Assembly (NCBI GenBank): GCA_961205875.1
Contig: OY540812.1
Coordinates: 17,670,001 to 17,734,000 of the forward strand
Source: Sialis fuliginosa
Lineage: Eukaryota > Arthropoda > Insecta > Megaloptera > Sialidae
Direction of reading: 5' to 3'
Length of the DNA: 64,000 bases
Below, piece by piece: positions 1 to 64,000 of this stretch (its first letter is position 1; every line of letters begins with the position of its first letter). Below the pieces are notes generated by a model. The model was not told where the DNA came from and ran no database searches. It worked only from the letters and a program-made list of their open reading frames with translations. The translations under genes were made by a program, and so were the position numbers.

Positions 1-1144
1 AGTTCTTAGAAAAACCACGTAATATTTTTATAATAAAATGCACTTTTAAATAATAATAATAATAAGGGCAAGGACATAGGTAGTACATTTTATGAAGAGT
101 TTTGGAACAAAATTTGTCTTTTTTATTTTTAACCTAAAATTTATTTTTTCAATTAATTAAATTTTTCATTGTTCTCAAAGAAGAATATTTACCCTAAAAT
201 CACCAAAATATATTCCCGGCTATGGCCTCTATATTTTGTTTTTGTCAGGCTATGGGCCCCGTCAAATTTTCGATATACCTCTGGGTTAGCCCAGTCCTGT
301 TTAGTAACAAATTAGAGATATTTTAAAAGTATTAAGACACTTGCACTCGCCCGCGCCACGCTCGCACTACGCCGATACGACCGTATGCGAATTTATACGA
401 GTATGTTATACCCCTTGAATCAATTTGGGATTTTGATATGTTGTTTGGGTACATACAAGGTATAATATATAAAAAAATTGTGATTGCCCTCCGAAGACAA
501 CATGGTCTTTTTTGATTTTTAAAATTTTTTTTTTTTTTTCTGGTTTACTATGTATGTACAGAGGATCATTATAAAATTACCTCTGATGAGTCATAAGTAC
601 CTCTATAATATATTTCAAGCACCATCAAATTCAACTGAAAGATTATAAAAAAAAATTTTTTTTTCGAAAATTATTAATTTTTGGAAGTTAATATTTAGTC
701 AGATTATAAATGTTAAATAGAATGACTTCCAAAAAAATAATCAGCTAAATCGATGTAAAGGCATGTTTTGCATGCTTACCCGGCTATAGCCTTTAAACAG
801 AACCAAAACTTTTTGTAATGATTCGTTTTTGTTAGGTATTTTAGGTGTTGATTTGTTTTTATTACAATAATAACTAATTGCGTTTGTACTTAATTCAACT
901 ATATTTTTTTTTTAAATCATAAACAATAATTCCGTAGTCATGCATTTATCTATGTGTTGATTTCGTATGAAATGGAGGAGACACTTTGGGTTTGAGTAAA
1001 AATTATAATTCACATTAATTTTGTTAACATTTATTGGTTATTAAAATATTTGTTTCTTTTTTATAGGGCTTCACAAGAGAAGAGTGATGGTTTAAGTATG
1101 TTTCGTCTCGGTTTTGGTTTTTACAATCAACAGTCTCGTGTCGA
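1..1144. other. Gene-free AT-rich flank
   Basis: No coding exon with convincing splice sites is visible. The stretch holds homopolymer runs and a segment at about 641-800 that recurs inside the hAT element near 47.9 kb. A short block at 350-380 is CG-richer but has no open frame of note. Confidence 0.5.
641..800 (+). repeat. Dispersed repeat, second copy at about 47915-48068
   Basis: The order of words (TTTTTTTTCGAAAA, then TTGGAAG, TTAATATTT..GTCAG, GACTTCCAAAAAAA, ATCAGCTAAAT, TATAGCCTTT) is the same here and within the hAT-type element at 47769-48870. The two copies run in the same orientation. This copy may be a remnant of the same element without its terminal repeats, but I did not find its ends. 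Confidence 0.6.
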
Positions 1145-1152
1145 TCTTGTCT

Positions 1153-1484
1153 CAGTGGCGTAGATAGGGGTGGGGGGTCAAAATTATCAATCACCCCCCA
1201 TGAGCCTACATCATGAGAAATCTCAAAACTGAAAGATAATTTTTTAAATTCTTCTAGTAAAATAAATAGTAAAAGTGGTAAATGAAGAGTTAAAAAAAAA
1301 AAACTTCTTCAGTTATTGGTTAACTTTGAATAGGACGACCTTTTTTTTTTAGTAATAAATGGTTCAGTAACTTAACTATATGATCAAAAAAAAATAAGGT
1401 CATCCATTTCAAATTATAACAATAATTTTTTTTATTTTATTTATCCCCCCCCCCCCCCATCGCAAAATGCTATCTATGCCACTG
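1153..1484. mobile_element. hAT-type MITE with 8-bp target duplication
   Basis: The ends are inverted: CAGTGGCGTAGATAG on the left and CTATCTATGCCACTG on the right, a 15-bp perfect terminal repeat. The element is flanked by a perfect 8-bp direct repeat, TCTTGTCT, at 1145-1152 and 1485-1492. The 8-bp duplication and the CAGTGGCG start are typical of the hAT superfamily. At 332 bp with no open frame it must depend on a transposase supplied elsewhere. It carries runs of G near the left end and C near the right end that extend the inverted pairing. The intact target duplication suggests fairly recent insertion. Confidence 0.9.
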
Positions 1485-2156
1485 TCTTGTCTCGTCAAAC
1501 TTGAAAATCTGGTCTGGTCTTGTAAATGTGACCGAGAATGAAATTCTTGTGTGAAATGAATTTTTTCATACACTTTTAATTTAATCATATATTTAATATT
1601 ATTTACATATTTTTCATACAGTCATCGGTGGACCTATACTACTCATGTAGAAGTTTCATCTCGCTTACATTTAAGTTGGTGTGATCTCGATTAAAACTTT
1701 TCTCGGCGTGAAACTCTTAATTTAAATATAAAACTATTTAGTAAATAGTAATTAGTTCATATTATACATATATTTATTTTGAATGTAGATAGGTATATTA
1801 TGACCATTACTAATTTTTTTTTCTTGTTTTGAGTTTAGGTCAAATAATTAAAAACACAATAGTTTTTAATAAATTTTAATTAGCATAAGCTATATATATA
1901 ATATATATTTATATTTATATAATATTATATATATAAACTCATAATATTTTTATACCTACATATATTAAGCCAGCTTCAAAACCAATTTTATTTCTTAGAG
2001 CTAGTTTATAAAACACTTACTAAAAATAATTTTTTTTTTAGTTTTAATATAATTACTAAAAAAATAAAATATTGCAGGCTATTTGTTATAATTTTTGTTT
2101 TTATAGATATTAAAGATATTGCCACTTATAAATATGTCAACTGATTTGTAAACAAT
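1485..2156. other. Gene-free AT-rich spacer
   Basis: This is the 3' side of gene A. It contains a TA-rich block at about 1890-1935 and several TCTCG words near 1490-1715. I see no exon. Confidence 0.4.
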
Positions 2157-2162
2157 TTTATT
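2157..2162 (-). terminator. Poly(A) signal of gene A
   Basis: AATAAA on the minus strand lies 17 nt beyond the gene A stop codon, so the 3' UTR would be very short. Confidence 0.5.
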
Positions 2163-2178
2163 ACAGTCGTTACGGTTA

Positions 2179-4171
2179 TTATTGTCTTGTCACAAAAATT
2201 TGAATATCTTTTTGATTTTGTTTTTGTTCAGATATTTCGCTAATTATATCGGTCACTTTTGGAATGACCTCAGCACTTCTATAATATCTGAATCCTGGAT
2301 ATCCTCCATATCCATAATGGCCATAGTAGGGTCTGTGAGGTCTGTATCTTCTTCGGTGATGATGATCATCATCGTCATCATCGTCCCAATCGTCATCAAA
2401 ATGGTCATCCCAATCATCATGATCAGGCTACAAAAAATAAACTCGGTTAATATCTTCTTATGTATTATATATTGTATAAATACGTAGTTAATAATTATAT
2501 AATATAGCGACGTTAAATATATTAAATAACAAATGAATTGTCTAAACGTCAAATTTATCAAAGATAAAGTTTTCGCAAGCTTTCGATTCACAGAATCATC
2601 GTCAGGTTTTCAGAAGGAAATAAAATAAAAGACAGATGTTGTAATCTCTAATATATGCTATACATGAATCATCAACATATTTTGTTTCCTTCTGAAAGCC
2701 TGACGATGATTCTGTGAATCGAAAGTTTGCGAGTACTTTTTCTAGTTAGTAATTATATATCAGACGTTGCCAATAAGTCTATTGCGATCTACCAGTTGAT
2801 TGCTGCTTAATTTTTGTCGACCGCAATCAATTTTAAATAATATTAATTTTTAAAATAAATTACATTTAGTTCTAACAATTTTCTTTAAGTCTTGCAACGA
2901 CATTCAGGAGAATTTAGATAACGTCACATTTGAACTGATATGTGCATATTATTATAGTAGTTAACACTTCAAACAGGAGTTGACTAAACGTATTTGTTGA
3001 GAAACCTAATGAATAATTTCAATTTTTAGTGTTCCGTACCAAAATCAGAAGGAGGAACATTTATGTAATCAAAAATGTGTCTGTCTGTTTGTCTGTCACA
3101 TAATCGATTGACCTAGAAATCTGAGATTTGGCATAATTATAGTTAAAAGTGGACCAGTAGCAGAACAGTTGTAAAATAAAATTGATGTTTTTGTCGTTTT
3201 TTTGTGTGTGTAGGGGAGGGGGGGGGGGTAAATGTGTTACCAATTTTTTTTATTCAATCCCAGATAGTGGAGTATTAAATGAAAGCTGACAATTAAAGCT
3301 ATTTGATTATATAAATGTTTTGTCAATATTAAAAACTTGTTTTCTTAAAAAAAAAAATAGTAAAAATATTTTAAAAGAACATTATTAGTATTCATCACAC
3401 TTGGAGTCATTTGCGTTTTAATAGGCTATTAATCATAACTTATAGTGGTTCTTAAATTTGTAAATACTTGAAAAAATTGAAATCTTTAAATTTTTGATAT
3501 AATAATCCAAAAAATTGAAAAACTATATGGTACGGGGCACTAGTGCGGGAGGCTCGACTAGTACACAATTTTTTTATTAATTAATTAAAACTTTAATTGG
3601 GAGTATACCAGTACTGTACTTAAGGGGAAGATTTAGGGGTTGGACCCTACCCCGAATTTGTCAATATATATAATATAATTAACAATTGTGATACAAAAAA
3701 TAAATAAAAATTACATATAATTACAAAAAAATATTTTCTCCCGAATATTTTTTTGGGTGCGCAACTGAACTATACGATATGTCATACATGAAAGAAACTA
3801 CTTGATTTTTTAGATTAATTTCGTATATTATTCAAATAAATAGTTGTTTCAAGAAATGGCTTTTCATTTTATTTCCATTCTTCTTAGCGTCTCTCATTTA
3901 GGCACATTGTCGTTCCTCTTAATATTATTATTCGAAAATAAAATAAAAATTATACATATAACGTGAGATTATTCATATTCATTTTTATGACAAAATTGCA
4001 TTTATGTTGTAATGTAAAATATGTAAATTTCAGTTTTCTGCTACTGTATTATTGTTACAATAAAAATAAATAAAAAATAAATAAAACAATTCATACCTCT
4101 GGAAGTGGAGCAGATTCTACCAGAACCATTAAAGATACTATTAAGAAGATCCATGTTATTTTAAATGCCAT
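2179..4171 (-). CDS. Gene A: secreted Asp/His-rich, Tyr/Gly-rich peptide
   Basis: The coding sequence is complement(join(2179..2427,4097..4171)), 107 residues. Exon 1 (25 codons) runs from the ATG at 4171 and encodes a hydrophobic signal peptide ending near VLVES, followed by APLPE. The donor is GTATGA and the acceptor TTTTTTGTAG; the intron is phase 0. Exon 2 encodes an acidic stretch with seven consecutive Asp (residues 40-46), then HHHRRR, a Tyr/Gly/Pro/His-rich section (about 53-75), and an amphipathic, Gln/Lys-containing tail (about 78-107). There are no cysteines. The exon layout and the PLP motif after the signal peptide match genes B and C, so I infer a paralogous family. The Asp/His block could bind metal ions; the function is otherwise unknown. 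The 1.7-kb intron is filled with inserted repeats. Splice sites were read by eye and no transcript was seen. Confidence 0.8.
2581..2605 (-). ncRNA. Hammerhead-like ribozyme core
   Basis: On the minus strand CTGACGA is followed by T, a GATTC/GAATC stem with a TGT loop, and GAAA. CTGANGA and GAAA around a short helix II are the conserved boxes of hammerhead ribozymes, which are known in Penelope-like retroelements. The T between the box and the stem departs from the canonical core. Helices I and III were not convincingly resolved, so activity is unknown. Confidence 0.45.
2700..2724 (+). ncRNA. Hammerhead-like ribozyme core, inverted copy
   Basis: The same core as at 2581-2605 but on the plus strand: CTGACGA, T, the GATTC-TGT-GAATC hairpin and GAAA. 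It is an exact copy over the 25 core bases, while the flanks differ slightly (GTTTGCG here, GCTTGCG in the other). Confidence 0.45.
3028..3543. mobile_element. TIR element of the GTTCCGTACC group
   Basis: The left end AGTGTTCCGTACC is inverted at the right end as GGTACGGGGCACT (11 of 13 match). The interior has a GTCTGTCTGTTTGTCTGTC tract and a G-run, as in many short insect repeats ending in GGTTCCGTA. No open frame. It sits in the intron of gene A. A related end pair is seen at 57708-58432. Confidence 0.55.
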
Positions 4172-4233
4172 TGTTATCGATAGATAAAAAAAAACTTAAA
4201 ATTGTCTTGCAGTGTTAGTTGATTCGTTACTAT

Positions 4234-4265
4234 TGACGAGGAAATAAAATTTGTTAGCTAATATA
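4234..4265 (-). promoter_or_regulatory. Putative gene A promoter
   Basis: On the minus strand TATATT begins at 4265, and a CGTCAATAG initiator-like sequence has its A at 4234, 31 nt downstream. The start codon follows 63 nt later. A GGAAATTCC word, resembling an NF-kB half-site pair, is at about 4280-4288. The TATA match is imperfect. Confidence 0.35.
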
Positions 4266-4424
4266 GTTTTGTTTTAAGGAATTTCCACCAATAAAAATAC
4301 AACCACGTGATTAGAATATAAAAAAACTGGAAATAAATATTGATGTTTCTATGATAATTTAAACCTATTTTTTTTCAACAAAAACAGAATTCTTTTAGTC
4401 ACCTTGTAATGATCTTGATACATT

Positions 4425-4602
4425 ACACAGCTCCACAAAAAAAATTTTTGTATGCGGGGATCTGGGGTTGATGGGATGTATGATTATGGGGTTTTGTTTG
4501 AGTTTTGATTAAATTTTATTACTTTTTTATTTTTTGAGGTTAGGTTAGGTCAGGTTGGGTCAGATCTCCTCAAACAAAATATTTTTTTTTGTGGAGCTGT
4601 GT
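4425..4602. mobile_element. Small TIR MITE (ACACAGCTCCAC ends)
   Basis: ACACAGCTCCACAAAAAAAA at the left is inverted at the right end as TTTTTTTTGTGGAGCTGTGT. The element is about 178 bp with TTA on both sides as a possible target duplication. It contains a GGTTAGGTTAGGTCAGG tract that resembles, but is not, a telomeric TTAGG array. No coding capacity. Confidence 0.7.
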
Positions 4603-5619
4603 TATTATTATGAAAATAATAAAAAATGTTTTTCGTAACATTTATAGTAACTCAGCTCTTTATAAACGTTATCTAAAGAAATTTCTTTCAATATTAAATG
4701 ACCATGCCCTGATTATTTCGGACAATATCTCACCCCTTCTAATATCAAGGTGTGGTAAAACAAGTGTTTGAAAGGTATACATTTTGTGAAAAGATAGACA
4801 GTTTTTATAGGTACTAATATACGTTTACAATTAATAGTACTGATATTTTATTCTATGTAATTGTGAGGTAGTTTAGTATCTGTACTCTAACTATGGCCCG
4901 CGATAAGTTTACATTCGTTATGTGATTATTTTTTAACTAACTTCAATACTTGTGCTTTTTTTATATGTAACTAAGCGGCTGAAGCTCGGTTAGAAATCGA
5001 TGTATGCCTATATTTTTTGTGTTATTGATAAAACATTGGAATTATTAAAATATTTTTTTCAATATAGATATCTACATAGTTATTATCTTTTTATGTTGTG
5101 ATAACTTAAAAAATATCACGATTGTTGATGTAAAATCATTTTTCCATGTTGATAACATTGAATGTTTTTATTTAATTAAGTATTATATTTTCTTATACAT
5201 TAATAATGGTTTTGTAAACAATTGACCGAATTTGTGTTTACTGACATTTCATCTCAAAAAATAAAATTCATATATAAGACTAATATTCGCAATAGTACTT
5301 GTTCTAAAACTTAAAATTATTTCACTCAATGAATCACATATTTGTTGTTTGTGCAGCATCTGTTTTACGCAGCAACTTTTGATATCATAGAACAAATATA
5401 ATTAAATATTTGACATGTTTTATTTTATTTGTATATTAAGATAAAATGAAACAACAAATTACTTAATATATGTATACAATAGTATACATATGTCTCTTAT
5501 AATAGAAAGATATTTTTTTAGATGAACGGTTAGTTAACATAATAATGTGGTCATAATAGGTATAATGAAATGTAAGGTAGAATATAAAAATAAAAAGTAA
5601 AAATAATATATAAATATGT
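4603..5619. other. Gene-free AT-rich spacer between genes A and B
   Basis: No exon or clear repeat was recognised. The sequence is composed of A/T tracts throughout. Confidence 0.4.
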
Positions 5620-5625
5620 TTTATT
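5620..5625 (-). terminator. Possible poly(A) signal of gene B
   Basis: This is the AATAAA I noticed on the minus strand beyond the gene B stop, about 215 nt downstream. It gives a plausible 3' UTR length; cleavage site not determined. Confidence 0.35.
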
Positions 5626-5838
5626 ATGAAAATGAACACTTTTAACATATGTACATCCCTATGAATAATCAAACTGATTATATCAATATATCACAACAAT
5701 GAGGTTCCTTTTACTGTTTTACAAATCAAAATTGAATACTGTACATTTTATAAGAATATGAAAATAAAAATACTGCCGGATATGTAAAACTAATGCAGTA
5801 ACAATAATAATTGGCAAGAATTCGCGGCCAGTTCTTGT

Positions 5839-6340
5839 TTATCCATCGTGATGGTGGTGGTGGTGTCCATGATGTCCATGATGTCCATGGCCTCCATAAC
5901 CTCCATAACCTCCATATCCTCCGTAACCTCCTCCGAATCCTCCGTAACCTCCTCCGAATCCTCCGAAACCACCTCCATAACCGCCATATCCTCCATATCC
6001 GCCGTATCCTCCATAACCTCCGCCATGCTATAAAAAATAATTTTTATTGGCTGTGATATCGGTAAAAACTTTTGACTATATTAATAATAATTAACCTTCG
6101 TAATTAGAATTTTTAAATCGAAAAAAGTTGTAAAATAATATATAATATTAAAACAATACTTAAAATAAAAATTTTTATCGTCAAAAATAGCGAAAATTTA
6201 ATTTAATCACATTGGCAACAATAGAATTCATAATAATAATAAAATAACAATAAAATACTTACATGTGGATCAGGAAGAGGTGAGCTGTAGGCAACAGCTA
6301 CCATCATGAGGACAGCCAACAATACGATTCCTTTGAACAT
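5839..6340 (-). CDS. Gene B: secreted GGY-repeat, histidine-tailed peptide
   Basis: The coding sequence is complement(join(5839..6027,6263..6340)), 88 residues. Exon 1 starts at the ATG at 6340 and encodes MFKGIVLLAVLMMVAVAYSS, a clear signal peptide, followed by PLPDPH. The donor is GTAAGT, the acceptor TTTTTTATAG, and the 235-nt intron is phase 0. Exon 2 encodes GGY/GGF repeats (residues 28-72) and a tail of His with Gly (73-86) ending in Asp-Gly. There are no cysteines. Glycine-rich, histidine-rich secreted peptides in arthropods include cuticle components and antimicrobial peptides that bind metals; which applies is not decidable here. TATA box, initiator and two Relish-type sites lie upstream. 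The signal peptide, intron position and PLP motif match genes A and C. Confidence 0.9.
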
Positions 6341-6397
6341 GTTTGTTGATTGTTTGTTTGTTTCCACAAGAATACTTGAGATGACTTGGGTTGTTAC

Positions 6398-6433
6398 TGA
6401 TGTTAACCACTAGCGATGGCCTGTTTATATATA
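6398..6433 (-). promoter_or_regulatory. Gene B core promoter (TATA and initiator)
   Basis: TATATAAA runs from 6431 to 6424 on the minus strand. An ATCAGT arthropod initiator has its A at 6398, 33 nt downstream, giving a 5' UTR of about 58 nt before the ATG at 6340. Spacing and motifs agree well with a TATA-type insect promoter. Confidence 0.7.
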
Positions 6434-6540
6434 CATACATCTCGGGTCAACAAAAAACGGGTGAGATATTTAGAAACACCACGGCCTAGTAAAAAGGTAG
6501 AGGAAATTACAGAAAATTAGCAATACCTCTTTGTTTACTT

Positions 6541-6549
6541 GTGATTCCC
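6541..6549 (-). promoter_or_regulatory. Relish/NF-kB-type site upstream of gene B
   Basis: GGGAATCAC on the minus strand fits the Relish consensus GGGAHNYMY exactly. It lies about 145 nt upstream of the predicted transcription start. Confidence 0.4.
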
Positions 6550-6622
6550 CTTCAGTTTCACACGAATGAATTCTCTCATGGTAGACGCCCTCTCGCGGTG
6601 GTCGCTTGATTTACTTGACCTT

Positions 6623-6631
6623 GGGATTCAC
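6623..6631 (+). promoter_or_regulatory. Second Relish/NF-kB-type site upstream of gene B
   Basis: GGGATTCAC on the plus strand also fits GGGAHNYMY and lies about 225 nt upstream of the predicted start, in opposite orientation to the first site. Confidence 0.4.
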
Positions 6632-7790
6632 ATATAGGATTGTTATACTACATTTTTAATTTTATTGCCTATTTTTCCTTCTGTAACCGCTTTAAACATT
6701 TGTGTACAATCCGATGTAAACATTGGCTTTGTAATGTCATGTATAGTAGAGATTAGGTGATACGAACATTTATAAAATTAAATGGGTTATTAAACTTTGT
6801 GTATTTAAATTACATTTTTGTTATTTATAATCCATCGAAAATTCTTAATTGAAATGTAATGCAATTAAGTACAGAGGAAATTAGAATTTTATCACATCCA
6901 TAGGTAGGAGGTTGATAATGTACCGATCATATCAGGAAAGTATAGAAATGGTTATTTTCACTTATGTAAACAGAAAAGTTACTACTTTAATTTAGTTTCT
7001 TATCGTCGAAAGTGACATTATAAAATATATAAATAAAAATACCATAATTTACAATCCTACAATATATCTAAAAAAAAGTTTAATTGTAAAATAATACAAA
7101 ATAAAACAAAATATGTTTGATGTAAATATAATATCAAAAGTTTCAAATTTAGGGTCATATTTCAGGAGTACTACTGTATGTAATAATCGTATGTTGCAAC
7201 GTCAATTTCGAAGGTATTAATGGAAAAACAAGGTGATACGTGTTTTGAGGTAGTTTTTGGGAATTTCCAACTATTAACGTACTACATTATAATTAGCACA
7301 TACATACATGTCTATTCTTTCAATAACGTATGATTCATCTCTTACATTGATTTGTATAAAGTGTTAATGGATTGTATATGATTTTATCGAATGACAGTTG
7401 GTGATTTATTTTAGAAATACACAAATGAAGTGAGTGCGTTTTTATATGTTGATTAATATGAAAATCAACTTTTTTTATTGTAATCATAAAATAATTTTGT
7501 AAATAATAGTTCGCAGTAATAAATATTAACAATAACAATAATAGGTAATTGATGAAGATGAATTTATTTAAAAAATATTTTTTTGCTATTAGTTTGGCAC
7601 GTTTAGGGTAAATATTAGATGATAGCTTTTAAATTTCTTTGCTATTTTATTTAATCTCCAACTTAACATTAGTCGACTCTAGGCAAAATAAGAAATAAGT
7701 ATAAAATGTACATATACTTATAGATCATAAAAAGTTTCTTATAATAATAATAACAAATACAAACGGAATTTAGATTTAGAATAAACTGAT
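6632..7790. other. Gene-free AT-rich spacer
   Basis: Upstream flank of gene B. Nothing beyond A/T-rich sequence was recognised. Confidence 0.4.
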
Positions 7791-7920
7791 AACGAAGTAA
7801 ACAGACAATTAATAATAGTCATAATGATATAAAGAGATAGAAGTAATATATATATAAAGCTTTTTTGAAATAGAATCATAGGATAGAAAGAAGCTATGTG
7901 ATTATTTCTAGAAAAAAAAT
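7791..7920 (+). repeat. Dispersed repeat, second copy at 11767-11930
   Basis: Shared words in the same order: CAGACAATTAATAATA or its near match, GAGATAGAAGT, TATAAAGCTT, GGATAGAA, AAGCTATGTGATTATTTCT. The copy at 11.8 kb has about 30 extra bases in its middle. No terminal repeats or coding capacity seen. Confidence 0.6.
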
Positions 7921-8251
7921 TGTCTCTGATTTTAAGTGATTTTAAATGTCCATTTGGTCTCTCTGTTTCTGGTCAAAACAAGTGCTTTTTGTTCTGCGTC
8001 TTTATGCTAGTGAATCTGTCCTCTGAAAACTTGTTAAATACATACATAATTCGTGAAATAACTAAACGGAATTTAATGAAAATTGGTTTGTGAGCTAGGT
8101 CTGGCAGCAGTTGGTTATAATAAAAATTATCAAAATCAGGTGTGCATTATTTTTATATAAAAAAAGTCATCCAACTTTTGTAGTTAAATATCCCCTTGCA
8201 ATGATATATTTTCCAAAAGTACTGTGCCATATTTTTTCATTTAGTTATAGA

Positions 8252-8902
8252 TAAAACATCTGCCAAGCAATACACAATGCTTCATCGTGCTAAATTCCCT
8301 AAAGGTAGTTGATTATTGAACAATTTAAATAAAAACCGATAAAGTGTCAGGTAAATTGCCAAGCATTGGTTAACCATTTAATTTTTTTACAATTTTACTA
8401 AAAAAATTAGTTCGAAAATTTTCTTAAGACGCACCTGATTATATTTTCGTATATATATATGCAAACGTCAAAATGACATTTAATGAGAAAAATCTTTGTA
8501 AGGGAATATTTTACAAAAAATATTATAGGAAGTTCAATGTACTACAAAAAATATTCTATATAGATATCTTAAAAAAAATATTTTGGGATGTCACCCTTAC
8601 ACTTTACACACGATTTTGATGATTTTTAAATGAGACCGTCCTCAAGCTAGACTCAAACATCCAACCGAATTTCATTAATATCGGATCAGTGATTCATGAG
8701 TTATGAGACAAGAATTCACTCAACATACAGACACATAGACAAAAAGACACACATACAGACAGACACGGAACGAAAAGTGTTTATCTTGACCTGAAACGGA
8801 AAGATCAATTTAAAATTTTGAAATCGGAGAACAATTTTCTTCTCATTTTAAAACGATCACAAAGTTCTGGTATCTTCGATATTGCGAGGAAGCAAAATTA
8901 AT
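8252..8902 (+). repeat. Longest copy of a dispersed repeat family
   Basis: It starts with CATCTGCCAAG and ends with CTTCGATATTGCGAGGAAGCAA. Shorter copies are at 20248-20470 and 34051-34222 with the same first and last segments. This copy has about 430 extra bases in the middle, including a tract of ACATACAGACA words. Either the short copies are internally deleted or this one carries an insertion. No open frame of note. Confidence 0.65.
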
Positions 8903-8999
8903 TTTAAGAAAATAATGCATCTGAGTAGTTTAATATTTGACACATATACATACATACGTTATTATTCATTCACATGCTAGTACGTCATAACCTTTATTT

Positions 9000-9725
9000 T
9001 TAGGTTTCTGTAGAAAACTAGGAAACCTTATAGTTTCGCCATGTCCGTCTGTCCGACCGTCCTCAAAATTTTTAGACCGATTAAGATGAAATTTGCAATA
9101 CGGACGAAGACTGAAAACCCAGAAACAGGAAAAACATTTTTTTGGACCTCCTTTCCATAGACTGAAAAGTATATTAAAATTTTTTTTTCACTTAATCCAT
9201 TAAGTGGGATGTCTTTAGATAGGTCTCCTAAAATGCAATAAAAAATGTTATATGACATTTTGATTTTAACCCTTCAGTCACGATATATTTGTGTTCAAAG
9301 TTGTGATCAGAGCGTCTCCCCCCTTAATTTCTAAACTATCTATTCAAAAAATCTGAAAAAAATTCAGAATGTAGCTTTTAATTATTACTTCCAGTGAAAA
9401 TTATATTGGACCCCCCTCCCATAGACTGAAAGGTGTACTCAAATTTGTTTTTACTTACCCCATTGAGTGGGGTATCTTTAAATAGGTCTCCTAAAATGCA
9501 ACAAAAAATGTTATATGACCTTTTGATTTTAACCCTTCAGTCACGATATATTTGCATTTAAATGTCATTATCAGAGCGTACCCTCCTCCCTTCTACTTTC
9601 TAAACAATCGATGCAAAAAATCCAAAAAAAATTTAGAATGTAGCTTTTAGTTAGTACTTTCAATGAAAATTATAACGAACACTGTAGATAGAATAGTTTA
9701 TGAAAAAAAATTAAATAACTTGTTT
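9000..9725. repeat. Repeat with two tandem units of about 264 bp
   Basis: After a GTCCGTCTGTCCGACCGTCC tract, a unit containing CATAGACTGAAA, TAGGTCTCCTAAAATGCAA, ATGTTATATGAC and TTTTAACCCTTCAGTCACG appears at about 9141-9404 and again at 9405-9675. The left end AGGTTTCTGTAGAAAA resembles GGTTCCGTA-ended insect repeats. Coding appears absent. Confidence 0.65.
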
Positions 9726-11034
9726 ATAAATCGTAATGACTACGAAAACCTATCATGTGCGTGCTCAACACGCACTTGGCCATTTTATTATTACTATTAT
9801 TGGTATATACATTTTACCACAAAATACTCTTAGCGCTAATCAGTTATCACTGTATTAGTATATTAAAATAAATAATTCAGATAAATATTTTCTACATGCT
9901 ATCATAAATGTCTTCTGAAGCCACTAAACGATTTGTCGATCACCGGATTAATATGATAATATCTAAGTTTTATCCTTATAGTTTACATTGAGAGATTCCT
10001 TTTGATAACAAAAAAACCTATAATTTCATATTCAAGATATTCATATCGAACTGAAAAAAGTTCTTGAGTTTTTGTACTAGAAGAAGATATTTACATATCG
10101 AAAAACATATTAAAATGTAAAATTCAATGTGTCTATATATTTGAATATCCATATATTAATTAATTTTATTCTAATACTAATGAAATTAAGTTGGGAAAAC
10201 CAAATAGATTTTGAATGGATTTATTACACCATTTAATATCAGACAAATAAAAAAAATATATCAATGATTGCGTCTTACTCACTTGAGATGCGTAACAGCG
10301 ACCAAACCAGTTTAAAAATTCTATTAAACTTTTTGCGGTTTCTAAGTAGTCAATCTAATATTCTCGATATTCAATTTTAATTAACCTTTATTTAAAATAG
10401 CACTGTTTAAAATTACATTAAATAATACGTTATGATTATAGATTTATAATACATCTGTTGTTACTATTGTAATATTTTTTTATGAAAATATAATTTACAT
10501 TTTATCTGAACTGTCTATAAGCCAAAACGGTTAAAAAGTTAAATTATTGGTTGGTCGTCTATGTTGCTGACCGATTGATTTAAAAAAAAATTATATTTTT
10601 ATTAAGAAATACAAATTATAAAAAATTACTAACATTTTTCAGAAATTCATTAGTTTATTATTGCGTGATATCTTATATTTCCAAAAACAAATAATTATAA
10701 AAAGTTGATTTTACTCATTTTTATATTTACATAGTAAAATCATTCAAAATTTTAAACGGCATATTTTATTTATATATAAAATAATAAAACGATATCTTAT
10801 ACCTATAGAGGTGGAAAACACTACTAATAGTATATACCTCTTTCGAAACATTCAAAATAAAAATAAATGCTTAAACTTACCGATTTAATATTGAAATAAA
10901 AGTATAGAGGCTTTACTGATACAATTTGTATCTAAGTACGTACTTGGTAAATATAAAAATAAAATTGGTCGTTACAAGCCTAAACAAATATTAAATAATC
11001 GAGTAATATTTATGATCATCGGTAAACATTTTAT
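9726..11034. other. Gene-free AT-rich spacer
   Basis: No exon, RNA gene or clear repeat was recognised. Confidence 0.4.
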
Positions 11035-11125
11035 CTTGGATCCTGGCTTCTGGGTGTAAGCCGCGTCGATTTAGTCGTGTTATTGGCCAACGTTGGCCGA
11101 TAACACGACGAGAAGCCAAGATACA
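11035..11125. repeat. Nested palindrome with a CG-rich core
   Basis: The inner 36 bases at 11074-11109 (GTCGTGTTAT, then GGCCAACGTTGGCC, then ATAACACGAC) form a nearly perfect palindrome with one mismatched pair. An outer pair, TATCTTGG..TGGCTTCT and AGAAGCCAAGATA, brackets it. The block is much richer in G+C than its surroundings. Confidence 0.75.
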
Positions 11126-14100
11126 TACTAACAATAAATCACCACGGAAGCCTCGAGACTTGTATAACATTTTATCTTACTTATAATATTAAAGATATAA
11201 AAATATGTTTTCATTTATTAGGAAAAATATGAAACAAATACTATTTATGTTTTTCGATACTTCTTTGGTTTTAGTACATTTGGCAACTGAGTGCTCACTG
11301 CTCACTCAAGTCAATATGATAATTTAAAAATATATTCTTATAAAGAAAGACAGTAAGATATTTATTCACATGAGTTAAAATATATATAATTTATCACACG
11401 TATTTTCTGCTAAAATAATTATCTTGATTAGCTTAAAGTACAATAACATGTTAATTATTATCTAATTAATATGTGTTTCAAAAATATACAATTAGAATTA
11501 AATTTTGTATTAAAATTTAAAACTAATTTAAAAAATACTGCGTTGGTAAAAACAACACAGTGATGGATATAATAGCCTTGCGTGGTCAGATTTATTTCAT
11601 TGTTAATAATTATAATTAGTGTTTACAACTAAAACAAGTTTTATTTTTAAACGTTTCGGTGCATATTCATTTATTAATATCTACCTGTGACTGTTTATTG
11701 TTCATATTTTATATATTATTTTTAGTTCATGGAATAAGTCAACATCAAAAGGTGTGTAAAAAAGCGACAACGAAGCAGACAAACAATTAATAATATTAAT
11801 GATAGAATGATATTAAGAGATAGAAGTTATAATATAAAGCTTATTTTGATATAGTATGTTCATTAGCTTTTGTTTCTTCCAATTTTCAAAGGATAGAAGA
11901 AAGCTATGTGATTATTTCTGAATTTTTTTTGGTTAACATCAAAAGGTATGCAAAAAAGCATTAATACATGTATAAATAAAAATTTATTGTAGATTTTTAA
12001 TTGAAAACTACTGAAGAAGTTGTATGATTTTTAAAAAATATAATTGAAAAAAAAATTCCTACATAATATTTTATTTTATTTTGTTTTTAAACTTACAAGT
12101 ATTGAATTAGTGTTAAGATTATTTTAAAATATATTATACGAGTACCTATATAATAATAAAAATATATTATGAGTTCTGTAGATATTTTGAAGAAAATAGA
12201 TCTTAATGTGGCTGAATATTAATAACCTGAAAAGTATGCATGGCTTACATCCTAATTCCTAATACTAGAAATCTCCTAAAATATTTTCTAAATAGTACAA
12301 ACGAGTATAATTGTAATATGTTGTTTTAAGTACCTATATCGATGGTTTTAGGGCATAACAAGATAACTGTAAAAATATGATTTTTCAAATTTTAAATAAA
12401 TACGGATACCATAGACAGAGCAAATGAAAAAACATACAAAATTAAATCGGTATAAGTGATTCTCAGATAATGGCCAAAATGTCAGTTATCATGTAATGAC
12501 TTATGTTCTAAGACCATTGATATATATATTTTATGTTAGTCTATTCTTAATATAAAACGCAAATTATTCGTATGTTTGAATTAAGAATATGACAAATGAA
12601 TTTAAAATAAAATAATTTAGAAATTATTTTTTTTTTATTTCAACCAAATAAATTATTACTTTAAAGAAAAAATCGTTAATTAAAACAATATTTAGTTTTG
12701 TTTGAATAGAAATTTTTACTTATAAAGGCAAACTTTTGATTAAATAATGCTAATAAGGCTTCTTATATCTCATCATTATTGAATTTACCTACATGAGAGA
12801 ATTATAAATTTTAAGAAAAAGTCATAATAATAATTTAAAAAAAATCATCTGGGAATGTCCATGTACTCCAAACACTGTATTGTTTTATATTAAAGGTATT
12901 CAATTACAACTTCCAGTGAACGGTAAAAAAAATTATGTATTATGTAAGGAAACAATTAGTTACTACTTGAACAATGCATATAATTCTACACATCATATCA
13001 GCAAGGTTGTCGATCGACATGATTCTCTTTTTTATTACATTGTTTATGATTTCCTTATATTGGATCATTGTTTCCAGGAATTAAGTTGTATTTTTTGACT
13101 GGGCGAGGTAGCATAATTATTTACAGTCCTATCTATTTTTCACTCAATTTGATTATATAAGTCATTCAACAATGTGATTGGAACACTTTTTTTTAGATAA
13201 GTGTTTTTCAGAAAATACAATATAAATAAAAAGTTCAGTAGTTCAAATCTTAACCAATAAATAAAAAACATATTTTTCTATTTGCTATTTAACTACATAT
13301 GAAATATGTAGTACATTTACAAAAAATAAATTTATCGACAGTTGAATAGTAAACTTTAATCCAGAATCAAATTCTAGCTAGTTATATGTATGTAATATGG
13401 GCTTCAGAAGTCGTTTGCCATCTTAAAGGTCTGAATCATTTATAACAGATTCGTAAATATTAAGAAAAACATTAACGATTATTTTTTTCTAGGGTGGAGT
13501 TTATATAGTTACATCATTTTAAATAAAAACACTAATATACGTCCATATCATTAATTAATTTTATATCAAATTTAACATATTTGAATACTAAAATTCGGAA
13601 AATCAAATATTTATTACCACAAAATTTACTTATACAATTAAAAAATATATTTAAGTACTATACTAGTAATAATAACTATTAACTAAGAGTACTTCTTTAT
13701 GTAGCAAATGAGTTCCAAAAGATCTATCTTTGCTTGGTACATGGAGAAATGATTTAAATATTATAATAATCAAATGGAAGTAGTCTACTAAGTTTGTGAT
13801 AAGCGAATTTCAATGAAAACTGGACGACCACTTCTGCATTTCACTGTACATGCGTTATATTCAGAAAAATAATACTTATTGATTTCCCATCCCTATTGAA
13901 ATACCTCACATAGATACCTATTCAATTTTTTCTGTTATGGTTCTTTTAATTTGTTAAAATAATATCATTTATACAATTTCGGTTTACAGCAAAATCATAA
14001 ATTTATATATGCACACCTATATTCAATTTTTTAGTATTGAAAAGCATAAAAGTAGGTAAGGTACTAACCCAGTCTTGGATCATATCCCAGTGTTGTTCTT

Positions 14101-14263
14101 GTTTACTTAAATGTACTAAATTAGAAATATTTGTTGACATTTGATTACTGCCATTACTGAATCATAAACTATAGTAATTAACTGTAAAATAGCGTAATTT
14201 GATGACAATCGGCCAATAAGTGTCAAAATGTTGGACATTTAAACTAATTGTTAGTTTAATCTA
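11126..14263. other. Gene-free AT-rich spacer
   Basis: Apart from the 11767-11930 copy of the repeat at 7791, nothing was recognised. Open frames in this stretch lack splice sites, composition or motifs that would support them. Confidence 0.4.
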
Positions 14264-15272
14264 TACCGGGTGTTCCAGACCACCCATCCCCCGTCCACTA
14301 TGTTTTATGCCTAAACTAATGAAGATAGAGTTTTATGATAAAACATTTACTATATATATCGACCCTAAAGAATTTCAGGAAAATATTTTCAACCCCCTAA
14401 AATTCCCCCTTGGGGGGTAGTTTGAGGGGTACATGCCCGTTTCTCAGCAAAATCAAATGGAACGGTGTATCCAAAAGTAAATAATTTTAAAGATCTTAAA
14501 AAAGTAAGAAACTTTTGTAAAAACAAATTTTTCATACATTCAATTGTTTAGAAAATATGGCGACTTGTTCCCAAATTTTACGGTTTTACTAAAAGTGCCC
14601 TAGTTTCGTTAAATATTAATGAAATTTTATTTTAAAATTTTTATTTGAAAGTAGAAATAACGAACTTTTTAATAATGTATGATTATTTGAGATTTGGATA
14701 ATTTAAAGTGTCATACGTGACATATCAAAAATTAAAAACTTCAAATGGGGTTAATTCAAAAATTTTAAATTTTCTTAACAAAAGTTGTTTATTTAAATAT
14801 ATTTTGTAAGATAAAGTATTAATTGATAAAGCATTCCATTTAAAATTTTTGAATTAACCCCATTTGAAGTTTTTAATTTTTGATATGTCATGTACATATG
14901 ACACTTTAAATTATTCAAATCTCAAATAGTCATACATCATTAAAAAGTTCGTTATTTCTACTTTCAAATAAAAATTTAAAATAAAATTTCATTAATATTT
15001 AACGAAACTAGAGCACTTTTAGTAAAACCGTATAATTTGGGAACAAGTCACTATATTTTCTAAACAATTGAATGTATGAAAATTTTTTTTTACAAAAGTT
15101 TCTTTTTTTATGATCTTTAAAATTATCTACTTTTAGATATACCGTTCCATTTGATTTTGCTGAGAAACGGGCATGTACCCCTCAAACCACCCCCCAAGGG
15201 GGACTTTTAGGAGGTTGAATATATTTTCCTGAAATTCTTTAGGGTCGATATATATATAGTAAACACTCGGTA
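14264..15272. mobile_element. Large foldback element, TA target site
   Basis: Two arms of about 430-500 bp are inverted copies around a 67-bp loop at 14771-14837. The ends are TACCGGGTG on the left and CACTCGGTA on the right, each next to TA, a target duplication typical of the Tc1/mariner superfamily. The left arm has about 80 bases (starting TTCCAGACC) that the right arm lacks, so the right arm has a deletion. The arms have diverged by scattered substitutions. No transposase is encoded. Confidence 0.85.
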
Positions 15273-15713
15273 TATGAATTATTCAATTATTATAGCATCT
15301 GCTTTTCATTGTTTCAAATTTTACGATTTTACTTTCTGACTTTTGTTTCGTAGTACTTATCATTTTGTAATCATTAGCAAGTGTGCATCACTGGGTACCA
15401 ATTACTTACTTTACTTTATTCATTACTGGAGAAAAAAAAATATAAATAAAATAAAAGGCTATAATTAAAAAAAATATTTGTGGACTTTGGTAATTAAATT
15501 GATTTAATTAAGAGGTACTTGTTTTATTAGTAACATGAGTTCATGATAATTACAAAAAAGAAAGCCTTGTTCTTAAAGGATCCATGACTGGTGCCAGTAC
15601 CTTATGTATGTAGGTACCTAATTTTTTGAAAACAATGTAATGTGAATTATTATAATATAAATAAAATAAATATCAATATTTAATTTAATTTAATTACAAA
15701 AATATAAACAAAG
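15273..15713. other. AT-rich spacer before gene C
   Basis: Nothing recognised apart from A/T tracts. Confidence 0.4.
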
Positions 15714-15719
15714 TTTAAT
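15714..15719 (-). terminator. Possible poly(A) signal of gene C
   Basis: ATTAAA on the minus strand about 90 nt past the stop. AATAAA matches also occur further on, near 15660. Confidence 0.3.
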
Positions 15720-15806
15720 ATGTACATATTAATAACAATTAGTTACTATACACGAATATCATTCCTAAAACTCGTAAATAAGCGTTATTTGTATCGATGT
15801 TGTTCT

Positions 15807-16694
15807 TTATCCGTGATATCCATGATGGTGATGGTGGTGACCATGATGATGATGGTGGCCATACCCTCCATATCCATGTCCATGTCCATGTCCATGTCCA
15901 TGTCCATACCCTCCATAACCTCCATACCCTCCATGCCCTCCGTAACCTCCGTAACCTCCTCCGAAACCTCCGAAACCTCCAAAACCTCCTCCGAATCCAC
16001 CAAATCCGAACTGAAAAAATACAAACAAAAATATTTAAAAATCTTTTTTTTACACCTATAGTATTCGAACCATTTGTTGAATATTTTAATATCCTTAAGG
16101 ATAATCTCTTTTTGTGAAGATAAAACGCCGAAAAAAAATTATCAAATGAACAACTAAAGGGCGTTAAAGAAAATTACTTTCAGCTTTCCAAATATGCCCT
16201 TAATTTTTTTTATGATTATTTGTTTGCTAGTTATAAGCGCTCAAAGTGAAACGTGACTTTTGCAAATTAAAGAAAAAAATTTGATCAAACAAAAACCCTT
16301 AATTTGATTTGGCCAAAAAAATTTCTAAAGTCCTGTAGAACCTCTCAAAATTGATATACATTTTTGATTTTTTTTCGGCATTTCATCTTCACAAAAAGAT
16401 ATTATCCTTAAGGATATAAAATTTTCAACAAATGATTCAAAAACTGTTTTTTATTTAAACTTTTCTTCGACCATTTTTCGCGGAAATACAGCCATTCAAA
16501 AATACCCAAAAATATTGAAAAAATTTAATGATCCTTTAATTTTGGAGTTTAGTGTATGTAGTGAATATATTTTTCACGCACTTTTAAGATGAATCAATTC
16601 CATAATTAATATTAAACCTTACCTGTGGTCTAGGTAGAGCACAGACAACAGATAAACATAGGATTACACAGATACAAAAGAAAACTCCTTTCAT
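15807..16694 (-). CDS. Gene C: secreted GGF/GGY-repeat, His-rich peptide
   Basis: The coding sequence is complement(join(15807..16010,16623..16694)), 91 residues. Exon 1 from the ATG at 16694 encodes MKGVFFCICVILCLSVVCA, a signal peptide, then LPRPQ. The donor is GTAAGG, the acceptor TTTTTTTCAG, and the 612-nt intron is phase 0. Exon 2 encodes GGF repeats, then GGY repeats, five consecutive HG pairs (about residues 60-69) and a His block (76-88) ending HGYHG. The mature part has no cysteine. The order Gly-rich then His-rich and the intron position match gene B; the Leu-Pro motif after the signal peptide is shared with A and B. A structural cuticle role or a metal-binding antimicrobial role are both possible. 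The intron carries a foldback repeat. Confidence 0.9.
16066..16438. repeat. Foldback repeat in the gene C intron
   Basis: Left arm 16066-16139 and right arm about 16368-16438 are inverted copies, including ATCCTTAAGGAT and TTTTTGTGAAGAT with its partner ATCTTCACAAAAA. It would form a stem of about 70 bp in the pre-mRNA. Confidence 0.7.
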
Positions 16695-16766
16695 TTTTAT
16701 TCGAATTTGGTTCTTAATAATTTATAAATCCAAGCAAAATTCTTCAAAACGCGAGTACAGCAAAAC

Positions 16767-16801
16767 TGACCTATCATGACATATTATTTTTAGCTTTTAT
16801 A
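16767..16801 (-). promoter_or_regulatory. Gene C core promoter (TATA and initiator)
   Basis: TATAAAAG runs from 16801 on the minus strand. GGTCAGTTTT has its initiator A at 16767, 34 nt downstream, leaving a 5' UTR of about 72 nt. Confidence 0.65.
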
Positions 16802-17225
16802 GACTGTATTCGAAGAAAAATCATGAAACCATTATGTATGTAGTTGATGAACAAAAAAGAAAAATAATTATTTTAAGTTTTGTAATAAGTCTGTCTTTTT
16901 CTATACCGTACTTCTTATAATTTTTTGCGAGATCATCTTTGCGTTAATAGTTATCGACCTTGTATTTGATTGGTTAACGTTTTTAATATTTATGTTTTTG
17001 GAATTCACTTTCAAAATCAATGTAAGTATTAATAATAATTTAGTAATAACATAAATGGAATTTTGTTATTGTTTTTAATAAACAATTTTAAAGATTGGTA
17101 CATACACGTATTAAAAATGTTTAATTTGAAAGTTAAAATATTATTCTTCGAACAAAATATAAAATTTTAAGTCTTAATATTTCTTCATTAACTCAAAATT
17201 GACATTATTTATTTATTTATTTATA
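16802..17225. other. Upstream flank of gene C
   Basis: AT-rich. No Relish-type motif like those of gene B was found in the first few hundred bases. Confidence 0.35.
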
Positions 17226-17995
17226 TGTTACTGGCAATGTATGAAATCCGGCAATGTATAGAATTCCTAGTAAGAATACCTAAAATCAACAAGCAATGTA
17301 GGAAATAAATTTAATTATATATATTTCCTAGGCATTGTATAGACTACCTAATTGATAGACGGCAATGTATGAAATATAAACATAAATAGGATAAAGTGAC
17401 AAAAAAAAAAATTTGGTGCAGGCAGAGATTTTGCCTTACTTTTTGTAATAAAATACTTCAGATGCAAATGAATAATAAAAAAATCTTAGATAATTCTCAA
17501 TAGCTGTAAGTTCATACCGATAATACTGAATTATTTATCTTACTTAATACACGTCTGAACTAATATTTTATTTTATTTATTGTAATAAATATCAAATGTT
17601 CCAATATTGTTTATGTGATTTTCTTATTTTAACAATAATGGCACTAAATCTTACTAAATATGAATTTTGAATTTTTAAAATTAATTTAATAATACCTACT
17701 TGCTTTAATAATATCATTTTGATTTTATTTAATACATTTCTTAATATTCCTAGGTGTTCTATATAATGCCTATTTCTATGATCAAATACAAATCCCCTAA
17801 CCATAAAAATTATAAGAGTTTAAATGATGATAGCATTGCTATTGAAACACGTGTAAGTCTAAACTCTTACAATTTTTATGGTAAGGGGATTTGTATTTGA
17901 TAAGTCATAAACATACTTTGCCTGAAATCGTTAGGCATTATATAGAATTCCTAGGAAAATATAGAATGCCTGAATTTCATACTTTGCTGGTAACA
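17226..17995. mobile_element. TIR element with subterminal inverted repeats
   Basis: The ends TGTTACTGGCAATGTATG and the inverse of CATACTTTGCTGGTAACA pair over 22 bp with few mismatches, next to TA. The word GGCAATGTATGAAAT recurs inside. At 17778-17901 there is a strong inner hairpin, its arms starting ATCAAATACAAATCCCCT and ending GGGGATTTGTATTTGAT. CCTAGG-containing segments are also inverted. A partial relative lies at 61203-61380. No open frame. Confidence 0.65.
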
Positions 17996-18002
17996 TATAT
18001 AT

Positions 18003-19563
18003 ATCAATATATGCTTATTTTTTTGTTTTTATTAAGAAAATATGTAAAAATACTTTTTTGGATACTCAAACGGATAACAAGTAAAAACTTAATCTTTAAG
18101 GGAAATATACTACCTGGTTACCAAAAATGAATTTCATTAACCACTAATTTCACAATTCTGCCTTGACCAATTTTATAAAAGATATATATTTATTATTTTA
18201 CATCTCATTTCAACAAACTATTAACGGTCAATAACACGTTTAGACTCCATTATGGGTTTTACCCAATTTAGAAATGTTTGAATATCAAAAATAGTTTACA
18301 AAGAGAAAAACAATTACATCTCTGTTTTTAGATAATTATTCTTGGAAATACCTATGTATAAAACGTAACAAGGATATTGATCTAGAAGTCGAGGGAAATT
18401 TAGAACAGATATTCGGTAGACTTCTTGGCGTTCATTCCCTAGAGGTTTATGTTTTGTAACAATTGAAAGTATCATTGTATGACCAGTTAGTGAATGACAA
18501 TTATTAATTATAAAAGTGGTGTGCAAATCATGTGATTGGATAAATTGATCGATGGATATATTTTAAAATACTTGTATTCATTTGAAAATATTTTTATGAA
18601 CTAAAAATATTATATAAATCATAAAATATAAGTTTTATATCAGTCAATATACAGACAATGCTAAAATTGTTGTAATTTTAGGAAAACTTCAAATTTGTAA
18701 AATTATAAATTATATCTAAATAAATAATATGTTTATTCAGTTGTTCTACAAAACATTTATGGATTCTCATGAAACTGAACCTATTGACTTATAAATAAAT
18801 GTTTGCCAATTGAGATCGGCTGAAGTTTTTGTATTAATTTTTAATATTTTCAAGCAGGTTATGTTTTTATCTTTCACGAGATAAGACTCGCTTTGTAAAA
18901 ATTTGCCACATCTTATAAAATAGTAAGCTGGTATCGTCTTATATTAACTTCTCGTCGTCAGTCTCATTTGCGAAATTTTCTTTCAATCTTCAACATCAAG
19001 GAACGATTAAGTCCTCACAATCAGTCAAGTTTCGTACCAAAGGTCTTTTTTCTTGTGTGTTATTTACATTATTAATAAATGAGATTGTATAAAGAGTTGT
19101 TAATTTGGCTTTATAATATTATACCGGGTGTTCAAATTTTTAATTTGAAAATTAAGCTGCTTATAGAAAAGTTTTCTAGACAAATATTAATCAGTTTGTT
19201 ACATGATATTTTAAAATTTTTGTTTAAGGGTGTAAAAAAATTCTAAAATAAAAAAATATTTCGGATGAAAATTTTGTATTTTTTTGCATAGAATCAGATC
19301 CGTAAAAATTAAATTTTCCATTAAAAAACTATAAAAAAAAACCACAAATGAGAATAAAAATATATTATGATATGATATTAACCCTTCTAAACTGACAATG
19401 AGTAGCTTGCAAAGTTTTCCTAAATAAATTTCTAAATAGAAATTTGTTTTATTTTGAACAGTCAGCATATAATATACAATATGCATGCCAATAATGACTT
19501 CCATCGCAGATAATACAGATACACAGTTATCTTAACTAGTGAATTTAAACTGTGAAATTAATA
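18003..19563. other. Gene-free AT-rich spacer
   Basis: A block at about 18910-19050 has more balanced composition, with TATAAAA at 18914 and a TCAGT initiator-like word at 18958. The spacing (46 nt) is too long and no coding exon follows. ATACCGGGTGTTC at about 19122 matches the end of the foldback at 14264, so a fragment of that family may be here. Confidence 0.35.
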
Positions 19564-20240
19564 TGAATAAATCTATATTAGTTTACCAGAAAAAACTAAA
19601 AAGTGATACAGTGCTATTAAACAGTCGAAGGTTCTATGATTCAAATACAAATAAAAACATTTTTTAAATAAATCAGATATATTATATTCGAATGTATCTG
19701 GGTTAGAGCCATGTATTTTTAAGTGATCATGACCAATATACGACGAAACGTTGACCATGTAGAACAACAAGACTCGCTTTACACCCAGTAACCCAGGTTT
19801 CCGTAGAAAGAAATTTAGTCTTATGATGATATTTTATTGTAAGGACTACACAATTAATAGTCATAAAAAAATAATATTTTCATATATCTACACATATATG
19901 TAATATAGACTTAATTAAAACCTAAGAATTTGAATAAATCTATATTTAGCTTGCCAGAAAAAAACTTAAAAGTGATACAGTGCTATTAAACAGTCGAAGG
20001 TTCTATGATTCAAATACAAACAAAAACATTTATTTTAAATAAATCAGATATACATATTAGAATGTATCTGGGTGACAGTCATGTGTTTTTATATGATCAT
20101 GACCAATATACGACGAAACGTTGACCATGTAGAACAACAAGATTCGCTTTACACCCAGTAACCCAAGTTTTCGTAGAGAGGAATATAATATGTATTCTTT
20201 ACTTTATTGTATGGTCTGAACAGTTGATAAATCATAAAAA
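19564..20240 (+). repeat. Two tandem copies, period 367 bp
   Basis: A segment beginning TGAATAAATCTATATT at 19564 recurs at 19931. The copies share long blocks such as GTGATACAGTGCTATTAAAC and ACGACGAAACGTTGACCATG and remain similar to about 19870 and 20240. Direct tandem layout recalls terminal repeats of Penelope-like elements, but no reverse transcriptase is nearby. Confidence 0.8.
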
Positions 20241-20247
20241 AAACATC

Positions 20248-20470
20248 TGTCAAGTAAATGCACAGTGCTTCCTCGTGCTAAATTCACCAAAAGTGGTTAA
20301 TTATTCAACAATTTAAATAAAAACCGATAGTGTTCAGATAAATTGCCTGGCATTGGTTAACCATTTAATTTTTATACAATTTTACTAAAAAATATTTCGA
20401 AATTTTCTATTCATTCTAAAACGATCACTAAACTTCTCGTATCTTCGATATTGCTAGGAAGCAATTAATA
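20248..20470 (+). repeat. Short copy of the 8252-8902 repeat family
   Basis: It begins CATCTGTCAAGTAAATGCAC and ends CTTCGATATTGCTAGGAAGCAA. Compared with the 8252 copy the central part is missing. It directly follows the second 367-bp tandem copy. Confidence 0.7.
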
Positions 20471-22845
20471 TTTTTATATATCTACATAATGTTTATATCA
20501 TCATAAAAACTATGAAGGTTCATGTGGTGTCCTTTGACATTTTTGAAAGTTGGTGTGAGTCTTAATACGGATAGTATATTTGTTATGTTTATACCTTAAC
20601 TAGTTTTAAGATTTCAGTAACAATATCTCGGAATTACCCATTAGATCATGTTTGAATTAATTTCATGATACCTTGTAGTTTTAATTCAAAATTCGTGTTA
20701 TGTTTTTTTCTATATAATTTTAATGAATTTTTTCTTAATTTTTTTTGTCTTATAACTAATAATAAATAGGCAGTTTTATAAGTTAGTTTTTATGTAAATA
20801 TTAATAGAAATTGCTTTGGTTCAAAGATTATACTAAGCTTGTAATTAAAATAATTACTGCACATTTTTAATATTCTATAAATAAATATAATGGGCACATG
20901 AAAAATTTAATATAAAGACTATTATAGGTATATCGATCAAATGCACGTCTTGAATAAAATATAATTTTCAGAACATATTTTATAAGTTTGGCTTAAATTC
21001 GGACTAGACGAGTTCGAGACAGTACCACTTAAGTCTAAAAGAGACATTATCGAGGTAAGATCGTTTAAAATTTTGAGACCGAGATGATATCAACTTTTTT
21101 TTACAAATACCGTTGAGTCTAATAAATTGTTAATAATTTTAAAAATGTATTATTTGATATTAATCTCATAATATTTTTTGTTCTACTAGAATTCAAGCTA
21201 AGTTTTTCTCCACGTGTCTGTCCACCGCCCCTTCTGAACTGACACTACGAGCGGTCGCCCAGTCTCCCTCCCTAAAGCCAGCATTGCTGTTATACATTAA
21301 CAAAAAAAGCAACGAATTTTAATAAATATAAAAATTTTAACCATTCTTTTTTCCAAAGCTTACTTGACTTAAATTTAATATTACACTCGAATGATTGTTG
21401 TAGTTTTGGCTGACGCCTCGATTAACAAACATATTTTAGTTTTCCATGGCAATTGTGATTTTTATTCAATAATAAATAAAATGCGTTGTATCTTTGTTAT
21501 GAATTTTTTTATTATTAAGAAGTTTTACGATCATTTAAAAAAAAAATGTTGTCTGATTTCAAAATTTTCACTCGATCTTTTTTTTATAATCGGTTTAGTA
21601 TAAACACGTGTTTAATACTGAACCGATTATAACTGGGTTCTCAAAATATAAAAAAAAACTAATTTTAGACAAAATATTTGAATCTGTAGCTCCTTCACGA
21701 AGAATTTCTGGACACATGTTTATATGATATTTTTTACTTGAAATATTTTTCCTGATGAACTGTTTAAGTTTGTTCCACCTAATTAATATTTTAATTACAA
21801 TCATACATGAAAATAGTAATAAAATTTAAAAAATCCGGTAAAATCGGAACCGGAATAAAATCGTGAATTCCACCCGGAATTCTGGTACAGCCCTATTCAA
21901 ACTGAAACAAAATTTGCAAAAATCGATATCTTTTAATAATTGTCTGTATTTCGATGGGAAAATTCATGTAAATAACGAGAACTTTTTTTTCTGGATGTTG
22001 ATCTATGGAAGTTCTGTTTTACGCAGTGGAGCACATAACAAAAAAGATGCACTAACAAACAGTGTAGCAACGCTAAAGTTTTTATATTTCATTAAAAAAA
22101 ATGTTTGTATGTATATTTCATTTGATTGCTTAAATAAGCATTTTATTTATTTTATTAATTATTTTATTATTCTCATTTTCCGAAGTGACGAATAAATGTA
22201 ACCTCTTAAGGCAAAAAAAATATTAAAAATTAAATACGTTCTTAAGAATGTCTTATTGGTTTATTCAATAACAATTCCATGCTTTACAGATAATAAATAA
22301 TTGTTTTGAGAACTAAATACCGGTAATTCATATTACAGTGATTTTGGTAACTCATGTTATATTTATAATCGGTGCATTATTTGAGGTGTTTTTATAGAAT
22401 AAAAGTAAAAATAGGTAAGAAAACATAAAGTTAACGTTCTTCCTTTAATCTTTTGAGTTTTCAGAATCATAATAAAATTGCATCATAATAACTTTATAAT
22501 TATTTTATTATCAGTCATAACGTTCAATAGACACTACCATACAAGTTGTTTAAAACTACAGAAACAAACTAATTCAATAATATTATTTGAATAAAATTTT
22601 TTAAAGAGTTAATTAACAACCGAAGAACTTCAAATTGTAGTCAAGTAAAACAAAATACAATCGTTTTTGTTGTAAAAATGATTCTGCCAGTAAAATTTTT
22701 ATATAATGAATAATCCAATTTTTACTTGGAGCCGGCTATGTCGGCTTTCAATGAAATCGCCCTTTAGTTATATTTTAAAATTAAACTAGAGAAATAATTG
22801 ATACAACTTTAATTTAACTAATTGTATTGTAATATTTACCTTGAT
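20471..22845. other. Gene-free spacer with hairpin and a hAT-like end
   Basis: Near 21190-21290 there is a CG-richer block without a convincing reading frame. A hairpin is at 21586-21630. At about 21870-21900 the minus strand reads AGGGCTGTACCAGAATTCC, which resembles a hAT end, but no partner end or duplication was found. Confidence 0.35.
21586..21630. repeat. 45-nt near-perfect hairpin
   Basis: ATAATCGGTTTAGTAT and ATACTGAACCGATTAT pair almost fully around a central CACGTG. It could be two element ends lying head to head. Confidence 0.6.
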
Positions 22846-22851
22846 TTTATT
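22846..22851 (-). terminator. Poly(A) signal of gene D
   Basis: Overlapping AATAAA words begin within about ten nucleotides of the gene D stop codon, so the 3' UTR would be minimal. Confidence 0.45.
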
Positions 22852-22859
22852 TATTTATT

Positions 22860-23357
22860 TTATCCTCGAATTAAAAATCCCTCGCGTACTGCGAACACAC
22901 GGAAGTATCTCTTAGCGCCTACCTGTAAAAGATTGTCCAATTATTAGTTTACTAACTACAGTAATTATTATATAATATTAACGTTATTTAATTCATAATT
23001 AACTCAATTAATTTTTTTAAATCGTCTCGTAGATTTATTACGATGTCCTTTATTTGATAGAAATCCTACTAAATTGTTACACTATAAAATATTATGCTAC
23101 TTTCTTTCTATCCTATTGGGAAGAATTATTGTAAGTCTGAAATAAAAAATAAAAAAATATCTAAAAATATTTTTTTAATTTAATTTCTAGTTCAATGAAA
23201 AATAATTTGATATGCAGTTTAAATAATTAAAATAATAAATTCTACTTACATAGCGACTTCCTCTCTGTACACTTAAAGGTGGAATGAATGCTGTTTCCGT
23301 TTGTATAAAAAGTAAAATAAAAATAAAAATAAAAAGTATAAATAAATACAGCCTCAT
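22860..23357 (-). CDS. Gene D: small secreted peptide precursor
   Basis: The coding sequence is complement(join(22860..22922,23250..23357)), 56 residues. Exon 1 from the ATG at 23357 encodes a very hydrophobic Ile/Leu/Phe-rich signal peptide (about residues 1-20) followed by TAFIPPLSVQRGSRY. The donor is GTAAGT and the acceptor CTTTTACAG; the 327-nt intron is phase 0, as in genes A-C. Exon 2 encodes VGAKR and then YFRVFAVREGFLIRG before TAA. Lys-Arg at 40-41 is a possible prohormone cleavage site and the final Gly could donate an amide, so a 14-residue amidated peptide is conceivable. I do not recognise the peptide. A TATA box upstream and AATAAA at the stop support a real transcription unit. 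It lacks the Gly/His repeats of A-C, so common origin is uncertain. Confidence 0.65.
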
Positions 23358-23432
23358 ACTTAAATCGATCCGTTTTAAATTATATTTTATCAAACTTCAG
23401 AAGATAACTAGTGCTTATTCGACAAGAATTTG

Positions 23433-23440
23433 CTTTTATA
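23433..23440 (-). promoter_or_regulatory. Gene D TATA box
   Basis: TATAAAAG on the minus strand from 23440, 83 nt before the start codon and the same eight bases as the gene C box. A start site is expected near 23408; no strong initiator match was found there. Confidence 0.5.
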
Positions 23441-23678
23441 ATTTTTGTTCTGTTTACAGCTCATTTTTGTTTAATTCCTTAGCACATTTTTAGTGATAAT
23501 TAGTTTGTTTTCTGACTGTATGTTTGCTTTAAATATTTTCTGACTACTCTAAATACATACAATTTAAAGTATTTTGTTCCCGAGTACAGGTCTGTCTTCC
23601 AAAAAATTTAAATCTTTGTAGAAACATTGTTTTGAATTGATTAAGAACGTACGATCGTATCTATCTACAATGAAATCT

Positions 23679-24050
23679 CTATGTATAAAAATGAATATTC
23701 GTTTGTATGAGGTTTATACTCGAGAATTACTGAACCGATTTCAATGTGGTTTTCACCAATAGTTAGATAATTTTTCTGTGCATGTTCGTGGCTCTTAATA
23801 TTTTACGAAAAGTTAAGTTTTAACATCAAAAGAATTAAAAAACTTTATCAAATCGTGTTTGATTCCATTATGTCGCAGATAATACAAATGTCATTTATAT
23901 AAAACACAGTAGCCAGGAATACATAATTCTATAATTTATAAGAATTTACGGTTTCCATATTTTATTTAATGAGGAAGGACATAAGCTACTTTGTATCATG
24001 AAACAATTTATTAGATAAAAAAATACAAATTCACTGCAGAAGAAGTCGCA
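23679..24050 (+). repeat. Dispersed repeat, partial copy at 57092-57165
   Basis: CTCTATGTATAAAAATGAAT followed by TTTGTATGAGG, a TTATACTCG word and GAATTACTGAACCGATTT match the 57.1-kb segment and, more loosely, the foldback near 39.06 kb. Such sequences are common insect interspersed repeats. No open frame. Confidence 0.6.
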
Positions 24051-24366
24051 GGTAACCACTAGTTTTCTATATAAAATAATTTAAATACTTTCATTTTAAT
24101 TTTACTATTCGTTTGTATGCATTAATATTGTAGCTAACATATATTTTTTATCTAACACATTTGATATGGTTTCATTTTAAAGTATTATAATGAATAATGA
24201 GAATGGTAAAGAATCGATTAATTATTCTTGAGATTAAAAAAAATTCCGTAATAAACAGTGAATTTTTGAACCATGGAAATCTTAAACACTTTTTTTATTC
24301 GTCTATATATTATAGTAATAATTTTGTTGAAATATTGTATTCCACGGGCTGAAGTATAGATGCTGA

Positions 24367-24396
24367 TTTCGGTCGAATCCTATCGGCCATCTTCAG
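24367..24396 (-). ncRNA. Hammerhead-like core of a second type
   Basis: On the minus strand CTGAAGA is followed by T, then GGCCGA and TCGACC pairing with one mismatch around TAGGAT, then GAAA. The layout, including the extra T after CTGANGA, equals that of the cores at 2581, 2700 and 59983, but the helix sequence differs. This suggests a different Penelope-like family. Only the core boxes and helix II support it. Confidence 0.35.
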
Positions 24397-24427
24397 GTCT
24401 GGTCTGAACTTAGTTTTTTGAACTTTG

Positions 24428-24456
24428 TTTGACTAGTGACTCAGTCACTAGTCAAA
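24428..24456. repeat. Perfect 29-nt palindrome
   Basis: TTTGACTAGTGACT and AGTCACTAGTCAAA are exact inverted arms separated by a single C. It lies 30 bases from the hammerhead-like core, possibly within the same element remnant. Confidence 0.85.
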
Positions 24457-25468
24457 AGACAACGCAGAACGCGGAGCTACCCGGAATTTTTCACCAGTAT
24501 AGTAATAATATACCTATATGTATTTAAAATGTAGAGCTATGCATGTACATTTTCATATACATTGATATAATAATATTTGTCTTCAGAATGTAACATTCTA
24601 GACAAAATAATTGATCTGTATTTATCTATTAAATCTATTTTAGAATAAATCAACATTCTAGTTTATTTTTTATATTGTGTTTATAAAAAGCACTATGTAT
24701 ATAATATAACAAAGCAAATATAATAAAAAAGTATTTATGTACTGTATTTAAAACTGAAGACATATAATTACACATTCTAATATTAAATTCGATTGTCCTT
24801 CAGTACAACACTGAACTTCATAACAATTCAAAGCTATCATTATGGAGGTATAAAAAGTGTGAAAAGTTGATCTAATTTAAGAAAAGTGTGAATTATGAAG
24901 GTCATTAAAGATGATAAATAATATTATAGACATACAATAATAAACAAATTTAAATAAAAATTGACGCAAACGATCAATAATGATCTAAAAATATTAATTA
25001 GAAAAAAAACATTTAGATATTTTGTGTTAATGAAAAAAATCTTTATTTTTGCCATGTACTTTTTTTGGATATTAATTTTAATTTGTACATACTTAATATA
25101 TGTTAAAATAGAGTATTCTATTCAACATATGTCAATATTGGAACATTTTTCCTCAATATATTTCACCTATTTTTTAGTCGATACTTGTTTATTTTAATAT
25201 TTAATAAAAGCATAAAAACAGTTTATTTTATTAGTGATTGTTTCCGTAATATTATAATCTGTTGACAGAGTAAACATTAAAACAAAGTAAATACAATATG
25301 TGTTAATTGGTGGGTAAGTACTTTTGTTTATAAACAAATTCATATCAGACATTTAATTTTTTTTTTCGTAACCAATTACTAAACAGTTATTTATTTAATT
25401 TACTTTCCATTTCGTATCTTTTTTGTCAATACTAATATTTAATTTTTTTCCTCTTTTGGCTTTCGTAG
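24457..25468. other. Gene-free AT-rich spacer
   Basis: A run of hydrophobic codons near 24961-25197 (78 codons) is open but consists of AT-biased residues, has no splice or promoter context I can support, and is treated as chance. Confidence 0.35.
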
Positions 25469-25622
25469 AAATATACATCCAGTAAAACATTACAATGCTA
25501 TCACTAGACATAGTTTACCAGCGGAAAAGGAGATTGCCCTGGAGCGATCAATGCAAGAGGCACTTATGATACATACGCACGAACTTATAGTTAATACTAT
25601 TATTTCATTTACGACTATTTAA
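25469..25622 (+). CDS. Possible exon of an unidentified gene
   Basis: A strong acceptor (a pyrimidine tract ending TTTCGTAG) precedes an open frame that starts with one base finishing a split codon. The first 40 residues are compositionally unlike the surroundings and include LPAEKEIALERSMQEALM, a charged, helix-forming stretch. The frame ends at TAA at 25620-25622. The last part, after HTHEL, is again AT-biased, so a donor at ATA-GTTAAT near 25590 is an alternative end. I do not recognise the protein and found no neighbouring exon. It may be part of a plus-strand gene with very long introns, or a remnant. Confidence 0.4.
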
Positions 25623-25947
25623 AAAAAATGTTTCATAAGAGGAAAATGATTGTCTTCATTACAGTTGCGCGATTTGTTTATAGATTGGATCGTTAACAGT
25701 AAAAATATATTAAATATGCCATCGGAAAAATAAATTTTGTACTAATATCGCGATCGTTAGTACAAAATGTTGTTCAGAAGACCAAATGAATAATTATACT
25801 TTACAAAAGTCAAGAAATAAAATAAAATTTATAAACCTACAGCAATTATATGGGATACAAACATTTTTTTAAATTTTATTGGCAAATATATAAAATATTA
25901 AACGATTTTATACGTTTTCTGAAAAGTGTACTATGTTACCAATATTT

Positions 25948-26256
25948 TGTATTATAACGGAGCTAACAATTTTTTAAAATACAAGCACTCTCGAATGGGG
26001 TATCAATCTGTTTTCTTTAAGATTTATTAACTGTTCGACAAGTTTCTCGTACACGCATTAAGCTAATAGCAACAGTATTAAAACAGTGATGATGTTACAA
26101 AATTATCTTGTACAGCCAGAGTCACCTATTATGTTATAATAAGTTGAGTATCACTGATCTAAATTCCAAAATAAATCCATAGATAATATCACAGAATTAA
26201 TACCCAGTTGAGAGTGCTTGTTAGCTAACAAATGTCAGCTCCTTTAAAATACCGGA
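25948..26256. repeat. Foldback repeat of about 300 bp
   Basis: Near both ends ACAAGCACTCTC and its inverse GAGAGTGCTTGT occur, flanked by GGAGCTAACA on the left and the inverse of GGAGCTGACA on the right, and by GGGTAT words further in. Arms are imperfect. Confidence 0.55.
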
Positions 26257-26564
26257 CATAAAAGTTTTAAAAAGACAAAATGTAAGTATTTGAGTGACAA
26301 TAATCCTAGAAAATTGGATGTTTACAAATTAAAAAAATCATGATAAACATGATGAGTACATAAAAAAAAACAATAAAATATCAAATATTCAGTGAAAAAA
26401 AAGTAAATACAAAATATACCAATTTGTTTTTATTTATTTATTTATTTACATGATATCCATCATAAAGTCATATATTTTCTCACGACATGTATATTAATAT
26501 ATAAAAACAATAAAACAACGCTTTAAATTCGTAGAAACAATTGTTTATCAAAACTACAAAAACA

Positions 26565-26615
26565 ATGTTAACCTTGACTTTATTGGTTTGTACCATCTTC
26601 TGCCTCCAAGCAATA
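26565..26615 (+). CDS. Possible signal-peptide exon, low support
   Basis: ATG starts a 17-codon frame MLTLTLLVCTIFCLQAI that looks like a signal peptide and stops at a possible donor GTAATT. A TATATAAAAAC word is about 65 nt upstream. The phase-0 position would be like genes A-D, but the only strong acceptor downstream in reach (about 27574) gives eight codons before a stop. It may be chance. Confidence 0.15.
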
Positions 26616-28391
26616 GTAATTTTTATACGATATAATATATGATTATTCAGAGCATCAGAAACAGGTTTGTACGAAGGTGTTTAAATTGTTACCTTTTTGT
26701 GTATACATATTTGCTAAGCAATAATTTAATTCATTAAATGTAAAATTAATTTAATAATAAACCTATAGAAATTAGAAGGATGCACAAAGTCAGAATATAT
26801 AATATGTATATTCATATGTATTATATTTAATTTGTATACATATTAAAGCCATCGTGCTTTTGTTGTATCAAAGTTAATATTTTTATACATATATTCCTAA
26901 ATTCACACTTTAAAAAAATATATACATATAACTAGATATAACTACATATTTCGATTTAGATAACTATAAAATAGTTTTAACTAACAAATAGTATCTAGAT
27001 ATTCACAGATATTAGACGAGGAGCAACAGAACAAAACCGGATAAATCCATTTAAGCAAATTATACAGGAGAAGTCAAAATGTACTTTTTTAAACTTTTGA
27101 GTATGGTTATAGGTAGATACAGTGAAGATTTTGTATTTAATTATTTTATATTTTTATACTGGATTTGTTAGCTTTTGTTCCGAGAAACATTTTTAAGGCC
27201 ATTTTTAAAAGGGTTTTAGTAATATTTGATCCGTGATCTTTGGTCAGTCAATCGGTGATGGTTGAAAATGCCGAATCGAAAAAAAGGTCACCTCGGCTTA
27301 AAGTGGATTTATCAAGTTTGATTCTGCTGCTTCTCACTGACAGTAATAATTGTTTCATAAATACATTTTAAAGAAATCATAACAGATCTCGGTCTAATCA
27401 CGCTCCGATACAGTATTCTATATTGAATATTTGACCGGCTCGATAGTCTGTATCGATCCTAAACATTAAAATAATATTTATCTCATTTATTAACAGTAAT
27501 GAGTTTTGATTTAAAACAAGACCCATTCAAATTTGTTGTATTGTATTAAAATAAAATTGTTTTTTTTTTTTACAGAAAGTTACTACACAACGATATACAT
27601 AATATTGTCCACGTACAGTGAATAATGTTGTGAAAAAAATAATTACGAATATGTTTTCATTGTATAATAAATAAATCATTCGATAAATAATATACCATCT
27701 ATTACCAACGATCGCTATAAAATTTATCTTATGTTAAATAATTACTAAGAATTTGCGCCATAAAATAAAAAATAAATTGGCATCGTAGAAAAACGTATGA
27801 CTCATTAAATATTTGTTGAACAAATGCGTTTGAAAATTCAAGTGTCAAAACTTTAAGTTGTTTTTGTAAATACGGAAGAACAAAATAACAATCATCTCAC
27901 AATACGTGCATAAGATATTTTAAAAATATACTTTCATATATATGTATTTTATTAACACATTCGCTGTTCTGTGTAATTGCACGTATGGTATGAAAATATT
28001 TATTGAGTTTGATTTGAATGTTTATATATTTGAAGATGTGCGTACTGTAGAAACCTTCATAGATGTTAATTCAATATATTGAATAGTGTTTGTTTAATTT
28101 TGGAATTAGTACACTTTAAATATGTCTTGTGTATATATTGTCGTATCAACGATGGGATAATATGTTATGGAATTTTTTTATGAATATTTGTTTAAGTAGA
28201 ATGAATGATGTAGAGTTTGTCACTATAATTACAAAAAAAACATCGTGTTGTTGTTTTGTCTATTTGATCTAAACACGGCATAATAAAAATATTTGAACCA
28301 ATCAGTTGATAATGTGACTTATTATAAATCAAACTGTAGAAGTTTAGGAGCCTAAAAGAAAATAAAAATAAAAAGAAAATAAAACCACTCA
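26616..28391. other. Gene-free AT-rich spacer
   Basis: Holds a poly-T acceptor-like tract near 27560-27575 and a somewhat GC-richer block around 27230-27450 that has no supported frame. Confidence 0.35.
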
Positions 28392-28726
28392 TACCCGGTA
28401 TTATAAAGAGTTTGCTTGAATGCAAAAGCAAATTAGCTTCCAGTTAACACTATCTGCTAGGTATTAAATATAAATGAAAACACACTAACAGATGTAGCGA
28501 ATGAAACCGTACATATAATTACATATGATGCGCGATAAGTACAATCAGTGACTTAAAATAAGTGCTGCTAATTGTAAGTGTACCTCATAAAATGCATAGC
28601 ATTTACATTATTATACATTTATTATCACTGTTTTAAAATATCTAGCAATTTCATAACAATTTAACACCTAGTAGATAGCGTTAGCTGGAAGCTAATTTGC
28701 ATTCAAGCAAACTCTTTACCGGATAT
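28392..28726. mobile_element. MITE with long terminal inverted repeats
   Basis: The left end CCCGGTATTATAAAGAGTTT and right end inverse, TATCCGGTAAAGAGTTTG, continue as matching arms through GCTTGAATGCAAA, TTAGCTTCCAG and CTATCTGCTAGGT/CTATCTACTAGGT for about 70-80 bp. TA words flank both ends. No coding capacity. A copy truncated at its right end is at 42059-42297. Confidence 0.75.
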
Positions 28727-30249
28727 AAGTCGTTTTGATTCCGGACAAATCCGGACAACTGGTGTATAAGAAAAATGAATGATCTAATCATAACATTCAA
28801 CAGTCTTTAGAAATTTGAGCACTATAAATAATAGTTCATCGAAATATAATGTACGTCATAAAAAAATTATAGACGAATGAGTTACGTGCTTGACCAAATT
28901 TATTAACTGCTCTATCATGTACGTGTTATTTAAAAAAATCTGATCTGAATGCAAATTACATATAATATATTTTTTACATGTATGCATGCACGTGGTATAC
29001 CTCCAAAAGTCCGGATAGGTATCATCTGAAAACAAAACTGACAATAAGTAATTTATTTTTATTTTTAGTAAATAAAAAAAGATTTTTGCAGAGTAGTATA
29101 AGACAGACTTATTTAGCATGAAAATATATAATAAGATATAATAATATCAGAGCTGACAATAATTCAAGTAAAAACCGTCATGATGGGTTTTGATGAATTT
29201 TTTCTATCCAATGATAACTCATTTTTTTAAATCGGTCAAATACGTTAAGCTCTGCCAGGGAACAGATGAATTTACAAACATACAGACATATACAAAGACT
29301 GTCAAAATCATAACCCTCCTTTTGATTTTGCAGTAGTCGGGTAAGAAATAAGTAACAAAACATTTATGTTTTAAATAAATAAAATTAAAAAACGTTAGAT
29401 ATTTTTAAAATTAAAGAAAAATGTATAGAAAATCTTATGCAAAAGTATATATTAAGTGAAAATTACCCATTTATCATGTTGATAAAACAATATGTAAATA
29501 TTTTGACAGGTTGGCATGATGGCAACGATCTCTAAGAGCAATATCCTCATAAAAACCCACATATATTGTCTTAATTCACATGTATAGAAATAAATCATTA
29601 TCAGTACTGTCCTCGCACATACCGGAAAACTCGACGGTAGACAGAAATTTACCTATGAGTCACAACAAATTAGTGTAGATAAAAATTATGTTTTCTTATA
29701 CAAAAACAAAATTAAAGAATAAGTGTATTTACTTGTTTTACTAAACTGAGGAAACATTTATACTGACGCAATATAAAGTAGAAGGAAATACCTTTGTTTT
29801 CGACGGAAGTCAAGGACAGATTTTATTAAAGTTGGGAATTTTATGGAAATGTCAAAAATATTTACATGGTATCATATTTTTTGAATATAATAATTATTAT
29901 AAGTTTTTTTAAGTAGGAAATTTTCATGGACAGATATAATTATTGTCCTTTACATCTTTTCTGGGCATAAATAAAATTGATGACATTCGATATATTTGCT
30001 TACTATCTAGGAATTCATTTTCCTCTAAAATAAGTTATTTATTTTTTGATCCATAAATCAAGGTTAAGTTATTAAAAGTGGGGAAACTACCATAAGAATA
30101 CTATTTTGCTTTTAATAGTTTTAATAGGGATGCCGCCTGTCAAAGAGTGGTATGGAGAGGTGGAATTTCGGTTATAGGAGCGTAATTTTTGGGGCCAGTT
30201 GCATGAATTTCAGTCGGGAATTAGTGGTTCACCACTTTCGATATCTAAC
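28727..30249. other. Gene-free spacer with repeat remnants
   Basis: Around 29170-29345 words such as AACAGATGAATTTACAAACA and ACATACAGACATA are typical of decayed insect repeats. No exon supported. Confidence 0.35.
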
Positions 30250-30599
30250 TGTACAATTTAGAGTGTGTCAAAAAAAAGCAATATTTTTTTTCTTCACTCT
30301 CATTACGAAATAAATTAGTTTAAGATGTGTCGTAAAGGGGATCTCGTTTCCCATTTGAATAATATTGAAAAATTATTCTTTAGTATTAAAGTTGATATTA
30401 GTGATTGATGATAATGGATAAAATGAAAGAAAGAATAATTTCCCCATGTTATTTAAATCAGAAACGGGACTCCCCTTTGCGACACCTCTTAAAAATGAAC
30501 TACAGGGTAATCCGTCGGCGAAAATTTATTTTAGGTCATAAACTAACTTATTTTGTAACGAGAGCGAATGTTCATTTTTTAAATACACCCTACTGTACA
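30250..30599. mobile_element. Foldback element of 350 bp
   Basis: TGTACA plus TTAGAGTGTGT at the left pairs with the inverse of TACACCCTACTGTACA at the right. Inner arms carry AAATAAATTAGTTT with AAACTAACTTATTT, and GTGTCGTAAAGGGGA with TCCCCTTTGCGACAC. An open frame of 127 codons starting at 30405 covers the right arm and spacer but is explained by the inverted repeat and is not considered a gene. Confidence 0.65.
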
Positions 30600-32031
30600 T
30601 ATTTTGAACTAACTGCAGGTAGAATTGACAAATATTTATTTACCAATAATAAATCGCATATTTCAAACTTCTTTATTTTTTTATTAATAAATATGTACCT
30701 TTTATTTCCTAACAAAAACATCTTCAATATATTTAATGATTGTGAACCTTCACAAATTACATTTGAAATTAGACGATGCGCATGTTAACCTTTCTGAAGG
30801 ACAAAAAAAAAGAATACAGGTAAATAACCTGATGACAGAATAACAATACTACTTTATAAATTATCATTTAATCTTCTCGTTATGGTTTTAGTTTTAATTC
30901 GTTAATATAAGTAGCGTGTTATTAGTGTACATTTATGAAAATTAGTAATATTCTAATTAATATTGGACTAATTTTTAGAGCTTCTAAAAAAGTAGTGTAT
31001 TTTCTGTTTGAAAATAAAATGTCACTTTTAGTATAGGTATCTTTACTTTACTTTGTCATTTAAGATAACGTCTACATCTTGTATGGTTATATAAATCAGT
31101 AAATAAAGATAATATCGTACTTTTGTATACATTTATATTATCTGATCGTTGAGGTCTTCCATCTGACTGAATATATGAATAGAAAAACAATATAATTTTA
31201 TTCTTTTTTTCAGGTTTTTTCTGTGAAATAAATACGTAAAAAATAAATAATGGCAAGCCAGCACAATAAAGAAGATATGCTCAAATAACGAGATACACAA
31301 ATTTCAAGAATAACTAGTTTCAGTTTTCAAAATATAATTTTTATAATACAATATTTGAAAAATCGATTAATTGTTAAGTAAAAAAGGCATTAAAATACAA
31401 TAATTTTAATAGGAGGTCAACATTTTCTGTTCTATAGTAAACTAAATAAGAATGTTTAAGAAGAATCCTTGTGTTGCTCATTTAATTTCTAACAGTGAAA
31501 ATTTCATCAAAATCAGTTCAATGGTTTTCTCGGGACAAACATGACAAAAATACTTAAAACTATATAAATCAAGTCGATTGCCTGTAAAATGATTCATAGA
31601 TACGAAATTCTTAAAATATTTAAATATGTACGCAGTGTCTAATATTATTAATATGTATAATAACTGCTCAAGCTAGGTTTCACATAGTTAATAGTAATAG
31701 TTCACACGCTGAAGATAGACTGATATACGGTTTATAATTTTCTCAAAATCATCTGAGTGGTTTCAAAATACATGTATTGTTGATCATGACTGACTCGACC
31801 TTGACATTAGAACTGAACCATGGCGTAATAGCAACCCATTATAATTTTTTCGACCTGTTAGTGACCCGGAACTTGAAATATTTGAACGAGTGTGCTATTT
31901 GTTGAATATATATGTAATTAAAGAAATATTCAATAATATGGTGTCTGCCATAGGCAGTCATACTCAAATATGGTTAAATTATTGAAAAATATGATTTGTT
32001 TATACTTAATAGTTTTCGAGTGACAAACTAC
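30600..32031. other. Gene-free spacer; repeat segment at 31470-31620
   Basis: The segment from about 31470 (TTTCTAACAGTGAAAATTTC, then ATCAAAATCAGTTCAATGG) has a diverged copy at about 62965-63110. The rest is AT-rich without a supported gene. Confidence 0.45.
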
Positions 32032-32559
32032 AATAGGCATTATGCCTAATTTTTAAAAGCTATTTTATGATGATCTTATGTGTCTTTTATTTCCAAAAAA
32101 TGCTAATTTCTGCAAAAAATAAAGGTTTAATCACAAAAATTGACCCTTTTAAAATTAATTTTCAATTTGTCGCCAAAACGCTCGCAGGTGTCATGGCGCA
32201 TTTTTGACGTCACGCCTATGTAAACACTCCTTGTCAACTATAATAAATCCTTTTTCCATCGCTAAAGTTTCTCGGTTTTACTTTTGGTAATTCAAAACTG
32301 AGCAAATTGATAATTTAAAACCACAAAATAATTTATAAGTAGTGCAAAATGACGTTTACGTAGCCGTGACGTCATGCACTCTGACTGGTGTTTTATCAAA
32401 CATGGCGGATTGCTGTATTTTGCGTTTTTATTTTAACAAAAATCATATTAATCTCGCTTTTAATATAAAAATAAATACATTTTTTAGAATCTTTTTAACT
32501 TATTTCACTATTTAAAATCTTAATTTCAGTGATACTTTGTTACTGGTATCATGCCTATT
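32032..32559. mobile_element. TIR element containing two CRE-type palindromes
   Basis: AATAGGCATTATGCC at the left is matched by the inverse of GGTATCATGCCTATT at the right (13 of 15). Inside, TGACGTCA occurs twice, at about 32206 and 32367, each in a GC-richer setting, with GGCGCA/GGCGGA words nearby. No open frame. Identity of the family is unknown. Confidence 0.5.
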
Positions 32560-34050
32560 CAATACGATATCTAATTGTTACTCCGGAAAATGTCATCTTA
32601 ATAAGAATTTTTTTAGAATTATAAAAAAGCAATCAAATGAAATTTGGAGAGTTTATTGTACATTTAAGCGAATATAAATGGTAAAAAATTAGTATATACA
32701 TTTTAGGTGTAAGGCTTTAAATAATGTAAATAGTCGAATTCCATTTATAAATGGACACTGTTAATCACTAATGTACCAACCTATCGCAGCTCATTTTTAG
32801 ATATTAACGTTCTCAATGCGCGCAAAGAAAATTCATTTATGATTTTGTTAAATTTATTTTTATTAGAAAAAATAATTTTGCGTTTGGTTGGTTAATTAGA
32901 TACATTTTTCAATAAAATTGCTATTTTTGTGGGTATTGATACATATCATATTTAAATTTTTCTGAATTGGTGTAATTATATTATGTCTATTAGTACGTAT
33001 GCATTTTAATTTCAGAAAATAAAAAAGAACTTTCAATATTATATACATTATAGATATATTTTATGTTATACATTTAACAAATACAACCATTATTATTTCC
33101 ATATGATTGATGTACCAATTTTAAAAACTCTTAACAAATATTTAATTGACGCCAATGATTTTAAAATCTGAGTAACAGGTATCGGCAATTTAAATTATAA
33201 ATTGATTCACTAGATATGAAGGAGCGATGTAATAAAAACAAGCTTGTTTTATTTTTTTCTAATCTTTCAATTCTGATTTCAATTTCTATGTTAGTAGTAC
33301 TTATTACATTTTTTAAATTTATGTATATTTTTTATTATGATTTACGTCCTTGAATGATTACAAATAATTATCCTTAATACTTGACAACGTTAATTTCGAC
33401 AAGCTTATAATAAGAAGAAGAATGAAAAGAAAAAGCGTGATAATATCGCTCACTAATTAAAGAGATTTTATCAGCTCATATTCTTGTAACAAGGGTCAAG
33501 AATTGTGATGTAAGTATAGGAGATATAATTGAGTTATTGTAGTTTACATAATTAAAAATATAATAGAACAACAAATATGTGTTATTACAGTTATTTAACG
33601 ATAATTAACAATATTAAGTAACAAATAAAAAAACAAATTAACACTTTAAATATATCTAACTATTTTCTTCTTTGGAATTGATTTAATCTTATTTTATATT
33701 ATACCTACTAATTGTGTTCAAAAACTTAGAATTAATATATAGCAAAATCTTTAGACTCTGTATTATGAAAATATTTTGGTTCTTTGAAAATAAATGTTTG
33801 GTGCTTTACAAGTAATGTAAATCTTTTTTGGTTTGTTTATCGAATCTGTTTTTTTTTTATTTGGCAAAAATATTAAAAGGTACTTACTGTTCGACTGCCT
33901 GAAACCATATAATTAGTTAAGACTATATTATAATTGATTTTGAAATTAGGGCAGGGTTGTATTGAAGTAAGTTTACAAATTTACAATCGATATTTTCTTA
34001 AAACAAATATAAAGAAATGAAAATAAAATGTAAAATATAAACCAAAAATA
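32560..34050. other. Gene-free AT-rich spacer
   Basis: Nothing recognised. Confidence 0.4.
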
Positions 34051-34222
34051 TATCTGCCAAGTAAATGCACAGTGGTTCCTCGTGTTAAATTCACCAATGT
34101 TAGTTAATTATTGGACAAATTAAATAAAAACCGATAGTATTTAGATAAATTGTGGCATTGGTTAACCATTTAATATCATAATATTCTCTCGTATCTTCCA
34201 TATTGCGAGGAAGCAAATTATG
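34051..34222 (+). repeat. Short copy of the 8252-8902 repeat family
   Basis: TATCTGCCAAGTAAATGCAC at the start and TTCCATATTGCGAGGAAGCA at the end match the family; the centre is deleted further than in the 20248 copy. Confidence 0.7.
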
Positions 34223-36910
34223 CAAAATAATTAGATGAGCCACGTATTAAGAAAAATTTATATTTGATGATTTGTGCAAAAATAAAAAAGATAAACACGT
34301 ACGAAGTTGCGGGGAATTTTTACATAATATATGTATTTTATCTCAACTGTTAAATATACAATTTATGTACATACATTTATATGTACATACGTATATCAAA
34401 ATATACGTAATGTGTCATTAAAAGTTGATAAATAAAGTTTTTGTAATAATAAAATCCCATATAATTACAAATAATATGAGCCATAAAAATGTAAATAAAT
34501 ACTTATAAAGCAACGAGATACTAATAAAACCACATTGCACAGTAATACCATAGCACTAAACATCTATGTAAAACAACACAAAAGGGTATTCAAACAATAT
34601 CTTACACAAAAATATTGTCTACGACAAGAGAAACGAGTCGGTTTGCAATTACAAAATAATATATGCAGTGCTTTGGACCGCAAGACAGAAATAACTGACT
34701 CCCGCGACGTACGATTTTCAACCCCCTCATTTTAATGTAGATTAATAACAATGTCTCAGTGCTGCCACCACAACGACAGTGTTTTGTGGCAATATAATTG
34801 GCTGCACTGGTCCTTAGAGACAACCGCAACTAGTTGTCATTGCTTCTGTGTTTGTGTATTGTTGTCAACTACTGAAGTTCTTTGTTGTGTAACCAGTTAC
34901 CTTTGCGTTTCTGATTTACTATTGTAATTAAGAATTAAAATTAATATTTTAGGTACAAAGTGGAACCTATTTGCACGTATTTTATGCGGTAATTTGTTAC
35001 AGAAGTAGCTTTTATTTAAATGAATAAGTTACACATATTTTATTGTTATTTGTTTTATTCTCTGAATTTTAAATACCTATATAAATCTTTCATAATTCAT
35101 TATATTATGTAAGTTAATTAAAAGTAGTCCTTTTGGCTAGTTAAATTTACAGCACACCTCCACCAGACTTTGTTGACGTACGAATAAGGCTAGTGTTCCG
35201 AGGCCATCAGAGCAGGCGAAAATCATGAGGTCCAATGTCCATCAATGTCACACATTAGGTTGTAATCTAGTTTATGCTATGTCTCTCAATTTTCACGCTT
35301 CTAGGCTAGCACATACATTGTATAATAATAATAATAATAATTTATATACATTGTACATTATATGGTAGGTACATGTGTCTTAGCATAATTGAGGCGCTCA
35401 GCGCCAAAACAGCCTAACCCCCAAATTCTCGAACTGAGAAAAACAGGTTTTAATAAATGAGGAAAAAATGGACAAAAATCACTTGCCCATAAGATATATA
35501 TAGTACCATTATTTAAAATACTCCTATCCGTATCCAAAACAGAAACCAAGATTATCCATATTCCTAACTGTCATATTCCTAACATCCCTAGTAGGTATAT
35601 ACATTAAATCCTTTTTTTTTAATTTAAATGCTTTATTTTTAAAACCACTGGTGTATAGAACATTGCATACATTATATTATAATTGCAACTGAAAACGTTT
35701 CACAACTGTGGCTCCACATAATCTACCAAGTTTTGAATTTTAATTCGATGACATCGTCGTCGACAACGAATAATATTTACATTTAAATATCAATTCCCGC
35801 TCGAATGTGATTTTTAAATAAAAATAACGCACAGACGGAAAATACAATGTGTTGTTTGTAATGCATTAATTTTAAATAAAGGAAAATGTACTTTTTATCG
35901 AATAGAATCTCTAAGAAAATGATTGCATAAATTAAGACTTTTTTTATATCTTTAATAATAACATCTTACTGAATAATAATGAGTTACTGATTTGGTTAAA
36001 ACTTAAGAGACCTTTTTGAATGTATATAAGTACTAATGACTTTTCCAAATCTATTTCTTGGTGAAGACCTGCGTGTCCGGCTGCTTAAAATACTTAGGAC
36101 GGGGCCGTATTTATACATTTTGAGGCCTGATGCGCAAAATTAATAAAACATAAAATATACATTTTTTAGTCAACGCCTAAATCGCGAGGCCCTTGTCCTC
36201 AAGAGATTCTCAATCAGCGCTTCATGCGTCTGTTTATAATTATGACACAGTTTCGGCACTTTGTTTACTCATGTTTTTGCTCAGTCCCTTGATGGAGTAG
36301 CGTGATGAATCTACCCTAAATTAATTAAATTGTATTAGACTTGTTAATAATCAAAATCGGTTTAGTAGTTATCGAGTTTACACATTTTATTAAATTATCG
36401 AAATAGATTGTAGTGCTCGTAAAATGATGACTTTATATGAAGTCTACAGATTTGTATAAGTAGGGATCAGTACATATTTATAGGAATTAACATTATTTCA
36501 AAAATATGTATATTAAAAATACAAGAATATTTTCTAAATATTAAATATTTAAAAAGTACTAGTTATTTTATTTTTCCTGCAAACACACCCAAGAGACATG
36601 TAAAACAGACAACTGCATATCCTAAGTTAAGCCAAGTAACCTATTAATTCCCATACACAAAGACATTTATTTTTTCGACTGTGGAATTGCTGTATCACAT
36701 ACAAGAACATAAGAAGACAATATGTACGTTAAGTATAAACATTTATTGAGCAATTTAATTTCGATTAAATTTCATGCCAGCATATTAGCAGCTGTAGAGA
36801 GTATTACGTTGTTGGTGTGTATCGTTTTACAAACTACCTCTATGAGTATAGAGAGCTCGCTGACTTTAAACTTATTTATTGGCGTGAGAGACGATAGACG
36901 CGCCGTGTAA
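34223..36910. other. Gene-free spacer with a more GC-balanced block
   Basis: Between about 34640 and 34930 and again 35150-35310 base composition is near balanced. A 58-codon frame opens at the ATG at 34751 but has an odd Cys-rich, low-complexity content and no splice or promoter context. These blocks could be conserved non-coding sequence or old repeats. Confidence 0.35.
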
Positions 36911-37270
36911 ACAGATAGCGGCGTAAGAAACAACTATTGCTTTATCTGGCGTAGCACTACGAATTTTGCAACGGGCTGTCGGTATTGTGTTAGAATTAGT
37001 ATATTGAAATAAAATAGATAATATAACATAAATTTATGTGAAAATATAGCTACGCCGGAAACTATTAATGCTTATCCGGCGTAGCACTTCGAATTTTGTA
37101 AGGGGGTGTAGGTATTGTGTTAGAATTAGTATATTGAAATAAAATAAATAATATAACATAAATTGATGTGAAAATATAGCTACGCCAAAACTATTATTGC
37201 TTTATCAAGCGTAGCACCGCGAATTTTATAATGGATTATCGATATTGTGAATTGGACTAAAATAGAATAT
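36911..37270. repeat. Three tandem copies of a 130-bp unit with hairpin
   Basis: GCGTAGCAC occurs at 36949, 37079 and 37209, exactly 130 bp apart, and the intervening sequence is highly similar. In the middle copy GCTACGCCGGA and TCCGGCGTAGC form an 11-bp perfect stem with a 15-nt loop. The outer copies have partly lost the pairing. The third copy is the most diverged. Confidence 0.9.
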
Positions 37271-38031
37271 ATCTAATAATTTAAATATACAATAAATATT
37301 TTAATAATTGAACCCTTCAGAGCTAATAATCCACAGAACAGAACTATTCGATGATTTATAACTGATGTGGGCAAAGTTGGCCTGTGTAATTGGTTGAGCC
37401 CGGAATAATATTTGATTATCAAGAATTTTCTAATCAAAATCTACATAAAATTGTAAAATAATTTTAAATCTTAACTTACTGAAATGGCATACGCTAAGAA
37501 AGAATTTTATTATTTTACGACGAGCTCTAATTTTGAGAGCTTATAAAAAGAATTTGACATACAAAAATTATATAATTTTTTTCTAGTCTTTGATACCTAA
37601 CCAAATCATTTGAGTACTTTTTATTTAATTAAAAATATGTATGTATAATGCCTTTTCACCTCTAAAATTTTAATTTTTGTTATACATTTTATAAATTGTT
37701 GTAGTTTATTTCGTGAAATACACGATTTGATATAATCATGTAGAATAACAAGCTTTACCATTGCAGGTGTGATATTGCCAAATAAATTCTTATCAATATT
37801 TAATGTTAAGTAATACTAATGGCTCACAAAAAATAGTTATGTTAAATCTAGCTCAATAGAAACATTAAAATATCTTTTCGAAAATCCAACCACTATAATC
37901 ACATTATGCTATTCAATAAAGATTCAAAAATAAAAAAATAAAACCAAACAAGTTATATGTTAAATACTACCCAACCCCCAGATAACCCAACACTAACATC
38001 CTTCAAGCCTGACCATCCTGTTCGTACTAAC
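37271..38031. other. AT-rich, possibly intronic
   Basis: If the exon at 38032-38173 is real this is part of its downstream intron. No next exon was recognised. Confidence 0.3.
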
Positions 38032-38173
38032 CTGCTATGATCGGTCCACAATCAACATCCTGATCCTTCTTGTGTCTCTGTGCCTCTAAACATAGAAAAA
38101 TATACAAAACTAAGAAGATGTCTGAAAATAAAATCATCCAGAAGACATGCCAATTATGAAGAAGAAAGCATCC
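38032..38173 (-). CDS. Internal exon encoding a membrane segment
   Basis: On the minus strand the acceptor CTTTTACAG and donor CAG-GTTAGT bound a 142-nt exon with one open frame of 47 codons, entering in phase 0 and leaving in phase 1. It encodes GCFLLHNWHVFWMILFSDIF, continues hydrophobic through LVLYIFLCL, then turns charged (EAQRHKKDQDVD) and ends CGPIIAG. This reads as one transmembrane helix followed by a polar segment. Codon content and residue variety differ from the AT-driven frames around it. The parent protein is not recognised and no other exon was found, so introns must be long. A large foldback transposon lies just beyond the acceptor side. Confidence 0.55.
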
Positions 38174-38257
38174 CTGTAAAAGAATTTGTACTCTTAATTG
38201 CAATTTCAACTAATAATACGAATTTGCAGTACAAAAAAAAGAAGTAAAATTCACTAT

Positions 38258-39345
38258 AGTCCAGGCTGTGGACGCTAAAACAGATTATTTTTACGTACAG
38301 TTTTAATACTTACAGAATATGTTACAAAAGTGGTGTAGAATAATACTCTAAGTTTGCTCCGATTTTGGTAAATAGCGATCTAAATAAGTATTATACAAAA
38401 AAAAGTTTTAAATAAAAGTTATTCGCTATAAAATTCAAATACAACCTCCATTTTGAAAAAAAATAAAAAATTCATTTGTTTATCCGCTAGGCTGATTAAA
38501 ACACACTTTTTCAAGCTGTAATAACTAATAAAGTTTAACGTTTTTTAAGTTGATACCTCTGAAAAATATACATTTTGTGGTACAGAACATTCACTGAAAA
38601 TTAGGACCTGATATCTTCAACAGTTTTTGTTTTATTAAATTGTTAATAATGGAATCATGCTTTGATTAACAATAAATGTTTTTGTAAAACCTTTATTTTT
38701 GTAAAACTGTTTGTATGTGTTTTTAAATACTTATAATCGATTCCCACCATAAAAAAGTAAAAATTTTCAATTCTTTGGCAAATGGTAACACTAATATCTT
38801 ATTGTTGAGTTCTTTTTTATTTTAAACCAATTCAATTGGTTCATAGCACCAGAAATATTAAAAAAATAATAGCCAAGAACCTGCTCTGAATAATTATTTA
38901 TCTATTGGTGAAAACCGCATTAAAATCAGTTCAGCAGTTTTTGAGTTATTTAATGTATATTACACACTACACGATTTTTATAAAAATTGATTATACAATT
39001 AATTATTTCTGCCTACATAAAAAGAAGTTTATTTTTGTATCTTTTACGGCTTATCTCGAAAACTACTGAACAGATTTTAATTCGGTTTTCACCAATAGAT
39101 AAATAATTATTCAGAGCAGGTTTTTGGCTATTATTTTTTTGTATAGTACTTATTTAGACCGCTATTTATCAAAAATCAGAGGTGTTTTGCAATTGAACCA
39201 TGGGTAACTCCTGTCACGGACAACGATAAAAATCGGAGCAAACTTAGGGTATTATTCTACACCATTTTTGTAACATCCTGTAAGTATTAAAAGTGTACGA
39301 AAAAATTTATATTTTAGGTACTTTCTAGCCTAGCTAGCCTGGACT
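38258..39345. mobile_element. Foldback element with 5-bp target duplication
   Basis: The ends are AGTCCAGGCT and AGCCTGGACT, with ACTAT directly repeated at 38253-38257 and 39346-39350. The outer arms (38258-38403 and about 39155-39345) and the inner arms (about 38856-38945 and 39060-39150) pair. The right arm is continuous, whereas the left arm is interrupted by about 450 bp at 38404-38855, probably a later insertion. No transposase. Confidence 0.8.
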
Positions 39346-40334
39346 ACTATTGCAAATTGATATCCCAAATATCAACCCATACTTCCACATAATCCACAGC
39401 TAATTAATTACCTATACGAAGAAAATAAATCCAATTTGAAAGTTCGTAGTTCCACGTTGGTTTGGTCCCACGAGGTACTCGGTTTAGTATAGAGCTGATA
39501 GCTCTTCAACACGTATCTTATGTATGTGGAACCGGCTTCTTGTTGTTCTTACGTTATATAAACTATTATGTAATAATATACAATGGGATAACAAAGATGT
39601 TGTATGTCTGGATGAAAATTAAGCCCCGCATCTTAGTTTACATAAGAATTATTTTCGTATGGAAAATTATAGTGCATTAGTTAAATTCAATTTGATTTAA
39701 TTGTCTCATTAAAAACTAACTCGCATGCTCTAAAGAGATTGTTTTATCTATTGTTTGTGTTTGGTCTTTGTGATCCAGTCTGGGTTTCGTTTTTTGTAAC
39801 TGTTTTTGTTTACTTAATATGTGGATAATAAACTGACAGAAATTTATATGTTTATGACTTTTAGATGAACGTCGTGTTCTTTTTTTGTCTTTGATGTTTC
39901 CACATTCGTAATGTGTTGTTACGAAATTTTAAATTATTAAATAATTATATGAAATTAATTTATAATTAAATGTTTCATTTATCAAAAAATGTTCCCTACC
40001 TGTATCCAAATCATGTTAAATATAAAATAAACTAAAACATTAATTTAATAAATATGTAGGTAATATTTTTTTAAGGATGAGAATCTAATAACTTTTTCTG
40101 TACAAATTTATTTTCAGTTGTTTTATTTTAAAAATAATAAAAATAATTCTTAGTCAATGGTATTAAGAACTCACTTTGAGTAACATATTTAAAGATTGGA
40201 TTTTTTTGTTGCGAGGAACGGTTCATTTCTCGAGGTTGTACTAATGAAAACATAAAATAGTCCTTAAGATTATTTGATTCAATACAAAATATTATTTATT
40301 CAATTCAAATTTTTCTATGTAGTGTTGAAAGATA
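39346..40334. other. Gene-free AT-rich spacer
   Basis: A block at 39440-39560 is more balanced and contains GTTCCAC and GTGGAAC as an inverted pair, but no supported exon. Confidence 0.35.
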
Positions 40335-41195
40335 TACAGTACGTTCACGATGAAAGGAACAAATTCGTTTAAAATTCAGGTAATTATTTTGTGGAAAAAC
40401 GCTTGGACCCGTCGATTAGTATTTTTAGTTGCGGATTTTTTGACATAAGAAAATTGTATACAAGGTGTCTCAGGAAAAACATATGCAGTCATCATTGATT
40501 TTTTTAAATAGAACACCCTATATATTATACCATTTTTGAATTGTGCGATAAATTCCAAACACTTTTTGTACAGCATATCATATCTCTAAAATTAGTGGTT
40601 TTTGGAATAATGACGTTTGAACATTGACATTTTGAAATACAAACAAGTCAAATAAAATGTTTAAATTGAAAAAATAAACTTTGAACATTTTTTCAAAAGC
40701 CAACAATAACATCCGGGTATTGCAAAAAAAAAAGAAAAAAAGAAGAAAAGAAGAAAAAAAAAGAAGAAAAAGGAAAAAAAAAGTTCAATGTTTTTTCTTT
40801 TTTCATACCAGGATGTTTTTGTTGGCTTTTAAAAAAAAGTTCAAGGTATATTTTTTTCAATTTAAACATTTTATTTGACTAGTGTGTATTTCAAAATGTC
40901 AATTTTCAAACGTCATTATTCCGAAAACCACTGAGTTTAGAGATATGATATGCTGTACAAAAAGTGTTCAGAATTTATCGCACAATTCAAAAATGGTATA
41001 ATATGTATATAGGGTGTTCCATTTAAAAAAATCAATGATGACTGCATATGTTTTTCCTGAGACACCCTGTATACAATTTTCTTATGTCAAAAAATCCACA
41101 ATTAAAAATACTAATCGACGGGTCCGAGCGTTTTTGCACAAAATAATTACCTGAATTTTAAACGAATTTGTTCCTTTCATCGTGAACGCACTGTA
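40335..41195. mobile_element. Foldback element, TA target site
   Basis: TACAGTACGTTCACGATGAA and the inverse of TTCATCGTGAACGCACTGTA form the ends, with TA on each side. Arms of about 380-400 bp match almost base for base; they contain the common insect word GGGTGTTCCATTT or its variant and CTGAGACACCCTG. The spacer at about 40720-40790 is a purine tract of AAG and A runs. No transposase. Confidence 0.85.
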
Positions 41196-42058
41196 TATCT
41201 GGGGTGGTTTTCTTAAAATTATTTTTCTCTATTCTTTAGAATTACTTTATTTACTGACAGAGGTTACTTCAAGAACATTTTTCAATTGCAAATACCTTTG
41301 TTTTGCTGTTTTGCTCTTCACACTTACACTTTTATTTATTCTACTTGCAATTAGCATTTACAACTGCAGTTTTCATTTTTGGAACTACAGAAACAAGCTA
41401 CAATTACACATTAAAATAACCCCTGTTTAGGGATATTAAGCAATATAAATATTACATTATTTTATAAGTCAATGAACATTGATAAATTGTCGTTCATTGA
41501 TTGTGGTTCATTTACTTTAATATTAATTTTATTCTAATAAACATTTTAAAAATTCAAAAAACAAGAAATATACGAAATATACATATATTTTATCTAAATA
41601 ACATAATATACACATCATTTAGGAGTATCATCCCGTCAAATATTCATTATATATAATTTTAATTGAATGACATTACAACCTTAAGAAGATAGGATGCATA
41701 TATTTAAATTTCAATAAAATTCTGATGACCTTACTTTAAAAAACGTTATACTAGTTCTTGCCCATGTTTTGGTAATAAAAAACAGTTATTATAAATCTCA
41801 CAAGAATAATACGCATTATTAGAGTGTTGTCAACTTTCTAAGAGAGGTGTGTCTAAAATAGTAGAAGTGTTTATGTGCATAGATGTCCGAGGACGTTTTG
41901 TGGCTATTATATCAGAGTTTTTAAATAGTTGGAACATTTAAAACATGACATGGTATTTTTTACTACAAAAAGTTGTAAAAAAATTCATATGCTATTATAT
42001 TTATATTTACTACATTGTAGTAATAATTGCCAACTCAAAACAAAAATAAAACACTAAT
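41196..42058. other. Gene-free AT-rich spacer
   Basis: Nothing recognised. Confidence 0.4.
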
Positions 42059-42297
42059 GCCCGGTATTATAAAGAATTCGCTTGAGTGCAAATTCAAATT
42101 AGCTCCCAGCTAACGCTATCTGCTAGGTATTAAATATAAATGACAACCACTCACAGATGTAGCCAATGAAATCGTACATATAATGACTTTGACCTCATAA
42201 AATGCATAGCATTTACATTATTATACATTTATTACCACTGCATTAAAATATCGAGCAATTTCACAACAATTTGACTCCCAGTAGATAGCGTTAGCAA
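42059..42297 (+). mobile_element. Truncated copy of the 28392 MITE
   Basis: GCCCGGTATTATAAAGAATT at the left and the interior, including CTCATAAAATGCATAGCATT, match the complete copy. About 45 bases at the right end are missing after GTAGATAGCGTTAGC, and one internal stretch of about 50 bases is deleted. Confidence 0.75.
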
Positions 42298-43977
42298 TAT
42301 TTTATATTTTTCCTATGCACTAGGACATTGTTAACCAAGTTTTTTTTTCTTTAAATTTCGTTATGCATACCTGATTTTTTAACATTAAGAGTTTTAAAAT
42401 TTTAATATGTTGGCATATTTCAAAATTTAATTATTATAAAAATTCTGTTAAACATTTATAAATGTTTAGAACTGGTGATTTTAATATGCCTGTAAAAATT
42501 GACCTCTTATAAAATAAATTTATGTAAATCCATGAGTGATGTCAATGAATTGTTTTTAATTTCTAAGGCAGGCATTTGTTTATTTAGAAATGAAGATGAC
42601 ATTGACAAAACCACAAGATCGTTAAATTCTGAATCATTTTCTTGGAACTCAATGTTTTGTTAGTTGACGTGAAATTCATCAAGAAACTTGTGAGAAACAA
42701 TTATTTTCTTATTATGTTTGCAAATAACAATAAGTTATGTTGTTAAACATGATAAAAAATTAAAATATCTACCCTAAAGATACTTTCAGTTTCAAACACA
42801 GTTTATTCGAAAATGCCCATTAATCGAAACACTGTTATTTTATATGTCGGTAAAAAGTCGTAACTTCGAAGCACCGAGAGGTCGGGTAGTGGTGGAAATT
42901 GAAAATCTATGACTGTAGTTTCCATGTTTTATAATGGGATTATTTTTGCTTACATACATAATCATGTAAAGAGAATATTTACATATTTTTTTTAATTTGA
43001 AAGACCATGCATCTATATAAATATTTAATAAAAATTCTTGGTCGATTCCTTAACATCTGATAATAAAAATAATTGACAGATATTATTTTAATCTGGAGTT
43101 AGTGGCCTAACTCCGGATGAGACATTTTAAAGACCAAACTTTCATTGGACTCTGTAAGTAATTTTAGTCAATTTAAGACACCGTTACTGTGAATCACTTA
43201 TATTGAATTAAATGTTATTTTATTTTATATAACACTATATTATATATAGAAACATGAATGTTATGAAAACATACAATACAATTAAACAGATTATCGACAG
43301 AATTCACCGGATGCAGAATGACCCAAAAGTCTAGATCCAACCAGCAGCATTCAGTTAAATAAGAACATTTTTTTGATTTTATTTCTACATACTGTTTTCC
43401 CTGAAGTACGACCATTAGTTACCACTGTACCCTTTCTTATCAAACAAAAAATAACACGATTAATTTCCATAAGAAATTAACGAACCAATATTGCCATCTA
43501 ATCGAATAACCATCTACGATAATAAAGACAGCATCACCATCGACGCACACAAGTTCTAGTGCGGATAATAACTCATTGGCGACTGCGACAGCTCCACTAA
43601 ACATATTGTGCTCGGTATATTATATCTACCGTTGAGTATTTACCAAGCTTTACGTACATATTTACTCCCGGCTGTCGGACGTAAACTCTCTGGAACACAG
43701 CGTTCGTGATTTCCAATTTACATACAATTAGGATACAGTGATAGGTTTGTGTCTACCACGCTTATATCGCTCGCTCTCTTATACACAACCCACTCCACAC
43801 ATACCCTCCTCATACCAATACTGATAGGGGTTGTTTATGTCGTTATGTGCAGTGAGGGATGGTTACAAGAACATATTTTAGATTTATTAAAACCAAGCAA
43901 GTTTTATTAATAAATAAAGTATATCGATATTATTTATAATAGTTTAATGAAGAGCATTGTACTCTCTTAAAATGACT
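42298..43977. other. Gene-free spacer with a GC-balanced block
   Basis: About 43430-43830 is closer to balanced composition than its surroundings and has no long frame. It could be a promoter, a non-coding exon or a conserved element. The remainder is AT-rich. Confidence 0.35.
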
Positions 43978-44160
43978 CTGAGAATTCCACTGATTTGTTC
44001 AGTGTCGATTCACCGATTTGTTCAGTGACTATCCACTGATTAGCAATGACTATTCACTCATTAACAGTGGTCTATTTTTTACTATTTCTCAGTGCAGAGT
44101 AGACCATAGTCACTGATAATCAGACTATTCAGTGATTCAGTTTCACATAGTAGGATTTTT
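43978..44160. repeat. Cluster of CACTGA / TCAGTG motifs
   Basis: About eight occurrences of CACTGA or TCAGTG occur within 180 bp, some as close pairs such as CACTGATTTGTTCAGTG. Parts look like a decayed tandem repeat (GATTTGTTCAGTG occurs twice, 28 bp apart). Confidence 0.7.
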
Positions 44161-44171
44161 ATATGAGATAA

Positions 44172-44189
44172 GACGAGAATTAATTCTCG
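44172..44189. repeat. Perfect 18-bp palindrome
   Basis: ACGAGAATTAATTCTCGT is identical to its reverse complement. Confidence 0.9.
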
Positions 44190-44227
44190 TTTCGAGATAA
44201 TTTTAGCCAGTCTCATGCAAATTATCT

Positions 44228-44264
44228 TTTTAAATGAACCTAGTTATTCTAGGTTCATTTAAAA
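44228..44264. repeat. Perfect 16-bp stem hairpin
   Basis: TTTTAAATGAACCTAG and CTAGGTTCATTTAAAA are exact inverted arms around TTATT. No U-run or gene adjacent gives it a terminator role. Confidence 0.9.
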
Positions 44265-44536
44265 TGACAATTATTGATAATCACTTAATTAAAGCCAGAC
44301 TATGTCAAGACTGAAATAAAATTGTCTTGGCCTTGGTCTTGTTTCGTAATTTCGGAGTTTAAGTTGATAATGGGTATAGTTTTTTGTTAATTATATTATT
44401 TTTCAAAATTGTTTTACTAAATTTGAATAATTGTACCATCGGCAAAGATTCAAACCTTCCGAAAATTAAAAATGTCAAAAATGAGTAAAAATTTAGTCAT
44501 CTCAGTAATTAGGAGTTGATATCATCATATAGGGTA

Positions 44537-45298
44537 ACAAATTAAGAGTGACCTATTTTTAATTAATAATATCGAAAAAAGTAATCATTTAGTGGGCCTT
44601 ATTTTAACTGTCAAATCTTTTGTTAACCTTAAATTTTTCGTGAAAATGGAGCGATGACCGATTGATCGTAAAATTGCTTGTGTACCTAGAGCATTTTATT
44701 AGAACCAATTCAATTATTAAGAGGTGGTTCCGACAACAATTTAATGTTCTCGTGGCTCCAAGTCGCAAGATAATTCTAAGATGGGTTGAAAAATATCGCC
44801 GCACAGGTTCATTTGAAGATATTAAACCTACGGAGAGGAAAAACAACAAAGAGTTGAAGCAAATTCTAATCAATCCGTGAGATGATTATCTCAACAAGTA
44901 GGAATTTTAAGTGAGTCAGTAAGTACACTTTTGAAGAAAGATTTACACTTTCATTCATATAAATGGCAAAAAGCTCAAATTTTTTTCCAAATGACCGAAA
45001 CATACTAGATTTCAGTCATTGGGTTTTGAATAATAGTAACTAATAGTAACTGTATGGTGCGGATTATGCTTAACTGGAATATTAATACGTTCATAATAAA
45101 AGTGTTACAAACTTCTGAGACTGAATAATTGAATTGGTTCTAAATAAAATGCTTTACACAGACAATTCTTCGATCAAGCGGTCACCGCTCCATTTTCACG
45201 AAAACTTTAAGGTTAACAAAATATTTGACAGTTTAAATTAGGCACACTAAGTGATTTTTTTTTTGATATTAATTAAAAATATATCACTCTTAATTTGT
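44537..45298 (+). mobile_element. Deleted element with DUF4817-type remnant
   Basis: ACAAATTAAGAGTGA at the left end is inverted at the right end as TCACTCTTAATTTGT. Further inward the arms match for about 180 bp, including CGTGAAAATGGAGCG with CGCTCCATTTTCACG and ACCAATTCAATTATT with AATAATTGAATTGGTT. The interior keeps only the N-terminal part of a transposon-borne helix-turn-helix protein; most of the element is missing. Confidence 0.75.
44662..44880 (+). pseudogene. Fragment of a DUF4817-type helix-turn-helix protein
   Basis: The frame encodes 72 residues with KRWFRQQFNVLVAPSRKIIL and then RWVEKYRRTGSFEDIKP. The pattern F..F......P....I..W...Y..TGS is that of DUF4817 domains, found at the start of proteins of some insect DNA transposons. 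The catalytic part is absent because the frame stops at 44880 and the right arm of the element follows soon after. The frame lies partly in the left inverted arm, so the right arm carries an inverted copy of its first part. Confidence 0.6.
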
Positions 45299-47760
45299 AT
45301 TTAAATAAAAATATTTCATTTTATTGTAGCTAGTAATCACGTAAAATGTACATGTGATATAACCCTTACAGATTCGATAAAAACATTTTGGATGTCTTGT
45401 ACTATGGAGATGAAGACACATTGTGTATACAAGAAAATACTTTCCAAACAGAAACTTTTTATACGGTTAATAAAACAGTTTATGAAAAATTTATGACTTG
45501 ATTATTTTTTATGTAATCAAAAAAGTGTAAACCAATTTTGGTGAGTTAATTGCTTTGTTTATATTAGTTCTGCTATAATAAAAATGAAACATCTTTTAAT
45601 ACTAAATAGGTTAGGTACAAAATGTACGCAAATACACAGACATTAATAAAACATTTCAGATTGCTATTTTTGACCCCATCCTCTTTAAAGTAATAAAAAT
45701 GAATAATTAAAAGGACTTATTAAGATAATTCTCTCGTTCCATAAAGATTAAAAAAATAAGAGGCCGAAAAATACGGAGGGAAAATCAGGTATTAACGCGA
45801 GAGTAATTATAAAAATTCTAAAGAATGGAAACAGAAATCCTAAATTAGCTACCCTACTTTACAAATCTTCTTCTGTTTAATGAATCAAAGGAAAATAACT
45901 TTTTTAATTCGCCATTCCTTATGAGATTGTGAATTAGTATATTAGATATTCCTTATCAGGTTTTAGATTAGTTAAATTACTTTCATTAATATAATATAGG
46001 TAGGTATTTAATTCTGTTTGATGATTTTAAGACTGAATAGTTTTTTTATATTTATTATGAATATTTTTAATTTACGTGAAAACTATGTAGTAAAATCAAA
46101 CAATGGTTGTTATAAAATATAGTTTTAAAAATGTATTTTTATGTATCTAAAATATTTATTAAACCTTTTTTTTATTAGTAAATATGGTATTTCACGTGGT
46201 AATAAATAACAAAAATGTATGATACAATTTTTAGAAGATATGGCATTGCGCATATCAACTAACTTCACTCTGTTCGATGTATAGGTCTCACGTGACGTAA
46301 CAAAATAAAAACCCAAATTAATATAGAAGTCTATGATAGTAGTCAAATTATTTGGTGTTTATAAAACCGTGATAAAACCTGTATAATACATATATATACA
46401 TATGCATCTATACAAATATATATGTACATGGTGCTTAGCGTGTCTGATTAATATATAAAAAAAAATTCTGAAATAACCAAGACATTATTAATTTAACTGA
46501 TTTTCTAGCATCAATAATAAGAAATATAGCAATGATAATTCGGTCCCCGCGAATATTCTGTATATACAATAATATACATTTTTGAAAAATTCGATTCTAT
46601 AATTAGAATAAAAATATATTTTTATTCAAATATATACATTACCTACATACATTTTTTAAGATAAAATAAATCAAATACATCTTATTATTATAGATACACA
46701 GATACTGGATTTAGTTTGGTTGAAATAAATTTTCCATTGTTTCATTTTTGTGGATTTACATAGCGAATTTTAGATATACCTTCGTCTTCGAACCGACTTT
46801 TAGATTTTTTTGTGAGCACGTTTGATAAAACTAATAAAAATTGGTTATATACAATTTTGACAAAAACCAGACACTAGTTGATCCCACAAAAATCCACCTT
46901 AGGAAAATTCAAATCAACCTTTCAATATCATGTTTACATGTTGCAGTGGTCTTAAATCTGAGAGTTAAAGTGTCATTGAATTTAGTTTGGGGTTTTGTTA
47001 AAAAAATGTTACTTACAGACCTACATAATATATTACATTTATATATATAAGAATTGATATATTTTCAATGCGAACTGAAGAGAATGGTTGACTTATAGAA
47101 ATTATAATTGTGAAATAATGAGTTTACATTTACTTAATATTAAAATATGATAAAATATCCTTATTAAATATAATATATAAATATTGTATATAAAAGAATC
47201 CAGTAAAAAATTAATGAATGGAGATATATGTTTTTTGAGCAGTGAATGAGTTTATTTTTTAAGTAGAAATAATTAATTAGTTTTGTATTTAAAATTTTTT
47301 TTAGTAGATTTTTATTTCTTTCGCTCTTAAATCATAAGTATTTTAAAATAAAACTTATTGGCAAACTCTGGCACACACGAAACATGGTACAATATTTACA
47401 ATCCGTGCTGTGCAATGTTTTTGAATGAAGGCAGGCAACACGTGACAAAATACATATAGTTCAACACAAGCAACATATTCAATATAAAAATTTACAATAC
47501 AAAATAAAACCAAAAACTCGCTATCTATCAGATAGAGAATTTTATCTTGAAAATCGAATTTATCTGCAATATATAAGCGCGGAAAGTAAAATGTAAAAAA
47601 TCTGCAGTGCATTGAAGAGTGTATATCTTGTACGTACATATATGAGCCAGGAGCGTATGTTTTGGGTATATCTGTATTATTTATATTATTATTATTACTA
47701 TAGGTATATTTCTAGAGCTTAAAGATATTTGCCAATATTCCAAGGGGTAAAAATATATAC
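45299..47760. other. Gene-free AT-rich spacer
   Basis: No supported exon. A segment near 47520-47590 (ATAGAGAATTTTATCTTGAA, then GAATTTATCTGCAATATAT) has a diverged copy near 49430-49470. A 94-codon minus-strand frame at 47355-47639 overlaps this repeat and is not accepted. Confidence 0.4.
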
Positions 47761-47768
47761 AATATTTA

Positions 47769-48870
47769 CATGGGCGCCGGCAGGATTTCTTTCAGGGGGG
47801 TGCATCTAGGTATATACAATTAAATTTATTTAAAATTCATATCACGCGGGTATTTTAATATGCATCTGCGGAACGCATCTTCGCCTGTGAGGATAATCAC
47901 GCCTCTAGCGGTTGAAAATAAAAATATTTTTTTTTTCGAAAACTATATTTTTTTGGAAGCTAATATTTGGTCAGGTTGAAAGATACATAGAATGTGACTT
48001 CCAAAAAAAAATCAGCTAAATTTATGCAAAGCTGATTTTGTATGCTTACATGGTTATAGCCTTTGAGAAAAATAAAAAGTTTTGTGTCAGGCATTGTCAT
48101 GGCACAAATGTATTTTTCAATAGAAAAATATATAAAATTTCATTTGGTTATAGTTTAAAGCTGTTATTCGATTGGTATAGTAAGGAGTCAAAAAAAATTT
48201 TAAAAGTTTTGTGCCAAAATATTACAACAGGATTTAATAAGATACAAATATTTTTTTTATATAACTTTAGAAATACTAATTTTTGGTGCAGTGATTTCAA
48301 ACTGTTACTTTATTGGTATAATTGCTGTACAAAAAATTTCCCGGAAGAGGGGACGGCTAAAAATGTTTTTTCACAAGTTCCGAACAGGCACTTGTGAATG
48401 ATTTTTTTCATGGTCGCTATGAGTACTAACATTTCAAAAAAATTTAAACTTGGTACTCGATAGGCTAGCTTTTTTGTAGCGAGCTCTTGGTCTAATACGT
48501 GTGGGTCATTTTTATTAAATTATGAACGACATAAGACGATTTTTGCGCAAAAAGCAAAAGACTGATAATATCAATCATCAGTCTGATTATGATACACCTA
48601 TTAGGACATCCAGTCCAGATTATTTTTTTAAATTATTCTTCGGCCCGTATTATGCGTGTAGACCTTTTAGTCGCGTCATATTTTTTGATAAAACGTAATT
48701 TTCATCAAGTATTATAAGGTCAAAATGGTACATTTAATGTTTGAACTTAAATTGTTATTCAAAGAGTGAATTTTAAAGTAAAAATTGTATTTCTTAATTT
48801 TTTCATGTTTTTTCTTTTTTGACAGGGGGGTGCAAGTGCACCTCCTTGCACCCCCCTCCCGGCGCCCATG
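47769..48870 (+). mobile_element. 1.1-kb hAT-type element, internally decayed
   Basis: The ends are perfect inverted repeats CATGGGCGCCGG and CCGGCGCCCATG, followed inward by G-runs and C-runs. The flanking 8 bp are AATATTTA on the left and AATATTAA on the right, a duplication with one change. An N-terminal transposase remnant lies near the right end. A segment near the left part recurs at 641-800. Confidence 0.8.
48522..48698 (+). pseudogene. N-terminal remnant of a hAT-like transposase
   Basis: ATG opens a 58-residue frame beginning MNDIRRFLRKKQKTDNINHQ. A start of this kind (I-[RK]-[RK]-F-[FL] followed by Lys and polar residues) is typical of hAT/ZMYM-type transposases of insects, and the location inside a hAT-type element supports it. 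The frame loses resemblance after about residue 35 and stops at 48698. The dimerisation and catalytic parts are absent. Confidence 0.5.
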
Positions 48871-48878
48871 AATATTAA

Positions 48879-51800
48879 TATGTTCCTTTTTGAGTATGTA
48901 TATTTATTTAGGTATTTTTACAGAAAATGTAATCAATTTGGATAGTTTTATTTTATTCTTATCTTTCTTTCTAAATATTTTGTTAAAGACGTAAATTACT
49001 GTTTCGAGAAAATCTGTTTTTTTTTTGTTGGACTTGGCACGAAAACTACTGAACCAATTTTAATGGGATTTTAACTGTTAGAAAGTCTAAGACCCTAGAA
49101 TTAGTTAAGGCTTTATAATAAGTTATCTTAAAATTAAGACATGTACTCTATTAAAAAAATTACAGGTTTTTTAATGCAAATGTATAATAAATGAATTATT
49201 GTAATTTTTTAATTTAATTTTTAACTCTAAGATCAATATTCTTTAATTTATCATAAATGTTTTTCAATACTTTATAATATGTATATTTTGAAATCGATTC
49301 CTTACATTTTTTTTTTATAAAATACCTTATATTTCCTAAAACTTATAAAATTTCAAAGATGTCACAGTAGAATGGAATCAACTTATTTTCTCACAAAAAG
49401 AAGTATGCATTTTGAATTTTTCATAGACATAGAGATTTTTATCTAGAAAATTGAATTTATTTGCAATATATGAAATACAAAAACCTTCTGTGTAGTGGCA
49501 TCGCCGCATTATAGAAAATAAAACCTTACATGCGTGTTTTCGGATAAGAACGGAGGGGTGACTTTAAGAGACTTCAAAAACCTGCGTAGACCTACTTTTG
49601 TGGTGTAACTATTCAATCGACAGATCTGTACTAGGTGAATATTTTGTCAATTTAACAATCTCAAAAGTAAAAAACATGCTACATAAATATTTTTTTGTGA
49701 TTTATGAATATTTCAATAAACAAACATTTAGATTTTTACTGTTGCAATTATTATATTATCATTGATGGTTTATCGTTATATATTTTGTGTACTTTTTATG
49801 CTCTAACTTTCTTTTAATAAATCTATTTGAGAATACTGTTGTATTGTAAACTATATCAAATATGAAAAAATCGAACTTAAAATTTCAATGGAATCCTCTA
49901 TTTTATCGCAAAGACGTCAGTCTGTCTGTCTGTTTTTTATCGGTTTATGAACGCTCTACATTTTAAAAGGTGTATCTTACAAACACGATAACTTAAACTT
50001 AAAGTTTTTATATACAGTTAATATGCACATTATATTTTTGATGAGCATTACTAACATTTTCAAACGAACTGTTTTCAATTAATTATTAATTTTAGGACTG
50101 CGCACGAGACCTAGACTAGACGAAACTTACTTGACTCTCGTCTCGTTTCAGCGTGCAGCTCTAATTAATTTATTAATTTTAAATCAATGGTTATTCAATA
50201 TCCCGCCTGCCACAATTTAATAGATGATTCGGTATTATTTTTGTACGAGAATATTTTGTATAAATACTGTCTTTCCTTCTAAAAAAGTTTATGTATAAAC
50301 TTAAAAGTTTTAATTAACTACCCAAATTGTTTGTACCTCATAATACATATGTACGTATTTCAAAAAAAATTATTTTTTTTCAAATCATGAAGTTATGAAA
50401 ATAAATAAACTTAAAATTCTTCCTTAACCCACCTCTCGACTATGGTTTCCTGTTTCTTTCCTTTTATGAGATGTAGATCAAATTCTTTTTTCGTATATGA
50501 TCACAAATCGAATCATCTATCTTATTTACGATCCCTTTATCGAAAGGAAAATTGACCAAATAACAGACCTGATTGCAAAGTTATTATTATGTTTGAAAAA
50601 CGCACATGTCTTTCATAAATTGGATATTAGGTTTATGTTGGAGGTAATACAAATTAGGTTTATTTTTGTATGAAGATTTACATAATATGCTACGTATATA
50701 TTATTTGTATGTTTTAACGGAATATTTATGTTTCCCATGTGGATAAAAATATGGAAATATCGATTTTATTTTAAAAGATTGGGAAATATTTTATCTAACT
50801 GCATTGTAACCGTACATTTAGATAATATTTTATTTCATATACAGGATGTCCAAGATAAACAGTAAGACATACGTGTTCGGTTAAATGAAATGAATTATTT
50901 GTAAGGAAGGAGTGAGTGTTACTATATCAAAAAAGATTAATAATTCTATGTAGTTTAGGCGGTATACTAAAAAATCTGAAAATTCGGATAATCTTTAAAT
51001 GGCTTAAATTTTTTTTCGAAGTAATAGATACTTTTTGTTTACGATTTCTTAAAGCACTTTTTGTTTAGAATTGATTGGTGTATTTAGAATTTTTATATCA
51101 CTTTTAGTTTCCGAATTAATAATAATTCTAAATTATAATCTAGGATAATATAAATGGAAAAAACTTTATGCTGTTATATTTCCGATTAGAACTGCAACTA
51201 ATTGCATTGTTTTAAATTGATTACTAACTTAAACTCGAAAAGTTTGAAATCTATAAGGTTTGTGCTATCTAGAATCATTGCATGTATCCACAAGTGCAAT
51301 TCATAATAAAATAATCTTCAATATACCAGTTTTAATAGATAGCTATCGAAATTTAAAGAATCAATTATACATTTAAAAAATACATTTTTATATATTTTCT
51401 AGTTATAATTATTTATACTAATATATTTTATAAATAAGTATCTTCTTTTTATGTTTGACAAAACATCAAACTTTATTTACGCACACAAAAACCCTACAAT
51501 AACCAAATAAAAGCCCACAAATCGCTTCAATTTAATCTAACATTCTGACCCCATATTTGACATGATGGGTATTTTTTTCTTCAATTCACCAATTCTTTTC
51601 TGAGCAATGGTGCGTGAACGTGCATATTGTTATCTGGACAAGATGATCGCTAAACTGAGAAGGGGGAAGGAGTACTAGAAGAACTCGGCTAGGGTCGAGA
51701 CATTCAACCTCTTCACCCTCTTGTTACCGCATTGCTATCATACTGTGTATAGCCTCCTAGCAATTGCAAGAAATTGCAGTACTTTCTGCATACTATATGT

Positions 51801-53021
51801 ATTATAATTCAAATTTTCCGCGATTAATTTTGTAAAGTTTAAAAAATGTTTTTTGTATTGAGGAGGGGGGAGGGATTTCGTAGCTACTTGACAACCAGTC
51901 TCGATTATGTATTCAAGCGATAATAGAAGCTCGGTGGCCTGGAAAAATGGCCACGGTGTTTTTCATCAACGTACCTATATGGTTTGCGGTCTGCTAGAAC
52001 TGCAACGGACGTCGTGTTAAGGGACCGTTCTTTTTGTCAATGTCCTTTAGATTAAATGGTTTATACATAGAAGATTTAGATTAGGTAAGGGCCATTTCGT
52101 TTATATTGGACTAATATCGTTTAGTTGGGAATTTTTAATGTATTTGTTTTTGTTACCGTACATTTTTTTGAATGTTTAATAAAGTAATAAAATTTGGTAC
52201 GCGGTTAAGTATTAAAAAGTTTTATCTATTTTAAACACCAGCCAAAAAATATTTACTCGAGGTAAATGGATTCGATGGGTTCTTCTATTTTTTTTCTTGT
52301 AGTTTTATAAATAAAATACTACTGAATTTTGTTCAACCGATTTTGCAAATTACAGGAAATAAGAAAAATATTTAACTGATTAAGTATCGATGAAAGTAAA
52401 TATTTTTTGTATGAAAATTTTATTAAAAATAAATCAAATATAAACTGTTAAAAAACAGTCTACAAGCTGTCTAAATGGACTTAAGAGGACAAAATCCAAT
52501 AACAATGAAATAAATAATAAATACAAACATTATTGTACCTATTTTGCTCTCTTTAATGAAAAACAAAATTTAACACCTATAATATAATTCTATTAATTTA
52601 TACAGTTTAAAATAAAAGTAATATATCATAACATCAAAAAATATAAAGAATCTTGATATCTTAAACTAGTTTAATTTGTTCAATATTCTTAAAATTTGTT
52701 TCTATTTGAATTGTAAAAAATATATTTTAACAAAAGATCGTCTATAATAATTTAAATATTTTTCAAATAAATTATCAGAAAACTGTATTCTTTTTACATA
52801 AAAACTAACATTAATATGAATTTGATGCGATTTAATCTGCATTGTCCTGACATGTTTAAATAAATGATGACATACAGATGAATTAAATAATGAAAAAGTT
52901 ACTATTTTAATAGACAAATGAAAAATGGTTACAACTATAGATTTTATTACATTATTCACAAAAAACAAATTTATGTTGAATTCTTATAAGTTGTAGTTTA
53001 CTTGTGATAAATAGTGCCTTT
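48879..53021. other. Long gene-free stretch
   Basis: Mainly AT-rich. About 50090-50160 has TCTCGTCTCG-type words like those at 1490 and 21000. ATACAGGATGTCC at about 50840 resembles a GGGTGTCC repeat end. About 51600-51780 and 51900-52030 are more GC-balanced but show no supported exon. Confidence 0.35.
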
Positions 53022-54295
53022 ATGAATATTTAATGATAATTTATTTTACCTGTTATTCAAATATGAAATGGAAATTAATTGTTATATCAACTTTTTACAA
53101 TATAGTTATTTTTAATAATTGCTATACTGAAATTATTTTTTTATTTTGCACCATTCTGATAACAAAGGACATGATTGACTTATGTTAAGGTTATTGAACT
53201 AGCATCTCTTTAGTTGTGAACTATCCGTTTTTTTTAATAAAAAAAAAGATTTAATTCCGAAAAAAAACAGTTTGATACGATTCGGGTATGTGGTGAGAGA
53301 GAGACAGGTGATGTTTTTGTTGTTTTTGTATTTTTAACAATAATAATGATATGAATATACAATGATATTAGACAGTATATTGTATATTATAGTATAGTAA
53401 AGGGATTGTCTGCATCTTGAGTTTGGAGGGATGTAGACTGGCGTGGTGGACGGCGTCGGCGTGGTGAGCGGGTCAGGACACGACGTTCGAGGGCGGACCT
53501 GGAGGTAGCGTCCGGGGCGAATCGGGCTGGCGACGTGCCCTGGACAGACCGGGCAGGTGGCGTCCGTGGGTGGATCGTCGACGGGGGCGACGGCGGAAGC
53601 GTCGATGTGTTGAACGTCCGTGAGCGGGCCTGGAGGCGATGTCCGAGGGCGGACCTGCAGATAGCGTCCGAGAGCGGCGGTGCGGGCGTCGGCGTCGTAG
53701 GAGACGGCAAGAGCTGACCTGGTGGTGACATCCGTGAGCGGCGTAGCCTGGTGTCGGAAACCCACCAGGGAAGTTTTAATGGATATGACTGTGACTCGTA
53801 ATAAGTCGATCGAGACCTCCCAAGGGAGTTCTGATTTGTTTTCAAAATACGTCCAGTTTTTATACCAATATTTCGTGGCTTCTCAAGAGCGCGTAGGGTG
53901 CACGGGTTGTACGGCTGGTGACGTCACGATCGGTGTACGTACTGGTTCCAGGAAAGAGAAATCACCCGCTCTGCTCAAGGTTGACAGAAATGGGCTGTGT
54001 TTGTGCATTCCCAATACCCCTTAACACAACAAGTGTATACATCTGCGTAGGTCAAATGTTCGTTAGGAATTTTTTTATGATAGTACAATATACAAATGAA
54101 TATTTAATGATAATTTATTTTACCTGTTATTCAAATATGAAATGGAAATTAATTGTTATATCAACTTTTTGCAATACAGTTATTTTTAATAATTGCTATA
54201 CTGAAATTATTTTTTTATTTTGCACCATTCTGATAACAAAGAACATGATTGACTTATGTTAAGGTTATTGACCTAGCATTTCTTTAGTTGTGAAC
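53022..54295. mobile_element. GC-rich insertion between 200-bp direct repeats
   Basis: The first 200 bp (53022-53221) and last 200 bp (54096-54295) are direct copies with about five differences. Between them are 874 bp, of which 53400-53760 are very GC-rich with diverged repeats of a GGACCTGGAGGTAGCGTCCG-type unit. On the minus strand TATAAAAACTGGACG at about 53868 is followed after 30-35 nt by an ATCAGA initiator-like word, and TGTTAAGGGGTATTGGGAA near 54029 resembles the start of an insect retrotransposon LTR. The interior may therefore be a solo LTR in minus orientation in a site that was duplicated, or the direct repeats may be the terminal repeats of a small element. Proline/arginine-rich frames in this block follow from its base composition. 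Confidence 0.55.
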
Positions 54296-54410
54296 AGTTT
54301 TAAATTTATATGCACATGTACATTAAAGGGAATTTTTTACTTTGTTAATAATTAAAAGTTAGAAATTAAATATACATAATTTGGCGATCGTAGTATATAG
54401 AATATATACT

Positions 54411-54457
54411 ATGGCCTATCCGACTCTAGTTCTTGCACTTGCACACGTTGTTTGCCT
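54411..54457 (+). CDS. Possible signal-peptide first exon
   Basis: ATG begins MAYPTLVLALAHVVC, a good short signal peptide, and runs into a near-ideal donor, CCT-GTAAGT, at 54458, leaving phase 2. Short first exons that end within the signal peptide are common in insect cuticle and other secreted-protein genes. A TATATAC word lies directly upstream, too near to act as TATA box. Acceptors that fit the phase exist downstream (for example near 61912) but none gives a convincing second exon. Confidence 0.35.
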
Positions 54458-54904
54458 GTAAGTCGCATTCTATTACTGTTACGGATGATTTTTTCACGTG
54501 TATTTACAAATATGCTGTCATGCATTTCTAATTCTTCATTATTTTAGATAAACCTGGTTCTGAAATTACATGTGAATGTGTGTGTTTTATTTTTTTTATA
54601 GTATTTAAAAGGTTTGAATAATCAGTGTTTAAAACGTCTCAGTATTAAATTTTTGTGTAGAATTTCAATAAATAGAGCACATCCAGTGAGTTCTTTGATT
54701 TACCGTGTATTAAAAACTCTATTTTTAATAACCAATTACTAAAAAACCATACGTCCAATATTATTTAAAAAAGTTAGTAAAATATATGAGCTATCCATAA
54801 ATAACATTAAAATTTTAGACTTTTATCTATACGAGTACATTTCTTTAATGATCGAATAACCTTAAACATGTGTATACAGGCTGTTTCATTTAAATAGCTA
54901 CAGG

Positions 54905-55080
54905 CAGGGCCTCCACAGCAGTGTAAAAATTGTGGTCGGCATGATTGAGGAACAAAAAATAATAATTGTGGATTGAGGTAGCAACGAAAAAAAAATCTTA
55001 AATTTTTATATTTTGCATAAAGTGAGGGTCCCTCGATCACTTGCTGCTTCGTGGCCCCAGAGCCTCTAGTTACGGCCTTG
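54905..55080. mobile_element. hAT MITE with perfect 8-bp target duplication
   Basis: GCTACAGG occurs directly at both sides (54897-54904 and 55081-55088). The ends CAGGGCC and GGCCTTG are inverted with one mismatch. The 176-bp interior has no coding capacity. It inserted into a repeat of the ACAGGCTGTTTCATTTAAAT type. Confidence 0.85.
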
Positions 55081-55088
55081 GCTACAGG

Positions 55089-56699
55089 TTAATAGAAAGA
55101 TAGAGAAAAATATTTCGTTAAAGGGTTTAAAGGAGGACATCAGATACAGGGGGTCCTCATTATTTGAATCTCCGCAGTAATGAATTTGTAGAAAGATGCA
55201 ACAGATTTAAAAACACAAGTACAATAGTTCGCAGTCGTCAATGGTGACTTTCAATCCCACACTCCTACGCTAGCGACTAATTTTTGTTCCCGTTTTATGC
55301 GGATTCGCATTAAGAGGTATTTTTTCGGTACCAGTTACCCTTGACTAACGAGGACTCCCTATATCATTGCATAAATCAATCTTTAAGTGATGATTTAATA
55401 AGTTTGTCGGTGAACTTTTCTGACGGTGAATTGTGGTCGGTGAACTTTCCTAGACCCACTATTTTAGATACACATGCAAGTACAGTAGTGCATACTTATA
55501 ACACAATTGATATTAAATTTCTTTGTGCTACTTTCATTGTACGTACGTTGATTCAAACAATAAGCTTATATAATAGTTGTAATAGGATTTATTTTATCAT
55601 ACGAATACATGCTACAGCTTCTGTTTCAAAACGCACGCCCGAATGATTCGCTCTAACAAATTATATAATCTTATAAACAGATTTTACCATTCAGTAAATC
55701 GTAATTATTCTGATTAAAGCAGTTCTACAAAAAACGTGAACATATTTTGTTTATGAAATTAAACAAGCTAAATGTTGCAGTTTAAAATTTATGTGCAAAA
55801 AACAAACAATTAGTAGATTTAACAGAAATTCTTTTGTGTAGTTTGTGAACATAAAAAATTTGTAGAATCAACATGTTTACAGTATTTTGTCTTTAATGAA
55901 AATTAAAATCAGCATATTATTTTCATATCTTCTTTTTATTATAAAGACGATTTTAATTTAATCAATCGAATAATAAAACACAATAATAATATAAAATATA
56001 GACAATGAACTAATTTAACTAATCTTCCAAATTAGATAATTAAGTTATTTTGGAGAAACTACATAGTATAAATAATAATCGATATTATTAAAAAAAAACG
56101 TTACTAAATACAAGTAACTACTTTGACAATTTTCGGTTTCAGTTAGAGAACAGACAGTTAAAGTGAACATCTTAAAATTGCTTGACACATTGGTAGTGTC
56201 CCTATCTTGTCTTTGTGAAACACGATTTGTGATTTATCAAGAAGATATGTATCAGACTTCAGGAGACTACTGGTAACTATCGATAAATATATAATTAAAA
56301 AATAGTCAATTTTATTGTCACACATTGTTTTTTCATCTTGTTAGGTTATACTCCAAAGTTACGTTACCTTTGGTTCTGGACGCATATCCTAACTCAAAAA
56401 TGTTCATTTCTCGAAGCACTACTATTATTATTTTTCTTATTCTGCTTCATATCAACTGGAAAATCCCTTTTCGACAGCTCAGTAGTACTATTATTTTATA
56501 TGTTGAAATCTAGTCGGGCGGTAGCATTATACCGTTAAAGAGACATAACACCTCAAAATTGTAAATATACTTAAAACGAACCTACGTAAGTCTTAGGGTC
56601 ATATTGTATGTTATGATCAGTTGTAAAGAAAAATTCCATCCTCGATAATCCATTAAATTTTTTAATAAATCCTTTTCAAGATTAATTAAGAAGCGATTA
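55089..56699. other. Gene-free spacer
   Basis: Contains GTCGGTGAACTTT twice near 55405-55450 as a small direct repeat. Frames near 55341-55646 and 56325-56538 lack splice, promoter or family support. Confidence 0.35.
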
Positions 56700-57021
56700 A
56701 CATCTGTAAACCCAGAAACATATACATTATGCAATCAATAACAACGCAAAATCTATAAACAAACGACATTGGCCACATGCACTATTGCGTAATTCAATTG
56801 GGGGAGAAATTGGAATTGCGTTCATTACATAGTGTCTGTCTCTGTCTGACACATTCGTACACGTCTTCCCCGCAGCAATCAATTTCAGGGAATAGACCGC
56901 ACAACAGGATGACAGGAACATCTTCATCCTGTGCCATCCTTTCAACGTTGGACCGGTATTGCCCTTACTAACCTCTCAAATACCTAGTCGTCTGTGTAAA
57001 CACTTACTATCTCAGTCAGAG
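56700..57021 (+). other. GC-balanced block ending in a strong donor
   Basis: The sequence is much less AT-rich than its surroundings and ends CAGTCAGAG-GTAAGA, a strong splice donor at 57022. One frame is open for about 45 codons before the donor but starts after a stop without an ATG or acceptor. It may be a non-coding first exon of a plus-strand gene continuing past the window. An inverted pair ACAGGATGA and TCATCCTGT lies inside. Uncertain. Confidence 0.2.
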
Positions 57022-57091
57022 GTAAGATTTTTGTATTGCTGTTAATTTGCATGATAACATGGTTGTTTGATTCATTTGTGGCGAATATTAA

Positions 57092-57165
57092 TCTCTATAT
57101 ATGAAAATGAATATTTGTTTGTATGAGGCTTATAGACTCGGGAATTACTGAACAGATTTTAATGC
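57092..57165 (+). repeat. Partial copy of the 23679 repeat
   Basis: CTCTATATATGAAAATGAAT, TTTGTATGAGGCTTATAGAC and GAATTACTGAACAGATTT follow the same order as at 23679. Confidence 0.6.
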
Positions 57166-57707
57166 TAATATTATAAAAAAGAAAAGAAAAGATATATTGC
57201 TAAAAACTTTATAATATGGAAAATTATACTTTCTATATAACTATAATAACAATAGATAGCGATATTTTTGCAAATAGTAAATTATATCCTTTTATAGTCC
57301 GATCCTCAGACGTGAATTAGAATTGAAAATATTAGTTTGATTGGTAGAAGGTGTAAATTGTGTTTTTAAGTGTTCAATCGCGAATTCGATCAGGAACACA
57401 AATCTACTTATGAAAATAGATGCGTTTTTTATTTTTGCGCTGTAATTGAAATTATTTAAAAATTCGTAAAATGTGAAGAGAGTACTTTTGTGATGAGTCT
57501 ACCTTCAATATACCTCTTCAGCATTTAGAACCTGAATATTGCGACTTCAAATAAAAAGTTACATATAAGCCGAAAAACGTATCATTTTTACATTTTGTAA
57601 TGGCAAAGTTTTCAAACGCTCCGGATGTGAAAAATGTATAGGGGTATGATTATATTATTTAACGAAAAAGAAAAGCATCTCTAAACGAACAATATATTTT
57701 CATTTTT

Positions 57708-58432
57708 AGGGTTCCGAAGAAATCCTATTAATCTCACTTTGTCGTCCGTCCGTCCGTCCTTTTCACTCAAAGCTAAATAGCTCATAAACTATATAAGCTA
57801 GAAACTTGAAATTTTTACTGAACATGTAAAATGACACCCTCTAGTAAAATATGTACACATTTATTGAATAAATAATTTTTCAGGAGGGGTAATAAGGAGC
57901 TAAAGTTAGGTAAAAAAAATATTTTTTTAAACCAAGGCTTGTGGCACGTTAAAATTCATAACCAAACAAGCGGAATTTGACTTTTTATCTATTTTCTTTC
58001 TTAATCAAAAATGGTGCCTGTAGGGGGCTTTAAAGCAAATCCAAAAAAAAACAAAAAAATATTATACCAGGACGTGTAGCATGTCAAAATGTATATCTCA
58101 ATTTGTAGAATTCGACCATATTTTTATTTTTTTTCTTACTTAAAAATGGCGCCTGTAGAGGGCTAAAAGCAGTATTTTATTTTATCCCCCCCCCCCCTCT
58201 AACTCTGTAACTACCGGCTCAAAAAATCTGAAAAAAATTTGGTAACGAGGTTTTGGTGGGGCTACCAACGACAAATACTAAAGTCAACAATATAATTTTA
58301 AATTTTGGAATAATAGGGAGGGGTGTAATAGAATTTTGAATTTTATTTTCATATCTATTTTTTATCTATCATTTGGCGAAATGTTTGATTCAATAAACTG
58401 TCCGTATTTTCCATATTTCGGTACAGAACACT
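57708..58432. mobile_element. Degenerate TIR repeat of the GGTTCCG group
   Basis: AGGGTTCCGAAG at the left and the inverse AGTGTTCTGTACCG at the right, with GTCCGTCCGTCCGTCC and two related units containing TTAAAATTCATA or AAAATGTATA and ATGGCGCCTGTAG. No open frame. It resembles the repeats at 3028 and 9000. Confidence 0.55.
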
Positions 58433-58690
58433 AACAATGAACATATAGACAGTCAAATTCAAAAATCAATAACTATAATGTTACAGAAATTTACAAACCT
58501 AAACCATTTAAAACTTTTTTCCGCACATCAACGATTTTATGCCATCATCTAACATCGTCTGAATCAAATTATGATTCGGACGTTAAAAAATCTTTGTAAT
58601 ATACTCACATCAGCAGAAGTTAATCAAATCAGAACACGCGACGTAATCGAATTAAACTTCCGCTGTTCTGAGCAAGGATTCATTTAATAA

Positions 58691-58861
58691 AGCGGCCGGT
58701 GTCCGAAATACTGGCCCACGGAGATGCTGAACGCTGAAGCCACGCTATCTAATCGAATCACATTCCACCCTCTCTGGATATCTCTCATGGTTAATACAGT
58801 TATTAGTATTGGGGACGTAAGGAAAGGTAAAAAAATAATTACCGCACGTCGAAATACGTAG
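58691..58861 (+). other. GC-balanced island with overlapping open frames
   Basis: A plus-strand frame is open for 57 codons and has an ATG at 58724 (45 residues, MLNAEATLSNRITFHPLWIS and on). A donor-like GGGGAC-GTAAGG lies inside it. The minus strand has a 36-codon frame over the same bases. Neither is recognised. The island may be conserved non-coding DNA or an exon. Confidence 0.2.
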
Positions 58862-59923
58862 GTGGAATTTATGAACGCTTTAGCTAGAGGTGATTTTGTT
58901 GCCGTTATTTTTATAAGAATTTCGAAAATAATTGGATTTTTTTATCACATTATTTATTATTGGATTTTTTTTAATCGCTATGGTCAGTAACCACTCTGCC
59001 ACCTATCGGATAAAATTTGAACTTTTCTGAAGTTCCCAATTATAAAGTAAAAATTATGTAAATAAGTAACTAAAATTATTAAAATGCAATTAAGAATTAA
59101 AAAAAAACTAAAAGCTAATAATTTTCTTGTGACCTCCGCATTACCCATTATATATATTTTACAATTTTTTTAATATTACTTTGAGAGATACGGTCAGGGG
59201 GCAAAATATTTTGGCGATTTTTTTTTAAATTTTAAAAAATAACAAAACTTTTGCATTTTAAAACTCCTTGAATTGTCAGTTTTTATTTGATATCTCACTT
59301 GAATTTAGATAAAAGAGACTTGACTGTATCTACTAAATATAATACTGAAAAGGAAAGGCAATGGTAGTTGTTGATATATATATAATAAACAAAAATTAAT
59401 AACTTCAAGCACGTATCAAAGAATACAATTGATATTTATTAATCATATGGTTATAATTAAAAATGATTAAAGAACGTGGATTTAGATATATGTAAATCAC
59501 CTAGTTAGCTGTTATTTCAATCTTACTATATAAATTACTCCCTTTAAAAAAAGAAAAGTCGGCGCCTATATGTACATGCATATGTACAATTTGTACATAT
59601 ACATAAGTATTATACATACAATGGCTACACTATAACGATACAGAAATAAGATATTCATGCATACAAAATAAAGCCCATGTGTTCTACAAGTTTCTGTAAG
59701 TTAGACGCATGTAATGTGTTTCTAAAACTAAAACCGCAAAATTATACTCACAAAGAGACAATAGATTTTATGTAGTTACATGCAATGTTCCATAAATATA
59801 CTACACATATCAAAGCGTTCCTTAACTAGTGCGGTTGAATTGGAAATTATATACATACATATATTTAAATTATGTACAAATGTATGTATGTATTACGTAT
59901 GAACATATATATGTATATACATA
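58862..59923. other. Gene-free AT-rich spacer
   Basis: Nothing recognised apart from TACATA-rich simple sequence around 59560-59920. Confidence 0.4.
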
Positions 59924-59982
59924 TAAAAACAAACTTCTTTGTTTAAACGTCAAAATTTATTAAAGAAGAGGAAACCGCAAGC

Positions 59983-60007
59983 TTTCGATTCACAGAATCA
60001 TCGTCAG
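59983..60007 (-). ncRNA. Hammerhead-like core of the Penelope-like element
   Basis: CTGACGA, T, GATTC-TGT-GAATC and GAAA on the minus strand, identical in all 25 bases to the copies at 2581 and 2700. It lies just inside the left inverted repeat, downstream of the coding frame, where terminal-repeat hammerheads of Penelope elements are expected. Confidence 0.5.
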
Positions 60008-60237
60008 GCTAAAATATAATAAGTAACAATTAAATACAATAAATATAATGCAAAATATTGATATTTTAAAATAAAAATTCAGAAATATACCTATTAATAA
60101 AGATATAAATTTGAGAAAGATGTCGTTATCTCAATAAAATACATGTGACTACGGAAATGTTTGAAAAAATAACAAATCTCTTAGTAACTCAAATAGTTAC
60201 TAAGGAACGAAAAAATTGATTTAAAAAATGACAATAA

Positions 60238-60966
60238 TTAATTATTTAAAATTGTGTTGTAAATAGTAGATAATGTGGATATGTCAGTTTTCTTGTTAAT
60301 TGTATTATTGTTTCTTTTTATGTGTAACATTTCGGAAATGTAACGTTTAGCTTTATGTTTTTCATTATCTAAAATTTTAGTTTGTATATAATCAAAAATA
60401 TGCCCTGTACTATTTGTATGTACTGCTAATGCTGTGGATGTTGGTTTTAATCTTGTATCTGATTTATGTTGTGTTATTCTATTGATAAGTTTTTGTGATG
60501 TATTACCTACGTAAATAGTGTTGCAACCCCCACACGGTATACTGTATACCAAATTTGATTTCTTAAAAATGTCTGTTTTTGGTTTAAGTTTTGTGTAGTT
60601 GTTTATGTTTTTATTGTAAGTTTTAAATACAGTTTTTATGTTGTACTTATTTAAAGTGTTTTTTATTAAATTAGATGTTTTATTTATGTAAGGGATTGTA
60701 ATGTATTGTGTTGGTGTTGTATTAGAATTGTTATTATTATTTTTAACCGTGTTGTATAATAAGTGAACTCTTTTTGTTATACATTGTTTAATTAAATTAA
60801 TTGGATAGTTATTGTTAAAAAATGCTGTTTTTATTTTGTTTAAATTTTCTTGTCTGAATTGTGGATGTGATAGTTTTAGTGCTCTGTCTATGGTATTGTT
60901 TAAAATATTAATTTTTATGTGTTGTGGATGATTGGAAAAATAATTAATATATATATTTCCTCTTCT
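60238..60966 (-). pseudogene. Penelope-like polyprotein, C-terminal part with GIY-YIG domain
   Basis: The frame is open from 60966 to a TAA at 60238, 242 residues, without a start codon at its head. The first 138 residues, with RALKLSHPQFRQENL, ITKRVHLLYNT and YITIPYINKTSNLIKNTL, correspond to the region between reverse transcriptase and endonuclease. Residues about 139-170 carry the endonuclease motif: IPCGGC, IYVG at 151-154, then Arg 163 and His 167. The two cysteines before IYVG are typical of the Penelope group. The frame has no internal stop, so the decay is mostly the 5' truncation. The inverted repeat begins at once beyond its 5' end. Confidence 0.85.
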
Positions 60967-61202
60967 TTAATAAATTTTGACGTTTAAACAAACAAGTTTG
61001 TTTTTATTTATATTTAACGTCACTACTATTATATTATGTATATACATATATACTACTCATTTTGAACATTCATGGTAAGAGTTCCCAATTCAATCGTTAT
61101 ACGAGTATTTACATATTTATCAGGTATGTAAATTAATAAACGTATATCTAACTTAATAATACTGATAATTTATGTTTAACATAGGTATAAATGGTATAAT
61201 TT

Positions 61203-61380
61203 TATGTATATGTCACCGGAAATCGGAAAAATATAAAGAATTTCTAGGTATTTTATAGAATTCTTAAAATCACCAGGCAATGTATTAAATAAATTTAATT
61301 ATATACATTTCCTAGGTATTGTATAGATAGACTAACTGAAAACCGAAAATGTACAAAATATAAACATAAATAATCCTACA
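61203..61380 (+). repeat. Partial relative of the 17226 TIR element
   Basis: CAATGTATTAAATAAATTTA or its near match, ATTTCCTAGG, ATTGTATAGA and AAAATATAAACATAAATA occur in the same order as at about 17260-17390. Terminal parts are not complete. Confidence 0.6.
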
Positions 61381-64000
61381 GATACCAACATTTTTTGAAA
61401 TATATATTAACTTTAAGACTATCAAATGCCCTAAGACCGTCGAAACCCCCTTCTTCTATTATTAACTAATTAAAATTGATAAATTAACAAATAAGTTGAA
61501 TAGTTTTTTTTTTTTTTGCTTTTGGCTTTTGCTTGAAGTTGAATAGTTAATATCAATACATTTCACAAAATTTGTGGATTTAAAACGATTTTTAACTATG
61601 ATAGATTGAGATTTAAAAAATTATTTTTATATACGATACCCTCTGTCTGATAGACATAATCCTCAGAACTCATGTTTTACACAACAAAGAAAGAACATAG
61701 TCTTAATTGAGTCATAAATTAAAATTTTAGTTATTCTAAAAAATTAAATAATTGAAAAAGACAAAAACGATATTAGTCAAAATGGCAATCCATGTATTTT
61801 TATTATTTCTATAATTTTGATTCTTTGTGTGGATTACGCCCTTTGGTATGACGATGAAAGGGTTCGAGACAAATTGAAAGGAAAACATATATATATATAT
61901 TTCATTTTTTCAGGGTTACGTCATTGAGCCTGGGTACCGTCGATATGTACATATATACATAAATTTGGGTGTAATTGTTATTTTTGCAATTACTACTTTC
62001 AGATTAAAAACGAAACTGTATTACTTGGTGGTATCTATAATAAAATAAAAATTATTTTTAAAGTTTATACATACATAAATATTTCAAAGGTCAATAAATA
62101 ATTCAACAATCAATTCAAAAGTAAAATAAAGTTTGAGATGTACTGCAAAATTCGTACTATAAATAAAAAAGTTGCATGAAAACATAGCTTAGGTATTACA
62201 GTTTCTTGTCTATCACGTTGAACGCCGTAAACATTTCAAAAGAATTTTTAAAATGTTATGTAAATAAGTAAAAAATGTAAAAGGTATCTGTTTGAACACT
62301 TTTTTTTCATTTTAATGTATGTGCTTTCTACAACAGTTCGATATTACGTTTTTTATCAAAAATATTATGTTGTTTTCTTTACAGTATAATGCTAAAAATA
62401 TCGTGAGCTACTCATATTACTATGTAAAGTCTAATTTTTTGTTATTTTATTTTAAAACTTTCAATAATAAATAGATGTTTTTATAAATTATACACAATTC
62501 TAAAGAGAATATGTAATGAGATCAGACGATGAGTGCTGTGAAATAAAATGAAAATTGATTATTTTAATGTATGTATGAACAAGTAGTTACATGTCGATTT
62601 ATGTAAATTTTAAAAATTAAATATATGTATAAAATACCGTAAATTGGAAGATTTGAATTTAATCTATGAATATATAATACCTACATTTGTTGGTCTTTAA
62701 GCATCAATTTTTATTTCTACACGAAGTATCAAGAGCTTCTTCATAAATATTACCTACAACATAGAGTTTATTAAAACATGATTTTTTTTCATGATCTTAT
62801 AGTCAACTGGAGAAGATCTTTGCTGAAAGTTCCTTCGTTTTATTTGTTACATGTTTGTGATTTTATTTGGTTACACAGGGAAACAATGTATGTGTAATGA
62901 GGACAGTTATAATATCAGTTATAAAGTCTCCTTACTACGAGTGTAACCAAAACTAATTATTTAAGGTTCAACTTTCTAACAGTAAAATTCCCATCAGAAT
63001 CGGTTCAATATTTTTCTTGTCAAATTGGAACAAATAAACAGATACATAAAAATTCTAAAAACTATAACACGACGTATTCATATTGTATACCAGATATAGA
63101 GAATAAAAGAAATACATCAGTATTGATAATAACAATTAATATAAAAGGTTTTTAAAAAATATATACGTATATCTATAATATTAGAATCTTTAACATATGC
63201 ATTTCATACGTTCGTTGTCAAATAACTGCTTTTGGTGTGAGCAAAAGAAAAATACTGTAACTACATTTCAAGCAATTTCAGTGATTAAACTGGCAGTAAA
63301 CTAGTGCATTGTACATCATATATGCAGAGTTGTCGAAATTCAGACAAGGATCCTTGATTAACAAATATATTTATTACAATGCATTAGAGCCAAGCTGTAC
63401 GCTTCTGCCTACATCCCTTAATCAGCAAAAGGGGTTGAAATATTTAATTAAACTGTCTTTATATTGAACTTTCAATTGAATCGAATTAAGTTATGAGTAT
63501 TTTGATGACAAGGGATGCGCGCACATACGATCTCTCGAATACAATATATTCAGGGTTGCCATTATTTGATTAATGTCAAATTCAGAAAAAAATGTATGCT
63601 CTGAAAAAATGAAAGTGTCGTGTCCGTGATAAGGACAGTTTCTGATTGTATTATGTACCTTCAAAACGTATAAAAAGTTGTTTTCCACATAGCGGTTGGG
63701 TGTGTGTCTGAAGTCTGAACGGATATAGAGTTTTCTTTGATTCGTGAAAACATCTGTAAAAATGTATCGATTTGATTTTTTTTACAAAGAGTTTGTCTCA
63801 GTGAATTGGATAAGAAATATTAAAAAAATTGCATATATTTATTACCTATTATTTTCGTCTAACAAGGCTACATATTTCGATGAGATTTTGCGCACTTCTA
63901 GTTCAATCGAATATAAGGGACACATATTTTTTATACGTACCTATACGCTGTTGAAGTTTAAAAAAAATCGTTTTTGTTAAATAATATGAAAAAAGTGTTA
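61381..64000. other. Gene-free AT-rich end of the window
   Basis: A segment at about 62965-63110 is a diverged copy of the repeat at 31470. TATAAAAAG at 63671 followed by an ATG at 63762 opens a frame to 63980 with no recognisable features; I do not accept it as a gene. The rest shows nothing. Confidence 0.35.

Follow-up and report, generated by a model that had tools for sequence, protein, structure and literature searches.

The minus strand of the 64-kb window (the whole 64,000-nt stretch of Sialis fuliginosa DNA analysed here) carries three two-exon genes, A, B and C, each composed of a signal-peptide exon, a phase-0 intron and one low-complexity exon. These genes appear to encode secreted repeat-rich peptides of a known kind, probably cuticle peptides and possibly antimicrobial ones, and two of them, B and C, are probable sisters. 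Since the kind of peptide is a known one under either reading, the weight of the finding is modest.

Anatomy of the three genes

Gene A (4171-2179, minus strand, 107 residues) begins with exon 1 at 4171-4097, in which a signal-exon scan recovered the predicted signal peptide MAFKITWIFLIVSLMVLVESAPLPE, followed by a phase-0 intron of 1669 nt at 2428-4096 and by exon 2 at 2427-2179, whose 82 residues run in the order of an Asp/His block, an Arg run, a Tyr-rich stretch and a tail of ordinary composition. In gene B (6340-5839, minus strand, 88 residues), exon 1 at 6340-6263 bears the predicted signal peptide MFKGIVLLAVLMMVAVAYSSPLPDPH, found by the same scan, the phase-0 intron spans 235 nt at 6028-6262, and exon 2 at 6027-5839 encodes 62 residues, with GGY/GGF repeats followed by GHH repeats and a run of six His. 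Likewise, gene C (16694-15807, minus strand, 91 residues) has exon 1 at 16694-16623, where the scan gave the predicted signal peptide MKGVFFCICVILCLSVVCALPRPQ, a phase-0 intron of 612 nt at 16011-16622, and exon 2 at 16010-15807, encoding 67 residues in which GGF repeats, GGY repeats, (GH)5 and a His-rich tail follow one another. Foldbacks lie inside the introns of A (arms 2562-2627 and 2678-2743) and C (arms 16085-16139 and 16367-16421); these and the intergenic foldbacks were dismissed as parts of the gene system, being repeats.

All three introns are of the GT-AG type (donors GAG/GTATGA, CAT/GTAAGT and CAG/GTAAGG for A, B and C, respectively), and their acceptors are preceded by T-rich tracts. 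The initial annotation had placed a phase-0 intron soon after a Leu-Pro motif in each gene, which held in 3/3, the intron following one codon after Leu-Pro in A and three codons after it in B and C. If unspliced, the frames run into a stop after 26, 45 and 36 residues in A, B and C. The G+C content of exon 2 is 37, 53 and 51%, versus 27, 17 and 25% in the preceding intron. Downstream of the stop codon, AATAAA occurs after 17 nt (A), 214 nt (B) and 279 nt (C), and C also has ATTAAA at 88 nt. Insect genes for small secreted products commonly show this layout of a short signal exon and a single intron. Among honeybee differentially expressed cuticle genes, two exons are reported for 8/24 and a small first exon for 14/24 (PMC3766229).

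In the signal-exon scan, in which both strands of the 64 kb were searched for an ATG, a hydrophobic core, LP and a donor, only three matches were found; all were in phase 0 and corresponded to exon 1 of A, B and C, so that no further signal exon was recognised by this rule. In 20 second-order Markov copies of the window, two matches turned up in total, one of them in phase 0. When GHYDF-rich stretches were sought, six rows were obtained. Exon 2 of A, B and C reached shares of 0.77, 1.0 and 1.0, the highest on their strand; the remaining rows were the antisense readings of B and C (0.6 and 0.7) and a stretch at 26331-26420 (0.6), and the 20 control copies gave one match in total. Both rules were devised with the genes already in view, and the scans thus provide support rather than a blind test. 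Signal peptides were judged by the hydrophobic-core scan alone. Exact coordinates and these scans against Markov controls bear out the proposal of three minus-strand two-exon genes with a shared plan, and anatomy together with both scans supports its reading as genes for putatively secreted low-complexity peptides. At the coordinates given, the gene models look real as sequence.

Candidate core promoters were found for B (TATATA plus TCAGT, 6396-6433, minus strand, TCAGT beginning 60 nt before the ATG) and for C (TATAAAAG plus TCAGT, 16765-16801, minus strand, TCAGT beginning 75 nt before the ATG), whereas the motif scan of the window gave no TATA...TCAGT match for A. The window contains 10 instances of the pattern TATAWA-N18-30-TCAGT versus 4.07 expected (0/100 shuffles reach 10), and two of the 10 matches precede B and C on the correct strand.

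Regarding the rest of the window, there are 108 ORFs of at least 62 aa, of which 101 were tested against Pfam, low-entropy ORFs being excluded, and at E 0.01 DUF4817, Med5 and Pox_F15 were found, one member each. DUF4817 and the TCAGT initiator are arthropod features and point to an insect as the host. No further gene was recognised in the window or between A, B and C among ORFs of at least 62 aa, a limit that short exons escape, and no Rfam family or tRNA was found in the 64 kb. The three peptides themselves matched no Pfam family up to E 1, including the R&R chitin-binding domain of CPR cuticular proteins, and B and C matched no NCBIfam family. The NCBIfam matches of A (MgtR, E 0.048; ZrgA, E 0.92) were far below the family cut-offs and were dropped. 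A PDB sequence search, performed for A only, gave eight sequences up to E 1, the best being the designed protein SAKe6FE (E 0.0011), and these were judged to be chance low-complexity matches. In addition, tblastn of A against phage records gave no match, and none of its 10 pattern matches in viral contigs was confirmed. The locus was absent from the literature searched, as judged by titles and the starts of abstracts.

Composition and kinship of the peptides

Counted from the intron position, the mature parts contain no Cys (0/82, 0/62 and 0/67 for A, B and C, respectively), exactly as had been noted initially. Mature B (62 aa) is 58% Gly with 12 His, 10 Tyr and 3 Phe, and mature C (67 aa) is 52% Gly with 18 His, 8 Tyr and 6 Phe; the His share is therefore 19% in B and 27% in C, with His runs of up to six, the aromatic share is 21% in both, and neither contains Lys or Arg. 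B had been described as GGY plus a His tail, of which both elements are present, but GGF occurs there as well. The motif GG[FYWH]GG was counted 13 times in B, 9 times in C and not at all in A. Mature A (82 aa) has 20 acidic and 11 basic residues, 7 His and 8 Tyr. The computed charges of A, B and C are −8.4, −0.2 and +1.3 at pH 7, and −2.9, +8.1 and +13.5 at pH 5.5.

Differences among the repeat units, counted by codon position at period 9, fall mostly on the third position in B (13/12/28) and C (26/22/35), whereas A shows no third-position excess (53/39/41). The bias in B and C is as expected if selection maintained the protein repeat, and unequal exchange could have shaped the same pattern.

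In pairwise comparison, exon 2 of B and C gave a score of 133 versus a codon-shuffle maximum of 79 (0/500 shuffles reach it), and an ungapped stretch of 102 nt is 80% identical. When whole repeat units were shuffled, the observed score was reached in only 2/1000 (DNA) and 12/1000 (protein). Exon 2 of the two genes is thus alike beyond composition and periodicity, indicating that B and C are probably sister genes. Their first exons show a weak likeness (4/200 shuffles reach the score), and no similarity was found in the 400 nt upstream (77/200).

On the other hand, A showed no likeness to B and C in exon 1 (110/200 and 86/200 shuffles reach the score, respectively) or upstream (80/200 and 186/200). 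Its exon 2 exceeds base shuffles against both (0/200 and 1/200) and stays within codon shuffles (152/500 and 129/500) and unit shuffles (124/1000 and 169/1000); in these comparisons, A resembles B or C no further than codon make-up. The initial annotation had proposed a tandem family with a shared scaffold, which stands for B and C, on the strength of exon 2 and, weakly, of exon 1, but not for A, where no sequence likeness is detectable. A is best described as a neighbouring gene that shares the exon plan and whose common ancestry with B and C is neither shown nor excluded by the sequences.

Possible roles in cuticle and in defence

Between a cuticle and an antimicrobial role, we favour the former. 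B and C may be a related gene pair for small secreted cuticle-type structural peptides, with A as a neighbouring secreted low-complexity peptide of the same plan, a proposal on which we are evenly balanced. Published work on cuticle proteins supports this reading. Silkworm CPG1 has many GGY repeats, whose Tyr is linked to di-DOPA by tyrosinase (PMC2542385), and CPG proteins are characterised by multiple GGYGG or GGxGG repeats (PMC10138643). His-rich cuticle proteins with 6-45% His are described as linked by laccase2 with NADA or NBAD (PMC8062583), and TcCP30, a low-complexity cuticle protein of Glu, His, Arg and Gly, is likewise linked by laccase2 (PMC4440208). In the honeybee, the signs of a cuticle protein are given as Gly richness, GGY, a signal peptide and a mature part free of Cys (PMC3766229).

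From anatomy and composition we infer secretion of the peptides and their cross-linking into a matrix via Tyr in GGY and His. Cleavage close to the Ala/Ser-Pro-Leu-Pro junction would remove the signal peptide. In the remaining peptide, the Gly-Gly-Tyr/Phe part would be disordered or turn-forming and would pack via its aromatic rings, and the Tyr of GGY could be oxidised by tyrosinase or laccase to give DOPA and di-DOPA links. Quinones of NADA or NBAD might attack the His-rich tail, or the tail might bind Zn or Cu, either of which would fix the peptide in a hardening extracellular matrix; metal binding by the His runs is plausible chemistry. A, being acidic with His and Arg, might serve as a matrix partner of opposite charge, which is the weakest part of the proposal.

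There are counterpoints to the cuticle reading. CPG proteins are described in the source cited above as reported from Lepidoptera only (PMC10138643), the R&R domain is missing, GGY features also occur in nematode antimicrobial peptides, and A lacks GG-aromatic-GG repeats. A further counterpoint is a perfect kappa-B-like site, GGGAATTTCC, 919 nt before the ATG of B.

That B and C are instead GGY-type peptides with an antimicrobial, perhaps antifungal, role, like nematode caenacins/NLPs and the CNC-like peptides of insects, is possible, though we consider it rather unlikely. CNC-4, which is Gly-rich with GGYG repeats, is reported to kill bacteria in a manner for which the repeat matters, and Drosophila has CNC-like GGY/GGW peptides, one of them induced by fungal infection (PMC8181894, PMC3409374). 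Repeats of the GGYG type are present in B and C. The published marks of a candidate (fewer than 100 aa, a signal peptide, simple sequence and a homologue nearby; PMC8181894, PMC3409374) are all found in B (88 aa) and C (91 aa), and A (107 aa) is too long. The His tails would, under this antimicrobial reading, supply charge in acidic surroundings or act as zinc ligands, which fits the computed rise in charge of B and C from pH 7 to pH 5.5 and the description of shepherin I, a Gly/His-rich plant peptide, as zinc-enhanced (PMC10698721). However, the same tails also count against it, B and C are near-neutral at pH 7 with no Lys or Arg in their mature parts, and the conserved C-terminal RPGLLGML given for caenacins (PMC8181894) is absent, B ending in HHHHHHDG and C in HHHHHHGYHG. 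Membership in the family of the beetle peptides tenecin 3 and holotricin 3 was excluded by two results: the scores of B and C against them lie within unit composition (365 to 910/1000 shuffles reach the score), whereas the two beetle peptides match each other (2/1000), and their common tail GGY[KQ]THG[HY], a pattern drawn in this analysis from their sequences, is absent from B and C.

The site before B favours the antimicrobial reading, but kappa-B-type matches (GGGRNNYYCC) in the window amount to four rows at three places versus 1.20 expected, none of them less than 900 nt from any gene start. GGGRAYYYYY occurs six times versus 2.63 expected. As for cuticle-related signals, the FTZ-F1 type YCAAGGYCR occurs four times versus 0.97 expected (1/100 shuffles reach 4), and one site lies 276 nt before the ATG of B, which is no strong sign of a cuticle role; ecdysone-type palindromes with two mismatches number 18 versus 15.79 expected. 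Upstream motif counts discriminate neither for cuticle nor for immunity.

It is improbable, in our estimation, that the peptides are structural components of another secreted material, such as salivary sheath, silk, egg glue or shell, or mouthparts hardened by His and Zn. The Gly/His-rich composition of B and C suits such materials: the main jaw protein of Nereis is a Zn-binding protein rich in Gly and in His (27 mol% His), and insect mandibles are reported to contain His-metal bonds (PMC6477608). Nothing, however, separates this explanation from general cuticle. Slightly more doubtful still is a combined scheme in which B and C would be lineage-restricted two-block peptides, with a self-assembling GGY/GGF part and a metal- or quinone-binding His part, acting both in hardening and, while soluble, in surface defence, and in which A would be a fast-diverged acidic partner of opposite charge from the same ancestor. 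Finally, it is very improbable that the frames are simple-sequence DNA with no genes behind them: the second exons are repetitive in 3/3 and tandem repeats were detected in B and C, but signal exon, splice sites and frame agree three times on one strand, joined by a core promoter candidate for B and C, and control sequences rarely yield even one such gene element.

Should B and C prove to be cuticle peptides, they would be compact natural units of an aromatic Gly repeat and a His tail, useful for the study of cross-linking; if antimicrobial, they would provide an insect example of GGY peptides, whose evolutionary age has been called unclear (PMC3409374).

Comparison with known peptides

Among antimicrobial peptides, tenecin 3 and holotricin 3, both antifungal, share Gly/His richness and the lack of Cys with B and C, whereas their aromatic content is 1% and 6% versus 21%. 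Caenacins/NLPs and the Drosophila CNC-like peptides have in common with B and C a length below 100 aa, a signal peptide, GGY repeats and a neighbouring homologue; B and C differ from caenacins in their His runs and the end of the chain. The Nereis jaw protein, that of an annelid, is likened to B and C by composition, both being Gly/His-rich.

Among cuticle proteins, the His-rich BmorCPR152 and TcCP30 are likened to B and C by description, high His and low complexity being common to them, and the acidic/His/Arg make-up of TcCP30 is likened in the same way to A, although TcCP30 uses Glu instead of Asp and is encoded by a single exon; unlike His-rich cuticular proteins, A, B and C have no R&R domain. 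CPG proteins such as silkworm CPG1 share with B and C a signal peptide, many GGY/GGx repeats and a Cys-free mature part. A does not fit CPG, and the poly-His tail of B and C goes unmentioned in what the source describes of CPG1.

Inverted and tandem repeats in the window

A large foldback, in which complementary arms form inverted-repeat DNA, was located at positions 14351–15256 between B and C, two of the three minus-strand two-exon genes for predicted secreted low-complexity peptides. Its arms are arranged as nested pairs (n = 4; 57 to 153 nt, 92–98% complementarity), and the whole resembles a transposable element of the foldback or miniature type. Smaller foldbacks were also observed within the introns of gene A, the third of these genes (2562–2743, 66-nt arms, 91%), and gene C (16085–16421, 55-nt arms, 93%).

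Tandem repetition was observed at 9178–9674, where two stretches (122 nt at 89% and 81 nt at 86%) recur in tandem order at a spacing of approximately 265 nt, and at 36928–37249, which contains 2.5 copies of a 130-nt repeat.

Open reading frames elsewhere in the window

The plus-strand ORF at 44644–44877 matched DUF4817, a helix-turn-helix domain, at an E-value of 1.3e-06, a match that passes the curated cut-off, and is probably a transposon remnant. In the G+C-rich stretch at 53334–54024, long frames overlap across both strands and internal repeats are present; two minus-strand frames, each scanned alone against Pfam, gave no families. A Pfam search with the 242-aa minus-strand ORF at 60238–60966 returned no significant match; judged by its motif, the C-terminal part of this ORF looks like a GIY-YIG endonuclease of a Penelope-like element.
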